A stretch of DNA of 64,000 nt, taken from positions 1 through 64,000 of the IMG/VR virus record IMGVR_UViG_3300029448_004877; one strand, 5' to 3'. Both the position numbers and the translations under genes were made by a program. The number at the start of each line of letters is the position of its first letter. Within the stretch, counting starts at the first letter, position 1. This document shows, piece by piece, positions 1 to 64,000 of the stretch. The notes under the pieces are model-generated. The model saw only the letters and a program-made list of their open reading frames with translations. It had not been told where the DNA came from and searched no databases. This DNA is from a virus.

Positions 1-132
1 GCCCTGTTCGCCATTAACAAGCATCTTAGGATCAGCAATCTTCAGTCGGCTTGTGTCTTCAGAGACAAACTTGCCTACATATTCACCTGCAACTGTGATA
101 ACAGTGATCACATCATTTTTATTATAATTCAT
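1..132 (-). CDS. Conserved phage protein, N-terminal part only
   Basis: The gene runs off the left edge, so only its first 44 codons are seen. It starts MNYNKNDVITVITVAGEYVG, with a perfect AGGAG ribosome site inside the last codons of the cytochrome gene, so the two are probably translated together. The opening resembles small conserved proteins of marine T4-like phages (a D-V-x-T-x-V-T-x-A-G-E-x-V-G-K pattern). I recall no function for them. Confidence 0.75.
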   Translation of the reverse strand, partial: MNYNKNDVITVITVAGEYVGKFVSEDTSRLKIADPKMLVNGEQG

Positions 133-134
133 AT

Positions 135-452
135 TTACTCCTTTGGAAATCCTTCTTGAACATAAACGCCAACCAATCCTATTTGACCCTCAGTCAACAT
201 TTGTGCTTGACCATACATCAATGCAGACATTGGTCCACGCTGTTCTTTGTTTTTATACTGCAACAGAGCAGTAATGATATAATCAGCGTCTTTGCCTGCC
301 AAAGCTGGAAAAGTAGCAAGTCCCTCTCCCTGCTGTCCATGACAGCCAGCGCAAGTAGGCCAAACATCTCGAATACTTTCGAATCTATCTTCTGCTTGAA
401 CTTGCGATGCAGTCAAGAGTGAACATACTACTAGTAACGTTTTAAATTTCAT
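135..452 (-). CDS. Secreted single-heme cytochrome c (c4/c5-like)
   Basis: A 105-residue protein with an obvious Sec signal peptide (residues 1-20, basic start, hydrophobic core, V-Q-A cleavage site) followed by a class I cytochrome c domain. The heme-binding motif CAGCH is at residues 34-38. Met75 in R-G-P-M-S-A is the likely distal ligand, as in c4/c5-type domains. The mature protein of about 85 residues would be a periplasmic electron carrier, with heme attached by the host Ccm system. It is tightly coupled to the 40-residue gene upstream and the truncated gene downstream, so it is part of the phage operon rather than host contamination. A role in keeping host respiration running during infection is inference. 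Confidence 0.88.
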   Translation of the reverse strand: MKFKTLLVVCSLLTASQVQAEDRFESIRDVWPTCAGCHGQQGEGLATFPALAGKDADYIITALLQYKNKEQRGPMSALMYGQAQMLTEGQIGLVGVYVQEGFPKE

Positions 453-455
453 AAA

Positions 456-578
456 CTATTCCTCGGTTTGATTAAGATTTTCAATTCGCTCTTTAAGAAG
501 AATAAGAAGATCAACAAACTCTGATCCTATATCTTTATCTTCAATCGTGTCTAATTCAATTCTAACTTCAATTTTCAT
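456..578 (-). CDS. Small acidic protein, 40 residues
   Basis: A short gene starting MKIEVRIELDTIEDKDIG, with AGGAA ahead of the ATG and its stop 3 bases before the cytochrome start. It is rich in Glu, Asp, Ile and Leu, with a predicted C-terminal amphipathic helix (FVDLLILLKERIENL). Function unrecognised. Called because spacing and ribosome site fit the surrounding operon. Confidence 0.6.
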   Translation of the reverse strand: MKIEVRIELDTIEDKDIGSEFVDLLILLKERIENLNQTEE

Positions 579-597
579 ACTCTATTATTCCTGAGAA

Positions 598-735
598 CTA
601 ACCTTGTCCTCTATATTTTTTATAACTTGCCTTCTTTGATTTATTCATAGAAGACATCTTTGGGTTACGTCCAATCGAAGTCTTCTTCGGTGTTCGGACG
701 TGTACTGTGCTAAACGCTTTAGCTCTTGTTGCCAT
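598..735 (-). CDS. Small basic conserved phage protein, 45 residues
   Basis: A very basic protein with a central T-P-K-K-T-S-I-G-R-N motif and a Y-K-K-Y-R-G-Q-G C-terminus. I recognise this arrangement from small conserved proteins of many T4-like phages. Its function is unknown to me; the charge suggests nucleic-acid or ribosome contact. A GGAG ribosome site sits 6 bases before the ATG. The leader upstream can fold into a four-way junction (separate entry), so expression may be controlled by RNA structure. Confidence 0.75.
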   Translation of the reverse strand: MATRAKAFSTVHVRTPKKTSIGRNPKMSSMNKSKKASYKKYRGQG

Positions 736-755
736 ATTGCTCTCCAATTACGGTA

Positions 756-852
756 TGGGCTGTTGAACACGCATGGATTCTGTTTCAACTTTTCCCTCAC
801 ACTAATCACGTGAGGATGGCGAATTACTTCTCCTTACGGCAGAAGTAGCCCA
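756..852 (-). promoter_or_regulatory. Four-way-junction RNA leader (candidate cis-regulatory element)
   Basis: Read on the minus strand, closing stem TGGGC/GCCCA encloses three hairpins in order. The first is TACTTCT/AGAAGTA, extended by CC-GTAA-GG with a GNRA-type tetraloop. The second is CCTCAC/GTGAGG and the third is GTTGAA/TTCAAC. All stems are perfectly complementary. The element ends 13 bases before the GGAG site of the downstream 45-residue gene. I could not match it to a riboswitch class I know. Its arms are too long for a tRNA. Confidence 0.55.
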
Positions 853-857
853 AATCT

Positions 858-1292
858 TTATTTTAATTCCATGTGAAAAGGAAAGCATTTCACAAACAGT
901 TCTTCCTCCATCTTAAAAGCTTCTTTTTCCCAAGGCTGGTTTTCATATTTATATCCACCAGCATTTCTCTTTTTCCACTTAAATGCGCCACCGTAACCAT
1001 GTGACAACTCTTTACGAAAGTACTGCTTCACGTGAACTAACTCATGAGCGAGTGTTTGCATCTGTTCCAAGAACGTCAGCTTTCTACCAGCCCATGATTT
1101 AGAAATTGTCACTTCAGCTACTTTATCAGTCCCGATACAATATCCTTGAACATCATCTTCGACCTTAGACTTGAAATCAATGATTACAGTCTTAGTGGTC
1201 ATACGATGCAATTTAAGATGACGTAAACAGTTTATAATATACTGCTCAACAACATCTTTGTTTTTGCACTTTCCAGTGATATAAAAGATCAT
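858..1292 (-). CDS. Zinc metallopeptidase-like protein (SprT/DUF45-like)
   Basis: A 144-residue protein with HELVH at 83-87 giving two zinc-ligand histidines and the catalytic Glu84. The downstream Q-P-W-E-K-E-A-F segment (119-126) has the acidic residues expected to supply the third ligand in SprT-like proteases. No signal peptide or membrane segment, so it is cytoplasmic. Its start overlaps the end of the upstream membrane-protein gene by four bases (ATGA), indicating coupled translation. The substrate cannot be told from sequence. A small SprT-like protease might clear DNA-bound proteins, but that is inference. Confidence 0.8.
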   Translation of the reverse strand: MIFYITGKCKNKDVVEQYIINCLRHLKLHRMTTKTVIIDFKSKVEDDVQGYCIGTDKVAEVTISKSWAGRKLTFLEQMQTLAHELVHVKQYFRKELSHGYGGAFKWKKRNAGGYKYENQPWEKEAFKMEEELFVKCFPFHMELK

Positions 1293-1468
1293 TGATCGTC
1301 ATACATCTGAGACAGCTTAGGCAATGCCCATAACATCAAAGACAATCCTAAAAGAGAAAGTAACACAGTCTGCATTATAGGAGGTCCTTGAATGCCTGCT
1401 TCAATAGCATAATCATCAGCACCTACAGCACCGAACAGAATGAATAGTCCAAGAATAAATCGTATCAT
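1289..1468 (-). CDS. Small two-helix membrane protein, 59 residues
   Basis: Two hydrophobic segments (about residues 3-15 and 30-46) flank a polar linker containing D-D-Y-A-I-E-A-G-I-Q-G-P-P, ending in a charged tail. There is a good GGAG site upstream. It is the first gene after the promoter at 1.5 kb and overlaps the next gene by ATGA. Similar small membrane proteins occur in marine T4-like phages. Function unknown. Confidence 0.72.
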   Translation of the reverse strand: MIRFILGLFILFGAVGADDYAIEAGIQGPPIMQTVLLSLLGLSLMLWALPKLSQMYDDQ

Positions 1469-1496
1469 TAGCTTCTCCTCATCATCAATACTATGT

Positions 1497-1525
1497 ATTG
1501 TACTCTAGTTAGAACCCGTTGTCAA
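1497..1525 (-). promoter_or_regulatory. Sigma70-like early promoter
   Basis: TTGACA (1525-1520), a 17-base spacer and TACAAT (1502-1497). It lies directly upstream of the membrane-protein/metallopeptidase/cytochrome operon, in the gap after the preceding gene. Confidence 0.8.
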
Positions 1526-1533
1526 GCTTTTTT

Positions 1534-2037
1534 TCAATAATTTGTAGAAAAATCTTCAATACCGCTATCTTGACCTGGCCAAGTTTCTTCATCTTCATCT
1601 GAGGACATTTTTACAAATTCACCGTCCACAATCTTGTATATGCCAGATATGTTAGTACCCCTAACATATTGTCTACCACCATCAATCATACCTCCGTCAA
1701 TGAATAAACAGTCATGATGTGACTGAGAATACCACATCATCCCATCTCTATCTTTGATCATGCCAAACTCATATTTTTCCACAATATCAGCATTGGTTAT
1801 CATGATTTTAGCGTCTTCGGAATAACGATTTTTATAGAGACCGAAGTATCTATTACCAAACTCTGGATGCGGAGTATCACGATAAAAAATATCTACAGGC
1901 AAATCACTCGCCTGTAGATCAGTCGTACACACATATTTAACTGGAACTCCATCTTTTTTTTCGTAAATATCTACAATCTTTTCAGTATTGAAGACGGGTG
2001 CGTGTTTTACGATATATGGACTTAAGGAAATTTTCAC
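1534..2037 (-). CDS. Conserved phage protein of unknown function (GTG start preferred)
   Basis: The recognisable conserved part is F-Y-R-D-T-P-H-P-E-F-G-N-R-Y-F-G-L followed by I-T-N-A-D and a C-terminal D-G-G-R-Q-Y-V-R-G segment. I know this pattern from marine phage hypothetical proteins without an assigned role. The frame stays open to an ATG at 2106, but a GTG at 2037 (start MKISLSPYIVKHAPVF) has GAGGA nine bases upstream. It also reduces the overlap with the upstream gene from 125 to 56 bases. Cytoplasmic, acidic at the C-terminus. Confidence 0.75.
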   Translation of the reverse strand: MKISLSPYIVKHAPVFNTEKIVDIYEKKDGVPVKYVCTTDLQASDLPVDIFYRDTPHPEFGNRYFGLYKNRYSEDAKIMITNADIVEKYEFGMIKDRDGMMWYSQSHHDCLFIDGGMIDGGRQYVRGTNISGIYKIVDGEFVKMSSDEDEETWPGQDSGIEDFSTNY

Positions 2038-2191
2038 TTTTTCTATCCTCACGTTGCTTAATAAGGGCACGAATTCTTTTGGTACGCTTTCTTTGAAGTC
2101 GTGCATTAATTGATCTTTTCAGCCTATTACCTTTACTAGGTCGATTATAAGATGGCACATAATCATCATTTTCGTCTGATTGTGATTCCAT
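1982..2191 (-). CDS. Small highly basic protein, 69 residues
   Basis: An acidic opening (MESQSDENDDY) is followed by a long Arg/Lys-rich tract (R-L-Q-R-K-R-T-K-R-I-R) typical of nucleic-acid-binding peptides. AGGAG precedes the ATG. Its 3' part overlaps the next gene in another frame by 56 bases or more, which is unusual for this compact but mostly non-overlapping region. Function unknown. Confidence 0.58.
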   Translation of the reverse strand: MESQSDENDDYVPSYNRPSKGNRLKRSINARLQRKRTKRIRALIKQREDRKSENFLKSIYRKTRTRLQY

Positions 2192-2205
2192 GAGAATCTC
2201 CTAGT

Positions 2206-2418
2206 TTAGACTTTCATTTCCTTAAAATACTTATCGATCATTTCAACCTGATCGTTGTATCTCGCAATCTCATCTAACTCTTTTTCGATAGAATCGATTA
2301 TGTCTGGATGTTCGCCAACGCCGACGGCGTTTGCAAGAAATACTTCGACATTAGCTTTATGCTTTTGCACATGTCCCATAGCGTGGGCACGTACTGCCTG
2401 AATTAACATATCTCTCAT
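2206..2418 (-). CDS. Conserved phage protein, 70 residues
   Basis: Starts MRDMLIQAVRAHAMGHVQKH, then has V-G-E-H-P-D-I-I-D-S-I-E-K-E-L-D and ends in a helical tail. This matches a small helical family widely conserved in T4-like marine phages, whose role I do not know. A longer start would run into the adjacent tRNA gene, so the ATG at 2418 with AGGAG upstream was chosen. Confidence 0.8.
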   Translation of the reverse strand: MRDMLIQAVRAHAMGHVQKHKANVEVFLANAVGVGEHPDIIDSIEKELDEIARYNDQVEMIDKYFKEMKV

Positions 2419-2440
2419 ATTTTTTCTCCTATTACTACAT

Positions 2441-2516
2441 TGGTGCGCCTGAGATGATTCGAACATCTGACCTTCGGTTTCGTAGACCGACACTCTATCC
2501 GCTGAGTTACAGGCGC
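2441..2516 (-). tRNA. tRNA-Arg (anticodon ACG)
   Basis: A full cloverleaf with a 7-bp acceptor (GCGCCTG/CAGGCGC), an encoded CCA end and T-loop TTCGAAT. The anticodon stem is TCGGT/ACCGA around loop CTACGAA, giving ACG, which reads CGN (mainly CGU) arginine codons. Confidence 0.95.
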
Positions 2517-2520
2517 ATTT

Positions 2521-2712
2521 ACTTACTCAGCGAGTTCGAAAATGGGGTGCCCTATCCCAAACTAGTAATCGAGGGATTCATCTCTTACTACATCGACACC
2601 CAATGTAGTCGTAACCTGTTATCTCCTTTTAGTTGTTTATCTAGTATGATAACAGATAACTCATACTAGAACGGTCTTTTTGCTATATTGCATGGCGGGA
2701 CCGGTGCACCAT
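2521..2712 (-). ncRNA. Hairpin-rich non-coding stretch, candidate stable RNA
   Basis: About 190 bases between a tRNA and the next gene with no convincing reading frame. Paired segments include a 10-bp perfect hairpin (2640-2649 with 2661-2670, loop of 11) and a 7-bp hairpin (2587-2593 with 2603-2609). The loop TAACAG at 2650-2655 is complementary to CTGTTA at 2616-2621, giving a possible pseudoknot. T4 is known to encode two stable RNAs of unknown role (species 1 and 2) beside its tRNAs. That analogy is the main reason for the call. Confidence 0.4.
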
Positions 2713-2716
2713 CTAA

Positions 2717-2977
2717 CTAAACTTCTCTTATCAGTGTTGATCCTAACATAATAAGCATACTTGCATTAAGAATAATTAATGATCTATCTTTCCATCTTAT
2801 CGATACCCAAAGCCACATCAACGTTCCTATAACTCCACAAATAAGATCATATGTTCTAAATTCTGGTCCCGCACCTCTGAACATAACAGAGATTAAGATA
2901 AAGACTGTGGCTGCCCACTTAGCATACCAGTCAAGATTATCTGGATACCAGTTATCATCAATTTTCTTCTCGCTCAT
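2717..2977 (-). CDS. Small membrane protein, 86 residues
   Basis: After a polar N-terminus with N-W-Y-P-D-N-L-D-W-Y-A-K-W come three hydrophobic segments (about 21-34, 44-60 and 68-83). Similar NWYPDN-containing membrane proteins are found in marine phages. Function unknown. It is the first gene after the promoter at 3.0 kb. Confidence 0.75.
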   Translation of the reverse strand: MSEKKIDDNWYPDNLDWYAKWAATVFILISVMFRGAGPEFRTYDLICGVIGTLMWLWVSIRWKDRSLIILNASMLIMLGSTLIREV

Positions 2978-3007
2978 AAGTCCTTCTATTATTTTAGCTT
3001 AACATAC

Positions 3008-3036
3008 ACTATACTACATCGCATATCTTTTGTCAA
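3008..3036 (-). promoter_or_regulatory. Sigma70-like early promoter
   Basis: TTGACA (3036-3031), a 17-base spacer and TATAGT (3013-3008), upstream of the 86-residue membrane protein, the structured RNA stretch and tRNA-Arg(ACG). All three could be co-transcribed. Confidence 0.78.
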
Positions 3037-3042
3037 GCACTT

Positions 3043-3150
3043 TTACATTCGCATGTCTTCATACATATGAGAGTATAGACGATGCTTGGCAAGATCACCA
3101 CGCTCTTCTGCCTTAAAGAACTCTTTTATATATTTAAACAACCTTTTCAT
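3043..3150 (-). CDS. Small basic protein, 35 residues
   Basis: Starts MKRLFKYIKEFFKAEERGDL and ends H-M-Y-E-D-M-R-M. It begins 4 bases after the tRNA-Leu CCA end. The only ribosome-site-like bases (GGGAG) lie within the tRNA 3' acceptor, so it could be translated only from unprocessed precursor. Amphipathic N-terminal helix, function unknown. Confidence 0.5.
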   Translation of the reverse strand: MKRLFKYIKEFFKAEERGDLAKHRLYSHMYEDMRM

Positions 3151-3153
3151 TTT

Positions 3154-3238
3154 TGGTACTCCCACCCGGACTCGAACCGGGACGCTAAAAAGCCACAGAT
3201 TTTAAGTCTGTTATGTCTACCAATTCCATCATGGGAGC
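3154..3238 (-). tRNA. tRNA-Leu (anticodon TAA)
   Basis: A class II tRNA of 85 bases with a long variable arm, acceptor GCTCCCA/TGGGAGT (G-T first pair), encoded CCA and T-loop TTCGAGT. The anticodon loop CTTAAAA gives TAA, reading UUA/UUG leucine codons, which suits an AT-rich genome. Confidence 0.95.
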
Positions 3239-3405
3239 AGAATTTCATCATCACACTGACAAAGTTTTTCGTCTTGTTTAGCGATAAGTAAATCAAGCTT
3301 CTGCTCAATGGCATCACATTTTTCCATAATTTCAGACATAATCAGTCCAACTTCATCATTATTTAGAGAAGTTTTATGTAAGTTTGTGTTACGTGATTTG
3401 ATCAT
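3229..3405 (-). CDS. Small coiled-coil-like protein, 58 residues
   Basis: Starts MIKSRNTNLHKTSLNNDEV, followed by a helical heptad-like stretch (I-M-S-E-I-M-E-K-C-D-A-I-E-Q-K-L-D-L-L) and a C-Q-C pair. AAAGGA precedes the ATG. Its last codons overlap the 5' end of tRNA-Leu by 10 bases. Function unknown. Confidence 0.6.
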   Translation of the reverse strand: MIKSRNTNLHKTSLNNDEVGLIMSEIMEKCDAIEQKLDLLIAKQDEKLCQCDDEILLP

Positions 3406-3423
3406 TTTGATCCTTTCTTAAAT

Positions 3424-3500
3424 TGGCGTCCCCGACAGGATTCGAACCTGTGACCTACGGTTTAGAAGACCGTTGTTCTATCCAGCTGAACTACGGAGAC
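3424..3500 (-). tRNA. tRNA-Arg (anticodon TCT)
   Basis: A cloverleaf with acceptor GTCTCCG/CGGGGAC, encoded CCA and T-loop TTCGAAT. The anticodon stem ACGGT/ACCGT around loop CTTCTAA gives TCT, reading AGA/AGG arginine codons. It is the second arginine tRNA in the cluster. Confidence 0.95.
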
Positions 3501-3508
3501 ATAAAACA

Positions 3509-3733
3509 TTAGATAGACCAGTCTACCTTTTCATCAATTGCGTAGCGACAAGCTTGAATATAATCCCTATCTTCATTGGTCAGAACGTTAAAATACATTG
3601 AAAGCTTAGAGAGTAATTCCTCTAAGCGGTTATAGTCTTCACCTTCATCGAGGTGAGCATTAGATTCCATTAAACGCTGGACTTCATTCATTCGTTCAGT
3701 GTTTCTGGCACGTATGCCATTAGCGGCATTCAT
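3509..3733 (-). CDS. Conserved phage protein, 74 residues
   Basis: An all-helical acidic protein ending L-T-N-E-D-R-D-Y-I-Q-A-C-R-Y-A-I, a pattern I recognise from small hypothetical proteins of marine phages. No catalytic motif or membrane segment. It follows the next upstream gene by 14 bases in the same operon. Function unknown. Confidence 0.72.
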   Translation of the reverse strand: MNAANGIRARNTERMNEVQRLMESNAHLDEGEDYNRLEELLSKLSMYFNVLTNEDRDYIQACRYAIDEKVDWSI

Positions 3734-3747
3734 TGTTTACCTCACAT

Positions 3748-3969
3748 TCAACCGTAATCTTTACGGTCTTCTTCATTCTCGTATCCATATTTATACTCTT
3801 CAATTTCAGAGTCAGTCATATCAATACATTCAATTCTTTCACCCTTACCAGTGCCTGATGGATACCAATGTGGGCTGTAAGCACGACCATAATAAGCATC
3901 TGCGCTACCACGATCTTGTGGTCCGCCATGAACTGGCAATTGATTAGACTCAATAGGAACTATCGGCAT
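3748..3969 (-). CDS. Conserved phage protein with DRGSADAYYGR motif, 73 residues
   Basis: The D-R-G-S-A-D-A-Y-Y-G-R signature and C-terminal I-D-M-T-D-S-E-I-E-E-Y-K-Y-G-Y place it in a small family common in tailed phages. I know no function for it. The ATG at 3969 (MPIVPIESN) is preferred over an upstream start inside the preceding gene. It overlaps that gene by 20 bases, implying translational coupling. Confidence 0.75.
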   Translation of the reverse strand: MPIVPIESNQLPVHGGPQDRGSADAYYGRAYSPHWYPSGTGKGERIECIDMTDSEIEEYKYGYENEEDRKDYG

Positions 3970-4120
3970 GTTTTTCAAACTCCAATAATATTTCAACTTT
4001 GCGTAAAAGCATTCCTTCTAAAGCTTCCATAGCCATGCGCTTTTCATCACTTGCACCTTCGTTTAGTGCGATAAGTGCATTTTGAAGTATGGCTATTTCC
4101 TCTACAGTTTCGGCGCTCAT
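3950..4120 (-). CDS. Small helical protein, 56 residues
   Basis: Starts MSAETVEEIAILQNALIALN and is largely a Glu/Leu/Ala-rich helix. Its ATG overlaps the stop of the 40-residue gene upstream (ATGA), and its end overlaps the next gene. Function unknown; likely one of a set of coupled early genes. Confidence 0.62.
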   Translation of the reverse strand: MSAETVEEIAILQNALIALNEGASDEKRMAMEALEGMLLRKVEILLEFEKHADSSY

Positions 4121-4239
4121 GCGCTTAACTCCTCGAATTTAGCCCAAGCATAAGCTTCGGCTTCTTCATCACTTAGCCCCAACTCAAGACCCTCTTCAAA
4201 GAGGTTCTCAAGCAAGGCTTCATTACAATGATTAGACAT
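4117..4239 (-). CDS. Small acidic protein, 40 residues
   Basis: Starts MSNHCNEALLENLFEEGLE and ends F-E-E-L-S-A, strongly acidic and helical. AGGAG lies upstream of the ATG, and the stop overlaps the next start (ATGA). Function unknown. Confidence 0.62.
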   Translation of the reverse strand: MSNHCNEALLENLFEEGLELGLSDEEAEAYAWAKFEELSA

Positions 4240-4248
4240 CAAATCTCC

Positions 4249-4593
4249 TTACAAGTAAGCAGGGCCGGTCCAGTTGACCCAAGTTAAATCGTTAAACACG
4301 TTGCCTCTTGCTTTGTTTCTCGCAGGGGCAGCCCAACCGGCGGCTTTCAAGATGTCACCAGCTTTAAACTTAGTGTCATCTTCTTTCATTACAAAGCCCC
4401 AAACACTACCTTTGGTCATGACTTTGATATACTTTCTGCCTTCTTCGTAGTGAAGACCTTCGTTGAACTCAGCAATCATCTCGTGATTGATCTCAGTCAT
4501 GTCATCGTTGCCTCTGGCGTAAGCACATCTCTGCGTCCACTTAAGGTAGTCGAGCTTGATGGCTTCTAGTAATTCATTCATTTCATTTTTCAT
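4249..4593 (-). CDS. Conserved phage protein, 114 residues
   Basis: The C-terminal half carries the recognisable pattern F-K-A-G-D-I-L-K-A-A-G-W-A-A-P-A-R-N-K-A-R-G-N and ends W-T-G-P-A-Y-L. It is preceded by Y-I-K-V-M-T-K-G-S-V-W-G-F. This family is common in large marine phages and has no role I know of. The ATG at 4593 is preferred to an earlier one because it sits just after the promoter at 4.63 kb. Confidence 0.8.
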   Translation of the reverse strand: MKNEMNELLEAIKLDYLKWTQRCAYARGNDDMTEINHEMIAEFNEGLHYEEGRKYIKVMTKGSVWGFVMKEDDTKFKAGDILKAAGWAAPARNKARGNVFNDLTWVNWTGPAYL

Positions 4594-4625
4594 AATATAT
4601 CTCGCTTTCTTTAGTTTATACAAGT

Positions 4626-4653
4626 ATTATAGCAGGTTGGACCACAATGTCAA
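4626..4653 (-). promoter_or_regulatory. Sigma70 promoter with conserved spacer (copy 1)
   Basis: Perfect TTGACA (4653-4648) and TATAAT (4631-4626) with a 16-base spacer ending CCAACCTGC. Spacer sequence is shared with promoters at 5.16, 5.89 and 46.45 kb. Confidence 0.85.
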
Positions 4654-4659
4654 CCCCTT

Positions 4660-4884
4660 TTACATATAAACATGAAGATTTTCGTAAATACCGTTACCGC
4701 CGTCATACATTGTGGTACCATCGATAAGGTACGTCTCATCGTCTGAATCGACAACTGTGACCTGAAGGTCAGTGCCATACTTGGCACGAACATCAGTAAT
4801 GAATCCCTCAAAGGGCATACCGTGATAGACGCCGGTTACTTCCCGACCTGTGGCACTCCAAAGGGCTTCCATGAATAACTTCAT
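4660..4884 (-). CDS. Small protein of unknown function, 74 residues
   Basis: Starts MKLFMEALWSATGREVTGVY and has a beta-rich C-terminal half (V-V-D-S-D-D-E-T-Y-L-I-D-G-T-T-M-Y). No recognised domain or membrane segment. It follows the 79-residue gene by two bases, in the operon driven by the 5.16 kb promoter. Confidence 0.7.
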   Translation of the reverse strand: MKLFMEALWSATGREVTGVYHGMPFEGFITDVRAKYGTDLQVTVVDSDDETYLIDGTTMYDGGNGIYENLHVYM

Positions 4885-4886
4885 TT

Positions 4887-5126
4887 TTAAACCTCACTCA
4901 TTTCGAATTTTTTCAAACCAGCTTCCCACAACTCGATTGCGGCATCATCAGTTTCAAAGCCATACTCACTGGCAAAATCTACAGAAGACGAAGCAAAGAC
5001 ACTCTCAGCAAGACCGTATTCTTGGATAAAATAGCAAATAGACTTTGCAGTACTCGCTTCGGCAACCATGTTGTCGCCGTCAAACATCTGAATCATGGCG
5101 TTATCTGCTGAAATAAAATCGATCAT
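4887..5126 (-). CDS. Small acidic protein, 79 residues
   Basis: An acidic protein starting MIDFISADNAMIQMFDGDNM with several Asp/Glu-Ala helical segments. No motif recognised. First gene after the conserved-spacer promoter at 5.16 kb, so expressed early. A host-takeover role is possible but purely positional. Confidence 0.7.
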   Translation of the reverse strand: MIDFISADNAMIQMFDGDNMVAEASTAKSICYFIQEYGLAESVFASSSVDFASEYGFETDDAAIELWEAGLKKFEMSEV

Positions 5127-5156
5127 CTTTTCTCACTTTCTCTTGATTACACAGTT

Positions 5157-5185
5157 AATATAGCAGGTGGCTAAACCAATGTCAA
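5157..5185 (-). promoter_or_regulatory. Sigma70 promoter with conserved spacer (copy 2)
   Basis: TTGACA (5185-5180), a 17-base spacer ending CACCTGC and TATATT (5162-5157). Shares TTGACATT and the ACCTGC-TAT end with the other copies. Confidence 0.8.
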
Positions 5186-5204
5186 CCCCTAAAATGAACT
5201 TTTT

Positions 5205-5357
5205 TCACCTTTTTTGCTTATAAACGTTATAAGCTTCAGTAACGGTTAGGTTCTCATCAAAGCCATTGTCCATAGCATCAACAAGCCACTCAAAGGTTTT
5301 ACCGTAGAACTCAGTTGCTCTACGGGTTAAAACAGTTATTGCACGATTATACTTCAT
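5205..5357 (-). CDS. Small protein, 50 residues
   Basis: Starts MKYNRAITVLTRRATEFYGK and ends T-E-A-Y-N-V-Y-K-Q-K-R. It overlaps the 3' end of the (p)ppGpp-hydrolase-like gene by 11 bases, which suggests coupled translation and possibly partner proteins. Function unknown. Confidence 0.62.
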   Translation of the reverse strand: MKYNRAITVLTRRATEFYGKTFEWLVDAMDNGFDENLTVTEAYNVYKQKR

Positions 5358-5862
5358 CATTCTCCCTCATCTTTTCAAGTTCACCCATGACTTCAAGGGT
5401 ATCCATAGCGATCAAAAGGCTAACAGTCTCTTCTTTGAAGGTTTGCCAGAACTTAGGATCATGTTCTTCGATAGTCCAGCTGTTGTGAAACATATCAACA
5501 GTCTTAATAATTTGAACGATCTCTGGTGCCTCACGCAAACGTGCTTCACATAACTCTTTTCGAAACTTTCGGTTTCCAACATAGTTAGGAGTTTTAGTCA
5601 AGAACCAAACGCCTTTAGCCACTTCAGCACCGAACTTTTCTTCGATATCTTCCATAGTCGCTTCAGTGTCCTCAACAGTATCATGAAGAACAGCAACATC
5701 CATAGCCATACCGATTTCTTCTTCGCTATATCCTCCCTTCTTGTCAAGATAAATCTCAACGATGTCAGCAACAGCAACAGGGTGAGTTATGTATTCTTCA
5801 CCAGTATACTTTCGTACTTGTCCTTTGTGCATTCTAGTGGCAAACTCTAGTGCCTTAATCAA
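5347..5862 (-). CDS. HD-domain (p)ppGpp hydrolase-like protein (small alarmone hydrolase)
   Basis: A 171-residue stand-alone HD domain of the RelA/SpoT hydrolase (MESH1) type. The family's catalytic landmarks are all visible: R17-K18, T-H27-P, H60-D61, E64-D65, and D123...N127 in V-D-M-F-H-N. The length fits a single-domain alarmone hydrolase with no synthetase or regulatory part. The known reaction is Mn-dependent removal of the 3' pyrophosphate from (p)ppGpp. In a phage this would switch off the stringent response and keep host transcription and translation active. Another nucleotide substrate cannot be excluded. It is the first gene after the strong promoter at 5.9 kb, so probably early. 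Confidence 0.85.
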   Translation of the reverse strand: MIKALEFATRMHKGQVRKYTGEEYITHPVAVADIVEIYLDKKGGYSEEEIGMAMDVAVLHDTVEDTEATMEDIEEKFGAEVAKGVWFLTKTPNYVGNRKFRKELCEARLREAPEIVQIIKTVDMFHNSWTIEEHDPKFWQTFKEETVSLLIAMDTLEVMGELEKMRENDEV

Positions 5863-5892
5863 AATTTTCTCCTTCTCTCTGACTACTTGTAT

Positions 5893-5920
5893 ATAATAGC
5901 AGGTTGGTCCATAATGTCAA
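5893..5920 (-). promoter_or_regulatory. Sigma70 promoter with conserved spacer (copy 3)
   Basis: TTGACA (5920-5915), a 16-base spacer ending CCAACCTGC and TATTAT (5898-5893), ahead of the alarmone-hydrolase gene. Spacer nearly identical to copy 1. Confidence 0.82.
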
Positions 5921-5936
5921 CCATTATTTTCACTTT

Positions 5937-6143
5937 TTATTGAAATTCCCATCTTTTATTTCCTTTAGAAACGTACAAAGACTTCAAGTACCACTTATTT
6001 TTTGAGAAAAACTTCTTTGATGAATAATTGACATCTTTGCCTGTCCAATTGAACACCTCTTTCTTATGTTCTTGCCAAAGCACCTGACACCATACTCTGA
6101 AGTCAGAAGACTTATCGTTTAAAATAAAATTTTCATTTTCCAT
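5937..6143 (-). CDS. Conserved phage protein, 68 residues
   Basis: The pattern D-F-R-V-W-C-Q-V-L-W-Q-E-H-K...W-T-G-K and C-terminal K-W-Y-L-K-S-L-Y identify a small family often seen in marine phages. Aromatic and basic, no known function. It is the sole gene after the promoter at 6.18-6.20 kb and is divergent from the lipase gene. Confidence 0.72.
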   Translation of the reverse strand: MENENFILNDKSSDFRVWCQVLWQEHKKEVFNWTGKDVNYSSKKFFSKNKWYLKSLYVSKGNKRWEFQ

Positions 6144-6175
6144 AAGTTAATACGCTCAGTTTTGATTATGATTAT

Positions 6176-6204
6176 ATCATACACCAAATAGTCGCATTTG
6201 TCAA
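6176..6204 (-). promoter_or_regulatory. Sigma70-like early promoter
   Basis: TTGACA (6204-6199), a 17-base spacer and TATGAT (6181-6176), driving the 68-residue gene leftward. It lies back to back with the rightward late promoter at 6.21 kb. Confidence 0.78.
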
Positions 6205-6213
6205 CTCATTTCG

Positions 6214-6221
6214 TATAAATA
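6214..6221 (+). promoter_or_regulatory. T4-type late promoter for the lipase gene
   Basis: A perfect TATAAATA on the plus strand, 34 bases before the lipase ATG, with the expected start about 6 bases downstream and GAGG before the ATG. Together with gp55 and gp45 in this genome it indicates late expression. Confidence 0.8.
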
Positions 6222-6254
6222 CTCTCAATAACATTAAATTACATAGAGGTAATT

Positions 6255-7022
6255 ATGGCACCTATCACCGAACTATCATTCATTGAAAAATCAGCACTGT
6301 TTGCTAGGCTATCAGCAGTTGCATATTTAGAGCCAAGTGAGGCAAAGAAGTCTGCTAGATCATTAGGATTTACAACTACAGAGTTTTATAATCGTGATGG
6401 CGCTCAAGCATATAGATTTCAAAACAAACACGACTTAGTGATTGCGTGTCGAGGAACTCAGCCAGCAGAATTTGGAGACATTAAAGCAGACCTTCAGGCA
6501 ATGCCAGTTGTAGCAGAAACAATCTCACGTGTCCATCGTGGATTTAAGAAAGAAGTTGATGATATTTGGCCTATGATATGCGAAGATATAGACAGAAAGT
6601 CGAATCTTAATCGTAGACTTTGGTTCTGTGGACACTCTTTAGGTGCGGCAATGGCTACTATTATGGCAAGTCGATGCAAGCATGAAGAAAAGTTAAATGA
6701 TCCAGTAATGTTATTCACTTACGGATCCCCTAGAGTTGGCTGGAAAGGATATTGTAACAGCTTAGGCGTTGTTCATCATCGTTGGAGAAACAATAATGAT
6801 ATCGTAACAACAGTTCCTCTAATGTTAATGGGATACACTCATCATGGAGAACAACATTACATCAATGCATATGGACAAGTTAGAAATCTTACAGGATGGC
6901 AGAGAGTAAAAGATAAGTTACGTGGTATTTGGATGGGATTAAAGCGAGGCAATATTGACTCATTTTCAGATCATGATATTGGTGCTTACATTAAACATAT
7001 CGAAGATCACGTAGGATCATAA
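6255..7022 (+). CDS. Class 3 lipase-like alpha/beta hydrolase
   Basis: A 255-residue protein and the only plus-strand gene of the window. It has I-A-C-R-G-T-Q (64-69) forming the usual oxyanion strand of class 3 lipases. The nucleophile elbow G-H-S128-L-G-A-A is at 126-132. D182 in N-N-D-I-V-T-T-V-P and H197 in Y-T-H-H-G complete a plausible catalytic triad. There is no signal peptide. The perfect late promoter upstream suggests a role late in infection, such as membrane breakdown at lysis or a virion-associated esterase. The substrate is unknown. Its end overlaps the convergent SET gene by 16 bases. Confidence 0.86.
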   Translation: MAPITELSFIEKSALFARLSAVAYLEPSEAKKSARSLGFTTTEFYNRDGAQAYRFQNKHDLVIACRGTQPAEFGDIKADLQAMPVVAETISRVHRGFKKEVDDIWPMICEDIDRKSNLNRRLWFCGHSLGAAMATIMASRCKHEEKLNDPVMLFTYGSPRVGWKGYCNSLGVVHHRWRNNNDIVTTVPLMLMGYTHHGEQHYINAYGQVRNLTGWQRVKDKLRGIWMGLKRGNIDSFSDHDIGAYIKHIEDHVGS

Positions 7023-7294
7023 AAAGTATAGTTACATAGAAGTTCTTCACCGGGCCAGATGACTCTTTTTGCTACCATAAAAAATCTACTATCTCTACGT
7101 ACCTTCTCGATATTGTCATCAGTTGTACTGTGATTATAGAAAGCACCTAGAGGAGTACGCATAATCTTTTCTCCCCAGTAGAAGTGAGATATGCCAATCT
7201 CTTCTCCCATTTCAATCTTCTCTACACACCATAATCCTAGTCCGTGAATGTTAGACTTCTTTATCGTTACAGATGGAGGTAATGGGTTATACAT
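7007..7294 (-). CDS. SET-domain protein (possible lysine methyltransferase)
   Basis: At 95 residues this is a minimal SET fold. I-H-G-L-G-L-W (17-23) matches the N-terminal SAM-binding G-x-G motif. F-Y-N-H-S (52-56) is the N-H-S core motif, and G-E-E-L-L-C-N-Y (83-90) gives the C-terminal catalytic tyrosine region. Known SET proteins methylate protein lysines. A phage version could modify a host or phage protein, but the target is unknown. The post-SET cysteines are absent. The gene overlaps the nuclease gene upstream by 8 bases. Confidence 0.8.
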   Translation of the reverse strand: MYNPLPPSVTIKKSNIHGLGLWCVEKIEMGEEIGISHFYWGEKIMRTPLGAFYNHSTTDDNIEKVRRDSRFFMVAKRVIWPGEELLCNYTFYDPT

Positions 7295-7703
7295 TTTTTA
7301 ATCCTTTCACGTGACTTTTGTGTATTTTACAATTAATAATACCGTTGTAATATTCGTCAGAAAGTAGCACTTCACGATCAAACTGCTCTTTTGCTTCTAA
7401 GTATGACATCTCTCCTTTTGAGTCACATAGATGTATAATCTCTCTGTGAAACGAATCTATGCCATTCTCTTCAACTAAAAGTTTGACCTCATCGCTAGAC
7501 CCGAAGTAGTCTTTCCAGTCCGATTCTTTGACTACCCTTCTCTTGCGAGTTTTGCCTTTGAGAGGCGCTAATCTACGAGTAGAGTTAAAGAGTTTCTTTC
7601 CGACATACTTCTTTTTATTTGTGAGATCAGTGATAACATAAACAAAGCCTATATAATCTTGTATCATTTCACTAGTAAACTCAGCGTCACCGTAATGCCA
7701 CAT
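7287..7703 (-). CDS. GIY-YIG-type nuclease-like protein
   Basis: At residues about 17-37 the sequence has G-F-V-Y-V-I-T then K-K-Y-V-G-K-K, the two-part GIY-YIG signature with normal spacing. Basic residues follow (R-R-L-A-P-L-K-G-K-T-R-K-R-R), and a possible metal-binding Glu lies in the helical C-terminal half. The ATG at 7703 was chosen over an upstream TTG. It could be a free-standing homing endonuclease or a repair or degradation nuclease. It sits between SET and zinc-ribbon genes rather than inside a split gene. Confidence 0.7.
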   Translation of the reverse strand: MWHYGDAEFTSEMIQDYIGFVYVITDLTNKKKYVGKKLFNSTRRLAPLKGKTRKRRVVKESDWKDYFGSSDEVKLLVEENGIDSFHREIIHLCDSKGEMSYLEAKEQFDREVLLSDEYYNGIINCKIHKSHVKGLKNV

Positions 7704-7705
7704 TA

Positions 7706-7870
7706 TTAGTCCCAAACCTCATCCTCTTCATCCCAATCATCATAATCATCCTGATCATGATCTATTTCACTACCGCATATGGGACAAAATACAATAGGGT
7801 CTTCCATGTTTAGGGTTTCTACTGTACACTCGTTTTCACAGTAGGTGCAAAATATTTCTTGTCTTTTCAT
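7706..7870 (-). CDS. Small acidic zinc-ribbon protein, 54 residues
   Basis: Two CxxC pairs (C8-x-x-C11 in F-C-T-Y-C and C-P-I-C at about 29-32) form a zinc ribbon, followed by a very acidic tail (D-D-Y-D-D-W-D-E-E-D-E). Its ATG overlaps the stop of the dCMP deaminase gene (ATGA). Similar small zinc ribbons occur in marine phages. Function unknown. Confidence 0.75.
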   Translation of the reverse strand: MKRQEIFCTYCENECTVETLNMEDPIVFCPICGSEIDHDQDDYDDWDEEDEVWD

Positions 7871-8340
7871 ATCTTCTCTACCTCTATTCTACATTTGCTT
7901 AAAAAATGAACTCCTTCTTCATTCCTATACTTATGTTTATAATAAACAGTATCTATTCCACTGCTATATATTAACTTAGCACATTCCATGCAAGGAGCGT
8001 GAGTGATGTACATTGTCGCATTCTCACCGCTTTCGTTTGATCTAGCTAATTTAGCTATCGCATTTGCCTCAGCGTGAATAACTTCTGGCTTAGTTGTTAA
8101 CTCTGCATATATTCCTATGTCATCTGGATGAACTCCAGTAATTTTAGCCCAAGTGGGCAACTCGACATGCTCACACTCATTTGTCCATCCAGAAGGCATG
8201 CCATTATATCCAATTGAGATGATTCGATTATCTTTTACGACAATCGAACCAACTTTCAACCGTTTGGCAGTTGACAGAGAAGCGAACCTCTCTGCCGTGT
8301 CCATATAAGCACTCTGCCATTTGTCCATTAGGCTGGACAT
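7867..8340 (-). CDS. Deoxycytidylate deaminase
   Basis: A 157-residue zinc deaminase that converts dCMP to dUMP, feeding thymidylate synthase. The motif H89-A-E91 (zinc ligand and proton shuttle) and P-C117-M-E-C120 (zinc ligands) are intact. The N-terminal K-V-G-S-I-V-V-K and N-G-M-P-S-G segments are typical of phage dCMP deaminases. It overlaps the end of nrdB by 13 bases, so it is part of the nucleotide-metabolism operon with thyA, DHFR and the reductase. Confidence 0.93.
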   Translation of the reverse strand: MSSLMDKWQSAYMDTAERFASLSTAKRLKVGSIVVKDNRIISIGYNGMPSGWTNECEHVELPTWAKITGVHPDDIGIYAELTTKPEVIHAEANAIAKLARSNESGENATMYITHAPCMECAKLIYSSGIDTVYYKHKYRNEEGVHFLSKCRIEVEKI

Positions 8341-9335
8341 CCTTTTCCATCAAGACCGCAAACTTCACCCTCCGATGTGTTCTCGTCCCAACCCCAATCG
8401 CCTTCCATACCGTTAACTGAATACTCAGTAACTCGCTTCTCAAAGAAGTTGTCATGTGAAGCACCGTTCAGTACCCAGTCAAGCCATGGTAGTGGATTGT
8501 CTTTGACTTTGAATTTAGGCTTCATACCTAATTGAAGTAATCTACGGTCAGCGATGTGACGGATGTACTGCTTCACTTCTTCTTCTGAAAGACCTTCGAT
8601 TACGCCAGCATTTTTGTATGCAAGTTTGATGAACTTATCTTCTAGTTTCACTGAGTTGGTTGCCATCTCGTATATTTTAGACTTCAGTTCGTCATTTACG
8701 ATACGTGGATGCTCATCTGTGAACTCACGAAACAACTTTGCGTTACCTTGTACATGCATCGTTTCATCACGTATAGACCACTCTACAATTGTTCCCATGC
8801 CTTTCATCTTACCGAAACGCTGAAAGTTCAGTAGCATTACGAATGAGGCAAACAATGACATACCTTCATTAAACACTGACTGAGCAAGAACAAGTGCTAG
8901 TCCTGTATGTGTATTGATATTGCCTTGAGCCATGAAGTCTAGCTTATCTGCCATTTCACTATACTCTAAGAATGTGTGAAACTCTTCATCTGGTAGACCA
9001 AGCGTATCATTCAACAGAGCGTATGCACGTTGATGCACACCTTCACGTGTCGCAAATGAAGACAACATATTACGAATCTCATTATTCTTAAACTTAGGAA
9101 TCATAAGTTCGTGATAGTTCTCTCCGACTTGTACGTCTGACTGTGTGAACAGTCTTAAAATCTGTACAATAAAATCTTTTTCTTCTTCACTCAGCTTTGT
9201 CTTCCAGTCTTGTACGTCCTCAGACAACTCAGCCTCATCTTCGACCCAGTGAATTTCTTCATGTTTCTTTGTTAACTCAACCGCCCATGGATATAAAAAC
9301 GGGCGATAGCTTTTTGAAAATTCTAGTAGTGACAT
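8328..9335 (-). CDS. nrdB: Ribonucleotide reductase class Ia, small (radical) subunit
   Basis: 335 residues. The di-iron ligands are visible: D67, E98, H101, E157, E191 and H194 (in R-D-E-T-M-H). The radical tyrosine is Y105 in E-G-V-H-Q-R-A-Y, so this is a classical tyrosyl-radical subunit. It generates the radical used by NrdA to reduce ribonucleotides. The C-terminus ends with two cysteines (V-C-G-L-D-G-K-G-C-P-A), an unusual tail for NrdB. It is separated from nrdA by two unrelated genes. Confidence 0.96.
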   Translation of the reverse strand: MSLLEFSKSYRPFLYPWAVELTKKHEEIHWVEDEAELSEDVQDWKTKLSEEEKDFIVQILRLFTQSDVQVGENYHELMIPKFKNNEIRNMLSSFATREGVHQRAYALLNDTLGLPDEEFHTFLEYSEMADKLDFMAQGNINTHTGLALVLAQSVFNEGMSLFASFVMLLNFQRFGKMKGMGTIVEWSIRDETMHVQGNAKLFREFTDEHPRIVNDELKSKIYEMATNSVKLEDKFIKLAYKNAGVIEGLSEEEVKQYIRHIADRRLLQLGMKPKFKVKDNPLPWLDWVLNGASHDNFFEKRVTEYSVNGMEGDWGWDENTSEGEVCGLDGKGCPA

Positions 9336-9365
9336 ATTTTTCCTTCCTTTGTGTTATATTTTGTT

Positions 9366-10079
9366 TTAGTCCCAATAATTAGAGTAGTCTCTATCTTTCC
9401 AAAACTTCTCATTGTTACGATTCCAAAAATTCTTAATCAAGTACCAAGCCATACCAAAATATCCCATCTTCTTAAAGCGTCTGCTATCTTGACCAAAATA
9501 ATGGTTTCCTATTCTAAATTTACTTGGGCTGTACATTTTGCTCAGAAAAAAATCTTCGCTAGTTTCATATTTGTTTGGAAATCCACCTAGCTCCCGAAAC
9601 TTTTCGGTCTTGGTGAAGAAATATGCTCCTACAGCAAATGGTATAAATCTAGACATTATGCGGTTTATGACGTTGAAGCACATGAAGCCTATGTAAGCCA
9701 CATGATCGTTATCATAACACTTTGCATTAAGTCCAAGTAAATCTAAGTCTTGCTTGATCATTTGATCAAGTGTATCTTTGATTACGGTATTAGAGAAAAA
9801 TCGTACATCTGCATCTATGAACAACGTGTACGGTGTATTAACTAATTTAGCTCCATTATTTTTTGCTAAAGATACAGGTCCACCCTTTATGATGTCATAG
9901 TTCAGTTTATACAAATTTCCATATTTAGTGATCACTTCACGTGTCGAATCTGTAGAAGCATCCGCTATAATAATTCTCAAGTTTTCAATATCTTCTTGCG
10001 TTGATAGTGAATATAGTAGGTGTTGTATATAGTCTTCCTCGTTTTTGCAAGGTACTACAATCGTAACCAAATCTTTCAT
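9366..10079 (-). CDS. Family 2 glycosyltransferase
   Basis: A 237-residue GT-A fold protein. The N-terminal T-I-V-V-P-C-K-N-E-E strand and D-A-S-T-D-S-T-R nucleotide-binding segment are typical. D89-A-D91 is the DxD metal site and E-T-S-E-D-F-F-L a likely acceptor-side acidic motif. No membrane anchor. It uses a nucleotide-sugar donor; the acceptor (DNA, surface polysaccharide or protein) is unknown. It overlaps the phosphoesterase gene by four bases, so the two probably act together. Confidence 0.85.
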   Translation of the reverse strand: MKDLVTIVVPCKNEEDYIQHLLYSLSTQEDIENLRIIIADASTDSTREVITKYGNLYKLNYDIIKGGPVSLAKNNGAKLVNTPYTLFIDADVRFFSNTVIKDTLDQMIKQDLDLLGLNAKCYDNDHVAYIGFMCFNVINRIMSRFIPFAVGAYFFTKTEKFRELGGFPNKYETSEDFFLSKMYSPSKFRIGNHYFGQDSRRFKKMGYFGMAWYLIKNFWNRNNEKFWKDRDYSNYWD

Positions 10080-10774
10080 GTTACTGCTTCCTTTAATTCT
10101 AGTTTACCGTCTTCTTCGATCACGTATGTTGCTATCTCAACAAATGTACCAGTATTTACCAGAGTTACATTACCAGGCTTGATGTATGGCATATGGGTAT
10201 GTCCGTATACGACCACATCAACATTTTGAATACTTAACAGCTTCTCTTCAATTGAAAACGCTGAGTTTATTAAGTTCTTCACTTTGTCTTTACACCATTT
10301 ACTGAAAGACCATCTTTTGTATCCAAACTTCGATCTAACATAGTGAATGACTCCGTTTAGTCGTAAGACTGCGTTGTAAAGATAATCACCAATGAGCATC
10401 ATTCTCTTACTTACAGAATCAAACTGGTCACCGTGTAAACAACGAATAGTCTTTTCACCGCTCTTATATTCATACTCACGACAAATTTTTATACTCGCAA
10501 ATCTATCTGTGCTTTCTAATAAATGCATTAAAGCATAGTCATGATTGCCAATAACATATATGACTTCTTTTTTCTTAGCAAGTTTTAGAATTTTTTTTAT
10601 AACCGCTGTATGATACTGATCCCAGTAAGGCCTTTTCATAAGTTGAGATATGTCAACTATGTCTCCTACCATTATAAGTCTATCAAAGGTTTCATTGTTT
10701 AATACATTAAGGACATCCTCTGCCCTTGAGTACTTGAATCCTATATGTAGATCACTAATGAGTAAGGTTCTCAC
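10076..10774 (-). CDS. Calcineurin-like metallophosphoesterase (LpxH-like)
   Basis: The full set of metallophosphoesterase motifs is present: D8-x-H10, G-D38, G-N-H-D79, H114 and G-H-T-H (191-194). The 232-residue size and layout resemble UDP-diacylglucosamine hydrolase-like enzymes rather than gp47. The substrate is uncertain; a sugar-nucleotide or phosphate ester linked to the adjacent glycosyltransferase is plausible. It lies 2 bases from nrdA and overlaps the glycosyltransferase. Confidence 0.85.
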   Translation of the reverse strand: MRTLLISDLHIGFKYSRAEDVLNVLNNETFDRLIMVGDIVDISQLMKRPYWDQYHTAVIKKILKLAKKKEVIYVIGNHDYALMHLLESTDRFASIKICREYEYKSGEKTIRCLHGDQFDSVSKRMMLIGDYLYNAVLRLNGVIHYVRSKFGYKRWSFSKWCKDKVKNLINSAFSIEEKLLSIQNVDVVVYGHTHMPYIKPGNVTLVNTGTFVEIATYVIEEDGKLELKEAVT

Positions 10775-10776
10775 AT

Positions 10777-12765
10777 CTAACCCTCACACGCACGGCATTC
10801 ATCGCCTTCATTTAATTCAACGGGCTTGTTCAATAATTCCAATAACTCTTTATAGCCTCCAACATATTCACCAGCAATATATACTTGTGGTACAGATTTA
10901 ACATCCTTTCTGCCTGTCACTTCTGCGGCAGACTTACCGATCTCTGCGAGATCAATATCATCGAAAGGAATACCTCTTAATCGCAACTCTTCTTTTGCCA
11001 TTGAACAAAATGGACAATCTTTCTTTGAATATATGACATTTCTCATGTCACCTTGTAAGGCAACTCTTTCTACTTTTTCACTTACGTTCTCTGCTCTTTG
11101 CTTTGATTCAGTACGCAAGTAATATAGTCCTTTAAGACCCTCTTTCCAAGCACGTAGATGTACTTGATTCACATATGATTTAGGCGCTCCTGATGGGAAG
11201 AATAAGTTAACTGATTGTCCTTGACAGATATACTTTTGCCTGTCTGCGGCATGCTGTACAACCCAGTTTTGATCTAACTCATCGGCAGTTTTAAAGATAG
11301 CCTTTTCGCCTTCAGTTAAAAACGGCAAATGCTGAACAGATCCTTTCTTTGTAATAATAGATGTCCATGTTGCATCATTACTCTGTCCTTTTTGCTTGAG
11401 TAATTCCTCAAGATATTTGTTCTTGACCAAAAACGATCCAGCACGTGTACGATGAGTGTATGCGTTAGCCTTTAGTGGTTCAATTGAAGGACTTGTAGAT
11501 AAGATTACGCCACTTGAGGCATTAGGAGCAATCGCAAGAAGGTGGGAATTTCTTCTTCCTGTTCCTTCTCCATCTGGATATTCTCCTCTTTCTTTCGCAA
11601 GCAATTCGGTTTCTGCAACTGCTTCTGTTTTGATGTGGTTAAATACCACAGTATTAATCTCTTTTGCGAGTTCGGATTCCCAAGCGACTCCATGTTTCTG
11701 TAACAAAGAATGAAATCCCATTGCTCCGAGACCAATGCTTCTTTCTCGGGATGCAGAGTACTTTGCTCTAGTGATAGTGTCTGGTGCGTTTTCAATAAAG
11801 TATTGCAAGACGTTATCAAGCATACGAACAAGATCACGGATAATATTTGTGTCTTTCCAATCATCATAGTACTCTAAGTTTAGTGAAGATAAGCAACAGA
11901 CAGCAGTTCTGTCTGCACTCGTAGGTAAATGAATTTCATTACATAAATTTGAACCATTGATCTTTAAACCCAAGTCTTTCAATGCTTGAGGCAAATTACG
12001 ATTAGCAGTGTCAATGAAGTTTAGATATGGCTCTCCAGTTCTGAAACGTGTTTCTATAATACGTTCCCATAATTTACGAGCATCAATAGATTCTTTTACT
12101 TTACCATCTTTAGGATCTTTGAGATCCCACATATCTCCGTTCGAAGCGGCATTCATAAACTTGTCAGAAATATTAACAGCATTGTGTAAGTTTAATGCTT
12201 TACGCTGTACGTCACCTGTAGGAATACGCATATTCAAGAATTCGATAACGTCTGGATGAGATACATCCATATAAGCGGCATAAGAACCCTTGCGTGTTTT
12301 GCCTTGACGATAAGCAATCATATCTGCATCGACTGTATGCAAGAAAGGCATAGGACCAGGAGCGATATCACTTACTGTACGCACATCAGACCAATGACCA
12401 CCAACTCCACCACCGTATACAGATAACCATCTCAACTCAGCAGTATGATCAATCAAACCCTCAAGAGTATCGGGAACGTAAGTTAGAAAACAAGAGATGG
12501 GCATTCCTTTGCCCTGCTTCGATCCGTTCGGAGCGTTAGACAAGACAGGAGATGCAAACATGAACCATTTGTTGGATACATAATTATACAATCGCTGTGC
12601 CAAGTCCTCGTCCATTTCGTCCTTGTATTTTGACCACGCAGTAGCCGCACGTTTATATGCTTCTTGTGGTGATGATTCGTATTCTGTTAAATAAAAGTCC
12701 TTTAGCATGCCTACGGCATAGTTTGCTAAAAGTTCGTCTTTTGATTTATCGATCTTTATAGTCAT
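10777..12765 (-). CDS. nrdA: Ribonucleotide reductase large subunit with inserted glutaredoxin
   Basis: 662 residues from the ATG at 12765; an earlier start lies inside thyA. The catalytic core is intact: C92 (first redox Cys), N273-x-C275-x-E277 (N-L-C-N-E) for radical chemistry, C290/C291 for the second redox Cys, and Y548-Y549 for radical transfer. No N-terminal ATP-cone is present. After the core, about residues 575-646 form a glutaredoxin domain with C-P-F-C at 584-587. The protein then ends in a C-R-A-C tail like the normal NrdA redox shuttle. The fusion would supply its own electron donor. Confidence 0.95.
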   Translation of the reverse strand: MTIKIDKSKDELLANYAVGMLKDFYLTEYESSPQEAYKRAATAWSKYKDEMDEDLAQRLYNYVSNKWFMFASPVLSNAPNGSKQGKGMPISCFLTYVPDTLEGLIDHTAELRWLSVYGGGVGGHWSDVRTVSDIAPGPMPFLHTVDADMIAYRQGKTRKGSYAAYMDVSHPDVIEFLNMRIPTGDVQRKALNLHNAVNISDKFMNAASNGDMWDLKDPKDGKVKESIDARKLWERIIETRFRTGEPYLNFIDTANRNLPQALKDLGLKINGSNLCNEIHLPTSADRTAVCCLSSLNLEYYDDWKDTNIIRDLVRMLDNVLQYFIENAPDTITRAKYSASRERSIGLGAMGFHSLLQKHGVAWESELAKEINTVVFNHIKTEAVAETELLAKERGEYPDGEGTGRRNSHLLAIAPNASSGVILSTSPSIEPLKANAYTHRTRAGSFLVKNKYLEELLKQKGQSNDATWTSIITKKGSVQHLPFLTEGEKAIFKTADELDQNWVVQHAADRQKYICQGQSVNLFFPSGAPKSYVNQVHLRAWKEGLKGLYYLRTESKQRAENVSEKVERVALQGDMRNVIYSKKDCPFCSMAKEELRLRGIPFDDIDLAEIGKSAAEVTGRKDVKSVPQVYIAGEYVGGYKELLELLNKPVELNEGDECRACEG

Positions 12766-12778
12766 TATTGATTCCGTT

Positions 12779-13657
12779 CTAAATGGCCATCTCTGCTTTG
12801 ATGGCACTTAATGGGTTATAGTTATCAAGCTGAAAGTCAGAGACGCCCAAGCTTAATACTTCCTCTAGAGAAGAAAACTCTTTATTAATTTTCAGTGTTG
12901 GTAACTCTTGCGGGGTTCGCTTTAGTTGTTCTTTCACTGCATCATAGTGTGTATTATATATATGTGCATCACCAACCGTAAGTACAAAATCCTGTACGCT
13001 TAAGTCGGTTATTTTGGCTATAATATGAGTCAATAAAGAATAGCTTGCAATGTTAAAAGGTACTCCTAAGAACAAGTCTGCGCTTCTTTGATACATCTGA
13101 CAACTCAACTTTCCATTAATAACATAAAACTGTGCCAATGTATGACAAGGCGGTAAAGCCATCTTGTCGATCTGATTAGGATTCCATGCACTTAGAATCA
13201 ATCTACGACTGTCTGGGTTTGTCTTTATCTCATCGATAAGCCACTCAATTTGATCGGTGCCCTTGAGATGGGTAGAACTATTGTACATTTCTCCATTGAA
13301 GTTTCTCCACTGAAAGCCATATACTGGACCTAATATTCCATGAGAATAACCAAGTGCTTTGCCTTGATTCTCAGCATTGTCTGTCCATATAGTTCTTTTA
13401 TCTTCTAACTCTGATCGATCTTTATCATAGGTAATTTCTGCTAACCTTCTTTCATCCATAGAGCCTTCAAGAAACCATAGCAGTTCGCCGACAACAGATT
13501 TCCAGGCTAGTCTTTTAGTTGTAACAGCTGGAAAGCCTTTTGTCAAGTCAAATCGCATCTGATAACCAAAAATACTTCTGGTACCTACTCCAGTACGATC
13601 ACTCTTTTCTTCGCCCGACTCCAAAACGTCGGCTAACGCATTTAGATATGTTTTCAT
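12779..13657 (-). CDS. td: Thymidylate synthase (ThyA type)
   Basis: 292 residues. Converts dUMP to dTMP with methylene-tetrahydrofolate. Catalytic C171 sits in L-P-P-C-H. N202 in P-F-N-I-A-S-Y is the residue that selects dUMP; the related dCMP hydroxymethylases carry Asp there, so this enzyme is a true thymidylate synthase. No intron is seen, unlike T4 td. It overlaps DHFR by four bases, consistent with shared folate cycling. Confidence 0.96.
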   Translation of the reverse strand: MKTYLNALADVLESGEEKSDRTGVGTRSIFGYQMRFDLTKGFPAVTTKRLAWKSVVGELLWFLEGSMDERRLAEITYDKDRSELEDKRTIWTDNAENQGKALGYSHGILGPVYGFQWRNFNGEMYNSSTHLKGTDQIEWLIDEIKTNPDSRRLILSAWNPNQIDKMALPPCHTLAQFYVINGKLSCQMYQRSADLFLGVPFNIASYSLLTHIIAKITDLSVQDFVLTVGDAHIYNTHYDAVKEQLKRTPQELPTLKINKEFSSLEEVLSLGVSDFQLDNYNPLSAIKAEMAI

Positions 13658-14127
13658 ATTGACCTTCTGTACTTCTCAATTCGTAGGTTTTTATCTACAT
13701 CATAAGACTTAAAGTACAGTTCGAAGTCAACTAAGTCCCTTATATGTGTATTGCAGTCATATATTCCGTTAATACGGCTAATCCATACTTCTTCACATAT
13801 GTCTATAAGTTGATCAAATGTGTGTTTGCCTCCAATTACCCAAACGTCTTGAGCGAATGACTTAACATGCTTAATAGCAGTGTCTACGTCTTTAAAAACT
13901 ACATTAGGTCCAGTTGCTATATCTTGAGATGTGAGAACAATATTATATCTGTTAGGTAAAGGCTTCGGCATACTAGGATCGTTCCAAGTTCTTCGACCCA
14001 TAATAACCACATTACCATCAGTACATTCTTTAAACCATTTCAAATCTTCAGAGTTGTGAGACCATGGCAATGTTCCATTCTTGCCAATACCACCCTCTCT
14101 ATCACATGCAAAAATCGCTCTTATCAA
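13654..14127 (-). CDS. frd: Dihydrofolate reductase
   Basis: 157 residues. Regenerates tetrahydrofolate for thymidylate synthase. It opens with A-I-F-A-C-D and has G-I-G-K-N-G-T-L-P-W, followed by S-E-D-L-K-W-F-K with an acidic active-site residue near 28. V-V-I-M-G-R-R-T-W and W-V-I-G-G are the cofactor-binding motifs. Directly coupled to thyA, as in T4. Confidence 0.95.
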   Translation of the reverse strand: MIRAIFACDREGGIGKNGTLPWSHNSEDLKWFKECTDGNVVIMGRRTWNDPSMPKPLPNRYNIVLTSQDIATGPNVVFKDVDTAIKHVKSFAQDVWVIGGKHTFDQLIDICEEVWISRINGIYDCNTHIRDLVDFELYFKSYDVDKNLRIEKYRRSI

Positions 14128-14143
14128 TTCACTTCTCCATTCA

Positions 14144-15190
14144 TTAGCATTTTCTCCAATAAGTTAGTTGCAACTTGCCTTCTAGACCAGAAAACGTATT
14201 ATTATCTATAATTAACTCAAGCGAAGCTTGTGTAACTCCACTTAGTATAACATCATTGATGTCTTTCTGCAATACATTTTTAGGCCAAATACAAACTTTA
14301 TAGCCTTTATCCAAACATTTTTCCATACGAGCAACGATCTCTTTGTTTCGAGGCTCATTATCAAATATGAACACCGCATTCTCAGTGTTCTCAAGTCCAC
14401 TTGCATTTCCGTCCGCACCAGCCATAGCAACTGCATTGCTTAGAAATAAGCTATCTATAGGACCTTCTGCGACATAATATGTCTTTGTAAAATCAACATC
14501 ATCTAGACCAAACACTTTCGGCATGTTCTCATCTATCATGATAGTGATATATCTCAACTCATCATCACGAAACGACCTAGCATTAAAGCCAAACAAATTG
14601 CCTTGCTTGTCAATAAATGGCATAATTAGTCGGGCTCTATCGTTCTCTCGTACAGGAAGCTTTTCTGGTATGATAGAGTTTACCCACTCATTAAACTTTG
14701 GTGCGTAGTATAATTTATATTGTTTCGATGCTGGGATCTGTCGATTTTGAACATAAATCTTACCTTTATGCGAAAAATCTAGTTGGGATATCTTTTTTAT
14801 TTTAAGTAGTGGAGAACCCTTCTTTCGAAAGTTGGGCGCCTTCATCTGAAGCTTGTCTAAAGGCTTTATAGGTTCTTCTTTCTTCTTATCAAAGATTGCT
14901 CTACGTTCACCCTTCTCTAATGCACTGTCGATAATGTATTCGTTATAGAGACTATGATCAACAGTACGTAAGAAGTTACGCATGCCATGAGAAGCACCGC
15001 AGTTATGGCAATAGTAGATGGCATTATTTTCTTTTTCTAGAATCCAACCACGTGCTTTAATCTTAGATTTTTGGGAATCACCACATATAGGACAACGCAT
15101 GTTAGCCCTATAAGGCGAGTACGATTTGATTGAGAAGCGGTCGAGGCGTGTCGATAATATGCCGGCGTACTTCAGGTCCGTAATATTCAT
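14144..15190 (-). CDS. 61: T4 gp61-like DNA primase
   Basis: 348 residues from the ATG at 15190, which has GGAG six bases upstream. An N-terminal zinc finger (C33-x-x-C36 and C61-x-x-C64) is followed by a TOPRIM region (Y-V-A-E-G-P-I-D-S-L then V-F-I-F-D-N-E). It makes RNA primers for lagging-strand synthesis with the gp41 helicase, which is encoded 17 kb away. Own promoter at 15.23-15.25 kb. Confidence 0.92.
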   Translation of the reverse strand: MNITDLKYAGILSTRLDRFSIKSYSPYRANMRCPICGDSQKSKIKARGWILEKENNAIYYCHNCGASHGMRNFLRTVDHSLYNEYIIDSALEKGERRAIFDKKKEEPIKPLDKLQMKAPNFRKKGSPLLKIKKISQLDFSHKGKIYVQNRQIPASKQYKLYYAPKFNEWVNSIIPEKLPVRENDRARLIMPFIDKQGNLFGFNARSFRDDELRYITIMIDENMPKVFGLDDVDFTKTYYVAEGPIDSLFLSNAVAMAGADGNASGLENTENAVFIFDNEPRNKEIVARMEKCLDKGYKVCIWPKNVLQKDINDVILSGVTQASLELIIDNNTFSGLEGKLQLTYWRKC

Positions 15191-15225
15191 ATGAATCTCC
15201 AATGTTGTATTAGACTATAGATGTC

Positions 15226-15253
15226 ATTATACACTATTGGTGTCTGGTGTCAA
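15226..15253 (-). promoter_or_regulatory. Sigma70 promoter ahead of primase operon
   Basis: TTGACA (15253-15248), a 16-base spacer and perfect TATAAT (15231-15226), 36 bases before the primase start. It can drive primase, DHFR, thyA, nrdA and genes beyond. Confidence 0.83.
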
Positions 15254-15260
15254 GACATAT

Positions 15261-15722
15261 TTACTTTAGTATCTCAATCATACCGCCAACTTGTAAAAGC
15301 GTGGCAATCACGAAACCTATAACCCAGCTACCGCCCATAATCCACCATTTCCAACGTTCAAGTATTGTAACACGTTCAGACATGGATTTCAACTCGCCAG
15401 ACACTTCTTTTCCCATATTATCAAGTTTATCGATGATTTCGTTATGATTTCTTCTGTCACTTTCGACACTCTCTTCTTTCATATCAGATATGCGTCTATG
15501 TAGAAGTTCGACTTCTTTTTCTGCTAGCCTCTTACGTTCAACGAGAGAAGCATCAGTTTCTTTAATTTGAGTTTCATGTACTGCTAGAATTTTGGATATG
15601 CCATTAGATGCATCAGCAATCTTATCGATTGCTGTATCTAGTCGAGACAATAGTCCTTGTATGTTAGACACATCCTTCTTCAGGATTTCAACATCTGTCC
15701 TGACATTATTTAAATCAGTCAT
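15261..15722 (-). CDS. Coiled-coil protein with C-terminal membrane anchor
   Basis: 153 residues. A long heptad-rich region (about 1-125, with K-K-D-V-S-N-I-Q-G-L-L-S-R-L) ends in one transmembrane helix (W-I-M-G-G-S-W-V-I-G-F-V-I-A) and a short tail. This topology recurs in marine phage proteins next to structural genes. A role in lysis or membrane attachment is possible but unproven. Last gene of the late operon reading from 16.7 kb. Confidence 0.75.
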   Translation of the reverse strand: MTDLNNVRTDVEILKKDVSNIQGLLSRLDTAIDKIADASNGISKILAVHETQIKETDASLVERKRLAEKEVELLHRRISDMKEESVESDRRNHNEIIDKLDNMGKEVSGELKSMSERVTILERWKWWIMGGSWVIGFVIATLLQVGGMIEILK

Positions 15723-15725
15723 TTT

Positions 15726-16295
15726 TTAACCCTTATCATTTGATCCGAGCAGTGTCACTCGGTCTTTAAACCTCTTCACAACAGGAGAGTTTTTCTTTTT
15801 ATATTTCTTCTGTTGTGATACTGATAAACCTGGTTCTCCGTCTGAACCAACACCTATGCCTGCGATGTTACCGCCACCTGCCGAATTTGCTGGTGCGTCT
15901 TCCTCGAAAGCCTTTTCAAATAATTCGTCAACGCCAAGTTGACTATCTTCAACGAGTGTCATATACTCGTTTAGCTTCAATTCGAGGTGCTCTTCCGTGA
16001 GCATTTCCCCATTCTCCATAATATCGTTATGTTCTTTGATGAGATATAAAGCGGCTGCATATGAACCCAGTCTTGTTTTACCACCAGGTACCTTTTCAAT
16101 TAGCCTCTTAAGTTTTGTAATCATGATATCAAAGATGCCATACGCATCCTTTTCTTCACGGGTAGTAAATTCTCTACGCTTTTTTAGTTGAACGCCTTTG
16201 TCATCGATAATTCCTAACTCATACGCCTTCCACTCTTTGAAGGGCGTAGCCAGTCTTCGTATAAACTGATAAACTAAAAAAAGATCGACTATCAT
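15726..16295 (-). CDS. Conserved late protein of unknown function, 189 residues
   Basis: An N-terminal hydrophobic start (MIVDLFLVYQFIRRL) precedes a helical region, then a Gly-rich linker (N-S-A-G-G-G-N-I-A-G-I-G-V-G) and a basic C-terminus with K-Y-K-K-K-N-S-P-V-V. The Gly-rich linker plus KKNSPVV end is familiar from late proteins of marine T4-like phages. Overlaps its upstream neighbour by four bases. Possibly virion-associated. Confidence 0.75.
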   Translation of the reverse strand: MIVDLFLVYQFIRRLATPFKEWKAYELGIIDDKGVQLKKRREFTTREEKDAYGIFDIMITKLKRLIEKVPGGKTRLGSYAAALYLIKEHNDIMENGEMLTEEHLELKLNEYMTLVEDSQLGVDELFEKAFEEDAPANSAGGGNIAGIGVGSDGEPGLSVSQQKKYKKKNSPVVKRFKDRVTLLGSNDKG

Positions 16296-16666
16296 AATTC
16301 TCTTAACTCTTTTATAATTCTGATATCCAGTGGAATCTCAGATGAAATTATCTTCTTATCACTGTATTCAACTACTTCTGGCATAAAAGCCAAAAAGACT
16401 ACAAAAGGTTTTAGATACTGATGATAGTCTTCTAGCTTATAGAATAACATAGTAGTTGCCGCTTGACCAAAACAGTTATATAACACAGTAAGATGATTTA
16501 AGATCAAACGTACTTTTAGATCATCATCGTCTTCGTATCTTTTAAACAATCTCTTTAGATGTTGAAATCGTTTTAAATCGTCATAAAATTCTTCTGCTGA
16601 GGCGGCCATCCTAATATCATAGTATTTGGCAGCATACAACAAAAAGCTGTCTTCGTCAAGTTTCAT
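16292..16666 (-). CDS. Conserved late protein, 124 residues
   Basis: An all-helical protein starting MKLDEDSFLLYAAKYYDIRM with a central V-R-L-I-L-N-H-L-T-V-L-Y-N-C-F-G segment. I recognise the family from marine T4-like phages, but not a function. The perfect late promoter 50 bases upstream indicates late expression. Confidence 0.78.
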   Translation of the reverse strand: MKLDEDSFLLYAAKYYDIRMAASAEEFYDDLKRFQHLKRLFKRYEDDDDLKVRLILNHLTVLYNCFGQAATTMLFYKLEDYHQYLKPFVVFLAFMPEVVEYSDKKIISSEIPLDIRIIKELREL

Positions 16667-16717
16667 AGTTTATTCACCTTTAGTTATTATACTGAAGAGC
16701 TTCATTGCTCTCCAGTA

Positions 16718-16725
16718 TATTTATA
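16718..16725 (-). promoter_or_regulatory. T4-type late promoter
   Basis: Perfect TATAAATA on the minus strand, 52 bases before the 124-residue gene, in the gap after the repeat-containing virion protein gene. Confidence 0.8.
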
Positions 16726-16737
16726 ACTATTGATGGA

Positions 16738-17604
16738 TTAACTATCAGCTACTACAGCGTCATCAGTTCCGTCAACACCAACGTCACCAGCAGTACCTGC
16801 GGCTACTTTCATTGGACAGATGTTTTCGACAACATTGCGAGTTACTGCTCCAGCGGCTGCGGTAAGAGTGTGTGCTGTGCCCACACCAACAGCAGTCAAG
16901 TTAACCAGACCTGTTGCGCCTTTTGCTTTTGCGTTTGCCGCAGAAGAATAAAGCTTAATCATGCCTGGTCCAACATTACTTACAAAGTAATTTTGTCCAT
17001 CAGTTAATCCAGTGATTTGAGTACCGCCGTTATCAGCATAAGTTACTTCTTCACCAGTTGCAAATGAATGCTCACTTCCACCTGCGAGATGAATAATATC
17101 AGTAGTAATGTCAACCACGCTTGCTTGTGTTGCATCAAATGTTACAACAGTAGCAGGTACAGTTTTAGTATTGTACTCAACCCAACCAGGTGTTTGAAGA
17201 CCCTTTGCTCTGTTAGCGGCGATGCCGGCTTCTGTAGTGTCTACAAAGTAGATATCAGAAGGTGTACGCTGAACAGAATGTGCAGTACCTACACCAACAC
17301 CAGTGATATCTAATCTGCCAGTATTTCCGCCTGCGACGGAGTTCGTCATAGTATCGTATAGTTTAATTGTATTCGCATCTACGTGATTGACGTAGTATAC
17401 AGTAGCATCAGTCAGACCTGCAACAGCAGTGCCGCCGCCATCTGAATAAGTTACTGCGTCACCGGTTGCTAAACCATGCTCTGACAATACGATAGTATCA
17501 GATGCGGCCACAACAACGCTAGTAGACGTAGAATCGAAAGTTACAGTAGTTGTTTCCCACTTCGGCGCTGCCGCTAAAGTATCAACTGTTCCCCATAGTG
17601 CCAT
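16738..17604 (-). CDS. Repeat-containing virion structural protein
   Basis: 288 residues, low in Lys and Cys, rich in Thr/Gly/Val. Two tandem copies of a beta-rich module of about 90 residues are visible (roughly 18-110 and 150-245). Each has T-F-D, then a T-G-D/E-x-V-T-Y core, G-L-T-D, I-K-L-Y and G-V-G-T-A-H. Such modules are typical of phage decoration or fibre-like proteins, so a head or tail surface role is likely. Likely late promoter just upstream at 17.64 kb. Confidence 0.8.
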   Translation of the reverse strand: MALWGTVDTLAAAPKWETTTVTFDSTSTSVVVAASDTIVLSEHGLATGDAVTYSDGGGTAVAGLTDATVYYVNHVDANTIKLYDTMTNSVAGGNTGRLDITGVGVGTAHSVQRTPSDIYFVDTTEAGIAANRAKGLQTPGWVEYNTKTVPATVVTFDATQASVVDITTDIIHLAGGSEHSFATGEEVTYADNGGTQITGLTDGQNYFVSNVGPGMIKLYSSAANAKAKGATGLVNLTAVGVGTAHTLTAAAGAVTRNVVENICPMKVAAGTAGDVGVDGTDDAVVADS

Positions 17605-17637
17605 TTTATTTCTCCTTTATTAATGGTTCTTTAATCT

Positions 17638-17645
17638 TATTTATT
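17638..17645 (-). promoter_or_regulatory. Probable late promoter (7/8 match)
   Basis: AATAAATA on the minus strand, 34 bases before the repeat-protein gene and overlapping the stop of the upstream gene. One mismatch from the consensus. Confidence 0.5.
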
Positions 17646-18636
17646 GTACGTAAGTATTCAATTCGTACTTTGCGCCCATGTTGTATACTTGAATCTGAAG
17701 CATTTGACGAACGGGCTTGCCATTTTTCATCAACTTAATTGAGTATGAATTGGTCTTATCTTTGCTAGGCTTTCTGGGGCCAGTAGCAACTTTATCATGC
17801 CAATCATCTTCATTAATATCAAATCCTTTTTTCTTAGCAACTGCGATTGCTTCTTGCACTGCACCGCTAAAAGTGTTATGGTATAGTTTGTAATTAGGCG
17901 CTTCTTGAAGGTCTTGTTGAACTTCTTCGTTAACGGCCTCATCGTTGATTTCAGGCTCAAATAAGTGCAGTTGCTTCTGCAAGAGCAACGACCTCTCTTC
18001 AGCTTCATTGAGTTGCTTTTTCAGCTTATCAATTTTTCTCTGAATAGCAACTTTTTTCATCTTAACAGAAGATGTGTTGCCAAAGAAAGTCTTAAGATAT
18101 TTCTCAGCTTGATCAATCTGCTTTTGAATCTTAGCTTTGTCTACGCCCTCATCAAGTTCAACTTCTTCACGCATAGTCTTCAGAGCATGTACCATATCTT
18201 TATATGATTTGCCCATTGCAGTTTGAAGCTTCTCTTTAGCATCTGGCTTACGAAAAGAAGCAAACTTCTTCAACGCAAGTTCAATAACCTTTGGAGGCAA
18301 CTTAGCTTTCTTACCGTCAGCAAATTGAATAGGCATATTGCCTTTAACGTCAGACGCTTTACGCAACTGCATGATGATATTCATCTTCGCACCAGCTTTA
18401 TCTTTGTCGGTAGCGACAAGATCAAAATCAGCAGGATCAAACTTCTCATTCACATCCTCGTTTTGACGCTTAAGTACCGCCCTAACTTGTGGATGATCTG
18501 ATAGACCTCTTGCTAATTTTTCGATAGTCTTTGTTGCACCGGTCATATTACCGCCAGCATAGCGTTTATCAGACGCAATACCAATCGCTTGCTTGATCTG
18601 CTTAGGACTAAATTTTTCGTTTAGTTCTTCAGTCAT
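17641..18636 (-). CDS. Predicted prohead-processed structural polyprotein, 331 residues
   Basis: Three T4 gp21-type cleavage motifs (L-x-E followed by A or G) are visible: L-D-E163/G, L-N-E211/A and L-Q-E245/A. Cutting would release a basic helical N-terminal part, a coiled-coil middle piece (K-I-D-K-L-K-K-Q-L) and an 86-residue C-terminal domain starting A-P-N-Y-K-L-Y. Gene order, one base after the 282-residue protein, puts it in the late cargo region. No enzymatic domain recognised. Confidence 0.75.
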   Translation of the reverse strand: MTEELNEKFSPKQIKQAIGIASDKRYAGGNMTGATKTIEKLARGLSDHPQVRAVLKRQNEDVNEKFDPADFDLVATDKDKAGAKMNIIMQLRKASDVKGNMPIQFADGKKAKLPPKVIELALKKFASFRKPDAKEKLQTAMGKSYKDMVHALKTMREEVELDEGVDKAKIQKQIDQAEKYLKTFFGNTSSVKMKKVAIQRKIDKLKKQLNEAEERSLLLQKQLHLFEPEINDEAVNEEVQQDLQEAPNYKLYHNTFSGAVQEAIAVAKKKGFDINEDDWHDKVATGPRKPSKDKTNSYSIKLMKNGKPVRQMLQIQVYNMGAKYELNTYVQ

Positions 18637-19485
18637 TTAGTCCTCCAAAGCTTTAGAGATTGCTTTACGGCGTCTGTGTAGATATTCATCTGATTCATCC
18701 TCATCGCCATCGTTATCGATATCTTTGTCTTTACGATCATCGAACTTTTTCTTGACTGCTTTAGGTTGAACTTTGTCCATGCCTTCACCGTCGTCTGACT
18801 TGTCGTTAGAGTTGTCTTCTTTCATATGATAGCCTTTGCCATCACAATGATCACATCCTTTGCCTTCACACTTAGGACATTCGACCTTGCCTTCTTCTAT
18901 ATCTACTACTTCTACAGTGCCACCGTCCTGAACAATTTCAAATTCTTCTCTGCGAGTACCGCAAGAACTTTCGTACATTGCGTTAATCATTTTTTCGGAC
19001 ATAGATTTCATTTCGCCGTACATAGCATGAAGTTGCTCTTTTTTGTCTCCACGAGATCCACACTTCATCTTGTGTTTCTCTGCCATACCACAAAGTCCTT
19101 CGTAAGACATCTTCTTCATTTCGGCATAAGTAGCATTGATCATCTGCTCTTTAGACATGTAGCCTTCTTTCATGCTAGGCTGTGAAGCGGCTTTTACAGC
19201 AGTTTCTACAGACTTGGCTGCCTTATCTTTCGATGAAATCATACCAATATTTGGAGTTACGTCTGCAACCTTAGGCGTCTTAGTATCGCCATCACCTGGA
19301 CCAGTCTTATCTGCTCCACGTGAAGCTTTTGCTTCTGTCACTTCTTCTGGTTGCGCTTCAACTTCTACTGCTGGCTCTTCGGCAACAGTTTCAGCCATTT
19401 TATATCCCTGGGAAGATATTTTTGCTGTGAACGCATCGACCATACCAGATGGTAATGGTTTAATGTCTTTAGCTTTTTTAAACAT
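18637..19485 (-). CDS. Predicted prohead-processed protein with zinc-finger motif
   Basis: 282 residues. Possible gp21 cleavage at V-T-E51/A and a good site at I-E-E198/G. Just after the second site lies a DnaJ-like zinc motif, C203-P-K-C206 and C211-D-H-C214. The C-terminus D-I-D-N-D-G-D-E-D then D-E-Y-L-H-R-R-R-K-A-I is a motif I recall from late proteins of marine T4-like phages. Low-complexity acidic and Met-rich stretches lie between. Probably a head-interior protein. Confidence 0.75.
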   Translation of the reverse strand: MFKKAKDIKPLPSGMVDAFTAKISSQGYKMAETVAEEPAVEVEAQPEEVTEAKASRGADKTGPGDGDTKTPKVADVTPNIGMISSKDKAAKSVETAVKAASQPSMKEGYMSKEQMINATYAEMKKMSYEGLCGMAEKHKMKCGSRGDKKEQLHAMYGEMKSMSEKMINAMYESSCGTRREEFEIVQDGGTVEVVDIEEGKVECPKCEGKGCDHCDGKGYHMKEDNSNDKSDDGEGMDKVQPKAVKKKFDDRKDKDIDNDGDEDESDEYLHRRRKAISKALED

Positions 19486-19513
19486 GGTGTTCTCCTTAAT
19501 TTGTTTATGTTAC

Positions 19514-19521
19514 TATTTATC
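19514..19521 (-). promoter_or_regulatory. Probable late promoter (7/8 match)
   Basis: GATAAATA on the minus strand, 29 bases before the 282-residue gene. One mismatch from consensus. Confidence 0.5.
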
Positions 19522-19879
19522 AGTTATCGACTCTTGAGCCTGCTCGCCATTGATAGCAAGACCAGTACTTTGCTTTCCATTTCGGGCCCGGATTATCACA
19601 TCCATGTCTTGCCCTAAAACTCTTTCTTCTCGCAGGATCGTCACGTTTGATTTCCATGTTAGGATCACCAAATTGAACTTTCACTACATTACCCTTTTCA
19701 TTTTTAACGTACACACCAAACTTTCTTTTAGAGTCTGTAGGCAGTCTAAAAGGATCGTTTAATGTAACCTTTCTTCCGTCATACTCAGCGGCTTCCAGTA
19801 CAAGATCAGAGTAAATATCACACTTCTCGCATACTGCGTCAATTGAGTCTTCGTTAAATCTCTTAAACTTTTTAATCAC
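19520..19879 (-). CDS. Conserved phage protein with capsid-targeting-like N-terminus
   Basis: From the preferred GTG start at 19879 it reads MIKKFKRFNEDSIDAV, like the N-terminal capsid-targeting peptides of T4 internal proteins. The C-terminal region with D-P-A-R-R-K-S-F-R-A-R-H-G-C-D-N-P-G-P and Y-W-S-C is strongly conserved in marine phages and may bind metal through Cys/His residues. An earlier ATG at 19891 is possible. Function unknown; head-packaged cargo is inferred. Confidence 0.72.
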   Translation of the reverse strand: MIKKFKRFNEDSIDAVCEKCDIYSDLVLEAAEYDGRKVTLNDPFRLPTDSKRKFGVYVKNEKGNVVKVQFGDPNMEIKRDDPARRKSFRARHGCDNPGPKWKAKYWSCYQWRAGSRVDN

Positions 19880-20094
19880 TGTGCGTCCCAATACGTCTTG
19901 TCTAATTCGCCTGTTGCTGGTGGGCTACTAGTTTTTCTACACTTAATATAAGTCTGTCTAGCATTGCCTCCAGGCAGGGTAAACGTTCTAACTCCATTGC
20001 TAATCGTACCAGGAGTATTTGAGTATGTGTCAGATGCAGTAGCGGCATTGTCGTATTCCCACTGAGTGTTATTTGTAACTGTAACCCAAGCCAT
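19876..20094 (-). CDS. Small beta-rich late protein, 72 residues
   Basis: Starts MAWVTVTNNTQWEYDNAATA with a Thr/Asn-rich beta pattern and R-Q-T-Y-I-K-C-R-K. Similar short proteins are encoded in structural regions of marine T4-like phages. It touches its neighbours on both sides, so it is translated with them. Possibly a small virion component. Confidence 0.68.
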   Translation of the reverse strand: MAWVTVTNNTQWEYDNAATASDTYSNTPGTISNGVRTFTLPGGNARQTYIKCRKTSSPPATGELDKTYWDAQ

Positions 20095-20327
20095 TACTCT
20101 TCTCCGTCTTTATTCATCATATATCGATGAGCGGAGTTTAAGTAATCAGCAGCCTTAGTAATCTTGTTCTGCACCCACTCTGGAAGATTATCTTCATCAT
20201 CGAACATTTTAATCATATGCTCGGCATCTGCAAGAACGCCTCTGAGTTGCGTTTTAGCCATATTACCTTCATTATCATACTCGCCGGAATGTTTGTCTTC
20301 ATTAAATGTTTTAAAACTTTTTATCAT
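20094..20327 (-). CDS. Small late protein with capsid-targeting-like N-terminus
   Basis: 77 residues. Starts MIKSFKTFNEDKHSGEYDNE, with the M-x-K-S-F-K-x-F-x-E pattern shared by several proteins of this cluster. The rest is helical (Q-L-R-G-V-L-A-D-A-E-H-M-I-K-M). No enzymatic motif. Confidence 0.7.
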   Translation of the reverse strand: MIKSFKTFNEDKHSGEYDNEGNMAKTQLRGVLADAEHMIKMFDDEDNLPEWVQNKITKAADYLNSAHRYMMNKDGEE

Positions 20328-20331
20328 CTTA

Positions 20332-20775
20332 CTACGTTCCTTTTACGGTTCTTACTACTTTACTAATAATCATTTTGATTGCTGTAATATAAGCCCATCC
20401 ATATCCATTAATTACATGAAAGGTATGATTCTTTTCGATTGCAGATTTAGGTCCAAACTTCTTAGTCCAATTATCTACGTACTCGCCCTTATATCTTAAA
20501 ATCGCATGAGACACTTTCCATTTATTTGGTCCCACTAAACAGATACCAGCTTGATGCGTGATAAGCAACCACCACATCTTCAAGTGACTCTCACCAGAAA
20601 GTCTCCATAAAATCGAAAGGGCATAATCTTCACAGTCGCCTACAAATTTACCTTCATCGTTTTCAGAGTAGATAATTTTCCAAGCATCTGCCATGCCATA
20701 TTGATCTTTATCGTATCGGTATTTCCATTTTTTATTAAATGAAGATACAATCTTATCTCTTTCTTTCATATTCAT
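20332..20775 (-). CDS. Transglutaminase-like cysteine peptidase
   Basis: 147 residues. G-D-C48-E-D-Y gives the nucleophilic cysteine in the bacterial transglutaminase-like peptidase style. H90 in V-S-H-A-I-L and D101 or N102 in Y-V-D-N-W would complete the triad. No signal peptide. In a late operon next to the endolysin it could act on cell wall or on virion proteins. The reaction (hydrolysis or cross-linking) cannot be decided. Confidence 0.75.
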   Translation of the reverse strand: MNMKERDKIVSSFNKKWKYRYDKDQYGMADAWKIIYSENDEGKFVGDCEDYALSILWRLSGESHLKMWWLLITHQAGICLVGPNKWKVSHAILRYKGEYVDNWTKKFGPKSAIEKNHTFHVINGYGWAYITAIKMIISKVVRTVKGT

Positions 20776-20823
20776 TTCATTAGTCCTCGTATTATGTTTA
20801 ATGCTTTCCTACCATCTGGATGA

Positions 20824-21678
20824 TCATCCAAACATCTTTTTCAGAGTAGCTGGTCCAGCAACTCCGTCTGCTACTAATCCGTTTGACGCTTGCCACGCAC
20901 GTAATGCACGTTTTGTTCCTGGTCCAAATATGCCGTCTGCCCCGATATTAAGTGCCTTTTGTAATGCAACAACAGTATCTCCTCTATCTCCAGTTGTCAC
21001 TGTTACGTACTCAACTTTAGATTTCTTAGGAGTAGGAATCTTTCCACCCATAATTTCAATAGCGGCTTTATAACGTTTTGTTCTGTCCGCAAGTCCAATA
21101 TCACCACCATTAATCTTTTTAGTCATCTTAACAATGTCGCCTTTGTCTGCGATTGCGTTCAGTTTAAATGTCTTCCAGAACCAACAAGCACTTTCGATAG
21201 CACCTCTTTCTGTTGCCACATATTCTGCCGCTTCTTCTGCTGTCATTCCAACAGTCTTACCAAATTTAGTATAGTTTTCACGACCAGTAAGTTGCTTCAG
21301 GCCACGACCCCTAAAGAGCCATCCATCTCCTTCTTTGACATTGCCCATCTTATATTTACGAAACTCGTCCATATATACGTAGTTAGCAATCATCTCTGGA
21401 TTACGTGCATACTCTTTTGCGCTACGCTTCGGTGACTTACCAAAGTACCGTCCAAATACTCTAATCAATGCGCTTTCACTGTAATTCAAGTTCTCTTCAA
21501 GTGACTTGAAGTTATTACTTTCGTGGGCACATTGTGCAATAAATCCAGCCATTCTTTCAGGCGTGTTGATGTCGTACTTAGGAAAGATTTCTACAATCGC
21601 ATCGTACCACATATCGACTTTTGTGTTGCCAGGAATCATTGCGCCTAGCATCTCTTTTGTTAGTTGAAATTTACTCAT
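20824..21678 (-). CDS. Endolysin: GH19 lysozyme/chitinase plus peptidoglycan-binding domain
   Basis: 284 residues from the ATG at 21678, which overlaps the preceding stop (ATGA). The first about 210 residues are a GH19-type catalytic domain. A-H-E53-S carries the likely general acid, with a second acidic residue near 61, and F-R-G-R-G-L-K-Q-L-T-G-R-E-N-Y is the family's substrate-cleft motif. The last about 60 residues form a PG_binding_1 domain (V-V-A-L-Q-K-A-L then D-G-I-F-G-P-G-T). No signal peptide, so release through a holin or other route is needed; no holin was identified. Confidence 0.9.
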   Translation of the reverse strand: MSKFQLTKEMLGAMIPGNTKVDMWYDAIVEIFPKYDINTPERMAGFIAQCAHESNNFKSLEENLNYSESALIRVFGRYFGKSPKRSAKEYARNPEMIANYVYMDEFRKYKMGNVKEGDGWLFRGRGLKQLTGRENYTKFGKTVGMTAEEAAEYVATERGAIESACWFWKTFKLNAIADKGDIVKMTKKINGGDIGLADRTKRYKAAIEIMGGKIPTPKKSKVEYVTVTTGDRGDTVVALQKALNIGADGIFGPGTKRALRAWQASNGLVADGVAGPATLKKMFG

Positions 21679-22451
21679 TTTCCTTGCCTCTTTAACATTG
21701 TTACCTTTTTCTTCCAAGCTGGTTTGTCCATTTCTTTCTCTACATCTTGAACAGCATCCATAAATAAATGGAGCATTTTCATCTCATACTCTATACTTCC
21801 CCAATTCTCTCTTTTTGCCTGTTTGACCATCTTTTCTAAATATTCTACGACTTTTTCTTTTACTTGGTCATGTCTTAGTCTACCATAACCACGCAAAAGT
21901 ACTTCTGGATTGGTTGCATCATCAGAAGATTGTGGTTTGGTATCGTATATTTGTCCAGTAACAGCCTCTGTTAATTGTTTAAAACTTTTCATTTTTTTGA
22001 TCTCCCAAACATTTTCATTCCCTTCGTGTATCTTTTTTGTGAAAGTTTTTGGGTAAGTGTACACGTGTTTTAATAATTCTCTAACTTTCACATCCGCTTT
22101 CATGATGTCAATATCTAATCCAACGTTTTTAGCGGCTAACCATCTATGATGTCCATCTATGATATAGTTATCTTTACTCACAATTAGAGGTTTTGCTTGA
22201 CCAAGAGTTTTGATCTTAGCGATTGCGCCTACAACCTTATCTTTGTTAAACTCTTTCTGAATAGGCTTCAAACTCTTTGCAGGCACTTTTATTTTTTTAA
22301 TGCCCACATTATTTTTCTTCAAATGCTTAATCAGTCCATCGTAATCCTGCGATCTAACTTGCGGCATTTTATCTCTTGTAAATCCAAGAGTGTCGACCGA
22401 CTTAGGCTCATATACCTTAAACTCTGCGACAAAAGTTTTAAACTTCTTCAT
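21675..22451 (-). CDS. Two-module protein: capsid-targeting N-terminus, ParB-like domain, second targeting module
   Basis: 258 residues. Residues 1-12 (MKKFKTFVAEFK) resemble the T4 internal-protein targeting peptide. Residues about 64-112 form a ParB/sulfiredoxin-like domain with I-I-D-G-H-H-R-W-L-A (97-106). At residue 154 an internal ATG (21992) is preceded by GGGAG and starts MKSFKQLTEAVTG, another targeting peptide with an L-T-E/A cleavage site. The C-terminal 105 residues are helical. So a shorter second product from 21992 is likely, or this is a fusion of two cargo genes. Confidence 0.75.
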   Translation of the reverse strand: MKKFKTFVAEFKVYEPKSVDTLGFTRDKMPQVRSQDYDGLIKHLKKNNVGIKKIKVPAKSLKPIQKEFNKDKVVGAIAKIKTLGQAKPLIVSKDNYIIDGHHRWLAAKNVGLDIDIMKADVKVRELLKHVYTYPKTFTKKIHEGNENVWEIKKMKSFKQLTEAVTGQIYDTKPQSSDDATNPEVLLRGYGRLRHDQVKEKVVEYLEKMVKQAKRENWGSIEYEMKMLHLFMDAVQDVEKEMDKPAWKKKVTMLKRQGK

Positions 22452-25450
22452 ACCTTAATCACTTTGCTTGATGTACCGAAGTTCTTCTTACGCATGATAG
22501 TCTTGTTAACTACTTCGTACTCATCTTTTTCGCTGTCGTAGTTAATGACAATAGGCAAGTTCAAGTCTGCCTGAATGTCCTTAAGTACTGCTTCGATGTC
22601 AGGATTTTGACGAATATTCTTTGCTTTATTCTTCGCAATCTTTTTAAACACTCTCTGAAGTTCAGCAATTGTGATAGCAGGCTTGTTACGATCATCGTTC
22701 ATGCGATCAGCAAAGTGCTTAGTGAACTCTACATCGATGCCAAACTTGTCAAGCAATCTATCTGCAAATCTCTCAAGATCATTCAACTGCTTTTGTGTAA
22801 CTTCTTCGCTGAATTGCGCTTCGAATAGATCGTTTACTGACTCACTTACAGTTTCACCAGGAGTATCTTTCTTATAACGCTTAGTAACTTTTTCAGTGCC
22901 TCTGTCTCCTGCACCTCCAACTTCAATAACATACTTTTCGCCTAACATATTGTGTAGTACTTTATGGTCTACGTTATTGTAACTCTTGGCAATCTGTTGA
23001 GCATAGTAACCAGAGCCATGCCTCATGCCTCTACCGCCAGCTTCTTTCTTCTTACGAGTAATCAAATCTTTTAATGTTTTCAGTGCGTGTTGATATGCCT
23101 TTTTATTAACTGTAACAGACTTAACTTTGTTTACTACATATCCTTCTGATGCTTCTTTACTCTCTACGAACTCTTCGAACATATTATCGATGTCAACTTC
23201 TTCGTTTTTAGGCACACAGTTAGGGACTAGCCTACCGTTCTTCTTTTTCATGCCTCTTTGCTCATGAGAGTCCCAACAAGGATCATCATCTTTTTCTTTC
23301 AAAGATTTACCCTCGCTGTCGTATCCAGGCTTTCCAGCTTTTGCTTTCTTAGATATAGCGATTGCGGCACGTTGTGCGGCTGAACCTGCGCCTTCAGTCA
23401 TTCCCAAAATTCCACGAGTGAATTCATTCAGTTGACCACCAGCATCTACGAATGCGGCTATAGCCATTTGCTGTTTTTTCTTATCTGACTTACCTGCAAA
23501 CTGAGGAGCATCTGACTTCTTAAAGTCATCGATCCAAGCACCGAGTCCGTCAGATACTTTTAACTTCTCTTCTAATTCAACTTCTTCTTTTTTAGCACTG
23601 CCACGCACTTTAGCGGCTAAATCTGCGTCTGCCTTACCCCATGTGCCGGACGACTTAGTAATGAAAGAGTTAACACGTGCAAAGCCCCATTGTTGTGGAG
23701 TAGTTCCTGGTCTGTGACCAGTTCTCCAAGCGGCAATACCTCTATTATAGACTTGACGTAAAATGCCTAGTGGCATTCCAGACTTCTCTGCTTTCTTCTT
23801 GAGGCCCTCATTACCCTTTGCTTCATCAAGAGTTACTTGCTCGTAGATGTCGTTTGTAGTTTCTTCGATGAAATCGATAAGTGCTTTGTCTGTATCAAAC
23901 TCTTCTTTGTTGATACTTGTAATCTTCTTGCGTAATTCTCTGGTAAGTAGAGCGTCCATTTCACGCTCATGCTCTTTAGACAAATTCTGTCTTTCGTCTT
24001 TGTGTTGGCGCTTCAATCTTTTTTCGGCATCAGTGTTGATAGAGATTTCGTTTAATGCCTCTTCTTTGCGGACACGAAATGCACGAAAGCGGCGATCTAA
24101 TTTAATTTGACCTTCTTTATTAAACATTTGATGATAACGCTTAGTGTGCTTTGATGGCTTGGTCTCTGCTTCTGCATCACCCGGCGCTGGCTTGTACGCA
24201 TCTGGATTATCGTCATCCATTTTAGCGCCCTTTTTAAAGTGTGCATCACGCTTTGTTTTTGTAGACTTGGCTAGACCTTTATGATATACAGCTGGCTGTG
24301 TGCCTTTTCTATCCTTAATATCTGGATCTTGACCCACAGTAGGCTCTTCAAAAAGAGTAGAAAACTCATCATTAACTAAGAACGATTCAAACTCTTCGTT
24401 CACACTCTTTTTACCAGATAGTTTTGCTAAATCTGCTTTTCTAACTTTAGGCAATAACTTCTTTGCTATTCGGTCGATTGCGCCCTTCTTAGTAGAAACA
24501 CGTTTGTCGATAAGCATTTTTTCAGAAGGAGATAAGTTGTTATAGTTTTCGCCTTTCTTGCCTGCGACTTTCTTGCGAATAATTTTGATGGCAGCTTTTC
24601 TAGCACGTAACTTTAACTTATCCATAGTAGCGGCTTTTTTAGCCATACGTCTACGACCTTGAGCAATCTTTGACTTATACTTACGCATTGTGATTGATCT
24701 TTGGCGCCTTTGTTGCATCGTCAATGCTTCTTCAAGCTGTTCCATCATTTCGGCAATCTTCATGCCGCCACGTACCATGTCATACACATCTTGAGCATCA
24801 TTTTGAAGTCTTCGAGGCAAACCAGTTTTGAATTTTTTGAAGTCACCTTGAGAGGCTGCGGCTCTCATTTTAGAAGCAGACATGCCTTCTACTCCCTCTG
24901 AATCTGGGTCACGATCACCAGCAGATACAATAGAGATTTTATCAAAGTTATAGTCTTTACCGTTGTACTTGTTTAACAGATCATCGAACTGTTTAATTCT
25001 ATCCTGACCAACAACAAGAATTACCTTAGAGAATTTCTTCTGCAACTCTTGCATGATTTGGATGATAGTGCGGGCATTGGATTTTACGATGATATTACCG
25101 AATGCTTTCTTTGCAAGCATAATTTTATCATCGTAATCTAGAGGATTTTTCTTAGCGTCTTGACTGTGAGAAACGTAGATCAGCGGTGTTGCCGCTTCTG
25201 ATCTTGCAACAGATTTGATTTTGTTGACTAGCTTTTCGTGTCCAACAGTAATTGGATTCATTCTGCCCCAACCCAAAACTACTGTCTTATTTGGAGCTTC
25301 TTCAAGTTTGGGGTTGACCTCAATAGCGTTTTTCACTAAGAGTTCATCCTTTACTTTCTTCGAAGTCTTCTTTGACTTCTCTGTCTTCTTTTTAGAAGTC
25401 GTTTCTTCACCAGAGTTTGCCTCTGGATTTTCCATAGAATCGTCTTGCAT
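22448..25450 (-). CDS. 1000-residue late polyprotein with N-terminal nucleotidylyltransferase domain
   Basis: Residues about 55-225 are a cytidylyltransferase-fold domain: V-L-G-W-G-R-M-N-P then T-V-G-H (68-71), and M-S-A-S-K-M-R near 190-196. Next come a very basic stretch (about 245-345), a DUF5824-like region (M-P-L-G-I-L-R-Q-V-Y-N-R-G near 559-571, then P-Q-Q-W-G-F-A-R-V-N), a D-P-C-W...P-N-C-V-P-K motif near 723-748, and acidic linkers. Possible gp21 sites follow E51, E241, E543, E686 and E877. Preceded by a perfect late promoter. Most likely a head-interior polyprotein cut during maturation. Confidence 0.82.
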   Translation of the reverse strand: MQDDSMENPEANSGEETTSKKKTEKSKKTSKKVKDELLVKNAIEVNPKLEEAPNKTVVLGWGRMNPITVGHEKLVNKIKSVARSEAATPLIYVSHSQDAKKNPLDYDDKIMLAKKAFGNIIVKSNARTIIQIMQELQKKFSKVILVVGQDRIKQFDDLLNKYNGKDYNFDKISIVSAGDRDPDSEGVEGMSASKMRAAASQGDFKKFKTGLPRRLQNDAQDVYDMVRGGMKIAEMMEQLEEALTMQQRRQRSITMRKYKSKIAQGRRRMAKKAATMDKLKLRARKAAIKIIRKKVAGKKGENYNNLSPSEKMLIDKRVSTKKGAIDRIAKKLLPKVRKADLAKLSGKKSVNEEFESFLVNDEFSTLFEEPTVGQDPDIKDRKGTQPAVYHKGLAKSTKTKRDAHFKKGAKMDDDNPDAYKPAPGDAEAETKPSKHTKRYHQMFNKEGQIKLDRRFRAFRVRKEEALNEISINTDAEKRLKRQHKDERQNLSKEHEREMDALLTRELRKKITSINKEEFDTDKALIDFIEETTNDIYEQVTLDEAKGNEGLKKKAEKSGMPLGILRQVYNRGIAAWRTGHRPGTTPQQWGFARVNSFITKSSGTWGKADADLAAKVRGSAKKEEVELEEKLKVSDGLGAWIDDFKKSDAPQFAGKSDKKKQQMAIAAFVDAGGQLNEFTRGILGMTEGAGSAAQRAAIAISKKAKAGKPGYDSEGKSLKEKDDDPCWDSHEQRGMKKKNGRLVPNCVPKNEEVDIDNMFEEFVESKEASEGYVVNKVKSVTVNKKAYQHALKTLKDLITRKKKEAGGRGMRHGSGYYAQQIAKSYNNVDHKVLHNMLGEKYVIEVGGAGDRGTEKVTKRYKKDTPGETVSESVNDLFEAQFSEEVTQKQLNDLERFADRLLDKFGIDVEFTKHFADRMNDDRNKPAITIAELQRVFKKIAKNKAKNIRQNPDIEAVLKDIQADLNLPIVINYDSEKDEYEVVNKTIMRKKNFGTSSKVIKV

Positions 25451-25506
25451 TTTTCTTCCTCTATCGTAGGTTTACCGTAGTCTTACTACAATGATGTGTT
25501 ATATAC

Positions 25507-25514
25507 TATTTATA
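25507..25514 (-). promoter_or_regulatory. T4-type late promoter for the polyprotein operon
   Basis: Perfect TATAAATA on the minus strand, 57 bases before the polyprotein start and immediately after the preceding gene's stop. It probably drives the polyprotein, ParB-like, endolysin and downstream genes. Confidence 0.82.
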
Positions 25515-25516
25515 AA

Positions 25517-25996
25517 TTACAGTAGTTCCTTAGAACTGTTCCAAGTCTCTTCTGCTTTCACTAATGCTTCTTTAATTGATTCGAGTTGACTGAAGCTTTC
25601 GTTCTCTATGACTTCCATATCGATTCGTCTCTGTTTTGCTAATGTGTATTTTTCTTCTGCTTGACGGTGCTGTTCAGTTAAATTATGAAAACTACGTCTA
25701 GCTTCTCTTTCTTCCATAATAGCAATCATAGGATCCACTGGCTCTTCAGGAACAACTTGCACTTCAGGCGGCATTAATGGATGATCTTCGCCAGTTACAG
25801 GAAAGTCCTCTTCTTCGATTTCTGCATCTGTATATACTGGATCGCTTAATTCGTCTGAAAGTTCGATCTCAGCATTTTCAATGTGGTCATTAAGCTGATC
25901 AATTAGTACAGATTTGGTAAGCCTACGATCTAGTTCAATACCAACTGTGCGTCCATAAGCTTCTAGCTCATCTTTTGTCATATCAGTAAAATCCAT
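25517..25996 (-). CDS. SAP/HeH-like domain protein, 159 residues
   Basis: The N-terminal 40 residues (M-T-K-D-E-L-E-A-Y-G-R then L-D-R-R-L-T-K-S-V-L-I-D-Q-L) form a small helix-extended-helix (SAP/HeH-like) motif seen in phage structural proteins. An acidic Pro-rich linker and a long C-terminal coiled coil (about 85-155) follow. It is encoded in a late block. It may bind DNA or act as an assembly factor; no direct evidence. Confidence 0.75.
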   Translation of the reverse strand: MDFTDMTKDELEAYGRTVGIELDRRLTKSVLIDQLNDHIENAEIELSDELSDPVYTDAEIEEEDFPVTGEDHPLMPPEVQVVPEEPVDPMIAIMEEREARRSFHNLTEQHRQAEEKYTLAKQRRIDMEVIENESFSQLESIKEALVKAEETWNSSKELL

Positions 25997-25998
25997 AA

Positions 25999-26160
25999 TT
26001 AATCCTCCGACTTAACTAGCGTGAATATACCGTAAGCAATAGCACCGTAAGCAGCCCAGCCAATCAAACCTTGAAACATAAGTGCAATCACACCAACTGC
26101 AATAAGAGCACCGCCATCCCAAGATGTACGCTCTTTTAATCTACTCTTTAACCAATTCAT
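25999..26160 (-). CDS. Small membrane protein, 53 residues
   Basis: Starts MNWLKSRLKERTSWDGGALI and then has two hydrophobic segments around G-L-I-G-W-A-A-Y-G-A-I-A-Y-G. This is a small membrane protein I recognise as widely conserved in marine phages. Function unknown; a holin-like role is conceivable given the late endolysin but unsupported. AAAGGAG precedes the start. Confidence 0.75.
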   Translation of the reverse strand: MNWLKSRLKERTSWDGGALIAVGVIALMFQGLIGWAAYGAIAYGIFTLVKSED

Positions 26161-26177
26161 AATTTTCTCCTTTATTT

Positions 26178-26207
26178 AAAATGCAAAAGCAGGCACAAAG
26201 CCTGCTT
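26178..26207 (-). terminator. Intrinsic terminator
   Basis: Minus-strand hairpin AAGCAGGC/GCCTGCTT with loop TTTGT followed by TTTGCATTTT. It lies after the DUF1127 gene pair. Confidence 0.75.
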
Positions 26208-26245
26208 CTTAGACTTCTATAGTCTATTTAGCATTTTAAATTACC

Positions 26246-26425
26246 TTAGTCATTTTTGGCAATATCTCTGAGAAGCATCATACACTGCTTCGACTCCTCG
26301 TGTAAACCCATTCTTGCGAGTGCCGCCGCTGCCCGTGAATATCCCACTATCTGCGAATACCGATCTAGTGAAGACCACAACCCCGATAAGGGTAAAAATA
26401 CATAGTTGTTTACTAAGGCTGTCAT
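26246..26425 (-). CDS. Small protein coupled to the DUF1127 protein, 59 residues
   Basis: Starts MTALVNNYVFLPLSGLW, then has R-Y-S-Q-I-V-G-Y-S-R-A-A-A-A-L-A-R-M-G and ends R-D-I-A-K-N-D. The ATG overlaps the DUF1127 stop (TAATG). The Arg/Ala-rich central part looks like small bacterial proteins that accompany DUF1127 proteins. The alternative frame over the same DNA lacks such a pattern. Function unknown. Confidence 0.68.
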   Translation of the reverse strand: MTALVNNYVFLPLSGLWSSLDRYSQIVGYSRAAAALARMGLHEESKQCMMLLRDIAKND

Positions 26426-26649
26426 TAGACCCACCCCCGTAAATTTTCATTTGTCCCGTAGGCAATAGAATAAATTTCTCCACGACTGATACCCAAATCT
26501 TTTAGATCACGATCAGTAAGTTTACTTAGTTCTTTGATTGTTCTTTTGGCTTCTCTACGGTCAGACCATCGTTTCATTACGCTCATGTAAATATCTACGA
26601 TGAATGACAAGTTGAGAAAACCAGCGGCAGTAAGTACCATCTGTGTCAT
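26425..26649 (-). CDS. DUF1127-domain protein
   Basis: 74 residues. After a hydrophobic N-terminus (L-T-A-A-G-F-L-N-L-S-F) comes the DUF1127 core: R-R-E-A-K-R-T-I-K-E-L then L-T-D-R-D-L-K-D-L-G-I-S-R-G-E-I. In alphaproteobacteria, DUF1127 proteins are small Arg-rich factors, some linked to RNA or phosphate/carbon regulation. Finding one under a perfect late promoter suggests capture from such a host. What it does in the phage is unknown. Confidence 0.8.
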   Translation of the reverse strand: MTQMVLTAAGFLNLSFIVDIYMSVMKRWSDRREAKRTIKELSKLTDRDLKDLGISRGEIYSIAYGTNENLRGWV

Positions 26650-26699
26650 TCATTTTCTCCTGTATATAATGTGTGAAGTTAGCGGTTTGCTAACACATA

Positions 26700-26707
26700 T
26701 ATTTATA
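26700..26707 (-). promoter_or_regulatory. T4-type late promoter with 5' hairpin leader
   Basis: Perfect TATAAATA on the minus strand, 51 bases before the DUF1127 gene. The leader begins with hairpin GTTAGC/GCTAAC, which may protect the mRNA 5' end. Confidence 0.8.
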
Positions 26708-26764
26708 CGAGAAAGGTCAATATTACTGATGCATAATTCATATACCCGTGATGCGGTAAATGAC

Positions 26765-27994
26765 TTACTTCTGCCAGCCTTTAATAAATTCGTCTGAGAA
26801 GTTTGCTTTTGAGAAGCCTAGTCTATCTACTAGCTTGACAGCATTCTTACCCATTCTATCGATTGCGACAAAGCCTTCTTGCTCTGTAACTTTATAACCA
26901 TCTCTTGTTTTTAAGAAAGTGCCTATAGACTTTGCTTTATCTAGCTTACTGATGATACGTAATTTTATTTCAACGATCATGTTATACAGTTCAAATAATG
27001 CGACAATCTGAGACTTGTCGATGTTTGAAAAATATGCCATCACTTCTTTTCGTCTTTCTGTTCTACCGGCTTTGCCCTTTTCAGATTTCAGCTTATCAAT
27101 TTCTTTTTGGTAGTACTCGTAAATCCAGTCTACCATATCAGTGACGAATTTAGACGGATCTGCAATCTTTTCACCTGCCCGTACTTTTACGTTCAGATAT
27201 GTTTTGACTCTTGTGAGTAGTTCTTCGTTTTCTGTTATACCATCAAATGTTGCTTTGTTTACTTTGTTGAATTGTTTACCGGCGGCTGACAATAACAGAG
27301 TAACTGCATCTGTTTCTGTTTGCGTCATTGTAGCATTACCAGTTACATCTTTATATACAGCATCTACTGACCAGACCGATCTTGAGTCTTTGAGATTGCT
27401 TGCAATCTTCTCTCCAAAAGACGCTGACATTGATTCAAAAGATTTTCCTCTGTAGTTAGTGTGCCAAACCACACCGATCTCGGATCTGAGGATTTTAGAA
27501 GCAAGCGGGCTTTTCGCTGGTATAGCGTAAACAATCGTATTAGGATGAAAAGTAATATACGATTCACCATCAATCTGTGCCTTCTTAATATCTTTCTTCG
27601 CATAGAGAAAATCACCTTGTATCACTCCTTTAATATTCATAGATGGCAAATGTTTCAATGCCAAATTCATTTTTATATTCAAATCACCTTTAGTATCAGC
27701 ATCAACGTCCGCCTTAGTCTTGTAGACCTTTGGGTTCTTGTTGAAGATACCTTTCTTCGCAACGAAAAACTTACCGTCTGAGGGATCAATGCCTGCAAAT
27801 ACTGCTGGTGCACCGTCCCACTTGACAGTTACATTGACTGCTGACTTAGATTTACCAGCTAACATGTCACGTAAAGAACGTAAATAGTTGATTGATTCTC
27901 TTGCACCGTCAACGCCTGCATTCAGGATATTGTCTTCTAGGTGTTCCATGTGTGTGTTTTTGTCTTCAGTCAAAAATGATGAAAGGCGTTGCAT
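26765..27994 (-). CDS. DUF6267-like protein with ligase/nucleotidyltransferase-like motifs, likely head cargo
   Basis: 409 residues from the ATG at 27994 (GGAG six bases upstream). N-terminus MQRLSSFLTEDK resembles a capsid-targeting peptide with a T-E cleavage point. K58-W-D60-G61 matches the K-x-D-G nucleotide-attachment motif of ATP-dependent ligases. G-V-I-Q-G-D-F-L-Y could be motif III, E373-G-F-V-A motif IV and K387-L-V motif V. The distance between motifs I and IV (about 315) is larger than in known ligases and includes a helical insertion. So the fold assignment is an inference; the gene itself is certain. I recall this family as DUF6267 in marine phages. Confidence 0.75.
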   Translation of the reverse strand: MQRLSSFLTEDKNTHMEHLEDNILNAGVDGARESINYLRSLRDMLAGKSKSAVNVTVKWDGAPAVFAGIDPSDGKFFVAKKGIFNKNPKVYKTKADVDADTKGDLNIKMNLALKHLPSMNIKGVIQGDFLYAKKDIKKAQIDGESYITFHPNTIVYAIPAKSPLASKILRSEIGVVWHTNYRGKSFESMSASFGEKIASNLKDSRSVWSVDAVYKDVTGNATMTQTETDAVTLLLSAAGKQFNKVNKATFDGITENEELLTRVKTYLNVKVRAGEKIADPSKFVTDMVDWIYEYYQKEIDKLKSEKGKAGRTERRKEVMAYFSNIDKSQIVALFELYNMIVEIKLRIISKLDKAKSIGTFLKTRDGYKVTEQEGFVAIDRMGKNAVKLVDRLGFSKANFSDEFIKGWQK

Positions 27995-27995
27995 C

Positions 27996-28799
27996 TTATG
28001 CTCCAAATAATTTCTTTACATCTTCAGGATTATCAAGGCTGTACTTAGACTTAACGTCAGTCTTCAATCTACCTTGACAACGATATCCAGCACCGACAAC
28101 ACGATAGTCTTCGCCATTAATTTTTCTTGCTTTACTTCCAGATGGTCCTAATCTAAATTCGATATTAACAGATCCTTTATATTCTGGAACATCTAGCTTT
28201 AATGGATTACTTCCCAGATAAAAGAGACCTGCTTTACCTATCTGAATGTAATACACATTCTTTCGGTTATATGCTTTGGCAATTGTTCTTGCCGAGTCGA
28301 AAGATTGAATTGCGTTCATCTTACCAAGATAGCCAGCTTTCTGTGCCGCTGACCACGCTTCTTTAGTGACTGAACCGAAAGGAATTGTGTATGGTGTTTT
28401 TTTGTGGAATGCTACTGGCTCTTGCTTACGAATAAAGTTGACCCATTCTTTAAGTGCTTTATCTTGCTTTTTTGCCGCTTCTATAAAAAATGGAATGGCG
28501 TCATCGTCTACCGCATCCGGTTTGACTAAAGTGTGGGTCTTATTTAATGTGTCTATTCGTATAGACGTACCGCCCATTTGAGCATTCTTGTCTAGTTTGA
28601 TTTCGATATTGAATTCTTTACCGTTGTATAATGCTTCAATATCCCCTGCGCCTTGATTGCTGTATCCTGCACCTGGTTTACTGCCGACATCTAATCCTTG
28701 CACACCAGCAGATTTCATTGCATCGAAAACTTTCTTTTCGTATGCTAGTCCTTTTGCACCGACTGATTCGGTAATGAAACTTTTAAATCTGACTGTCAT
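27996..28799 (-). CDS. PD-(D/E)XK nuclease-like protein, likely head cargo
   Basis: 267 residues. N-terminus M-T-V-R-F-K-S-F-I-T-E-S resembles the T4 internal-protein targeting peptide, with cleavage after Glu11. Then Y-E21-K-K-V-F-D-A-M, G-D53-I-E and E66-I-K68 appear in the order and spacing of the PD-(D/E)XK core (acidic helix, D, E-x-K), with supporting G-A-G and K-N-A-Q-M-G-G. A C-terminal beta-rich part follows. If packaged, it could cut host DNA on entry or help initial genome processing. It is adjacent to the ligase-like gene and overlaps the next gene by four bases. Confidence 0.75.
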   Translation of the reverse strand: MTVRFKSFITESVGAKGLAYEKKVFDAMKSAGVQGLDVGSKPGAGYSNQGAGDIEALYNGKEFNIEIKLDKNAQMGGTSIRIDTLNKTHTLVKPDAVDDDAIPFFIEAAKKQDKALKEWVNFIRKQEPVAFHKKTPYTIPFGSVTKEAWSAAQKAGYLGKMNAIQSFDSARTIAKAYNRKNVYYIQIGKAGLFYLGSNPLKLDVPEYKGSVNIEFRLGPSGSKARKINGEDYRVVGAGYRCQGRLKTDVKSKYSLDNPEDVKKLFGA

Positions 28800-29851
28800 T
28801 TTTTAACCTTAAATTTCGTATCGTTTGGATATTCACCAGCTTTAGAATTTCTTAACTCAATTACATAATCTTCAACAGTGTTACTGCATAATATCGTAAT
28901 CTGCTTAGATTTTGAAGATGGATATCTTATATCATCAATTTTTATATTTTGAGATAACTTATCCAACTTTGTCTTACCTAACCAGAAGACCTTCCACCCA
29001 GTTCGCATTCGCCTTACATAAAAGTAGTTCATACCCCATGCCCTATTGAAAATCTTTTCGATTTCTCTTGCGTTGGCTCTCGGTACTGCGAGTTTCGGTC
29101 TAACTTTATTTATATTACCTCGTTCATCAAAGCCAGCTTGCACCTTGTTTAGATCAACTCCGAACGTTTTTAAGAAGGTTGCACCGGCTGAATTGGGCTG
29201 TAAGTTGCCTTCTCTATCAAACAAAGAAGCGGCACCTGAGTATGAACTGAAAGTATTACCGTTGATATCTTTAAGTGATATGTACCATTCACCACCTTGA
29301 TTATCTGTTAAGATAATATCTCCGATAATAGCACCTAATTTATCAATTGGCACTCCCTCTTTCTTTGTGCTACCAGTACGTTGAACTGCACCGACAATCT
29401 CTGCGTTAGCGAAGGGAGCATATGACTCGCTCATCATATTTACAACTTCAGAAGTTTCATTGTCTGTGCGAGTTTTGAAATACGTATCAAGCGTTTTGAC
29501 TGTTCTTACCTCAAACTTCTCGCCAGCATTCGCACCTCTTGCGATGATGATATCGAACTTAAGACCGCTAAATGTAAAACTGTAACTAGGAAACTTAGAA
29601 CTATTTGGAGAAATAGAGTTGAAGGTCACGCTTTCTAAACTAGTGTCCTTACGCAACTGCATTTTGAGATGATCTATTACAGCTTGGCTTGTATCGTCAT
29701 TTTTGTTGATAAGTTGTAGCCTAAACTCACGAACAGACTTATCGTTTGTTCCTGGCTTACCTTTTGGATACAAAGGAGCGACCCGATAATTCTTTATCTT
29801 TACGATAGAGTTCAGGTTTTCTCCGATCTTCTCATATACTTCCATACTCAT
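28796..29851 (-). CDS. Late protein of unknown function with possible nuclease-like motif, 351 residues
   Basis: No family recognised with certainty. Around 177-205 the pattern G-D-I-I-L-T-D then E-W-Y-I-S-L-K-D and S-S-Y-S-G resembles the D...x-L-K core of some restriction-type nucleases. The rest is mixed alpha/beta. It has no targeting-like N-terminus (starts MSMEVYEKIGENLNSIV). It overlaps the PD-(D/E)XK-like gene and has a probable late promoter, so the two are likely co-expressed. Confidence 0.7.
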   Translation of the reverse strand: MSMEVYEKIGENLNSIVKIKNYRVAPLYPKGKPGTNDKSVREFRLQLINKNDDTSQAVIDHLKMQLRKDTSLESVTFNSISPNSSKFPSYSFTFSGLKFDIIIARGANAGEKFEVRTVKTLDTYFKTRTDNETSEVVNMMSESYAPFANAEIVGAVQRTGSTKKEGVPIDKLGAIIGDIILTDNQGGEWYISLKDINGNTFSSYSGAASLFDREGNLQPNSAGATFLKTFGVDLNKVQAGFDERGNINKVRPKLAVPRANAREIEKIFNRAWGMNYFYVRRMRTGWKVFWLGKTKLDKLSQNIKIDDIRYPSSKSKQITILCSNTVEDYVIELRNSKAGEYPNDTKFKVKK

Positions 29852-29876
29852 GCGATAGTAGTCCTCTCGTTTCTAC

Positions 29877-29884
29877 TATTTATG
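29877..29884 (-). promoter_or_regulatory. Probable late promoter (7/8 match)
   Basis: CATAAATA on the minus strand, 26 bases before the 351-residue gene of the nuclease/ligase-like cluster. Confidence 0.5.
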
Positions 29885-29889
29885 AGCAG

Positions 29890-30321
29890 TCAATTTCTCC
29901 TCATTGTCGCATATTCTACGGGGTCTTGATTTCTTGTGACCGGAACGAGATTGGACTTATGCATTGTGGCGATACCGACGATGTAGTCTCCAGTGTAGAC
30001 CTGTCTTTCTTTTTTTCTTCCTCCGTCAGGGATTCCAATTCCATCAACTGAGCCCGACGGCGGGACTGATTTATAATTCTGTTTTGAAACTGTTGGCGGC
30101 GGTTCATATGGTACAAACTCCTTCTTTTTGGGCTTTGATCTACCTTGTATATATGCAACGTAATCTTCTAACACATCGAATTGGCACGAATGCATATTAT
30201 TGCGTCTCATGTCCTTATTATATTGTCGCCATTGAACCTCAACTTTTTTCATGTCGAGTTTTTTAGGTTTGCGCCTTTTGGATCTAGGAGCGTAAACTCC
30301 TTTAATCATATGCATACTCAT
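29890..30321 (-). CDS. Conserved phage protein, 143 residues
   Basis: A basic N-terminal third (R-S-K-R-R-K-P-K-K-L-D) is followed by M-R-R-N-N-M-H-S-C-Q-F-D-V-L-E-D-Y. A Pro-rich linker and a C-terminal Y-T-G-D-Y-I-V-G-I-A-T-M-H-K-S-N-L-V-P-V complete it. This whole pattern is familiar from marine T4-like phages as a conserved protein without assigned role. It has its own sigma70-type promoter. Confidence 0.8.
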   Translation of the reverse strand: MSMHMIKGVYAPRSKRRKPKKLDMKKVEVQWRQYNKDMRRNNMHSCQFDVLEDYVAYIQGRSKPKKKEFVPYEPPPTVSKQNYKSVPPSGSVDGIGIPDGGRKKERQVYTGDYIVGIATMHKSNLVPVTRNQDPVEYATMRRN

Positions 30322-30359
30322 TGTTTCATTCCTATAATTTACCTCACTATATTTTTAAT

Positions 30360-30388
30360 ATTATGCACTAATTTTACTTAATTGTCAA
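30360..30388 (-). promoter_or_regulatory. Sigma70-like promoter
   Basis: TTGACA (30388-30383), a 17-base spacer and CATAAT (30365-30360), ahead of the 143-residue gene. Confidence 0.72.
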
Positions 30389-30427
30389 GTACTTTTTCAA
30401 ATAATTCTTAGTAGAGTTTATTAAATG

Positions 30428-30435
30428 TATAAATA
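30428..30435 (+). promoter_or_regulatory. Plus-strand T4-type late promoter
   Basis: Perfect TATAAATA on the plus strand, opposite to all neighbouring genes. The expected start is about 30441; an intrinsic terminator follows about 150 bases later. Confidence 0.72.
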
Positions 30436-30440
30436 AGCGT

Positions 30441-30600
30441 ATGGGTGCGTGTGAATGTGTAACAACACAAGAGGCAAGTGTGATCGTTTTTAATAGACTC
30501 ACAGAAGGAATAACTGGGGTAGCATTTCGAATGCAGGTGGGGTTCCTCCCAGTCACGCAAACTATTTAGAGAAGGCAACTTTTTGGTTGCCTTTTCTTTT
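30441..30600 (+). ncRNA. Candidate late small RNA
   Basis: A free-standing transcription unit of about 160 bases between a perfect late promoter and an intrinsic terminator, on the strand opposite to all nearby genes. The RNA can form hairpin TGTGT/ACACA (30456-30469). It also has a three-way junction closed by ACTGGG/CCCAGT (30513-30518 with 30548-30553) around GCATT-TCG-AATGC (30522-30534). The only open frame (42 codons from 30441) has no ribosome site and starts at the predicted 5' end, so a non-coding RNA is favoured. Its 3' end is antisense to the end of iscU. Confidence 0.6.
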
Positions 30601-30988
30601 GGGCAGATTCCTTACGAACTTTCATTTGATAATCTTTTACGGCAGTCTTTATGGCATCCTCTGCAAGGACTGAACAGTGTATCTTTACTGGTGGGAGAGC
30701 AAGTTCTTCGGCTAGTTGTGTATTCTTAATTTGACTCGCATCATCTAGGTTCATGCCTTTGACCCACTCAGTCAGAAGACTAGAAGACGCAATAGCACTA
30801 CCACATCCGTAAGTCTTAAACTTAGCATCAGTGATGATATTATCTTCCACCTTAATCTGAAGTCGCATGACATCTCCACATGCAGGTGCTCCAACCATAC
30901 CAGTGCCTACATTAGGATCGTTCTCGTCCATCTTGCCGACATTTCTGGGATTCTCATAATGATCTAACACTTGCTTACTGTATGCCAT
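30566..30988 (-). CDS. iscU: IscU-type Fe-S scaffold protein (copy 1)
   Basis: 140 residues. All scaffold ligands are present: C37-x-D39 in A-P-A-C-G-D-V, C62 in Y-G-C-G-S-A-I-A-S and H104-C105 in K-I-H-C-S-V-L-A-E. The IscS/HscA contact area around L-P-P-V-K is conserved. The scaffold assembles Fe-S clusters on host IscS-derived sulfur. It lies 12 bases downstream of an A-type carrier, forming a small Fe-S module. Its last 10 codons are encoded by the plus-strand terminator hairpin. It differs clearly from the second IscU at 40 kb. Confidence 0.92.
   Translation of the reverse strand: MAYSKQVLDHYENPRNVGKMDENDPNVGTGMVGAPACGDVMRLQIKVEDNIITDAKFKTYGCGSAIASSSLLTEWVKGMNLDDASQIKNTQLAEELALPPVKIHCSVLAEDAIKTAVKDYQMKVRKESAQKKRQPKSCLL
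30571..30600 (+). terminator. Plus-strand intrinsic terminator
   Basis: Hairpin AAGGCAAC/GTTGCCTT with a 6-base loop followed by TTCTTTT on the plus strand. On the minus strand no U-run follows, so it points rightward. Confidence 0.78.
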
Positions 30989-31000
30989 AAGGCACCTCTA

Positions 31001-31321
31001 TTAAACGTAGAAAGACTCTCCACAGCCGCATTCGCCTGTAACGTTAGGGTTGAGAAATTTAAACCCAGAGTTCAGACCCTCTTTTACCCAGACCAACTCT
31101 GATCCAGCTAAATATGTTTTACTCTTTTCATCTATTATTAACGTTACACCTTGATCATGTATAACGGTATCATGTCGATCCATGTTGTATGAATATTCTA
31201 GTACGTAAGCCAACCCGCTACAACCAACTGTACGAATTCCAATTCGAATGCCTTCACAGTCAGGTTTGGCTGCCAGTCGATCTCGCAATGGTTCGTATGC
31301 AGATTCGTCTATGGTTATCAT
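31001..31321 (-). CDS. A-type Fe-S carrier (IscA/ErpA-like)
   Basis: 106 residues from the ATG at 31321. The three cluster-binding cysteines are C34 (T-V-G-C-S-G) and C98/C100 (G-E-C-G-C-G-E), as in IscA/ErpA/HesB proteins. N-P-N-V-T precedes the last pair as usual. It receives Fe-S clusters from IscU and delivers them to target proteins. Next to iscU, it suggests the phage supports maturation of Fe-S enzymes during infection. Confidence 0.93.
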   Translation of the reverse strand: MITIDESAYEPLRDRLAAKPDCEGIRIGIRTVGCSGLAYVLEYSYNMDRHDTVIHDQGVTLIIDEKSKTYLAGSELVWVKEGLNSGFKFLNPNVTGECGCGESFYV

Positions 31322-31322
31322 G

Positions 31323-31502
31323 CTACTTATTATATTCCTTAACAAAAAAGTTTGGCGTATATCCATCAAACCCGCTACCAGCATTAAGCGCATTTACCAT
31401 GCGGTGTGCCTCTTCTTCATTACTAGTTATGTATAGATTTAGTCCAGTGGAGTTTTCTAAGACATGAAATTCTTTATCAACCTTCTTCAAAAGGTAAAGC
31501 AT
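31323..31502 (-). CDS. Small protein, 59 residues
   Basis: Starts MLYLLKKVDKEFHVLENSTG, then has I-T-S-N-E-E-E-A-H-R-M-V-N-A-L and ends F-F-V-K-E-Y-N-K. The start overlaps the preceding stop (TAATG). Compact alpha/beta pattern, function unknown. Confidence 0.68.
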   Translation of the reverse strand: MLYLLKKVDKEFHVLENSTGLNLYITSNEEEAHRMVNALNAGSGFDGYTPNFFVKEYNK

Positions 31503-31828
31503 TACTTTTCCTCTAGCTTTTTGATTCTTGCATCCAACTCCGGCCACACATCAAACTCATGCAATTCTTTACATGGATGACTATTTGCTTCTAGTTCAGA
31601 AATTTTTGCTTCTAGTTCATCGATCTTCTTTGAGACATTTGGATACTTGGTTTTCCAAGCAATACTCTCTTTGTCGAGAATATCGATGCCGTATCTTTTA
31701 GTTGCCCAGTCTGCGATATCATCAAAGCGATTATAGCACCAGACTCCAGCTCTTGTATCTTTGAACCACTTAGTTGATGCGGCACCCAAAAGTGACCCCG
31801 CAATACTACTTACTATCCACAACCACAT
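31502..31828 (-). CDS. Membrane-anchored coiled-coil protein, 108 residues
   Basis: An N-terminal membrane helix with Gly/Ser pattern (I-V-S-S-I-A-G-S-L-L-G-A-A-S) is followed by K-R-Y-G-I-D-I-L-D-K-E and a coiled coil (I-D-E-L-E-A-K-I-S-E-L-E). A family conserved in marine T4-like phages, function unknown to me. AGGAG lies upstream. Confidence 0.75.
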   Translation of the reverse strand: MWLWIVSSIAGSLLGAASTKWFKDTRAGVWCYNRFDDIADWATKRYGIDILDKESIAWKTKYPNVSKKIDELEAKISELEANSHPCKELHEFDVWPELDARIKKLEEK

Positions 31829-31837
31829 AAGATTCTC

Positions 31838-31915
31838 CTAGCTAACAAGTTTTATTACACGATGAATTCTTCCAGATTTCATCAGCTTATCAAATTTTTT
31901 CCAATATCTTATCAT
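31838..31915 (-). CDS. Tiny basic peptide, 25 residues
   Basis: MIRYWKKFDKLMKSGRIHRV plus five residues, with AAAGGAA upstream of the ATG. It fills the gap between gp41 and the membrane protein. Positively charged amphipathic helix. Supported only by spacing and ribosome site. Confidence 0.42.
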   Translation of the reverse strand: MIRYWKKFDKLMKSGRIHRVIKLVS

Positions 31916-31922
31916 AATTCCT

Positions 31923-33356
31923 TTATTTAAATCCACCGAAGTTTGGTTTTTTGTCTCCGGTTCTTTTTCTGTACGATACAACACTATCGTTATTACCCTC
32001 TTGTTTTTCTTCTCCCATACGACTAGCAAAGTTACCCTTGTCTGCAACAGGTGTATCATCAACTAAGTCTTGTGCTGACTCTTCAGCGTCAAATAATTTC
32101 ATCTTAGATCGATCAATTCCAATTACAAAACGTTTCAGATAGTTTGTATCACCCCATCTGTTTTTCAATTGCTTTACCATAAGTTGGCCTAAACCTTCTA
32201 ACTCTTCAGTTGAGATTAACCCAAACATAAAGTCAGCGGTAGCAGGCAGACCAAATGACTCAGAGGTATCCTCTAAGTTTAAATCTGAACTACTATAACC
32301 AGTACGTGTAGTCTGTGTCGCACTTAAGATTGGCACATTAAACTCTACTGCTAAACCACGTAGTTCTTCAGCAATTGCTTTTATCATAGTATAAGAGTTA
32401 ACGTTAGCACTCGCCCTCAATCTAGAACTTGTACATATATTTAGATAATCTATATATACAATGTCTGGTTGAAAGTTCTTTTTTAGTTTCAATTCATTTA
32501 AAAGATGTCTAAAATGTGCAGAACCAGCACTTGCAGTTGGATACTCTTTGACTATCAGCTTGCCGGTTGTCTTACCTTTGACACGATCAACCCGCTTCAT
32601 ATATACATCTTTAGGTATCTCTTGCAAGGCATCGATAGTGGTATTGAGCAAGTTAGCGTCAATACGTTCAGCAATCTTTTCTTCTGCCATTTCCATAGTG
32701 ATGTATAGAACATTCTTACCGTTCATAAGATTTGCAGATGCACAATGAGTCATGAACAAAGTTTTACCGACACCAGTACCAGCTAGAGCAATACTCAGAG
32801 ACTTGCGAGATAAACCACCTTTAGTAATCTTATTGAATAAATCTAAGTCAAACTCTACCTTGTCTTCTTTCGTGTGGTAGAATTCGTATCGATCTTCAGG
32901 CTGTTCAAGAAAGTCGTGACCGATGTTTTGATCAAACGACACGCCGAGTGCCTTAGTTAATAGATCAGGAATAGATCCCTTATCTAAGTTGTCGTGATTA
33001 CCATCTAACACAAGAATGGACTCACGCACAGCATTAAAGACTGCCTTATCTTGACAGAACTTCTCAGTTTTATCAACAATCCATTCTAAATCAGTTTTAG
33101 GATCATATTCTAAAGATTCAATCGTCTCAACTATAGTAGTGTATTGGTCGTCTGATATGTTGCTTTTTTCATCAATGGCAATCTTTAAGGCGCTTTTTGT
33201 AGGCACACTATTATAGTCTGCGATATATTGTGTTATAGTTTTGAACACCGTTTTCTCAGTAAAGTCACCGAAGTACTCCTCACTGAGAAAAGGTATAACT
33301 CTTCGCATATAATCTTCATTATGTAAGAGTCCCGCAAGAACGGTATTTTCAATCAT
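31923..33356 (-). CDS. 41: Replicative DNA helicase (T4 gp41/DnaB family)
   Basis: 477 residues. The RecA-like C-terminal domain has Walker A (G-T-G-V-G-K-T-L) near residue 195, D-I-V-Y-I-D-Y-L as Walker B and a late R-W-G-D motif. The N-terminal domain is the usual helical primase-interaction region. It unwinds DNA ahead of gp43 and works with gp61 primase. It overlaps uvsX by 8 bases. Confidence 0.94.
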   Translation of the reverse strand: MIENTVLAGLLHNEDYMRRVIPFLSEEYFGDFTEKTVFKTITQYIADYNSVPTKSALKIAIDEKSNISDDQYTTIVETIESLEYDPKTDLEWIVDKTEKFCQDKAVFNAVRESILVLDGNHDNLDKGSIPDLLTKALGVSFDQNIGHDFLEQPEDRYEFYHTKEDKVEFDLDLFNKITKGGLSRKSLSIALAGTGVGKTLFMTHCASANLMNGKNVLYITMEMAEEKIAERIDANLLNTTIDALQEIPKDVYMKRVDRVKGKTTGKLIVKEYPTASAGSAHFRHLLNELKLKKNFQPDIVYIDYLNICTSSRLRASANVNSYTMIKAIAEELRGLAVEFNVPILSATQTTRTGYSSSDLNLEDTSESFGLPATADFMFGLISTEELEGLGQLMVKQLKNRWGDTNYLKRFVIGIDRSKMKLFDAEESAQDLVDDTPVADKGNFASRMGEEKQEGNNDSVVSYRKRTGDKKPNFGGFK

Positions 33357-34434
33357 TCGCTACTGTCTCCTCGTCAGCGATTTCAACTTGGGTGTCATCA
33401 TTGATGAGACCCTCACTAGAGGCAATAGTATACACGTTTTCGATGTGTTTGGCAAGACTTGTTTTTTCAAACATCATAAGCCAGAACTCTTTATTATCAA
33501 CAATATCTTTTGCCCTCATTAACTTTTCAGTTAACACTTCACCAGTATCAGGATTGACTGCTTCATACCAGCCTACTTTAGGCTTATGTACAAAACCAGC
33601 TTTTTCTGCTACTTCAAGCAGTCCAGACCACTTCATAATACCGCCATCAAACGTGACAGTAATTGGAATCTGAGACTTTTCACGCACATGACGAGACTTC
33701 TCAATGTTGATGACAAAGTGGTAACCCTTAATCTCAGTGCCTTCTTTATCTTGACGGCGACCGATAATCCAAATCGCATCGGCAGAGTAGTATGCACCAG
33801 TACCACCAGATACGATATCTTTAGGAAACATGCCAATCTCTTTGTACGTGTGATTAACACAAATCAAAGGAATATCTTTAAGATTAAGATGCGGAGTTAT
33901 GATACGAAACAAAGATTTCATCTGCTTTGCACGTGACATATCTGCTACAGACTTACCATCCATAGCATCATCTACTTCTTTCTTAGATGCTAAGTTACCA
34001 ATTGAGTCGATAACAATACAAACGTTGTCATCTTTATTCAAATCATTCAACTGATTTGTAATATCAAACTTCAACTGCTCAACGTCAGTGATCGGAGTAT
34101 GAATGACACGATCCATATCGATACCGAATGACTTGAAATACTCTGGCGGTGTACCAAACTCTGAATCATAAAACAGAATTACACTATCTTTATATTTCTT
34201 TTGGTGTGAGGCAGCCATCAGCAAAGCAAATGCTGACTTAAAGTGCTTAGATGGACCTGCTAACATCAGCAAGCCTGGACTTAGTCCACCATCTAATCGA
34301 CCAGACAATGCAACATTTACCATAGGCACAGAAGTTTGTGCCATATCTTTCTTACCAAAGACTTTCGAGTCCATGATAGGCGCAGTTGCTTTAATAGTCG
34401 AGTTCTTAGCCAATTTTTCCATTAACGATGTCAT
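33349..34434 (-). CDS. uvsX: UvsX recombinase (RecA-like)
   Basis: 361 residues. Walker A is A-G-P-S-K-H-F-K-S near 59-67, the T4 UvsX form, with V-C-I-V-I-D-S-I as Walker B and a C-terminal acidic tail. It forms the strand-exchange filament for recombination-dependent replication with UvsY (55 kb), gp41 and gp46/47. Confidence 0.95.
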   Translation of the reverse strand: MTSLMEKLAKNSTIKATAPIMDSKVFGKKDMAQTSVPMVNVALSGRLDGGLSPGLLMLAGPSKHFKSAFALLMAASHQKKYKDSVILFYDSEFGTPPEYFKSFGIDMDRVIHTPITDVEQLKFDITNQLNDLNKDDNVCIVIDSIGNLASKKEVDDAMDGKSVADMSRAKQMKSLFRIITPHLNLKDIPLICVNHTYKEIGMFPKDIVSGGTGAYYSADAIWIIGRRQDKEGTEIKGYHFVINIEKSRHVREKSQIPITVTFDGGIMKWSGLLEVAEKAGFVHKPKVGWYEAVNPDTGEVLTEKLMRAKDIVDNKEFWLMMFEKTSLAKHIENVYTIASSEGLINDDTQVEIADEETVAND

Positions 34435-34437
34435 ATT

Positions 34438-34704
34438 CTATTCTCCATTCATAATTTTATAAAGCTTATCAGCAAACGCATCAATTTTCTCATATCGATT
34501 CGGCCAATAAATATAGTCTTTCTCTGGATTCGCTTTCAAGTTATCCAGTAGCGGTATGATGTTATCATACAGGGTTTTTGCACGTGTGTCAACACTTTTA
34601 ATCTTTTCTACAAGAACTTCATGTTCCTCGTTTGCTTTTCGAACTGATTCAAGTTCGTGTTCATCTACGGCTGTAAAGCCAAAATCAAATATATCATCTG
34701 TCAT
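34438..34704 (-). CDS. Conserved protein between uvsX and DNA polymerase, 88 residues
   Basis: Opens with an acidic F-D-F-G-F segment and has a helical core. The C-terminal D-Y-I-Y-W-P-N-R-Y-E-K-I motif is conserved at this same locus in T4-like marine phages. Overlaps the polymerase gene by four bases, so replication-linked. Function unknown. Confidence 0.78.
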   Translation of the reverse strand: MTDDIFDFGFTAVDEHELESVRKANEEHEVLVEKIKSVDTRAKTLYDNIIPLLDNLKANPEKDYIYWPNRYEKIDAFADKLYKIMNGE

Positions 34705-37205
34705 GAGAAAAATCCCTCCAATGAGTTTATATGTTCAAGTTCCCAGTCGATTGCATCAGACACCATCTTCAAAGGTTCTTTGAACGTTTTGTTAAATTGA
34801 GTTTCATAGTCAACATCACTGTCTAGACCAAACTCTTTAGGCAGAAACTGAGGAAAAGATATTACGTTTTCCATCAGAGGATTAGGCATCTTCATATAAC
34901 AGAATTTTACTTTACTACCATTCTTAACTTCTTCTACGGACAGACCATGTTTCTTGATCTGCTGATTAAAGAGAAGTGCGCCTCTAACGTGAATAGGAGT
35001 ACCTTTCTTATAGATAGTATTTCTATCTTGCCACTTCTCAATGTCACTCACACCACGAGGAAATGATACGTCTTCTGGTGGTAAAGATTTGAACTCTTCA
35101 TAGAAATTCTTAACGAATGCTTGCAGTTCTTTCTCATCAGAGTTCAGCATAATTCTATATGCTTTAACGAACTTGTCACGAACTACTTGTGGTGTAGAAG
35201 ACTTTACTGCTTCAATGCCCATGATCTTGAGTTTGGGTTCAGCGTATTGCACTCCTTCGTTGTTATGTACGTTAAGTATATATCGTTTCTTTGCCATCCA
35301 TATGCCTTTGTCAGCAATAGCTTCACGTGCCATTACCATTCTATTGTCATATGCATTCATATTTATGAACAAATTGTTATACGCTTTCTCTAAGATAGGT
35401 ACTAGTTTTTGCTCACAGGCTTGATCGATGAACTTAACTGGATCTTTTGGCTTTACTGCCTCTACGAGAGGTCCCATATTCACGTACAAAGAATCAGTGT
35501 CCATTGCGATAACATAGTCTTCATCTTCACTCTTCAATATGTTGTTCATCGCATTGTTCATGGCTTGCTCTGCCCACTTGATCGATAACTGACCAGACAA
35601 TGTAATACCTTCTGCAATGAGCATTTCAAAGTATCTGAAATACTGATTACCAAGAGCGCCATAAAGAGAGTTCAACAAAATCTTAATAGCTTGCTGAGTA
35701 TTCTCAAGTCTATTTATTTCTCGCTTTAAATCTGGCGAATTCGCATTCTCGTTTTCTTGCTTGAGCCTCAACATCTCTTTTTTGATATCGGCTCGCTCAT
35801 CATATAGACCAATGATGATTGTCGGGAATACACCCCGCTCATCTTTACGATACATCGAACCATTTGCGGCAACAGACAAATTGCGTTCACGTGGTTCTTC
35901 AGACACTGGATTCTTTAGATAATGCTCAACACCACTTGCAGTAAAATCATCACCTTTTATCAATGTTTCTGGAGACATGTTATACTGTACAATTAAGTTA
36001 GGATACAGAGAGTTCAAGTCAAACGATGTTACCCATTCAGTCATACCAACTTTAGGCTCTTTTACATAGCCACCAGGATAAGGATCTTTGTGCTTACGAG
36101 TTGCGGGCGGCACTGCAATTTTGCGATCACTCAAATACCGATATATGATTGAATCCCATATACCTGTAGTGCCGAAAGCATCATTGTAGTTTACGCCGCC
36201 CTTGTACGCCACAATCAAAGCCAAATCCATCAAACCAGTTTGTTTATCAATTTTATCTACAACCTGAACATCACGTATGTTATAGTCGATAAACTTCTGG
36301 TGATTATGCTTATAGAGTCCGTGGAGAGAACCATATTCAGAGTAAGAAAGTTTCTTCTCACCAAGAACCACAGACGCTATATGATCTAGTGCATAAGAGG
36401 CTTGATTGCCGTACGTGTAACCAAATTTTTGAAACAGATCAAAGTAATCGACTTGCTGAACACCATAAATCTCATAAGCGTCCATCTCTTTACCTTTAAT
36501 ACCAATCTTTCTATACTTCGTAATACCAAAAGGAGAAAACTGCTTTGCAACCTTCTCACCAAGTATACGTATAGTTCGATTGATCATGTAAGGAATATCA
36601 AAGAGTCGAATGTTCCAACCAGTGATGATATCAGGACAGTTAGCATGCCAGAAAGTAAGAAACTTCAGCATCAGGTCTTCTTCATCTTTACAATGTCTGT
36701 ACTGAATCAAATTACCAGGTATGTCAAGTTCACAATCTTCTAGTCGCCATTCGCCAAGACCCCAAACGTGATACACGCCAGAGGCACTACTTTTATATGC
36801 GATTGATATAATTGGATGAGCCGCTTCATCTGGCTCTGGAAACCCTGCATCAGATGCAACTTCGATATCGATGTTACCAACTTCGATACGTTTGAGGTCA
36901 TAATTAATTACACCGGAAAATCTCTCTTGTATGAACTGTGCAACAAAATTATTGTTGCCATAGATTTTAAAATTATCTACATGCTCATACTTCTTAATAA
37001 ACTCTGTAGCTTCAGACATCGAATCGAGTTGGATTGGGTCAACAGAAACACCGTCAAACGACTTCCAACCACTTTCATTTTTCTGAGATTTAAGATACAT
37101 CGTTGGCTTAAACGGCATCTTCGTTTGAATGCGTTTACCCTCATCCGTGTAACCACGAAAAAGAATATTACTGCCATAGCGATTTACGCAAGTGTAAAAA
37201 CTCAT
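34701..37205 (-). CDS. 43: Family B DNA polymerase (T4 gp43)
   Basis: 834 residues, slightly shorter than T4 gp43 (898). The 3'-5' exonuclease starts with I-D113-I-E115. The polymerase motifs are F-D-L-N-S-L-Y-P (A), K-I-L-L-N-S-L-Y-G (B) and D-T-D-S-L-Y (C). The C-terminal tail is likely the clamp-binding end. No intein or intron. It has a single promoter with a palindrome in its spacer. Confidence 0.96.
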   Translation of the reverse strand: MSFYTCVNRYGSNILFRGYTDEGKRIQTKMPFKPTMYLKSQKNESGWKSFDGVSVDPIQLDSMSEATEFIKKYEHVDNFKIYGNNNFVAQFIQERFSGVINYDLKRIEVGNIDIEVASDAGFPEPDEAAHPIISIAYKSSASGVYHVWGLGEWRLEDCELDIPGNLIQYRHCKDEEDLMLKFLTFWHANCPDIITGWNIRLFDIPYMINRTIRILGEKVAKQFSPFGITKYRKIGIKGKEMDAYEIYGVQQVDYFDLFQKFGYTYGNQASYALDHIASVVLGEKKLSYSEYGSLHGLYKHNHQKFIDYNIRDVQVVDKIDKQTGLMDLALIVAYKGGVNYNDAFGTTGIWDSIIYRYLSDRKIAVPPATRKHKDPYPGGYVKEPKVGMTEWVTSFDLNSLYPNLIVQYNMSPETLIKGDDFTASGVEHYLKNPVSEEPRERNLSVAANGSMYRKDERGVFPTIIIGLYDERADIKKEMLRLKQENENANSPDLKREINRLENTQQAIKILLNSLYGALGNQYFRYFEMLIAEGITLSGQLSIKWAEQAMNNAMNNILKSEDEDYVIAMDTDSLYVNMGPLVEAVKPKDPVKFIDQACEQKLVPILEKAYNNLFINMNAYDNRMVMAREAIADKGIWMAKKRYILNVHNNEGVQYAEPKLKIMGIEAVKSSTPQVVRDKFVKAYRIMLNSDEKELQAFVKNFYEEFKSLPPEDVSFPRGVSDIEKWQDRNTIYKKGTPIHVRGALLFNQQIKKHGLSVEEVKNGSKVKFCYMKMPNPLMENVISFPQFLPKEFGLDSDVDYETQFNKTFKEPLKMVSDAIDWELEHINSLEGFFS

Positions 37206-37234
37206 AAGACCTCAATCTGTTTCATATAATATAC

Positions 37235-37263
37235 AATGTATCACTAATGATACACTTTGTCAA
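37235..37263 (-). promoter_or_regulatory. Sigma70-like promoter of DNA polymerase with palindromic spacer
   Basis: TTGACA (37263-37258), a 17-base spacer and TACATT (37240-37235). The perfect inverted repeat TGTATCA-N4-TGATACA (37237-37254) covers most of the spacer and the -10 start, as an operator would. Confidence 0.68.
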
Positions 37264-37268
37264 GTATT

Positions 37269-38378
37269 TTAGTCGCTTCTTTCACCGAAACCATAGTCGA
37301 TGACTACTGGGAATCTTGGCACACCATCAGGCGTAAGGCCAAAGTATCTAAGAGTAGCCCAGTCAGGAGTGGCACCTTTTTCCCAAAGGTCTTTTAACAC
37401 TTCTTGTTTACCTCTAACTCCAGCACCACAAGTCTCGCCGCTTGGCAAAAGAAGAGCAAAGTGTTTCACGTGACCCGCCCAATTGCCTTGACCTTCAAGC
37501 ATTGTCACCACTTTGAATTCTTCAGTAATAAACTCTTTTCTTTTCAGAAGATCATTACTTCTCTTGTTTTGCTGATAAAGTGCATTGTTTCTTACCATCT
37601 GACCTTCATATCCATCTTCTGTATATGAGGCATAGAGTTCATCTAACTGCTCTTGATCACTAGCAAAGTCAGTCTTAACGATCTTAACAACATCACTCTT
37701 TGCTTTGTACGCAAGTTTAATTCTGTCGATGAAAAGCATATTCTCAACGTTACAGTCGTAAACGTGATACTGCACCAGAGATGCTGACTCTGCAATGTCC
37801 TCTGGAGTTGACTTAAGTTTTCTCACAAGACTAGTAATCTTATTGAAGTCTTCTTTCAACTCATGGTTATATAGTTCACCGTCTAAAGTGACACCAGGAT
37901 TAGCATCGAGAAAAGGCTTAACTGATTCCCAGATATGTGGGCAACTAGTAATTTCTTTGCCTGCTCTAGTCCAGAGTCCTGATTGATTTGCGATACATCT
38001 AATGCCGTCTAGTTTTGGTTGAGACCAACCCTGCGCTTGTGGACGCTTAGTGTAGTCGCCCGCAAGCATAGGCTTAAACTTCTCGTATGTATCAATTAGG
38101 TTGATGTCTGCAAAGTACTCTTTCTCAACTTTTTTATCCCAACTTGCTTGGGCTTCTGCGAATGCTTGAGTAACGCAAGTAGTTGCGTTGACTTTGCCGA
38201 CGTTCTTTGGTTCGGTAATATTCCAGCCAGAGGTAACTAGCTTACCATCTTGAATGCCTGCTATCGACCTAGTGCCAGCAGTATCCTCATTATCAAATCC
38301 ATATTCAATGGTTAGTACTCTAACCTTGCCCTTTGTGTCTCTCTTATACAACGTGGGCAGTGCAATCACATTTTCCAT
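37269..38378 (-). CDS. ATP-dependent DNA ligase
   Basis: 369 residues. K122-L-D-G is the adenylation motif I, followed by L-D-G-E-L-Y (motif III) and E-G-Q-M-V-R (motif IV). An N-terminal extension of about 100 residues (starting MENVIALPTLYKR) precedes the catalytic core. It seals Okazaki fragments and recombination nicks. Smaller than T4 gp30, so I leave the symbol empty. It has its own promoter at 38.4 kb. Confidence 0.92.
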   Translation of the reverse strand: MENVIALPTLYKRDTKGKVRVLTIEYGFDNEDTAGTRSIAGIQDGKLVTSGWNITEPKNVGKVNATTCVTQAFAEAQASWDKKVEKEYFADINLIDTYEKFKPMLAGDYTKRPQAQGWSQPKLDGIRCIANQSGLWTRAGKEITSCPHIWESVKPFLDANPGVTLDGELYNHELKEDFNKITSLVRKLKSTPEDIAESASLVQYHVYDCNVENMLFIDRIKLAYKAKSDVVKIVKTDFASDQEQLDELYASYTEDGYEGQMVRNNALYQQNKRSNDLLKRKEFITEEFKVVTMLEGQGNWAGHVKHFALLLPSGETCGAGVRGKQEVLKDLWEKGATPDWATLRYFGLTPDGVPRFPVVIDYGFGERSD

Positions 38379-38409
38379 ATTCTACTCTCATTATTTAATT
38401 TAGATGTAC

Positions 38410-38438
38410 AGTATAACACTGACTTAAGCCAATGTCAA
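38410..38438 (-). promoter_or_regulatory. Sigma70-like promoter of the ligase gene
   Basis: TTGACA (38438-38433), a 17-base spacer and TATACT (38415-38410), just downstream of the terminator at 38.45-38.48 kb. Confidence 0.78.
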
Positions 38439-38449
38439 GTACAAATTTG

Positions 38450-38481
38450 AAGAAAAAAGAATAGCAACATCACTGCTATTC
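38450..38481 (-). terminator. Strong intrinsic terminator
   Basis: Minus-strand hairpin GAATAGCA/TGCTATTC (7-base loop) followed by TTTTTTCTTC. It isolates the ligase promoter from upstream transcription. Confidence 0.85.
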
Positions 38482-38505
38482 CTAGATGTGTTCCTGTTAT
38501 TTTCA

Positions 38506-38616
38506 CTATTGCCAGATATTCATGGTAAGTAAAGGTACTCCTACAATTATGAAAGCAATGATAAGGAATGCGGGAAGCAGTCCTTTTGTGGTACAGTAAT
38601 TTTGGGGTTCTCTCAT
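38506..38616 (-). CDS. Small membrane peptide, 36 residues
   Basis: MREPQNYCTTKGLLPAFLII followed by A-F-I-I-V-G-V-P-L-L, with one membrane helix. AAAGG lies upstream of the ATG. It sits between two terminators, after the 77-residue gene. Function unknown. Confidence 0.55.
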   Translation of the reverse strand: MREPQNYCTTKGLLPAFLIIAFIIVGVPLLTMNIWQ

Positions 38617-38630
38617 TCTAAGCCTTTCTT

Positions 38631-38654
38631 TAAAAAGGGACACTTTCGTGTCCC
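38631..38654 (-). terminator. Intrinsic terminator
   Basis: Minus-strand hairpin GGGACAC/GTGTCCC with GAAA tetraloop then TTTTTAAAG, directly after the 77-residue gene. Confidence 0.82.
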
Positions 38655-38662
38655 TCATAAGT

Positions 38663-38896
38663 TTACTTCTTTTCGGAAACGAAAGAGTATAGTTCTTTGG
38701 CTTTGTTCATCAACTCATCCATAGAATACATTTTATATGCATCTGCGAGATTTGACTCAACGTCTTTACGAGCCTTTTCGCCTTCTGCGATCATGTTCTC
38801 ATAAAACTGAATGTTCATATGATACTGTTGATCCATGTAATCTTTTGCTAGTTTAAGCATTTCTGCTCGGATTTCGAAAGGGTTTTTATTAGACAT
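38663..38896 (-). CDS. Conserved helical phage protein, 77 residues
   Basis: Starts MSNKNPFEIRAEMLKLAKDY and ends E-L-Y-S-F-V-S-E-K-K, a helical protein of a family conserved in marine T4-like phages. The Y-S-M-D-E-L-M-N-K-A-K-E segment resembles phasin-like helices, but no role is known to me. It has a strong terminator immediately after it. Confidence 0.75.
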   Translation of the reverse strand: MSNKNPFEIRAEMLKLAKDYMDQQYHMNIQFYENMIAEGEKARKDVESNLADAYKMYSMDELMNKAKELYSFVSEKK

Positions 38897-38929
38897 ACTT
38901 TTCTCCTGTGTTGTGTGTTGTCTTCATTC

Positions 38930-39052
38930 TTAGGATATGCTACTCAGACATGTAGCAATTACAAAGACACATAGTGCGCCTAATGCAAGTTGTGCAACTG
39001 CATCGCAAAATGTGCCATCGCAACTCTTCAGAAAAGAGATTGCTCTATTCAT
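38930..39052 (-). CDS. Small membrane protein, 40 residues
   Basis: MNRAISFLKSCDGTFCDAVA followed by one membrane helix (Q-L-A-L-G-A-L-C-V-F-V-I-A). Upstream AGGAG is 12 bases from the ATG, a little far. Several Cys residues. Function unknown. Confidence 0.52.
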   Translation of the reverse strand: MNRAISFLKSCDGTFCDAVAQLALGALCVFVIATCLSSIS

Positions 39053-39085
39053 CAGCTTTTTGACTCCTATATTTAGCTGTGAGAT

Positions 39086-39111
39086 TAAAGGACGGAGCTT
39101 TCACTCCGTCC
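39086..39111 (-). terminator. Probable intrinsic terminator after hsp20
   Basis: Minus-strand hairpin GGACGGAG/CTCCGTCC followed by TTTAATCT. The U-run is short but the stem is strong and well placed. Confidence 0.68.
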
Positions 39112-39120
39112 CACCCTATA

Positions 39121-39576
39121 TTACTCAGTGAGTAATTCTTTGGTATCCTCAAGAGTTTTGCCGATAGAAATCTTCTTCGGTTTTTGTTCTTCAGGAATAA
39201 CATTTTCTAACAGAATACGCAACATTCCGTTCTCTAGGGAAGCATCTCTGACCACTACAGTCTCGGCTAAAGTGAACTTTCTACTGAAAGCACGGGCGGC
39301 AATGCCTCTATGAAGATACTCTTTTTCATCAGAAGCATCTGGAGCTTTACCTTCGATGGTAAGCTGTCCGTCTTTTACTTCGATGTCGAGTGATTCTTCT
39401 GTGAAGCCTGCTACGGCTAATTCCACAATATAAGTTGTATCACTTTCTTTAGTGATGTTATATGGTGGGTATGAGTTCGCTTTTACAGTGTTTTCTTGCA
39501 TTGCTGTAATGCGATCAAAGATCCTATCAAAACCTACAGTCGTAAAAGGATCGTATTTTGTTTGCAAATAAGTCAT
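39121..39576 (-). CDS. Small heat-shock protein (Hsp20/IbpA family)
   Basis: 151 residues with a central alpha-crystallin domain, ending in A-S-L-E-N-G-M-L-R-I-L-L and a C-terminal tail. The N-terminal Y-D-P-F-T-T-V-G-F-D-R-I-F-D is typical of IbpA-like proteins. It is an ATP-independent holdase chaperone, common in marine T4-like phages. Both a sigma70-like and a perfect late promoter precede it, so expression may span the infection. Confidence 0.94.
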   Translation of the reverse strand: MTYLQTKYDPFTTVGFDRIFDRITAMQENTVKANSYPPYNITKESDTTYIVELAVAGFTEESLDIEVKDGQLTIEGKAPDASDEKEYLHRGIAARAFSRKFTLAETVVVRDASLENGMLRILLENVIPEEQKPKKISIGKTLEDTKELLTE

Positions 39577-39639
39577 TATTGACCTCCTATATTTAGCAAG
39601 GGTTAATATACGTAAGTCCCGTTAGGCAACTTACATCTT

Positions 39640-39647
39640 TATTTATA
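39640..39647 (-). promoter_or_regulatory. T4-type late promoter of hsp20
   Basis: Perfect TATAAATA on the minus strand, 64 bases before the hsp20 start. Confidence 0.75.
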
Positions 39648-39699
39648 CATGCAATACGGTAATGTTTTGAAAAAAATACATGATTTTTTGTAATATATT

Positions 39700-39727
39700 A
39701 CTATACTGCCAAACTCTATATTGTCAA
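39700..39727 (-). promoter_or_regulatory. Sigma70-like promoter of hsp20
   Basis: TTGACA (39727-39722), a 16-base spacer and TATAGT (39705-39700). Its -35 box abuts the end of the second iscU gene. Confidence 0.76.
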
Positions 39728-39731
39728 GTCT

Positions 39732-40175
39732 TTAATATCCATACCCATTTGGGTCTTCCCATTTTTGGTTATGTTTTCTGTGTGCAGTTTTTTCTTCCCA
39801 GTTTTCTACTGCTTTCTTGATTCCTTCTTCTGCAAGGACAGAACAGTGTAGTTTGATAGGCGGTAATTCAAGAGCTTCTGCAATTTCTTTATCTTTAATT
39901 TGTTTTGCTTGTTCAATCGTTTTACCTTTAAGCATTTCAACAAACATTGTCGATGACGCAATTGCACTTCCACATCCATAGGTTTTGAATTTGACATCTT
40001 CTATCAAATCTCCATTCATCTTAAGGTCGAGTTTCATGACATCACCACATGCTGGAGCTCCAACTAGTCCAGTTGCAACATTAGGGTCTTTAGGGTCAAA
40101 CCTACCGACTGCATGTTTTTCTGGATTGTTTAGAACAGATTCGAATCTATCTACTACTTTTTTACTATATGCCAT
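39732..40175 (-). CDS. iscU: IscU-type Fe-S scaffold protein (copy 2)
   Basis: 147 residues with the complete ligand set: C43-x-D45, C68 and H110-C111. It differs from copy 1 by an N-terminal insertion (V-L-N-N-P-E-K-H-A-V-G) and a long C-terminal tail (H-R-K-H-N-Q-K-W). So the two are paralogues of different origin rather than a recent duplication. It sits between dUTPase and hsp20; chaperone and Fe-S scaffold side by side recalls host isc logic. Confidence 0.92.
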   Translation of the reverse strand: MAYSKKVVDRFESVLNNPEKHAVGRFDPKDPNVATGLVGAPACGDVMKLDLKMNGDLIEDVKFKTYGCGSAIASSTMFVEMLKGKTIEQAKQIKDKEIAEALELPPIKLHCSVLAEEGIKKAVENWEEKTAHRKHNQKWEDPNGYGY

Positions 40176-40199
40176 ATTTTTTAAAAATTGAGTTTATAA

Positions 40200-40862
40200 C
40201 TATACGCCAGTTGAACCAAATCCACCTGTTCGGCTAGTTTTAGTTTCTGGCTCGTCAAAGACTTCTTCAAATACAAATTTTGAATAAGACTCCAACACTT
40301 CAGCTTGAGCAATTCTGTCTCCATCTTCTACGATGAAAACTTTATCACTCATATTATACAGCATCACATAAGTCTGCTGTACATAATCAGAGTCAACAAC
40401 TCCTTCAGAGTTTGCTAACGTGATACCGTCCTTAAAGGCTAGTCCTGATCTGGGATGAATACGCATAGATTGATTTTCATCTAGATCAAAAACCAGTCCA
40501 GTAGGAATTAAAGCCCGCTCTCCCGAATAGATGAAAATTGAGCCATTCGCATATTTTCTTTTTGACTTGATGTTAGTAGCGTTAAAGACTGTAACCTCAT
40601 CTGAATCCCTTAAAGATGCTTTTAAATCGAAACAGGCAGCCCACTCTGTTCCAAGTTCTGGCATATGTGCTTCTGGAAAAAGTTTATATATTTTGACATC
40701 AACGTTATCAGTCAAGCTTACCGCTTGCACCATCTGATCGTCAATGCTATACGTAAGGGTATATGGAAGTGATCCGTTCGTATCTAATGTATACGTAGCG
40801 TTACCATAATCTACAGTATAATTGAGTTCTGGAAACAGGTCAAGTTGTTGCGGAGTGTTCAT
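40200..40862 (-). CDS. dUTPase (trimeric type)
   Basis: 220 residues from the ATG at 40862. The five dUTPase motifs are visible, including P-R-S-G-L-A (III centre), E-G-V-V-D-S-D-Y-V and the C-terminal R-T-G-G-F-G-S-T-G arm. An N-terminal region of about 65 residues precedes the core and is longer than in standard enzymes. It hydrolyses dUTP to dUMP, keeping uracil out of DNA and supplying thymidylate synthase. Confidence 0.93.
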   Translation of the reverse strand: MNTPQQLDLFPELNYTVDYGNATYTLDTNGSLPYTLTYSIDDQMVQAVSLTDNVDVKIYKLFPEAHMPELGTEWAACFDLKASLRDSDEVTVFNATNIKSKRKYANGSIFIYSGERALIPTGLVFDLDENQSMRIHPRSGLAFKDGITLANSEGVVDSDYVQQTYVMLYNMSDKVFIVEDGDRIAQAEVLESYSKFVFEEVFDEPETKTSRTGGFGSTGV

Positions 40863-40863
40863 A

Positions 40864-41070
40864 TTAATATTCCTCAATTTTATAAAGTGGTTCAACATGG
40901 ATGGAGTCGTGATAGTCTCCATTTCTTAGGTTTCTGCGTACAGCCGTACGTTTGACAAAGTACCCATTATCTACATAATAAGTAATAAGTTCTTGACTAA
41001 CTACAGAATCATTATCAAGAAAGTTAAAATAATCGTGGGTGAATGGACCAGTCTTGTCTTTTACTTCCAT
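40864..41070 (-). CDS. Small protein next to dUTPase, 68 residues
   Basis: Starts MEVKDKTGPFTHDYFNFLDN and ends D-S-I-H-V-E-P-L-Y-K-I-E-E-Y. No family recognised. It is two bases from the dUTPase start and lies downstream of regA in the same operon. Confidence 0.68.
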   Translation of the reverse strand: MEVKDKTGPFTHDYFNFLDNDSVVSQELITYYVDNGYFVKRTAVRRNLRNGDYHDSIHVEPLYKIEEY

Positions 41071-41083
41071 AATATAATCTTCC

Positions 41084-41479
41084 TTAGCGTTTTTTGCCTA
41101 TGCTATACTTAGCAATTAATTCCCACTCACCCTTTTCTTTGTGAGGTAGAATTTTGATTTGTGATAAAGGAGACTTGGGCTCTTTGATCTTTTCAGTATC
41201 AACTGTCTTAACAAGATCCCATTCTTCTAACAGAGAGATGATAGTATTTCTACGTCCCTTATCTTCATCAGAAAAGTCATTAATCTTGCCATCTAACATA
41301 AACAATTCTTTAAAGTGTACAATATAGTACTTGCCTTGCTTATGCAAAATGTGACATGACTGATACAACTTCTGCTCTTTTTTTGAGGCAATACCTATGC
41401 GAGTTAAAGTTTCTTTCACTTTAAGAAAACTCTCTTCGTTAGGTAGAGTCACCTCTACTAACCTATCTAATAAATTCAT
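41084..41479 (-). CDS. regA: RegA translational repressor
   Basis: 131 residues, clearly aligned with T4 RegA: F-L-K-V-K-E-T-L-T-R-I-G-I-A, L-Y-Q-S-C-H-I-L and K-Y-Y-I-V-H-F-K-E. The C-terminal E-W-E-L-I-A-K-Y-S-I-G also matches. RegA binds the start regions of early phage mRNAs and represses their translation. The gene order regA-62-44-45 matches T4. Confidence 0.95.
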   Translation of the reverse strand: MNLLDRLVEVTLPNEESFLKVKETLTRIGIASKKEQKLYQSCHILHKQGKYYIVHFKELFMLDGKINDFSDEDKGRRNTIISLLEEWDLVKTVDTEKIKEPKSPLSQIKILPHKEKGEWELIAKYSIGKKR

Positions 41480-41871
41480 TTTTTCAAACCACCTGTTTCT
41501 TGTTGTTTTTTCATGATTTCCAGCTTTTCACTAGACAACAAGGACAGATATTCTTGACCAACTGTTCTATTACACTGATAGTATGCACACACAACATCAA
41601 GTTCCTCATTTCCAGCATTCTTAACCCACTTTGCCCATCGCTTTTTAGGTCTAATGCTATTTATAAGACACTCGTATTGGGGTCGTTTATCCAATTCGTG
41701 GTGTATATTCATTAGGTTCGCATGTAAAATTGTATCTGCATGATAAGAAAGTGCATTGTTTACCAGCCAAGGCTCATAACCCTTTTCTGCCAATACATCA
41801 TTCTCACTATCACGCATCATGTTCTTTTTAGTTTGCGTAATAGATGTTACGTAGTCAAATGGATTCGCCAT
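41476..41871 (-). CDS. 62: Clamp loader small subunit (gp62)
   Basis: 131 residues from the ATG at 41871. MANPFDYVTSITQTKKN, N-A-L-S-Y-H-A-D-T-I and K-K-R-W-A-K-W match the short gp62 form of marine T4-like phages. It lacks ATPase motifs, as expected. It pairs with gp44 to load the gp45 clamp. A TATAAATA inside the gene is probably chance. Confidence 0.88.
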   Translation of the reverse strand: MANPFDYVTSITQTKKNMMRDSENDVLAEKGYEPWLVNNALSYHADTILHANLMNIHHELDKRPQYECLINSIRPKKRWAKWVKNAGNEELDVVCAYYQCNRTVGQEYLSLLSSEKLEIMKKQQETGGLKK

Positions 41872-42055
41872 AATCAATATCCTCATCCATATTAGATTTA
41901 TCCATTTCGTCTGAACACTTCTTACAGACGTAAGCGGTGCCTTGACCACCTTTATAAGTATAGCGTACTTCGCTATAGTCTTTACCAATATTTTTGTTAC
42001 ACACTAAACAAGGATGACTGGATTTTTGTGTTTTGAATCTACCAAAAATGTTCAT
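41855..42055 (-). CDS. Small zinc-finger protein, 66 residues
   Basis: Two CxxC pairs (C-L-V-C and C-K-K-C) around Y-T-Y-K-G-G-Q-G form a zinc ribbon, followed by an acidic tail (M-D-E-D-I-D-Y-G-E-S-I). It overlaps the gp62 start by 17 bases. Seen in marine phages near replication genes. Function unknown. Confidence 0.75.
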   Translation of the reverse strand: MNIFGRFKTQKSSHPCLVCNKNIGKDYSEVRYTYKGGQGTAYVCKKCSDEMDKSNMDEDIDYGESI

Positions 42056-42522
42056 TTTTTACCCACCACATTAAGCAAGGGTTTCAATATACGGATCAAA
42101 GATTTCTCAATATCTTTAGACGGAATATCAGCCTGTTTCTTTATGTGGTATACGCATACCGTCATATTAGAAAAGTCTTGTCCCCACATCTCACGATACT
42201 TTCTTGCCGCTGGATGATTTTCGTTGCGTAGAGACTTACGCTGTATCTCTTTAATCCATCTACCGATTCGTGTACCCATGCTCTTATCAGACTTGCCAGT
42301 ATAAAGGCAATGATGATCTTTCCAAACAGCATACATTCCGGTTCTTTCGTGAATGGTGTCGGACTTTTTTTCTAAGATACCTTTATCTGCAAGCAATCTA
42401 AAACCCATCTTAGTATTGGAATCTACCTCAAGTCTATACTTAGTATCACATTTTTCAATAAGAGAATGTGCAATATCGTCTGACGTAACTATGTATTCTC
42501 CTGCTAGATTAATCATTTCCAT
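42052..42522 (-). CDS. GIY-YIG nuclease-like protein in the clamp-loader cluster
   Basis: 156 residues. G-M-Y-A-V-W then C-L-Y-T-G-K-S gives a GIY-YIG pair, followed by R-I-G-R-W-I-K-E-I. The N-terminal 55 residues are a separate helical part. It overlaps gp44 by 10 bases. It could be a homing-type nuclease between clamp-loader genes or an integrated replication nuclease. Confidence 0.72.
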   Translation of the reverse strand: MEMINLAGEYIVTSDDIAHSLIEKCDTKYRLEVDSNTKMGFRLLADKGILEKKSDTIHERTGMYAVWKDHHCLYTGKSDKSMGTRIGRWIKEIQRKSLRNENHPAARKYREMWGQDFSNMTVCVYHIKKQADIPSKDIEKSLIRILKPLLNVVGKK

Positions 42523-43457
42523 TCCACTTCAGCCATAAGAGTTGCAAGTGCGGCAACACGGTTGATTTCAGAGTTAGCAACGAATGCCTCTTTGTATTGA
42601 TACTCAGCCAATATAATAATCGAATCTGCTATACTTTGAGTGGATGCAACTTTAGAAGGAAGAATATCATACAACTGGCGATAAAGAACCGCAGAATCAA
42701 TATCTTGGTTTTCAGCAACCCACTTACGAGTACCAGTAAAGTTTTTCTCTTTCATCAAAGTAATCAAGGCACTGATATTGTCAGTAGACTTGTTTGCTAA
42801 GATGCCAGCGTCAATCCTACCAGTAGAAGAATAACGCTGTAGTTCATTAAGGACTCTGCGCCAATCAGGAAAATAAAGTTGAACAACCTCAGCAACAGAT
42901 TTTTTATCATATTGAATACCCTCATCATCTAGAATGCCACACACTCGTTTGAAAAAGTCTGCCGCAATCTGTGGTTTATCTTTGTTACTTATATTGAACT
43001 CGATCACGCTACACCGAGAGTGTAAAGGCTCAATAATTCTATTCTTGAAGTTACACGTTAGAATGAAGCCACAGTTCTTAGAGAACTCTTCCATAAAATT
43101 ACGAAGTGCAGGCTGTGTTGAGTTTGCGTTCAAATAATCAGCTTCATCTAGTATAACATATTTACGTCCACCAGTGAAGGACACACTTGAAGCAAAGTTT
43201 GAAATGTCAATACGCAAAGTATCAATGTTACCATTCATCGAACCATTAATGGTGATAAAGTCTGCGCCAATCTCATTTAACATAGCCTTAGCCACAGTTG
43301 TCTTACCGACACCTGCACGACCAGTTAGCAGTAGATTAGGAACATTGTTTTGATCAACGAATTGTTGGAATGTAGTCTTTAACTCTTCTGGAAGAATAGC
43401 ATCAGCCACGGTTTGTGGTCGATATTTCTCGACCCATAAAAAATCTTCTTGCATCAT
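42513..43457 (-). CDS. 44: Clamp loader large subunit (gp44, AAA+ ATPase)
   Basis: 314 residues from the preferred ATG at 43457. Walker A is G-R-A-G-V-G-K52-T, Walker B D-E-A-D, and the S-R-C box lies in H-S-R-C-S-V-I-E-F. The N-terminal W-V-E-K-Y-R-P-Q-T is typical of clamp loaders. It forms the gp44/gp62 complex that opens gp45. Confidence 0.94.
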   Translation of the reverse strand: MMQEDFLWVEKYRPQTVADAILPEELKTTFQQFVDQNNVPNLLLTGRAGVGKTTVAKAMLNEIGADFITINGSMNGNIDTLRIDISNFASSVSFTGGRKYVILDEADYLNANSTQPALRNFMEEFSKNCGFILTCNFKNRIIEPLHSRCSVIEFNISNKDKPQIAADFFKRVCGILDDEGIQYDKKSVAEVVQLYFPDWRRVLNELQRYSSTGRIDAGILANKSTDNISALITLMKEKNFTGTRKWVAENQDIDSAVLYRQLYDILPSKVASTQSIADSIIILAEYQYKEAFVANSEINRVAALATLMAEVEWK

Positions 43458-43467
43458 CAATCTCCAT

Positions 43468-43496
43468 AATATAATAAACCTTCACAGCATTGTAAA
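43468..43496 (-). promoter_or_regulatory. Sigma70-like promoter of gp44
   Basis: TTTACA (43496-43491), a 17-base spacer and TATATT (43473-43468). Weaker -35 than other promoters here. Confidence 0.58.
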
Positions 43497-43541
43497 GGGA
43501 TGAAAGGAGGATGTCAATGACACCCTCCTCTCGGCGTCCAA

Positions 43542-43829
43542 TTAAGAAGCGGGAACTTCTGCTTCAGACGGAACTGGTGCTTCTGCATCAGCAGGCGGAA
43601 CAGGTGCTTCGCCAGGTAGATTCACATCTTGACCTTGCTCTTTTGCATGTTCCAAAAATGCCATGAAACGTTGACGCACTGTGCCAACTGGCAGTAACTC
43701 TTCACCACGAAGGGCACCACGTGCAGTCGCAACGTCAATGATTTGAACTGCGGCTGAGATGTCATTCAGTGAGAGACCAGGAGCTTGTTCCTGCTCTTGG
43801 GTTTCGGGGGCTTGGTTTTCTTCTGTCAT
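43542..43829 (-). CDS. Conserved acidic phage protein, 95 residues
   Basis: The core L-N-D-I-S-A-A-V-Q-I-I-D-V-A-T-A-R-G-A-L-R-G-E is conserved in marine T4-like phages next to gp45. It is flanked by Gln/Glu- and Pro/Ala-rich tails. Co-transcribed with gp45, function unknown. Confidence 0.78.
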   Translation of the reverse strand: MTEENQAPETQEQEQAPGLSLNDISAAVQIIDVATARGALRGEELLPVGTVRQRFMAFLEHAKEQGQDVNLPGEAPVPPADAEAPVPSEAEVPAS

Positions 43830-43853
43830 AATAGTCTCCTATAACTAAGTTTA

Positions 43854-44504
43854 TTAACGAGTTTCGATTGCAACCCAATATTGAACCTTACTCGACTTAA
43901 AGTGTGCCATACCTTTAGAAGATAATGTAACTTCATAGTCAGCAGGTACCAATTTCAAGTTGTCAGTCTTAATGATCATATTAAATGGATCTGTACTGAC
44001 ACCTTCAGCAACAACGGTATTATAATTATCTGCCGTTGATGTTTTACTGTCGACCGCTGACATAGTAATGGTACTACCATCGCCAATGAAAGCAATCTCT
44101 GGCAATTGAAGAACGCCTGCCGCTTGGCGGACACTTTCAATATCTTGCCACTTAATATTGACAGATACTTCAGGATCGGGAACGACAATGTCCTTCTCGG
44201 GTGGAGTAACCATCAATGATTCTGATGTGTATGTATAGCGAAGTTCACTTCTACCGCCTTTAATGGTAAAACGATCTTCACCAAACACCACATCTGGATT
44301 TTCAAACAATGATAGAGTGCTGAGAAAACGAGACAGGTCATAAACACCTGCTTGAGTTTCAACAGTCTCATCGATTGTTGCCGCAGCCATTACAGTTTTT
44401 TGCGGGGATATTGTTCGAACTACTGAACCTGGCTTGAAAACAATGCTAGGGTTGATAGTCGAAAAGTTTTTTAGAACACTTAATGTTTCTGAACTAAATT
44501 TCAT
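43854..44504 (-). CDS. 45: Sliding clamp (gp45)
   Basis: 216 residues (T4 gp45 is 228). Starts MKFSSETLSVLKNFSTINPS and shows the two-domain clamp pattern with G-S-V-V-R-T-I-S-P-Q-K-T and a C-terminal Y-W-V-A-I-E-T-R. In T4 the clamp is also the moving activator of late transcription with gp55 and gp33. A perfect late promoter precedes the gene. Confidence 0.92.
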   Translation of the reverse strand: MKFSSETLSVLKNFSTINPSIVFKPGSVVRTISPQKTVMAAATIDETVETQAGVYDLSRFLSTLSLFENPDVVFGEDRFTIKGGRSELRYTYTSESLMVTPPEKDIVVPDPEVSVNIKWQDIESVRQAAGVLQLPEIAFIGDGSTITMSAVDSKTSTADNYNTVVAEGVSTDPFNMIIKTDNLKLVPADYEVTLSSKGMAHFKSSKVQYWVAIETR

Positions 44505-44550
44505 ATTTTATTCACCTTTCTTAATAGTTTAATAATCACGTTCTGCTTTT

Positions 44551-44558
44551 TATTTATA
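44551..44558 (-). promoter_or_regulatory. T4-type late promoter of gp45
   Basis: Perfect TATAAATA on the minus strand, 47 bases before the clamp gene. Confidence 0.74.
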
Positions 44559-44583
44559 TCAGAACAGCCAAGAGTTTTCATAT

Positions 44584-45030
44584 TTAATCCATATTTCTCC
44601 TATATTTTGCTAAATCTTCAGACCGTTCCATTTGAACTCTGATCCACTTTGCACAATCTTTTGCACTAAAGGCTTCTTCATCTGGTGCAGGCATTCTATC
44701 GTCTTCACCAATACCACGAATAAAAGAACTCGACAGCATCAATGCGCCAGCCATGATCATACAAACGTGCGGTAAACCAGAGCCTGTAGGACCATCATCA
44801 TAATCTTTCCTGCGCTCAAAATCATCAATATGTCGTTTAAGACTATCAATCATTTGTTGCCAGGGAAGTCCCTTTTCCCAGTTTCTATCTGCATACTTTG
44901 TTGCCCCATACTCAAGGGCAGCCGCACCGGCGGCAAGTCCTTCAAGAGGGAGTTGTCTGAAGTATGGCACACCAATACATTCACGTAAAGCGCCGCTTTC
45001 GGCTGCGGCAAATTCCTGTTTTTCACTCAT
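44584..45030 (-). CDS. dATP/dGTP diphosphohydrolase-like protein (DUF5664)
   Basis: 148 residues. The motif E-Y-G-A-T-K-Y-A-D-R-N-W-E-K-G-L-P-W is the hallmark of the dATP/dGTP diphosphohydrolase (DUF5664) N-terminal domain, followed by R-H-I-D-D-F-E-R-R. Related enzymes (MazZ-like) help phages that use 2-aminoadenine. No PurZ synthetase is in this window, so a general dNTP pool role is as likely. It overlaps dexA (ATGA). Confidence 0.8.
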   Translation of the reverse strand: MSEKQEFAAAESGALRECIGVPYFRQLPLEGLAAGAAALEYGATKYADRNWEKGLPWQQMIDSLKRHIDDFERRKDYDDGPTGSGLPHVCMIMAGALMLSSSFIRGIGEDDRMPAPDEEAFSAKDCAKWIRVQMERSEDLAKYRRNMD

Positions 45031-45662
45031 CGTCTAGTTTGCTCCAAGTCATTTTCGGCTCTGTATATAGCCTGTAATCTTAAAACGTCTGCGGCAACAT
45101 CATGTTTACTATCATGGGCTACAAACGCTTCTTCCCAATATTTTTCATCAGCAAGAGGTACGAAACCACTGCGTGTTGAAAAATCAAATTTAGCATCAAT
45201 AAAAGTTCTTACATCTCTTACTTTCCAGAACTTTAAATACTCATTCATCAATTTACTTTTACCTTGTGACTCTAAAAGTCTAAACAAAATCACTGGATCA
45301 AAAGAATTACCTCTAGACCACCAATAGCCTATGTCTGAATTGTTTCTTAAGTATTCTAGTATAGTATCACAAAAATCTACCACTGTCAAGTCATTTGCAT
45401 TGGGCTTGATATTATCACGTGCTTCTTTAGGAAGACTTTCCCACCAATGTATATCTGCCTTAGTGAAACTACAATTATAATTATTCATTTGGTCGGTAAT
45501 CGACAATTTAACCGTTTGAACTTCACCAACTATCTCTTCGAAAGTGTATGGATCTTCTACAAACCTGCTCCAATCAAAACAAGCATATGCCATATCCACC
45601 ACAGGGCAAACAAGAACGTTTGCCCCAATAGTTTCCATGTCAAATATAAAATTTTTGCTCAT
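45027..45662 (-). CDS. dexA: DexA-like 3'-5' exonuclease
   Basis: 211 residues. D8-M-E10 (motif I), R-G-N-S-F-D-P (motif II) and H-D-S-K-H-D-V-A-A-D (motif III) form the DEDD core. S-F-T-K-A-D-I-H-W-W and K-F-W-K-V-R-D-V-R-T match T4 DexA. It degrades single-stranded DNA, possibly host DNA. Follows the DUF5664 gene's operon partner. Confidence 0.92.
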   Translation of the reverse strand: MSKNFIFDMETIGANVLVCPVVDMAYACFDWSRFVEDPYTFEEIVGEVQTVKLSITDQMNNYNCSFTKADIHWWESLPKEARDNIKPNANDLTVVDFCDTILEYLRNNSDIGYWWSRGNSFDPVILFRLLESQGKSKLMNEYLKFWKVRDVRTFIDAKFDFSTRSGFVPLADEKYWEEAFVAHDSKHDVAADVLRLQAIYRAENDLEQTRR

Positions 45663-45967
45663 TAAATTTCCTCAAATCCGAAAGCGGCAACTGTGTATTT
45701 TTTATTGCCAATCAGCATTTGGTCACCCATCGAAGTAGATCGAAGACCCATGCCACCTTTACCTAGAGAAGCCATCAAAGTTACGTTTGGATTGTAGTCA
45801 CCGTTATCTTCAATATCAGTTCGACTCCAAGAGCCCATCACGTTATTAGTCCAACGATAAGCATACTCTAGAGCATCATCAGTTGACTGAACGTCTTCAG
45901 GAATGTTTACAAAAGCAACTGTACGTGGACTTTCTTCGAAGGCTGTATGAATTACTGCAACTTGCAT
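45662..45967 (-). CDS. Conserved phage protein, 101 residues
   Basis: From the ATG at 45967 it reads MQVAVIHTAFEESPRTVAFV. N-V-M-G-S-W-S-R then D-Y-N-P-N-V-T-L and C-terminal Y-T-V-A-A-F-G-F-E are the family's hallmark, widely present in marine phages with no known role. Its promoter overlaps a palindrome. Confidence 0.8.
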   Translation of the reverse strand: MQVAVIHTAFEESPRTVAFVNIPEDVQSTDDALEYAYRWTNNVMGSWSRTDIEDNGDYNPNVTLMASLGKGGMGLRSTSMGDQMLIGNKKYTVAAFGFEEI

Positions 45968-45997
45968 AATATAATCTCTCTCATTGTTTACTTGAAC

Positions 45998-46026
45998 AGT
46001 ATACAAGGAGTTGACACGAATGTCAA
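45998..46026 (-). promoter_or_regulatory. Sigma70-like promoter overlapping a palindrome
   Basis: TTGACA (46026-46021), a 17-base spacer and TATACT (46003-45998). TTGACATTCGTGTCAA (46011-46026) is a perfect inverted repeat covering the -35 box. Confidence 0.75.
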
Positions 46027-46042
46027 CCCCTAATTTCACTTT

Positions 46043-46411
46043 TTACGAAATTAATTCGTAAGGCTGGTTCCACTTACCAACGTTGATGTCAGTGTAGTGT
46101 GATCTATGGAAATAGTCAGTCATTGCATCATCGTTGTTGAAGTAGTTAGGACCTTTCATTGCCGCTAACAGCTTGTTAAGGAACTCCTTAGCAACACCTT
46201 CGTAATGCTCATCAATCCAGTACTCATTGACTTGGATGTAACGATCACCGTGAGTGTAGTTTCCAGAGAAGTCGATCTCACCTGCTTTGATATTTACACA
46301 AAGAGTTGAGTGGTTATTGACAGAAATACTGCCCTTCATACCGAACTCTTTAAGGACTGCTTTGATAGCAGGAGCAAGTGATTTCTTCATTTCTTGTGAT
46401 ACGTAAGCCAT
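46043..46411 (-). CDS. LPD29-like small protein, 122 residues
   Basis: Starts MAYVSQEMKKSLAPAIKAVL, then has K-G-S-I-S-V-N-N-H-S-T-L-C-V-N-I-K-A-G and H-R-S-H-Y-T-D-I-N-V-G-K-W. I associate this with the large polyvalent-protein domain 29 family, but cannot verify it. Such domains occur in counter-defence proteins of mobile elements. Early conserved-spacer promoter upstream. Confidence 0.75.
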   Translation of the reverse strand: MAYVSQEMKKSLAPAIKAVLKEFGMKGSISVNNHSTLCVNIKAGEIDFSGNYTHGDRYIQVNEYWIDEHYEGVAKEFLNKLLAAMKGPNYFNNDDAMTDYFHRSHYTDINVGKWNQPYELIS

Positions 46412-46444
46412 GATGTTTTCTCCGTTTCTCTTGATTACAGTACT

Positions 46445-46472
46445 ATAATAACAGGTCTGACCATAATGTCAA
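46445..46472 (-). promoter_or_regulatory. Sigma70 promoter with conserved spacer (copy 4)
   Basis: TTGACA (46472-46467), a 16-base spacer and TATTAT (46450-46445). The spacer matches the 4.6-5.9 kb copies although it is 40 kb away. Confidence 0.8.
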
Positions 46473-46499
46473 CCATTTTTTTCAAGAAAAATGAATTTT

Positions 46500-48038
46500 T
46501 TATGCGTTTTTCCAATCAAAATCTTTAACTAGTTCCATGCCGTAGTTGTTGGTGCCAGTAGGCATATCAAATCCGTCTTTGAATCTAAGCTTGTTCACTT
46601 TGAATGGTCCATAGTCCACAAAGTGATGCCATCTGCCATATCTCCAGACAAGTCTTGCCACGTCTGGGTGCATGTCAACTAACATTTGTGACTTATTCAC
46701 AGTACCTTCAGTATTGTATCCAGTTTCTTTGAACTCTTCATTTTCGGTATTCTCTGCGTGATAAAATTCAGCAGTATTACCACCACTTACAGTTTGAGTA
46801 GCGGCTTTACCTTGCATAAACGCATTAAACTGAAGACACACATCACCATCCTTCATCACTCGTAGACAGATATCAGTATCTTCGTTATATCTACCACGCC
46901 ACCTATGCTTACAATCATTCCGAATAAGTAAAGTAGAATATATACGTGTGTTGGCAACGTAAGCAGGATATTTTTGATTCGGGTCAATAAAGAACCGATA
47001 TTGTGGACCAGCAATGTAAACATTATCATACCTTTCTACAAAATCTTCCATCACTTGAAAGCCTACACCACTCTCAAATCGAATGCGCTCATTATTATGA
47101 AGTCTGTAGAAATCCGAGATATTGTCATCCAATACCCAATGACTAGTAGCGCCAATACTGATCGAATGATCCCATGCCCAGTTTCTAGCACGACCAGGAC
47201 CATCACCGTGATTTGAGAATGGAGCAACTAGTAGTGTTACGTAATCTCGAATGTTAAAAGTATCAAGTGCCTTATCGTAACTGTCGAGGTCTTGAGGCTC
47301 AATCACAATGTAATGTGGTATTTGCATACGAGACAGCGATCTGGAAGTAAACATTGAATCAGCACGACCCTTAGATACAATGTACATAGGGTGTTCTGGC
47401 AAAGTTCTGCCTTCTGGCTGAATCCAGCGCAACAGCAAGTTCTTAGTAATATGCTGTTCTGGATGCCAAATGCTCTTGGTCTTTTCTGTCACCTCTTGAC
47501 CAATCTTTTGAGAAAACTCTTTATAGTCCGCTTCACTTCTGAAGTTTAATGTGATTGCTCTGAATTTAATCTTGTCTTCTTGAGCATATTCTGGCATACC
47601 AATCCAGTGCTTTTTCCAGTTCGATTCATATTCTGACTCAACTGTCTTTACTTTACTAAAACCAGGTCCATTATATTCAGGAACAAGTAGATTAGGATCG
47701 ACTGTGATAAGATCCTCTTCTATATCTTTGAATAAAGACATCGCACGATTTTCTAGAGGATAATATGTCTCTTTGACATATCCAGGTATCATCTGATTGA
47801 TCTTTGTGCAGAAGTCTACCATATCATCCTGAGTTCTGAAGTGAACATAGATAGATTTCCAGATATCGCTCTGTACAACCTTCTTTACTCTGGTGGCATC
47901 TACTAGCTTATCTTGCATAGGCTCGTCAAAGAATTTATCTAGACTTACGCTATAAGTGTCATTTTTACGTGCCTCATCATTCATGTAATTATCGTACTCG
48001 GCACTCTCTTCGATAATTGGTTTACTATTATTTGTCAT
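46500..48038 (-). CDS. TET-associated-type glycosyltransferase with duplicated N-terminal domain
   Basis: 512 residues. The C-terminal about 300 residues start M-Y-I-V-S-K-G-R-A-D and contain Y-I-V-I-E-P, G-P-G-R-A-R-N-W-A-W and W-V-L-D-D-N-I. Y-N-E-D-T-D-I-C also occurs. This is the glycosyltransferase type found with phage DNA-modification genes. The N-terminal part holds two copies of an about 80-residue module (each with an F-R-T/S-x-x-D/A-D core and a T-x-x-x-P end). It overlaps the GT-B gene by four bases. DNA or cell-surface acceptor is not determined. Confidence 0.78.
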   Translation of the reverse strand: MTNNSKPIIEESAEYDNYMNDEARKNDTYSVSLDKFFDEPMQDKLVDATRVKKVVQSDIWKSIYVHFRTQDDMVDFCTKINQMIPGYVKETYYPLENRAMSLFKDIEEDLITVDPNLLVPEYNGPGFSKVKTVESEYESNWKKHWIGMPEYAQEDKIKFRAITLNFRSEADYKEFSQKIGQEVTEKTKSIWHPEQHITKNLLLRWIQPEGRTLPEHPMYIVSKGRADSMFTSRSLSRMQIPHYIVIEPQDLDSYDKALDTFNIRDYVTLLVAPFSNHGDGPGRARNWAWDHSISIGATSHWVLDDNISDFYRLHNNERIRFESGVGFQVMEDFVERYDNVYIAGPQYRFFIDPNQKYPAYVANTRIYSTLLIRNDCKHRWRGRYNEDTDICLRVMKDGDVCLQFNAFMQGKAATQTVSGGNTAEFYHAENTENEEFKETGYNTEGTVNKSQMLVDMHPDVARLVWRYGRWHHFVDYGPFKVNKLRFKDGFDMPTGTNNYGMELVKDFDWKNA

Positions 48039-49117
48039 ACAAAAAACTCCGTTAAATCTGAACGAGACTTATTCTTATCACTATAACGCATATCGATCAG
48101 TTTGTCAATACAAGATTTCCAATTAGAAAGACTGTGCTTTTCTTTGGTCATCTCTGCAATCTCATCTCTACGGTCTTTCATCACATTAGCGAATTCTCGT
48201 ACACTTGTTTCAAACTCTACACTTGAACAAGTACGCTTTACTTTAAAGATGTGAGAGGAATCTGCCGCAACTCTTTCGCTTGCGTGATTACCTGTATCAT
48301 CTACAAATAGAATAGTTGGCACACCACAGCCTAATGCTTCCATTGCTGTTATGCCCCAAGATTCCTTTGGCCAAGTTGAGCAAAATACCTGAGACTTTGA
48401 TATATTCTCAATTACTTCTTTATGAGGTAATCCTCTCATCGTATGTCTAGGTGCTTTCCAATGCTGATTTGCTTGTACGTATTCGTTCACAGTGTCACTC
48501 TTGTAAATCCCATCATTAGTCATTACAAGACTATTTAGGACAGATTTTTCCAGCTTCTTATGAATTAGAAAAGGTGCTTTTTCGTTATCACATCTACCGA
48601 CTGTGGATACGTTATATTCGTGGGTAGTCGAAAACGGTACGTCTGAAGGTAAAAACGAAGAGTCAATATATCCCTTGATTGCACCAAAGTCAACTTGACG
48701 AATTCTCATAGCCATGTTTTTGTGGTAGTTGTACTGGTGAGGACTTACAAAGTAAATATGGCAACCATTTTCATTTAGCTCTTTCAGGATACTGCCCAGT
48801 TCTACCATGCGTATGTCACGTACAAGTGGCTCATGCATAATACAAACTAAAGGAATATTAAACGACATCATCATCTTTCCCCACCAGGGATTGTTGAATA
48901 AGATCATATCTGGATCGTGTTGTGCAATTGCATCCATTATGACTTTGCGTGTATGTCGATTGTCCTTGTCCTCTTTAGTAATACACACTGGAATAATACC
49001 ATCAATATTATCTTCTAAGTCTTTGCAGAACTTCTCAATGCCGCCGGTGATGACGGGGCCTTTGTTGCTGGCATCTAAGACTTGAAAGTGTGTAGAATAC
49101 GGAACAAGTATCTTCAT
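48035..49117 (-). CDS. GT-B-type glycosyltransferase (family 4-like)
   Basis: 360 residues. The N-terminal G-G-I-E-K-F-C-K-D-L and C-terminal P-K-E-S-W-G-I-T-A-M-E-A-L-G-C-G-V-P-T are typical of retaining GT4 enzymes with the E-x7-E donor-binding motif. No signal peptide. Overlaps both neighbours by four bases, forming a translationally coupled three-gene set. Confidence 0.85.
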   Translation of the reverse strand: MKILVPYSTHFQVLDASNKGPVITGGIEKFCKDLEDNIDGIIPVCITKEDKDNRHTRKVIMDAIAQHDPDMILFNNPWWGKMMMSFNIPLVCIMHEPLVRDIRMVELGSILKELNENGCHIYFVSPHQYNYHKNMAMRIRQVDFGAIKGYIDSSFLPSDVPFSTTHEYNVSTVGRCDNEKAPFLIHKKLEKSVLNSLVMTNDGIYKSDTVNEYVQANQHWKAPRHTMRGLPHKEVIENISKSQVFCSTWPKESWGITAMEALGCGVPTILFVDDTGNHASERVAADSSHIFKVKRTCSSVEFETSVREFANVMKDRRDEIAEMTKEKHSLSNWKSCIDKLIDMRYSDKNKSRSDLTEFFV

Positions 49118-49563
49118 TTATTTTTATTCACAAAATCTGATTCACCCCAAACAACGCTCTGGCGAAGATTACTAGATGAAAATCTGTGATCCCTATTGTT
49201 GAAATATAATTCGATATTAAGTCTATCACAAACATCCCTGCCTGTAAAGTCTTTATCTTTATATTCTTCACCTAAAATACGAACGTCTATATGATATAAC
49301 TCCAATATATCTTTCAGGTCTGATTCTGTAGAGTACACTAATATCTCATCCACATATTTAATTGCAGATAGTTGGGTGTAACGCTCAACAATAGATTGAA
49401 TAGGAGAGTTCTTTTCTGGTCTATCCACAGCAGGATCGATTTGCAGACCACATATCAAGTAATCACATTGCTCTTTTGCTTCACGCAACATCATCACATG
49501 TCCAGCATGTAACAGATCAAATGTACTGGCAGTAAATCCAACTCTTTTTACTTTCTTTATCAT
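49114..49563 (-). CDS. Cytidylyltransferase-like nucleotide-activating enzyme
   Basis: 149 residues from the ATG at 49563 (AAGGTG upstream). G-F-T-A-S-T-F-D-L-L-H-A-G-H gives the HxGH motif, and S-S-N-L-R-Q-S the C-terminal phosphate-binding motif, as in glycerol-3-phosphate cytidylyltransferases. Likely makes a CDP- or ADP-linked donor for the two transferases encoded next. Confidence 0.86.
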   Translation of the reverse strand: MIKKVKRVGFTASTFDLLHAGHVMMLREAKEQCDYLICGLQIDPAVDRPEKNSPIQSIVERYTQLSAIKYVDEILVYSTESDLKDILELYHIDVRILGEEYKDKDFTGRDVCDRLNIELYFNNRDHRFSSSNLRQSVVWGESDFVNKNK

Positions 49564-49577
49564 ATAATTCACCTTAT

Positions 49578-51290
49578 TTAAGTTGTTGCAATTCTACTAA
49601 AGTTCTTAACTTTTTCAAATTTGATTACGCTATCGAACTTGTCGAATAGTTGATCACCTTTGTGACTGATAATAAAGATATTAGAATCAGCACTTAACTC
49701 TTCAATGATCTTAAGAAACTCCTCTGTTCCTGCACTGTCTAATGAAGAATCCATAATCTCATCCATAATCAATAAGTTAGTGGACACAGAGTTACGTAGC
49801 TTAGATACGGCTCTCCATGTGAATAGAAGTGCGAGGTCAATTCTTAACTTCTCACCCTCTGAGAAAGAAGAATATGAAAATTCGTCTCGAAAACGAGACT
49901 TGATAGTTTCGTTAAAGTTTTCGTCTAATTCAAACTGAACAAAGAAGTCCATCGCTGATAGATACTTGTTGATCAATTTGTTCATCACAGGCACATACTG
50001 TTTAATAATCCGAGTCTTAATGCCGCCATCTTTCAACATAGATGCAACCACTGATAGTATTTCTTTATGATCAAAGAGTTCACTCTGACTTGCATGATAA
50101 TCAACGAGTTCGGATTCTAGCTTCTTGATATCAGAGGTATCAATCTCTTCTACTTCTTGCTGTGCTCCATCGAGTTCTTTTTTGATAGACTTACAAGTGT
50201 TCATACCAATCTTATAGTTTGCTCTATGCTCACTTATAGAAATGTTCTTTTCTGATATTTGATCTTCAACTAGGTCGATAGCGTATAAACGTTCATCGAC
50301 AACTACACTCTTATGTCCAATCTCTTTTTTTGCTGTTTCGATTTCTGTTGCTGTTGATCTTGAGGACTTGATTGTTTCTTCTTTAAATTCGTGGTCGATC
50401 CCTTGCTTACAGGTTGGACAGTTGTCGTGGTTTTGGTAGAAGTCAACGTCTTTACGTAACTTGTTAAGCCTGGATGTAAGATCATGATTCAACTCCTGAA
50501 ACTCTGCTAACTTCTTTTTCTGCTCGGCTTTGTCGCCGATACTGTTATTTAATACTTCGATCTCATCTAATAGAACGTCCATCTTTGCCTGCTCATCTTC
50601 AACAAACGCAACTTGCTCTTTTAGTTTATCTTTTAGTTTACCTACTTCAGTCTCTTTAATTTTTCGAATGGACTCATTATGTGACTTAGCACTATCGATT
50701 TTGTTCTCAAGTAGATCAATCTGATATTTAATATCAGTTATCTCACTCTTGTTATCTGCCAGTCTTTCTTTTAGAAGAGTATTCATCGTAGTAAAGATTT
50801 GAATATCCAAAAGGTCTTCAATAATGTCTCTGCGTTCACCAGTCTTCAACTGCATAAATGGCACAAAAGTAGAACTGCCTAGAACAACGACTTGACCAAA
50901 AGACTTGTAGTTGAGTTTTAAAATAGTCTCTTCTAGATAAGTCTGGTAGTCACGGGCAGCCGCATCTTGGTTTAATAGTTCGCCATTCTTCCACACTTCG
51001 AATATGCCTGGCTTGATGCCACGCTTAATAACGTAACTGTTACCACTTATGCTGAAGTATGCTTCTACTAATAACTCTTTATTATTAACGCTATTAAGTA
51101 GTTGGTACTTATTAATTTTTCTAAACGGCTTGCCATACAAAGCAAAGGTCAATGCATCAAGCATAGTTGACTTACCAGCTCCGTTGTCACCAACTATAAG
51201 CGTAGACTTGCTTTGGTTTAAAAAAACTTCTGTAAAAGTATTACCAGTACTTAAGATGTTTTTATAACGAACCTTTTCAAATAGTATCAT
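49578..51290 (-). CDS. 46: Recombination nuclease ATPase subunit (gp46, Rad50-like)
   Basis: 570 residues. Walker A is G-D-N-G-A-G-K-S-T (34-42). Long coiled coils surround a zinc hook (C-P-T-C). The ABC signature is S-F-S-E-G-E-K-L-R and Walker B L-L-I-M-D-E. With gp47 it resects DNA ends for UvsX. Overlaps gp47 by four bases. Confidence 0.95.
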   Translation of the reverse strand: MILFEKVRYKNILSTGNTFTEVFLNQSKSTLIVGDNGAGKSTMLDALTFALYGKPFRKINKYQLLNSVNNKELLVEAYFSISGNSYVIKRGIKPGIFEVWKNGELLNQDAAARDYQTYLEETILKLNYKSFGQVVVLGSSTFVPFMQLKTGERRDIIEDLLDIQIFTTMNTLLKERLADNKSEITDIKYQIDLLENKIDSAKSHNESIRKIKETEVGKLKDKLKEQVAFVEDEQAKMDVLLDEIEVLNNSIGDKAEQKKKLAEFQELNHDLTSRLNKLRKDVDFYQNHDNCPTCKQGIDHEFKEETIKSSRSTATEIETAKKEIGHKSVVVDERLYAIDLVEDQISEKNISISEHRANYKIGMNTCKSIKKELDGAQQEVEEIDTSDIKKLESELVDYHASQSELFDHKEILSVVASMLKDGGIKTRIIKQYVPVMNKLINKYLSAMDFFVQFELDENFNETIKSRFRDEFSYSSFSEGEKLRIDLALLFTWRAVSKLRNSVSTNLLIMDEIMDSSLDSAGTEEFLKIIEELSADSNIFIISHKGDQLFDKFDSVIKFEKVKNFSRIATT

Positions 51291-52354
51291 AGATTAATAG
51301 CCTCATTGTGCAACTCTTGCAGAACTTTTTCGATCTTAGTCTTGTCAGTAGAAATCTCTAAATTCTGAACATATTGTTTCAGAATAGTCAATGTATCCTG
51401 TGCTTCGTCAACAAGTTCACTCTCATCAATTACATCTAAGTTCATATGATCTTCGACAACCTTGATATCACAAGGTAAGGCTGCCTGTAGTCTATCTAAG
51501 AACAAGTCAAAGATATACGGGTTAGTCTTGTTTCTGACAATAACCTTTATAAAAGTATCCTTTAGTTGGGTAGTGTCTAGGTTTGCAATGTCTTCGATTG
51601 TCATATCAGCATCATCGTACATAATCTTATGAAACAGACTATATGGATTACGGATATATTCCATGCTACGTGAATCAGTATCAAACACACTAAAGCCACG
51701 CTTTTGATCATGATCAGACCAAGTCATCTCATACTGAGCGCCCAAATAAGATATATTGCCAATAGAAGATGGCTGATGAAAGTGACCAGAGTAGACTGAA
51801 TCAAACTTAGCAAACGTACTACGATCCATACCATCAGAGCATAAATGACCTTTGTCCATCTCGTAACCAGTAATCTCAAAGTGACCCATGAGTACTTGTG
51901 CTTTGGTATCAGCCATGGCTTTCATGGACTCTTCCCAATTCTCAGCACACATCCAAGGAGCAAGCATGATGTTACATCCATCCATGTTTAATTCTACAGG
52001 TCTTTCCCAATACAAATGCAAGTTACCATGACTAGTATTGCCGTACAACTGTTTAAGACTGTTCACTTCATTAGTATTTTTAAAGTAAGTATCATGGTTA
52101 CCGGCAATCATATAAAGTTCGATACCTTCATCTGCACACACCCTCATGAAATGATCTTCAAGATTCTTAGCAGTCACGAAATTGATATACTTGCGCCGGT
52201 CTGTAACATCGCCTAAGTGAAAAATAGTTTTGATGTTATTTTCACGTAGATGTGGAAAGAAAACTTCCCTATAGAATTTTATTTGATGTTCAGCAATGGC
52301 ACTATTATCATTTCTTGCACCCCAGTGTGTATCGTTTAGGATAGCAATCTTCAT
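51287..52354 (-). CDS. 47: Recombination nuclease subunit (gp47, Mre11-like)
   Basis: 355 residues. Phosphoesterase motifs D8-x-H10, L-G-D-V-T-D-R-R, A-G-N-H-D-T, M-G-H-F and S-G-H-F-H are all present. It is the nuclease partner of gp46. Overlaps both gp46 and gp55 by four bases, as part of one operon. Confidence 0.95.
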   Translation of the reverse strand: MKIAILNDTHWGARNDNSAIAEHQIKFYREVFFPHLRENNIKTIFHLGDVTDRRKYINFVTAKNLEDHFMRVCADEGIELYMIAGNHDTYFKNTNEVNSLKQLYGNTSHGNLHLYWERPVELNMDGCNIMLAPWMCAENWEESMKAMADTKAQVLMGHFEITGYEMDKGHLCSDGMDRSTFAKFDSVYSGHFHQPSSIGNISYLGAQYEMTWSDHDQKRGFSVFDTDSRSMEYIRNPYSLFHKIMYDDADMTIEDIANLDTTQLKDTFIKVIVRNKTNPYIFDLFLDRLQAALPCDIKVVEDHMNLDVIDESELVDEAQDTLTILKQYVQNLEISTDKTKIEKVLQELHNEAINL

Positions 52355-52917
52355 TCTTTCTCCTTCTCATTATCAATAAACTTCTCTAAGCCCTTCTTAG
52401 ACTTGATCTGTGCCTTTTTCTTATCGTCTATTTTCTTTTCATATCCACGAACAAAATCACTCATGTACTCATTATTCAAATCAATGTAAGCTGGTTCACC
52501 ACTAGTGTCAACAGTACCTTCTGCACGATCAACAGCAGTTCCTGTCATAACTGAGTTTTCTGTTACCTTGTGTTTGATATATAGTTGCTTCTTCTCTTTT
52601 TCAATTCTCCGAAGAAATGCGTACCATATAATCTGAGTAAAGTAAGCAAACGGATTATGAGACTTGTTAGGATCAAAGTTACCCAGTGCTTGAATAGCGT
52701 TCTCAAGTCCATCGCTTATCATCTCATCTTTATAAGAGTAGCCAGAAAAGTTTGGTTTAGATGCAAGCCTAGTTGATATCTGATAGATACATTGGCCTAT
52801 ATAGTTAGGTATCTGTGGTCTCTTATCTCCCGAATCTTCTGCTTCATTGCATAGCTTTTTATATGCTATGATAGCTTCCAGAAACTCTGGATTGTTAACG
52901 TAATTTCTTTTTGCCAT
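52351..52917 (-). CDS. 55: Late sigma factor (gp55)
   Basis: 188 residues. The sigma-2-like region contains D-G-L-E-N-A-I-Q-A-L-G-N-F-D-P and F-A-Y-F-T-Q-I-I-W-Y-A-F-L-R-R-I, the gp55 signature. It redirects host RNA polymerase to TATAAATA late promoters, with gp45 as activator. Many matching promoters are seen in this window. Own sigma70-type promoter upstream. Confidence 0.94.
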   Translation of the reverse strand: MAKRNYVNNPEFLEAIIAYKKLCNEAEDSGDKRPQIPNYIGQCIYQISTRLASKPNFSGYSYKDEMISDGLENAIQALGNFDPNKSHNPFAYFTQIIWYAFLRRIEKEKKQLYIKHKVTENSVMTGTAVDRAEGTVDTSGEPAYIDLNNEYMSDFVRGYEKKIDDKKKAQIKSKKGLEKFIDNEKEKE

Positions 52918-52942
52918 GCATTTTCACTCCTTATTGTGTACA

Positions 52943-52971
52943 AGTATAACCTATCACTCACTGTTTGTCAA
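52943..52971 (-). promoter_or_regulatory. Sigma70-like promoter of the gp55-gp47-gp46 operon
   Basis: TTGACA (52971-52966), a 17-base spacer and TATACT (52948-52943), 26 bases before gp55. Confidence 0.78.
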
Positions 52972-53005
52972 GTAAAATTTTATTTAAAAATAACTTAAAA
53001 AAGAC

Positions 53006-53033
53006 TTGACATGGCTAGAAAATCGTGTATAAT
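53006..53033 (+). promoter_or_regulatory. Plus-strand sigma70 promoter pointing into antisense
   Basis: Perfect TTGACA (53006-53011), a 16-base spacer and perfect TATAAT (53028-53033) on the plus strand. It is divergent from the gp55 promoter. Downstream lie only minus-strand genes, so it would make RNA antisense to the 117-residue gene and uvsW. Confidence 0.68.
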
Positions 53034-53056
53034 AGAGTTATACGATTATTAAAACA

Positions 53057-53410
53057 CTAATGTTTTGTTGATTCTCTTGATTCCATGTAAGCAACAAGCA
53101 CATCTTCAATCTCATTAGCTTGGTCGTCATCTTCTTGATACTGCACATTCTTAAGCTTGGTGAGTCTGCTTGCAAACGTGTCATAGTATTCGATTGCCTT
53201 GCTGTTTGCTTCTCCCCAAAATACAATATCTTTATGAGTGAGGCTCACGTGATTTGCCTCTGAAAGAAGCATCCAACTCTTAGCAAAGAATCCGTGTACA
53301 GGGTGTATTTTGACTTGAATAGGATTTTCAATAGTCAATTCGTTTTCATCACTCGATAACAAATCTGCGATAAGGTCATCGCCTGATTTCATTTTGATGT
53401 GAATTAGCAT
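53057..53410 (-). CDS. Sm-like fold protein of unknown role, 117 residues
   Basis: The pattern K-M-K-S-G-D-D-L-I-A-D-L-L then L-T-I-E-N-P-I-Q-V and D-I-V-F-W-G-E-A-N-S-K-A resembles small Sm-like beta-barrel proteins of T4-like phages. Assignment is tentative. It lies one base after uvsW and opposite the plus-strand promoter at 53.0 kb. Confidence 0.72.
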   Translation of the reverse strand: MLIHIKMKSGDDLIADLLSSDENELTIENPIQVKIHPVHGFFAKSWMLLSEANHVSLTHKDIVFWGEANSKAIEYYDTFASRLTKLKNVQYQEDDDQANEIEDVLVAYMESRESTKH

Positions 53411-54871
53411 CTAGTTCCCCTTTATGTTAACATTATATATGCGAAATTCAAAACCTTCTTCATTATATACTTTGACTCTTTCCATAAAATGCTTAGTAGC
53501 AAAATTCTTACTACTTTTCCACTGTAAGTCATCAACTATATCATATAAAGTTGCCTTGCTATTGTCAGAACTTTTACGTAGTACTCGACCTATTGACTGT
53601 AAGTTTCGTATTTTTGATTTACTCGGGCTTGCAAAGACGATATTATCCAAACGCTTAATATTAACCCCAGTGCTAAAAGTACCATAACTAGCGAGAATAA
53701 TGTTATCACTGCTTGACTCAACCAAATGCCTAACTGTCTCACGATCTTCAGCACTAACAGCTCCGTGGATAAAGTGTACGGTCTTGTCGCCTTCCTCAAG
53801 CATTGGATGTAATATCTTACCATGTTTTTCAACGAACTGAAAAAGGATAAGAGTGTTCCCTTTGAGGCTATGTGCGAGATTTTTAATGTATTTGTTTCTT
53901 GATTCATTGCCGACAATCCAGTCTATTTCTTCTTGATACGTCTTATTCTTATTTAGCTTTCTAATTTCATCTGGATATTGTAGAACGATAGCAGTGATGC
54001 CGAAGTCAGCAAGAGTATTATCTTCGATAAGTTTCTTAGTCTTCGTTACTTCGTAAACAGATCCGAAAAGACCTTCTAGTACTAGTTTATGCGTTTGAGT
54101 GCCATCTAGCGTACCAGTAAACCCATATCTATATTGACAACTAGGCATTTTCTCTAATACTTTTGTCAGCGACTTGGCTTTAAATAGGTGTGCTTCATCT
54201 CCCACTACAACATCAAACTTCTCAAACCAATCCTTTCTTAGCTTGTACACTGATTGCCATGTTGTAACGGTTATATCAGCGTCTACGTTCTTATCAATAC
54301 CTCCTCTAATTTTGTGTATTGACAATTCATTACCATTGTTGTACTCAACAAAGTCAGATGCCATTTGCTCAACTAACGAGGTTGTAGGCACAACGATGAG
54401 AACTTTTCTGTTAGCAGATTCTACGTGAAAGCGAGTTAACAAGTATATGATGAATGACTTACCAGAAGCAGTAGGTGATAGTAGTAAGGCTCTTTCGCTT
54501 CTTAATGCATGAACAACCGCTTCGTTTTGATAGTCTCTCGGAACAAACGTAGAGTTAAACTCCTCTGCAAGTTGCATTCCAGCGTCATCGTTAACAACAT
54601 TATTAGGCACAAGACCTTTATCGATTGCAACGTGATATTCTCTAGTATTACAAAACTTGAGTATGTACGGAATCAGACCAGCGTAGATCATGCCAGTCAT
54701 CGTATTTAATAGACGAATTTTGCCATCCCAAACTTTGTTACGAACAGCAGGCATGAACTTAGCGCCAGGCACTTCAAATGTGAAGTACTCGCTCATTTCC
54801 ATCTTGATTCCGGGGTCTGCGTTTACTCTCACGTAAACGTCATCGACCTTTTCGATACTCACGTTATCCAT
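53411..54871 (-). CDS. uvsW: UvsW helicase
   Basis: 486 residues. Walker A T-A-S-G-K138-S, D-E-A-H (224-227), G-F-T-G-T-L (motif III) and S-I-G-R-V-L-R-K (motif VI) mark a superfamily 2 helicase of the UvsW type. It unwinds R-loops and branched DNA, shifting replication from origin-driven to recombination-driven. Its N-terminal domain with V-P-G-A-K-F-M matches T4 UvsW. Directly adjacent to uvsY. Confidence 0.94.
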   Translation of the reverse strand: MDNVSIEKVDDVYVRVNADPGIKMEMSEYFTFEVPGAKFMPAVRNKVWDGKIRLLNTMTGMIYAGLIPYILKFCNTREYHVAIDKGLVPNNVVNDDAGMQLAEEFNSTFVPRDYQNEAVVHALRSERALLLSPTASGKSFIIYLLTRFHVESANRKVLIVVPTTSLVEQMASDFVEYNNGNELSIHKIRGGIDKNVDADITVTTWQSVYKLRKDWFEKFDVVVGDEAHLFKAKSLTKVLEKMPSCQYRYGFTGTLDGTQTHKLVLEGLFGSVYEVTKTKKLIEDNTLADFGITAIVLQYPDEIRKLNKNKTYQEEIDWIVGNESRNKYIKNLAHSLKGNTLILFQFVEKHGKILHPMLEEGDKTVHFIHGAVSAEDRETVRHLVESSSDNIILASYGTFSTGVNIKRLDNIVFASPSKSKIRNLQSIGRVLRKSSDNSKATLYDIVDDLQWKSSKNFATKHFMERVKVYNEEGFEFRIYNVNIKGN

Positions 54872-55305
54872 TAGGCACCTGTTCTAAATCGCTCCCAGTC
54901 TATGATTGATTTTATTTGAAATCCACGATTGTTGATCTGTTTGATAATGGATTCAAGATACTCTACCTTTTGCTCTTGTGCGCCAATCTTAAGAGACGCA
55001 TCGATAATATCGTCATCCGCTTCAAGGTAAGAAGGAATGTCTTGTCTCAAGATTTTAAGTGGTTGTGGTTCCCAGCCATACTGCTTGAGTTCAGTGATAT
55101 CAAGTTCGCCTTTGTAATATTCTGTCTTTAATTTATGTAGCTTCTTGTATTCAGCCTTCATCTTCTTCAGAAGATAGCCTTCTCCCATATAGAACTTGAA
55201 GTATTTGTTGTGTAATTTTGGTATCTCAGAGGATTCTCTGGATATATTGATGACGTCCACTGGTCCATCTTTTTCCCATTCTTTAATGATTTCATCTATC
55301 TTCAT
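54871..55305 (-). CDS. uvsY: UvsY recombination mediator
   Basis: 144 residues from the ATG at 55305 (GGAG upstream). M-K-I-D-E-I-I-K-E-W-E-K-D, then L-H-K-L-K-T-E-Y-Y-K-G-E-L and the C-terminal N-N-R-G-F-Q-I-K-S-I-I-D-W-E-R-F-R-T-G match UvsY. It loads UvsX onto gp32-coated DNA. Shares a base with uvsW. Confidence 0.94.
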   Translation of the reverse strand: MKIDEIIKEWEKDGPVDVINISRESSEIPKLHNKYFKFYMGEGYLLKKMKAEYKKLHKLKTEYYKGELDITELKQYGWEPQPLKILRQDIPSYLEADDDIIDASLKIGAQEQKVEYLESIIKQINNRGFQIKSIIDWERFRTGA

Positions 55306-55341
55306 AATATCTCCATAATTAAGTACATGTACAACTATACT

Positions 55342-55370
55342 AGTGTACACGAAATTCTCTAAAAAGTCAA
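55342..55370 (-). promoter_or_regulatory. Sigma70-like promoter of uvsY-uvsW
   Basis: TTGACT (55370-55365), a 17-base spacer and TACACT (55347-55342), just past the end of the gp19-like gene. Confidence 0.62.
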
Positions 55371-55372
55371 GT

Positions 55373-55891
55373 TTATAGTGTTATAGTATAGCTACTGTAT
55401 TTAAAAGTCACATCAAATGTGGGTGGCACTACATCTGAATCACTAGTATTTAGCTGTATTGGACCAATGCTAATTGGAAATATGTCCTTGAATGATATCT
55501 GAATATTAGCGTTTTTATTGCTATCTAGTATGATCAACGATGCATCTGACATGCTACCTTTGCCATCTGAACTCAGAGTTGTAGCTCCTCCTACAGTAGG
55601 AGAATTCAGCCCTGCGTATCCTTCAAATCCTTCTGCCCTAGCAATAGCAGTAAGCCAGTCTGAACACTCTCTAAACGATGCTAAATTTTCATCTGCAACA
55701 AGAGTGATATTCAAATCATCAAAGATAAGTTTATCACCTGGTGTATAGATGTTCTTAAATGGAGTTGGTCTTTCTGCATATCCAGAGTTAAGCCCAGGAA
55801 CGTTGGCTTGTTGTACATAGAACTCTGTGTTAGGTAATCTATTGATCACTAACTTAAACTCTACTGGCGATAAGAAATTTGATGTTGACAT
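55373..55891 (-). CDS. gp19-like tail tube paralogue next to gp23
   Basis: 172 residues from the ATG at 55891. F-L-S-P-V-E-F-K-L-V-I-N-R-L-P-N, V-P-G-L-N-S-G-Y-A-E-R-P-T-P and P-G-D-K-L-I-F-D-D-L place it in the gp19/tube-like superfamily. The C-terminal F-D-V-T-F-K-Y-S-S-Y resembles the true gp19 end. Located outside the tail cluster; perhaps a baseplate-tube adaptor. Late promoter upstream. Confidence 0.8.
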   Translation of the reverse strand: MSTSNFLSPVEFKLVINRLPNTEFYVQQANVPGLNSGYAERPTPFKNIYTPGDKLIFDDLNITLVADENLASFRECSDWLTAIARAEGFEGYAGLNSPTVGGATTLSSDGKGSMSDASLIILDSNKNANIQISFKDIFPISIGPIQLNTSDSDVVPPTFDVTFKYSSYTITL

Positions 55892-55919
55892 GATATCCTC
55901 TATCAAAGTTATATAGTAC

Positions 55920-55927
55920 TATTTATA
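55920..55927 (-). promoter_or_regulatory. T4-type late promoter of the gp19-like gene
   Basis: Perfect TATAAATA on the minus strand, 29 bases before the gene and right after the gp23 terminator. Confidence 0.8.
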
Positions 55928-55932
55928 CAGAC

Positions 55933-55960
55933 AAAAAAAAGAGGCTCCGAAGAGCCTCTT
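55933..55960 (-). terminator. Strong terminator after gp23
   Basis: Minus-strand 9-bp stem AAGAGGCTC/GAGCCTCTT with TTCG tetraloop followed by eight U residues. It ends major capsid transcripts. Confidence 0.9.
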
Positions 55961-55992
55961 TGAAGTAAGTTGGGTTATCCCCAATCTTATTT

Positions 55993-57258
55993 TTATAGCA
56001 AGTTAGTAACTGCGGTACGTCTGTAGTACACGTTGGTGTTGGCAGAAAGTGCGCCATTTCCAACAGTTGTACCTTGAGCGAATGGGTTAGAAACCATTCC
56101 GTAACGAGTCTTGAAGCCCAACTTCGACTGGAAGCTGTTCTCACCAACTGCACGAACCATCTGTAATGGCACATATGGGCAATAGAAAAGTCCGGCATCA
56201 AATGCGCTTGAACCTTTATAACCTACTACCATGTAGTTTGCACCAGCATATGGATCGATGTATACTCTGAAGCGACCGTTCAGAACACCAGCAAAGGTAT
56301 TGCCTGTGTCATCTGGGTTCAGATTGTTAGAGTTAAGAGCAGGTGCGTAATCAAGAACACCAGCCATTTGAAGTGCAGATGCAACATCAGATGAACAAAT
56401 GATCATGTTACCTTTTCCTCTACGAGTGTCTTTAGCGATTTGATTCGCTTCTTTCTCGATTTGGAACATCAAGCCTTTGAACTTCTCTACTGACCAACGG
56501 CCATTTGCGTCAACGTCTAGGTTGAATGTACCGTTAGAAGCAACTCCACCTTGAGAACCAGCAACAGCGTTTGAGTACACTGTACGGATTACTTCACGGT
56601 TGATTTCAGCAAGCAACTCAGCAGACAACATGTTTGCCAACTCAGTCTCAGCATCCAAACCATGGATAGCTTTAAGGTCTTGAGCAAGCTCAGTTGTGTA
56701 CTCTGCTTTCAATGCACGTGACTTTGCAGTTACAGATACTTTTTCGATTGAGAAAGACATCTGAGCAAACTCAGCCCCGGCACCATCGCCAAGTGCTTCT
56801 GCGTCAGCAGTAGCAAGGCCAGTACCAGTTGTTTCTGATCCTGCACCCAATGCGTTAGCATGAGTACCAGTACCAGAGTAATCGGTATCTGCTTCGCCGT
56901 AGAAGGCTTCTGGCTTACCAGACGTGTCTTCGTACTTAGAACGCATAGCGAAGATCAAGCCAGTTGGGCCAGTCATCGGCTGTACGCCTGCGATATCATA
57001 TGCAACCAAGTTAGGCATTGCACGGCGTACTAGAGAGATCAGTACGGGATCATAGTTCGCCACATCACCAGTTGCGTTAGCAGGTGCGGCTTCGTTCAGT
57101 AAAGATCCATTGCCAAGACTTTCGCCTTCACGCATGGAAGTTTCAGTGTTCTCCAAAAGAGTAGCTGTTACGGCCGCTCTGTGAGAATCTTGGATGCCGG
57201 GCAGAGCGCCATGCTCTAGAATCGGCTTCCACTTTTGCATTAGTTCTTCATTTCTCAT
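55993..57258 (-). CDS. 23: Major capsid protein (gp23)
   Basis: 421 residues. The N-terminal delta domain ends with a gp21 site L-L-N-E56/A57, so the mature form is about 365 residues. V-S-V-T-A-K-S-R-A-L-K-A-E-Y-T-T-E-L, N-M-L-S-A-E-L-L-A-E-I-N-R-E-V and C-terminal K-L-G-F-K-T-R-Y-G are the gp23 fingerprint. Forms the head lattice. Own late promoter and strong terminator. Confidence 0.97.
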   Translation of the reverse strand: MRNEELMQKWKPILEHGALPGIQDSHRAAVTATLLENTETSMREGESLGNGSLLNEAAPANATGDVANYDPVLISLVRRAMPNLVAYDIAGVQPMTGPTGLIFAMRSKYEDTSGKPEAFYGEADTDYSGTGTHANALGAGSETTGTGLATADAEALGDGAGAEFAQMSFSIEKVSVTAKSRALKAEYTTELAQDLKAIHGLDAETELANMLSAELLAEINREVIRTVYSNAVAGSQGGVASNGTFNLDVDANGRWSVEKFKGLMFQIEKEANQIAKDTRRGKGNMIICSSDVASALQMAGVLDYAPALNSNNLNPDDTGNTFAGVLNGRFRVYIDPYAGANYMVVGYKGSSAFDAGLFYCPYVPLQMVRAVGENSFQSKLGFKTRYGMVSNPFAQGTTVGNGALSANTNVYYRRTAVTNLL

Positions 57259-57292
57259 TGTGGTTCTCCTTTTTTGAGATTTTACTTAGTAT

Positions 57293-57300
57293 TATTTATA
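57293..57300 (-). promoter_or_regulatory. T4-type late promoter of gp23
   Basis: Perfect TATAAATA on the minus strand, 35 bases before gp23. Confidence 0.85.
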
Positions 57301-57305
57301 AAAAT

Positions 57306-58238
57306 TTATTTTGCGGCAAAGCGGCCAAGCGATTCCGCATAACGAGCAACAGACGGATCAACGTATGTTACCTGCTCTGCTTCTTCCGCAGTCTCTTCTT
57401 GTAGAAGATCGGTTTCATCTTCTTGCACAGCAACAGGAGCTTGTTCGGCGAAGTAAGAAGTTTTAATGGCTTCTACTTTAGTCGTAAACTCTTCTACTGA
57501 TTCATAAGATACGCCTTCTGAGAGAACACGCAATTTTTCGACTTGAGTGTCTGTTAAGTCCTCAGAAATAGTTTTGAATGCGATGTCAAGGTCAGCCTTT
57601 TCTTTCGCTTCACGAACTTCAATCATTTGCTCAACGATGTCGTTGTACTTAGAAGTAGACTCTTCGAGTCTGCTTTCCAACTCAGCAACTACATCGACTT
57701 GCTCATCATCGATTTCCATGTTATGCTCAATAACAAGACCTTTGATACTTGTCAGTAGTGATTCAGCGACCTCAACTTTGATGTTGCTTTCGACTTCAAC
57801 CTTGTTGTCTTCCATCCAGCTTTCTACAACGTAGTCTAGATATTGGTCAACTTTTTCTACCAACTCCTCCACAGTAACATTAACTTGTTCCTGCAGATCA
57901 CTTTCAAACTTTTCTTCTAGTGAAGCTTTCTCAGCAATCACTTTTTCTTGTACAGCGGCTTCGAAGATTGCTACTGTTTGTGTTTTAAAATCTTCAGACA
58001 ATTCGGTGCCTTCAAATAGACGCTCGACTGCTTCTTTCAGTCCTTCGTCATTTGAGCCCTGTGGTGTTTTTACATCGTCTTCGATGTTATCTGCTTTCGG
58101 GTCGGCTGCCTTTTTAACATCGCCTTTGCGCTTTTTGACAGCGCCGCCAGCAGGTGTTACAGGATCAGCCGCAACAGAATCTTCACCAGTTGCTTTGGCT
58201 TCGTCCAAGTCTAGATTCTTTTCTAGTTCTTCACTCAT
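57306..58238 (-). CDS. 22: Prohead scaffold protein (gp22)
   Basis: 310 residues, highly acidic and helical (long coiled-coil stretches such as V-E-S-N-I-K-V-E-V-A-E-S-L-L). gp21-type cleavage sites L-D-E13/A and L-S-E/G are visible. It forms the core that shapes the prohead and is degraded on maturation. Position between gp21 and gp23 is as in T4. Confidence 0.9.
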   Translation of the reverse strand: MSEELEKNLDLDEAKATGEDSVAADPVTPAGGAVKKRKGDVKKAADPKADNIEDDVKTPQGSNDEGLKEAVERLFEGTELSEDFKTQTVAIFEAAVQEKVIAEKASLEEKFESDLQEQVNVTVEELVEKVDQYLDYVVESWMEDNKVEVESNIKVEVAESLLTSIKGLVIEHNMEIDDEQVDVVAELESRLEESTSKYNDIVEQMIEVREAKEKADLDIAFKTISEDLTDTQVEKLRVLSEGVSYESVEEFTTKVEAIKTSYFAEQAPVAVQEDETDLLQEETAEEAEQVTYVDPSVARYAESLGRFAAK

Positions 58239-58274
58239 TTGGTTTCTCCTTTAATAGTAGGTGTTTATCTATTA

Positions 58275-58282
58275 TATTTATA
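58275..58282 (-). promoter_or_regulatory. T4-type late promoter of gp22
   Basis: Perfect TATAAATA on the minus strand, 37 bases before gp22. Confidence 0.82.
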
Positions 58283-58286
58283 AAAA

Positions 58287-58982
58287 TCATGTTTTTGACA
58301 ATGAACTTACAAATTTTTCGAAAAGAGCGGCAGCTTTGATCTCAAGTTCTCTTGTAGATACTCTTGCTGTCTCTTTAATCTCCTCTTCAATTTGATCAAA
58401 TGCATTTGCCATTGTCCACGAAGAAGATGCTACATCGTAAACCCAGTCTACGCCTTCCATTACACCCTTTACGAATGCGTCTGGCGCTGATGGGTCTGCA
58501 ACGATATCTCCGGCAGTAGCTAACATAAAGTCGCTCTGCACTTCCATAACGCCATCTTTATTCTGCTTAATTGAACCCATCCCACGTGAAGAAATCCCAA
58601 CAAGACCGCCTTCATCGATAAGATTTTTAACAATCTTACCCATAGGTGTTTCCATTATCTTGGCTCTACCGACAATGTTAGAACCTTCTTTTCTTAAATC
58701 TGTGAACATGTGAGACACACGATCAAGATTGATAGTAGGACCAGCAGGATGACCCAGTTCTCCGTATGCTCTATTTTTAGAAACATAAGATTCGTTATAA
58801 CGCTTAGTCTCAGCTTCTAAAATAGATGCTGGATATAAACGTCCATTTCTGTTTTTGATATCACCCTGCATGATGATACCTTCGATGAAATAGTTCTTTC
58901 CTGTTTTTTCGCCTTCTTCGTTTAGAATATCTTCTTGTAGATATTTTACGTCTTCAACGATTTCTTTAATTAGTAATGTCAT
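58287..58982 (-). CDS. 21: Prohead protease (gp21)
   Basis: 231 residues. H78 in G-E-L-G-H-P and S131 in V-G-I-S-S-R-G are the catalytic residues of this herpes-protease-like fold. G-R-L-Y-P is the conserved start of the family. It cleaves head proteins after L/I-x-E during maturation, a specificity matching sites seen in gp22, gp23, gp68 and the 17.6-25.5 kb proteins. Confidence 0.93.
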   Translation of the reverse strand: MTLLIKEIVEDVKYLQEDILNEEGEKTGKNYFIEGIIMQGDIKNRNGRLYPASILEAETKRYNESYVSKNRAYGELGHPAGPTINLDRVSHMFTDLRKEGSNIVGRAKIMETPMGKIVKNLIDEGGLVGISSRGMGSIKQNKDGVMEVQSDFMLATAGDIVADPSAPDAFVKGVMEGVDWVYDVASSSWTMANAFDQIEEEIKETARVSTRELEIKAAALFEKFVSSLSKT

Positions 58983-58983
58983 G

Positions 58984-59442
58984 TTACTTGCCTGCCGTCA
59001 TTGCAAATTGAACGATCTGCATAAACTTTCTACTATCGTCTAGCATGCCTTCAACTTTCTTTTTGTTAGATCCATTCAATTGCTTATGCATCGAAAGAAT
59101 CATAGATGCTGTGGTCAAGTCAACCTTTTGCTTCTTGCCGTCTTTAAACTTGACGTGTCCGATTGATTTGGTCTTAACAATTTTAGCCAAATCTTCAAGA
59201 ACACCCTCAACAATGATCTCTTCTTCAGCTTCAATCTCTTCATAGACTTCTTTATCTTGACCTTCTTCACGATCCGCTTCACGCTTCTTTTTCTTCTTGC
59301 CTTTAATTTCGCCTGAAAATTGGTCATCAGGTGCGACAGGATGATCACGTTTGTCAACGATATGTTTGTCTAAAAAATTCTGCTCATCAGGAGACTTAGG
59401 TTTATCTACAGTCTCAGCAAGCATTTCCTTAAAGCTTTTCAT
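58984..59442 (-). CDS. 68: Prohead core protein (gp68-like)
   Basis: 152 residues. Starts M-K-S-F-K-E-M-L-A-E/T, a capsid-targeting peptide like those of T4 internal proteins, and has a second gp21 site I-V-E79/G. A Lys-rich middle (K-G-K-K-K-K-K-R) is followed by an acidic part and a helical end. Position next to gp21 is as in T4. Confidence 0.82.
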   Translation of the reverse strand: MKSFKEMLAETVDKPKSPDEQNFLDKHIVDKRDHPVAPDDQFSGEIKGKKKKKREADREEGQDKEVYEEIEAEEEIIVEGVLEDLAKIVKTKSIGHVKFKDGKKQKVDLTTASMILSMHKQLNGSNKKKVEGMLDDSRKFMQIVQFAMTAGK

Positions 59443-59451
59443 TGTTGCCCC

Positions 59452-59637
59452 TTACTCTTCGTCTGTTACTGCTTCTGCGTCTGGTTCTAATTCTGGCACT
59501 TCGCCAGCTCCAAACATATCAGCATATTTTGTTTCGATAGCAGATGTCATTTTGTCTGCCATAATGCTCTGAAAAGAAGACTCGAATCCTGTTGCGTCTT
59601 TATCCATCGCATGTTTAATTAGTTCTTTCACACTCAT
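59452..59637 (-). CDS. 67: Prohead core protein (gp67-like)
   Basis: 61 residues. Starts MSVKELIKHAMDKDATGFES, with a helical core and very acidic C-terminus (E-L-E-P-D-A-E-A-V-T-D-E-E). Size, charge and place between gp20 and gp68 match T4 gp67. Confidence 0.82.
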   Translation of the reverse strand: MSVKELIKHAMDKDATGFESSFQSIMADKMTSAIETKYADMFGAGEVPELEPDAEAVTDEE

Positions 59638-59661
59638 AACTATCTCCTCTTTTATATAACT

Positions 59662-59669
59662 TATTTATA
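59662..59669 (-). promoter_or_regulatory. T4-type late promoter of the gp67-gp68-gp21 operon
   Basis: Perfect TATAAATA on the minus strand, 25 bases before gp67. Confidence 0.82.
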
Positions 59670-59685
59670 TTTTATTACAACTAGT

Positions 59686-61254
59686 CTATACGATCTTATG
59701 TTCTGTTCCGAAATCGATGCCTGAATCTGAATCATTGTCATCATCAGTTGATTCTTCTTCATCTTTGATGTCCTGATTCATCTTTTCGATTTCATCTTCT
59801 GTCATATACAATACGTTTTTACGTACCCAATCTGTCGAATAGTACTTGCCGGTGTACTCATCGATATCTCTAAGTAAACCTAGTCGCTCTCTCAAAATCT
59901 CACTTGTTTTCAATTCTTCAAAGTGATTATCACTCATGAAGTCATATCGGAGATTAGATTGAATTACAGCCCAATCTTCTGGAGCAATAACTCCTTTTAA
60001 TATCAACTGCTTCTCTAAAATTTTGTCAAATAGAGTAGCAAATCTTGCTCTTAGTCTGTTAATAAACTTACTAAACTTAATCTCATCTCTTGAGATTTCT
60101 GATGCTCTACCCAAAGAAAATCCTGCGTCAGATTCCATTCTTGAGATAGGAACATTTAATGCTTTCATTAAACGCTTCTGAAAATATAAAACATCATCAA
60201 GTTCGCCTAAGTTCTGACCACCAGGTAGAGTTGTAATCTCAGTTCCTCTACCGCCTTCACGTCTAGGTAACCAAAAATCGTCGGTCATTGACATATGCCT
60301 ACGATCATCTTTTACATCACCTGTTGCCATATCATAGACTAAGCGATTTTTATGCTTAGTCATCATATCACGTAAATATTGCTCTGCTTTCATTTTAGGC
60401 AGATTACCTACGTCAATATAAAAGATACGTCTCTCTGGCGCTCTTGAAATTCTGTAAATAACAACTGCGTCTTCCATCATACGCAATTGATTTAAAGGCT
60501 TATAAGCCTTATGTAAATGTGATAGTACTAGTGTACTATTCTCGTTAAGTAGTCCTGAGTTGGCATTTACGATTGAATCTTTTGCAATCTTAAGCCCTGC
60601 CATCCCGCCTTGTGTACTACCATCTGCAAAACTTTGTGGCCTACTACCACTGATATTATTGAATCCCTTTTCACTGTAAACGTAATATTCGTTCTTAACC
60701 TTCTTCGTTACAGCTTGATTGTCTTTATCGCCAATCTTATCGTTTTTATATTCACGTACTTTTCTAAGTTTTCGTGGATCAATATATCTTAATTCTTGAA
60801 TGCCCTTTTTAGGAGCTTTAACGTCAATCATAACATGATAGTTGATTCTTCCATCAACATACCACTTCTGAAATGTTTCGTATCCAGTGTTTGAGAAGTC
60901 TAATAACTTAAGAACTCCATCAAACTCTTCTCTAATCTTCTTCTTAATGTTATCAGGCTGATCTAAATCATCTGTAACACACTCTACAACTTTCTGATCA
61001 TTTGATATAGAGATTGCTTCATTAACAACATCGTCAACTGCTTGAGAAACTTCAGGCTGTTGTAACATAGTTCTATATTTCTGAACAAGTTCTGCTTCTG
61101 ACTTTGCAGTACCGTCCATATCCAAAAAAGTACTAATTCCAGTACCAGTTGCGGCGATATTTACTGCGCCGTCGTCAGATTGAGGAGTGACAAAAGACGG
61201 AATGTTATCATTCTCGTCCTTCTTCCTCTTTATTTCAAAGCCAAATAAATCCAT
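59686..61254 (-). CDS. 20: Portal protein (gp20)
   Basis: 522 residues. V-V-N-E-A-I-S, Y-H-V-M-I-D, R-Y-I-D-P-R-K-L-R and V-I-Y-R-I-S-R-A-P-E-R-R-I-F-Y-I-D-V-G-N-L-P mark the gp20 portal. D-D-F-W-L-P-R-R-E-G also matches. The last 35 residues are acidic. It forms the DNA-entry vertex and initiates prohead assembly. Confidence 0.96.
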   Translation of the reverse strand: MDLFGFEIKRKKDENDNIPSFVTPQSDDGAVNIAATGTGISTFLDMDGTAKSEAELVQKYRTMLQQPEVSQAVDDVVNEAISISNDQKVVECVTDDLDQPDNIKKKIREEFDGVLKLLDFSNTGYETFQKWYVDGRINYHVMIDVKAPKKGIQELRYIDPRKLRKVREYKNDKIGDKDNQAVTKKVKNEYYVYSEKGFNNISGSRPQSFADGSTQGGMAGLKIAKDSIVNANSGLLNENSTLVLSHLHKAYKPLNQLRMMEDAVVIYRISRAPERRIFYIDVGNLPKMKAEQYLRDMMTKHKNRLVYDMATGDVKDDRRHMSMTDDFWLPRREGGRGTEITTLPGGQNLGELDDVLYFQKRLMKALNVPISRMESDAGFSLGRASEISRDEIKFSKFINRLRARFATLFDKILEKQLILKGVIAPEDWAVIQSNLRYDFMSDNHFEELKTSEILRERLGLLRDIDEYTGKYYSTDWVRKNVLYMTEDEIEKMNQDIKDEEESTDDDNDSDSGIDFGTEHKIV

Positions 61255-61265
61255 AGTTAATCCTC

Positions 61266-61291
61266 TAATAAAGAGGGAGAACCATTCTCCC
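61266..61291 (-). terminator. Possible terminator between gp19 and gp20
   Basis: Minus-strand hairpin GGGAGAA/TTCTCCC with a 3-base loop followed by TCTTTATT. Moderate U-run, so partial read-through into gp20 is likely. Confidence 0.52.
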
Positions 61292-61308
61292 CCCTAATTA
61301 TCGCCCAA

Positions 61309-61863
61309 TTAAGCGTTAGTGCCGCCGTTGCCAGTGATTCCACCGTCAACGTTCCACCAATCGTATTGGAATGTCACATCAAATCTTTCGATATCGTCTG
61401 TAGTGTTCCAGTCCATAGCAATTGAAGCAACTGCTGTGGGAAACAGACCATTAAAGTTATACGTTCTTAAAGGTACACCGGTTTTCGAATACTGAGTGAT
61501 CTGTGCTTGTGACTTGTACTCAGAACTTGCCGCTGTTGCCAACTGTCTTGTATTACCTTCGTGTGCATTGATTGAAGCCATCCAGTTTTCCATCGCATTG
61601 CGAATTAGGAAGTCTTCATCGTTCATGATAGTGACCGTCCATTCAGCGAATGTTCTGTCACCTGCGATTTTTACTTTACGACCGAAATACGGAATTTCGA
61701 TTGTGCCCAGAGTACTCTCTGGAATTGCTGCCGCCTGTACCATGAAAGGTGTCTTTAGATCCGCTATTGCATTTACAGGATTTGTAATCTGTACTTGAAA
61801 CAGCGATGCTTTAGCACCCCCGAAGGTCAGTTGGCTTTTAATTTCATTAATGTTGAAAGCCAT
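61309..61863 (-). CDS. 19: Tail tube protein (gp19)
   Basis: 184 residues. I-P-Y-F-G-R-K-V-K-I-A-G-D-R-T-F-A-E-W-T-V-T and N-E..E-R-F-D-V-T-F-Q-Y-D-W-W are tube-protein hallmarks. It polymerises into the inner tail tube beneath the gp18 sheath. Between gp18 and gp20, as in T4. Confidence 0.95.
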   Translation of the reverse strand: MAFNINEIKSQLTFGGAKASLFQVQITNPVNAIADLKTPFMVQAAAIPESTLGTIEIPYFGRKVKIAGDRTFAEWTVTIMNDEDFLIRNAMENWMASINAHEGNTRQLATAASSEYKSQAQITQYSKTGVPLRTYNFNGLFPTAVASIAMDWNTTDDIERFDVTFQYDWWNVDGGITGNGGTNA

Positions 61864-61885
61864 TATTCATATCTCCTTTGATTAA

Positions 61886-61893
61886 TATTTATT
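61886..61893 (-). promoter_or_regulatory. Probable late promoter of gp19 (7/8 match)
   Basis: AATAAATA on the minus strand, 23 bases before gp19. Overlaps the stop of gp18. Confidence 0.5.
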
Positions 61894-63715
61894 AAAACTG
61901 ACCTACTACTTCAGAAAACTCTACACCCGATCTAACGGCTACAAAGTTAAGCTGGATGAAGTTGATAGAACGTGCCGGCTTGATGAAGATATCTCCAACA
62001 AACTGATTACTATCAATGACATTCGAGGTATTGTTAGTTTCATCACAAACAACTCTGAAGTCATAGATACCACGTCTACCTTGAACATCTCGCAAGAAAG
62101 GCTCAACTAGGTTCTTAAACTGGGCTCTCGTAAAGTCATCGTTGAATTCAAACAATGTAGACTTAGCGGCTACACCAATTGCTTTCTCAAGAACAATAAA
62201 CAGTCTACGCACGTTAATTCGATCAAATGCTGAAGTTGTCGGTGCAAATGTTTTGTCGCCGAATAACACTGTGCCTTGACCTGGCTGTGTAATGACTGGA
62301 TTAATTTTTGCCTTGTAAAGCACATCTCTTTCAGCTTTAGCCGGATTCAACTGTAACTTAACAACATTCTTGATGTTTCCTCTACTGTAACCAGCAGGTG
62401 AGAACCAAGGATCTCTCACATCGTCTGTTCTCGCACAAAGACCAGCTATATCAGCGTTCAATGGGATCCAACGATAAACATCTGCGTATTTGTCATACTG
62501 ATATTTATATCCGCTGTCAACGACTGCAAATGTAGAAGCAGTGAGTCCTGCGGCAAAAGCTGTCATATTAGCAACAGTTAAATCAGATAATTCTGGTGAA
62601 ATAAATGCTACGCAATCTTTACGAACTTCACACACATTGTTGATAATGTGGTTTGCAAGAGTTGATCCTTTTGCTTTGCCTTGAATGATGAGTGATACAT
62701 CTACGTCTGCTGGATCTGTGTATAAGTTGTATCCAGCAATAACATCGCCTACAGTGATGTTAACTTCGTCTAGGCCATCAGATCCAGATGCAAGAGTTGC
62801 TTGACCGAAAGTCAATGATGCTTGAAGAACCGCTTGAGCAGGAGTACATGAGATCCAATCAGAACGATTTGTGAAAACGTCTGGTGAGAAATTAGTAGAT
62901 CCGTCTGGATTCACTGCCGCAGATGCTGTATCAATATCTTCAAAAATTTCTAAAATTGTGCCAGCGGTGCCACTGATTTCCCCATCATTATCACGTACAA
63001 CAACGTGCATTCTTGTTGCAGTTGAAGGAGTACTGTCAAATAAGTCTGCGTCTCCCCACTGAGTGCTGAATGTTGAGGCGTATTGCGCTCCATCAGCAGG
63101 ATTATATCGTCTGTCGAAAGTGATTGTTCTTTGAAACTTACTAGCATCTCCAGCGTCTGTGGTTGCGGCTGAAATTGCAGAAACTACAAGTTCAATTCCA
63201 GTAGATAATACAATTCTATCGCCTACAGAAAGATAAGTTGGATCAGTGTTAGCTACCAGTCCTGAAATGATACCAGTAGTAGCATAAGGTTCAATAGTTA
63301 GAGTATCTGATCGAGCAGTAACTCCCATATTCGCACCCACACAGTGCGAAACTTGAATAGAGTTACCTAATTTGCCTTTATATTTTGCATTAAAGTTTGT
63401 TCCAGTGGCAGCGGCTGCTGTCGCATCTGTTACACGTGTTACGTATAGTGCATCACTATAAGCTAAAAAGTTTGCGGCAGAAAACCATGTTTCATAGTTA
63501 TTCCACAGAGTAGTTAGACCTGCATCAGTATAGTAAGAAGCAGGCTTGCCAAAGCGATTCGCTAAGTCCTGTTCTGATGTTACTAAAATGCGTTGATCTT
63601 CTGGACCCCAACGAAAAACGCCTGCGATAGCGCCTTCAGTTGTTGCTACAGCGGGGACGACATTCGTTAGGTCAATTTCGCTGATATTAACGCCTGGACT
63701 TGTTTGAAAAGCCAT
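61892..63715 (-). CDS. 18: Tail sheath protein (gp18)
   Basis: 607 residues. The opening S-P-G-V-N-I-S-E-I-D-L and C-terminal R-R-L-F-I-V-L-E-K-A-I then F-V-G-D-I-F-I-K-P-A-R-S-I-N-F-I-Q-L-N-F-V match contractile sheath proteins. It forms the contractile outer tail. Internal variable domains are beta-rich. Confidence 0.96.
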   Translation of the reverse strand: MAFQTSPGVNISEIDLTNVVPAVATTEGAIAGVFRWGPEDQRILVTSEQDLANRFGKPASYYTDAGLTTLWNNYETWFSAANFLAYSDALYVTRVTDATAAAATGTNFNAKYKGKLGNSIQVSHCVGANMGVTARSDTLTIEPYATTGIISGLVANTDPTYLSVGDRIVLSTGIELVVSAISAATTDAGDASKFQRTITFDRRYNPADGAQYASTFSTQWGDADLFDSTPSTATRMHVVVRDNDGEISGTAGTILEIFEDIDTASAAVNPDGSTNFSPDVFTNRSDWISCTPAQAVLQASLTFGQATLASGSDGLDEVNITVGDVIAGYNLYTDPADVDVSLIIQGKAKGSTLANHIINNVCEVRKDCVAFISPELSDLTVANMTAFAAGLTASTFAVVDSGYKYQYDKYADVYRWIPLNADIAGLCARTDDVRDPWFSPAGYSRGNIKNVVKLQLNPAKAERDVLYKAKINPVITQPGQGTVLFGDKTFAPTTSAFDRINVRRLFIVLEKAIGVAAKSTLFEFNDDFTRAQFKNLVEPFLRDVQGRRGIYDFRVVCDETNNTSNVIDSNQFVGDIFIKPARSINFIQLNFVAVRSGVEFSEVVGQF

Positions 63716-63765
63716 TTCTCATTTCTCCTTGTTTATTTTGTAAGTTATAAACTTCTTTATTTCTA

Positions 63766-63773
63766 TATTTATA
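63766..63773 (-). promoter_or_regulatory. T4-type late promoter of gp18
   Basis: Perfect TATAAATA on the minus strand, 51 bases before gp18, immediately after gp17. Confidence 0.83.
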
Positions 63774-63784
63774 AAAACAGCAAT

Positions 63785-64000
63785 TTAGTAATTCAACCAT
63801 TGGGCTGTTCCCATCTGTTCCTCTTCAAGGATATCCTCGTCATAAGTGTTAAAACCAATTGGTAGAAGGCTTTCCATAAGTTCTTCTTCGTTCCTTGATC
63901 TGAGTTTATCGATAGTATTTATGTCTGTGACTTCTTTGAAAAACGTTTGATCGGTCATCCATCCGAATAACACTAGACACATAACCAAATCATCGTGTGT
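63785..64000 (-). CDS. 17: Terminase large subunit (gp17), C-terminal fragment
   Basis: Only the last 71 codons are in the window; the gene continues to the right. The visible piece starts T-H-D-D-L-V-M-C-L-V-L-F-G-W, the final acidic motif of the gp17 nuclease domain. F-F-K-E-V-T-D-I-N-T follows, and the end is G-T-A-Q-W-L-N-Y. Gene order gp17-gp18 matches T4. Packages DNA into the prohead. Confidence 0.88.
   Translation of the reverse strand, partial: THDDLVMCLVLFGWMTDQTFFKEVTDINTIDKLRSRNEEELMESLLPIGFNTYDEDILEEEQMGTAQWLNY

Follow-up and report, generated by a model that had tools for sequence, protein, structure and literature searches.

Genes A, B and C, as we call them here, lie next to each other in a T4-like marine phage and are, in our view and with moderate confidence, an instance of a module of T4-like phages in which a swappable nuclease and a conserved enzyme with a ligase fold are carried as head cargo. 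We computed protein families, motifs, two predicted folds, a tag signature and the turnover of a gene slot, and infer catalysis, packaging, ejection and targets.

Three tightly coupled genes in a T4-like marine phage

A, B and C are minus-strand open reading frames located where the original prediction had placed them in the window, i.e. the whole stretch of 64,000 nucleotides that was analysed. Gene A (26765-27994) encodes a DUF6267 protein with a predicted ligase (covalent nucleotidyltransferase-like) fold and comprises 409 amino acids from the ATG at 27994, from which all its residues are numbered (starting from the listed TTG at 28006 would lengthen the protein by four residues). Gene B (27996-28799) encodes a candidate PD-(D/E)XK-like nuclease of 267 amino acids, and gene C (28796-29851) a protein of 351 amino acids that combines a polymerase-beta-like N-terminal domain with a HinP1I-like nuclease domain. 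C and B overlap in the sequence ATGA and only one base separates the stop of B from the start of A, so that the three genes are tightly coupled. A possible T4-type late promoter, TATAAATA, is found on the minus strand within C (29107-29114), about 300 nt upstream of B and A, and may serve these two genes. Such sites occur 17 times in the window with 4.5 expected, a number reached by 0 of 100 shuffles.

The window also encodes a gp21-type prohead protease (58287-58982, minus strand; phrog_207, E 4e-75), which would cleave capsid-targeting sequences, and a standard ATP-dependent DNA ligase (phrog_114; 37269-38378). Between gp21 and gp20 the N-terminal signature scan located a small protein starting with MKSFKEMLAE (58984-59442, minus strand), which shares the head-core position of T4 gp67/gp68 (T4 order 20-67-68-21) and has a similar N-terminal signature.

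A is a DUF6267 protein with conserved ligase-like motifs

A is a full-length member of DUF6267 (Pfam PF19782; also T4-GC 71 and phrog_455), matching positions 1-373 of the 376 profile positions with an E-value of 1.4e-112 and 377 bits against a gathering cut-off of 27. DUF6267 is a phage family without a previously assigned function; 465 phage records match it, mostly cyanophages, and our literature search found no publication naming it. Compared with other members, the clade of the window phage adds a capsid-targeting sequence.

The residues originally read as ligase motifs, K58-W-D-G, E373-G-F-V and K387-L-V, are all present, and K58, D60, G61, K81, D128, E373, G374 and K387 are invariant across 72 DUF6267 sequences, which argues against a chance resemblance. 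The motifs follow in the order I (K58-W-D-G61, 27812-27823), III-like (D128 in QGDFLY, 27611-27613, with D replacing E), IIIa (F149), IV (E373-G374) and V (K387; IV and V at 26834-26878), all on the minus strand; the motif IV lysine and the second motif V lysine are absent. G127 next to D128 is likewise invariant, and both are part of a strand (residues 124-132) in the structural model. The motif spacing was already regarded as unusual, and this is accounted for by a mostly helical insert between IIIa and IV (residues ~195-355, 26930-27412, minus strand), which forms six helices in the model (residues 225-354). In the DUF6267 homologue of S-CREM2 the insert is shorter and all motifs are kept (KIDG, QGD, EGFV...IKLVD). 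The distance from E to K between motifs IV and V is 14 residues, identical to that of E312 and K326 in Naegleria RNA ligase, as numbered in the titles of its mutant entries.

A has a predicted RNA ligase-like fold

The AlphaFold2 (AF2) model of A has a pLDDT of 90.5, with values below 50 confined to residues 1-13. Aligning it with VIA-align placed RNA ligases on ranks 1-12 with Z scores of 7.8-8.9, above most unrelated rows (Naegleria ligase 8.9, Trl1 7.8, T4 Rnl2 next at 7.6); this relation is seen only by the structural aligner VIA-align, as Foldseek yielded no significant match in the PDB (best E 0.23). PDB sequence profiles gave nothing significant for A, and its own record has no match to PF09414 of the RNA ligase 2 family. 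As hhalign gave no signal between A and an alignment of T4 Rnl2 homologues, with or without the helical insert, we do not claim membership of A in the Rnl2 family.

A resembles T4 RNA ligase 2, Naegleria RNA ligase and the Trl1 adenylyltransferase in its predicted fold, the KxxG of motif I, the acidic residue of motif III, the EG of motif IV and the motif V lysine, and differs from RNA ligases in the insert of ~160 residues, the D for E in motif III, the missing lysines and the lack of similarity at the profile level. A C-terminal OB domain (motif VI) is not evident, the predicted protein ending in one helix 22 residues past K387, nor is an Rnl2-type C-terminal domain evident in the AF2 model. 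A is predicted to be a divergent covalent nucleotidyltransferase of ligase fold that loads AMP on K58. Of the original assignment as an ATP-dependent ligase, the ligase part is supported in the form of a predicted RNA ligase-like fold. A true DNA ligase finds no support, given the OB domain that is not evident, several missing Rnl2 catalytic residues and the standard ligase of the same phage.

B and C are nuclease-like proteins

Pfam, NCBIfam and PHROGs provide no function for B, which has no Pfam match and matches phrog_26930 with an E-value of 5e-11; PDB sequence profiles revealed nothing significant. The proposed D53...E66-I-K68 core is present as a putative active-site hairpin (D53-I-E55 ... 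E66-I-K68, 28596-28643, minus strand). Among 15 relatives of B, E66 and K68 are invariant, D53 being unaligned in the most distant rows. Profile comparison with family 14 of the slot described below gave an E-value of 8e-6 with D and ExK aligned, and together with the motifs this makes B a candidate PD-(D/E)XK-like nuclease.

For C, likewise, Pfam, NCBIfam and PHROGs give no function and PDB sequence profiles nothing significant. In its AF2 model (pLDDT 89.5) the nuclease domain has the HinP1I restriction endonuclease (2fkc) as joint top match (Z 10.1, rmsd 4.3, 189 residues aligned). The condition originally named as refuting the ligase and PD-(D/E)XK assignments, a predicted fold outside both families, did not arise for A and C, the two proteins modelled. 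The D...S-L-K core suspected in C corresponds to the hairpin D178 ... S192-L-K194 (29270-29320, minus strand; strands 179-183 and 188-194), and G177-D178-I179, S192-L193-K194, E111 and E114 are invariant in 34 sequences. C shares the predicted core and the D...xK hairpin with HinP1I-type PD-(D/E)XK restriction endonucleases, but differs from them in having a serine, S192, instead of D/E/Q before xK, and in its fusion to a polymerase-beta-like domain; E111 and E114 in the preceding helix could substitute for the missing D/E. This N-terminal domain (residues ~1-108, 29528-29851, minus strand) has a nucleotidyltransferase fold, with TUT4/7 found by Foldseek (E 2e-4) and TUTases, pol mu/lambda and TdT among further Foldseek and VIA matches. 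It seems to lack the catalytic DxD, R44-L-Q46 being at the expected place by register; D100 is invariant. hhalign detected no signal between B and C and so gives no evidence of a sister relationship; B is linked to slot family 14, C to slot family 2.

A and B carry a T4-type capsid-targeting sequence

The targeting-like N-terminus originally noticed on B is present on A as well and corresponds to the capsid-targeting signature of T4 IPII/IPIII (MKTYQEFIAEA). A starts with MQRLSSFLTE (residues 1-10, 27965-27994) in the register of MKTYQEFIAE, and the N-terminal signature scan found MTVRFKSFITE, comparable to T4 IPIII, in B (28767-28799), both on the minus strand. The pattern requires a hydrophobic residue at position 4, F/Y at 7, I/L at 8 and E at 10, and is shifted by one in B; positions 4, 7, 8 and 10 are reported to be the targeting and processing residues (PMC9026906). 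C, starting with MSMEVYEKIGENLNS, has no such tag, a loose pattern being passed by 3 of 32 slot-C sequences. For the suggestion that the cassette is perhaps ejected, the tag supports packaging of A and B but not of C.

Among complete non-redundant relatives, 59 of 60 DUF6267 proteins are tagged; cyanophage DUF6267 proteins are without the tag. Virion proteomes of S-SZBM1 and S-CREM2 each contained a tagged neighbouring protein, a cytidylyltransferase, and untagged cyanophage DUF6267 was not detected in two virion proteomes, S-SZBM1 included. The tag thus tracks packaging in the two proteomes of S-SZBM1 and S-CREM2, and these results give no support to DUF6267 being virion cargo in every phage.

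The arrangement resembles T4 IPI/IPII/IPIII and Alt in the N-terminal ten-residue tag, its spacing and the gp21-type protease in the genome. T-even phages have diverse head cargo in which only the tag is conserved (PMC3012670, PMC9026906), as in the varied set described here, and nucleases given the tag by fusion, namely EcoRI and staphylococcal nuclease, are taken up into T4 heads (PMC9026906). Unlike the T4 internal head proteins, the cargo here would consist of two enzyme-like proteins, one of ligase fold and one candidate nuclease, encoded beside replication genes. We know of no natural T4 internal protein that is a nuclease or ligase.

A swappable slot precedes DUF6267

In relatives, the gene preceding DUF6267 is a plug-in slot that holds 32 families and has undergone at least 66 switches on a tree with 134 tips. 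In the window phage the slot is occupied by B, with the nuclease-like C before it, and the same coupling is found in HTVC008M, Melnitz, DLP_6, S-8S53, DSL-LC02, P-HM1/2, S-MbCM7, S-H9-1 and C48C1. Slot proteins are tagged in 66 of 140 cases compared with 94 of 979 in the background. D...(E/S)xK is invariant within at least 13 slot families; the hairpin pattern was defined with the data already in view, and its enrichment at the level of families is modest (p = 0.008). Families 4, 15 and 29, which resemble structural proteins of rearranged neighbourhoods, were left out of the nuclease count. In most families, as in C, a serine takes the place of the D/E of PD-(D/E)XK enzymes, and several encode something other than a nuclease (HAD phosphatase, zeta-toxin-like kinase, HD domain, ParB-like). 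Judged by these motifs, the slot most often holds a PD-(D/E/S)xK-type nuclease-like protein.

Cargo enzymes or replication and repair enzymes

Carrying a T4-type tag, A and B would be expected to enter the prohead core, to be trimmed by the gp21-type protease and to be ejected into the host together with the genome. In the opening minutes of infection, the nuclease would cleave DNA not protected in the way the phage's own is, be it that of the host, a plasmid or a rival phage, or would instead disable a nucleic-acid-based defence. A would repair the incoming genome by sealing its breaks, or join RNA that host nucleases have broken. C, having no tag, would act in the producing cell. More tentatively, this may extend to marine T4-like phages in general: DUF6267 and the rapidly swapped PD-(D/E/S)xK nucleases would be a tagged and ejected cut-and-seal weapon in phages of heterotrophs, and the untagged cyanophage form would replace a missing DNA ligase.

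Slightly less probable still is that DUF6267 is an unrecognised replication or repair ligase of marine T4-like phages, with a replication- or recombination-associated nuclease in the slot and packaging being secondary or absent. In many isolates the DUF6267 gene directly follows gp43-uvsX-gp41-mazG, and homologues of the T4 gene 30 DNA ligase were not found in cyanomyoviruses, where distant ones may have escaped detection (PMC2984593). A search with PF01068 found no DNA ligase in S-PM2, S-CREM2, S-SZBM1, HTVC008M and Melnitz, all five of which have DUF6267; phrog_114 matches in isolates that contained many internal stops were considered chance similarity, PF01068 having given no confirmation. 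However, DUF6267 and a standard ligase occur together in the window phage, DLP_6 and 6 of 12 large UViGs, a replication enzyme would need neither a capsid-targeting sequence nor a hypervariable nuclease partner, and in T4 the host ligase can stand in (PMC2984593). A as the plain replicative DNA ligase of the window phage is disfavoured, since the phrog_114 ligase is already encoded in the same genome.

It is unlikely, though in keeping with A having RNA ligases rather than DNA ligases as its closest folds, that A is a delivered RNA-repair enzyme which counters host anticodon nucleases by re-sealing the tRNAs or other RNAs they cleave, in the manner of T4 RNA ligase 1 against PrrC, and that the slot gene is an independent anti-defence cargo. 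The many non-nuclease slot genes would fit such a general cargo site, but D...(E/S)xK proteins dominate the slot and no 3'-end-healing kinase or phosphatase was identified beside A. Least probable is that A, as a covalent nucleotidyltransferase, serves a different target (AMPylation or capping, of nucleic acid or protein), or that it descends from ligases but binds DNA without catalysis. The missing lysines of motifs IV and V, the D for E in motif III and the C-terminus, in which neither an OB nor an Rnl2-type domain is evident, would point to this; against it, the invariance of K58, K81, D128, E373 and K387 over 72 sequences is unlike a dead enzyme.

The predicted ligase fold gives the function-less DUF6267 family a directly testable role and bears on why cyanomyoviruses seem to be without a DNA ligase (PMC2984593). 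The slot before it contributes numerous nuclease-like families yet to be characterised, whose short sequence signature predicts transport in the virion and among which phage weapons or counter-defence proteins are likely to be found.

Genomic setting of the three genes

The window, part of a 71,861-base record, derives from a T4-like marine myovirus. On its minus strand it carries homologues of gp18, gp20, gp21, gp22 and gp23 at 56-64 kb and, at 32-37 kb, genes for a DNA polymerase of family B, for UvsX and for a gp41-type helicase. After the helicase region, and on the same strand, lie gene C (pol-beta-like plus nuclease, 28796-29851), gene B (nuclease candidate, 27996-28799) and gene A (26765-27994), which encodes a DUF6267 protein over its full length; C and B overlap by 4 bases and B and A are 1 base apart. 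Downstream of A, a minus-strand gene (22448-25450) encodes a 1000-residue cytidylyltransferase-like protein with an N-terminal cytidylyltransferase/NMNAT-like domain and DUF5824. This protein has several possible gp21-type sites, and shorter relatives have been detected in several cyanophage virions. The window contains 17 sites with the T4-type late promoter motif TATAAATA (e.g. 57293, 58275, 63766), a strong over-representation, and the motif precedes the head genes gp23, gp22 and gp18; the site at 25507 lies directly upstream of the cytidylyltransferase-like gene. As read from the sequence, the genes at 30566-30988, 31001-31393 and 39732-40175 encode Fe-S cluster scaffold-like proteins, two resembling IscU and one IscA, unusual for a phage as cargo or metabolic genes.

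Gene A encodes a predicted ligase-fold protein

Using tblastn we found DUF6267 relatives in 465 phage records, the majority from cyanophages (T4-GC 71) and others including Pelagibacter phage HTVC008M, Methylophilales phages Melnitz and Stenotrophomonas phage DLP_6. Invariant in the alignment (n=72) are K58, D60, G61, K81, G127, D128, H178, T179, Y181, E373, G374, V376 and K387. The AlphaFold2 model of A (mean pLDDT 90.5, residues 1-13 disordered) gave no significant Foldseek match in the PDB. With VIA-align, ranks 1-12 were all RNA ligases, including Naegleria RNA ligase (Z 8.9, 184 residues) and Trl1 (Z 7.8), followed by T4 Rnl2 (7.6), archaeal and trypanosome RNA ligases and then DNA ligases. 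Motifs I, III, IV and V are in ligase-consistent order, and the E-to-K distance from motif IV to V is 14 residues, as for E312-K326 of the Naegleria enzyme (spacing taken from residue names in entry titles). Ahead of motif IV lies a mostly helical insert of ~160 residues; the S-CREM2 protein, a natural short version, keeps KIDG, QGD and EGFV...IKLVD. Compared with T4 Rnl2, to which profile comparison gave no signal, A has D for E in motif III and, judged against invariant positions of the Rnl2 alignment, lacks two lysines, that of motif IV and the second one of motif V. As these lysines and an OB domain after motif V are missing, we do not label A a DNA ligase; it is a ligase-fold protein and a probable covalent nucleotidyltransferase.

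Cyanomyoviruses have no recognisable homologues of the T4 gene 30 ligase (PMC2984593), and a PF01068 search detected no DNA ligase in S-PM2, S-CREM2, S-SZBM1, HTVC008M and Melnitz. DLP_6 does have such a ligase, as do 6 of the 12 large contigs searched, all with DUF6267, and the window has a standard ATP-dependent DNA ligase (37269-38378, minus strand). Since the PF01068 ligase was found in some DUF6267 phages and not in others, DUF6267 could be the missing enzyme in some of them, but is not simply a ligase replacement. The S-PM2 DUF6267 gene (L194) is split across two frames in NC_006820 and matched in one piece in LN828717, so that the split is possibly a sequencing error.

Genes B and C carry nuclease-like signatures

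In B, E66 and K68 are invariant and D53 nearly so. B occupies the position just upstream of the DUF6267 gene, hereafter the slot, whose proteins we clustered into numbered families; by profile, B matches slot family 14 with an E of 8e-6, GDIEA...IEIK aligning on PDLV...FEIK.

In the model of C (pLDDT 89.5) residues 1-108 resemble the core of polymerase-beta-like nucleotidyltransferases, with TUT4/7 matched by Foldseek at E 2e-4. The positions matching DxD by register are R44-L-Q46, so it is unlikely that this domain is an active polymerase. The remainder matches the HinP1I restriction endonuclease (Z 10.1), and across 34 sequences D178, S192, L193, K194, E111 and E114 do not vary; unlike the textbook PD-(D/E)XK motif, C has a serine at the D/E position. 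Its nearest neighbours in a viral structure library are unnamed phage proteins, one of them from cyanophage S-CAM1. C fuses its nuclease domain to a polymerase-beta-like nucleotidyltransferase fold without an evident DxD.

The slot upstream of DUF6267 is variable

We gathered the gene directly upstream of DUF6267 from 155 loci, plus further loci. Clustering the 155 unique slot proteins with a length of 140 residues or more gave 32 families, and on a 134-tip DUF6267 tree (FastTree, automatic slot assignment) the slot family changes at least 66 times. Thirteen families each have an invariant D...(E/S)xK pair. Hhalign links families 0-2-3-10-24, 7-16-21 and 1-12-14, and in those alignments that were inspected the residues of the pair line up for 0-2, 1-14, 7-21 and 16-21. 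At family level the pattern, defined after inspection, is moderately enriched (16/23 versus 392/979, p 0.008). Other families are a HAD phosphatase-like protein, a zeta-toxin-like kinase and, by reading, an HD-domain protein and a ParB-like protein. In L071, L031 and related loci the slot holds a zeta-toxin-like kinase or HAD phosphatase with a capsid tag, showing that it is not nuclease-only.

The coupling of slot and DUF6267 extends to cultured phages: family 5 occurs in HTVC008M, Melnitz and DSL-LC02, family 2 in DLP_6, family 1 in S-8S53, family 3 in P-HM1, P-HM2, S-MbCM7 and S-H9-1, and family 13 in C48C1. In S-CRM01 and P-RSM6 the slot holds just a small gene, and that of S-PM2 has 58 residues.

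Capsid tags on A, B and neighbouring proteins

The N-termini of A (MQRLSSFLTE) and B (MTVRFKSFITE) share with the capsid-targeting sequence of T4 IPII and IPIII (MKTYQEFIAEA) residues 4 and 7, which control targeting, and 8 and 10, which control processing (PMC9026906); C has no such tag at its N-terminus. We examined 60 DUF6267 sequences from viral contigs, all complete and non-redundant; in 59 the tag stands immediately ahead of KNTHMEH. Cyanophage DUF6267 proteins start with MAKNTHLEHLED or similar, without a preceding tag. Among slot proteins the signature occurs in 66/140, versus 94/979 background proteins (p ~1e-24, the sequences not being independent). A ParB-like protein (21675-22451, minus strand; weak ParB_N match, phrog ParB-like nucleases) carries the tag MKKFKTFVAE and is probably further head cargo.

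Of the S-SZBM1 proteins, the tagged cytidylyltransferase (MRFRQFIIEA) is among those detected in the virion proteome, and neither the DUF6267 protein (SSZBM1_141), which bears no tag, nor the slot protein (142) is (PMC9146016). The tagged cytidylyltransferase of S-CREM2 (MKNFSSFLTEA) was detected and DUF6267 is absent from the table (PMC10665884). Detection limits apply to this comparison, and some detected proteins have no tag.

Proposed role of the cassette

The best-supported reading is that the cassette is head cargo, consisting of a swappable nuclease and a conserved ligase-fold enzyme. In the clade of the window phage both would be packaged via the T4 route and ejected along with the phage DNA; what they would cut and what they would seal is a matter of inference. 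T4 offers two precedents: IPI* blocks a host restriction enzyme (PMC3012670), and nucleases have been packaged by engineering (PMC9026906). The window also has a match to beta-glucosyl-HMC-alpha-glucosyltransferase and a thymidylate synthase-family gene (46500-48038 and 12779-13657), judging from which the phage DNA may be modified. Such modification, if present, would shield the phage DNA from the phage's own nucleases.
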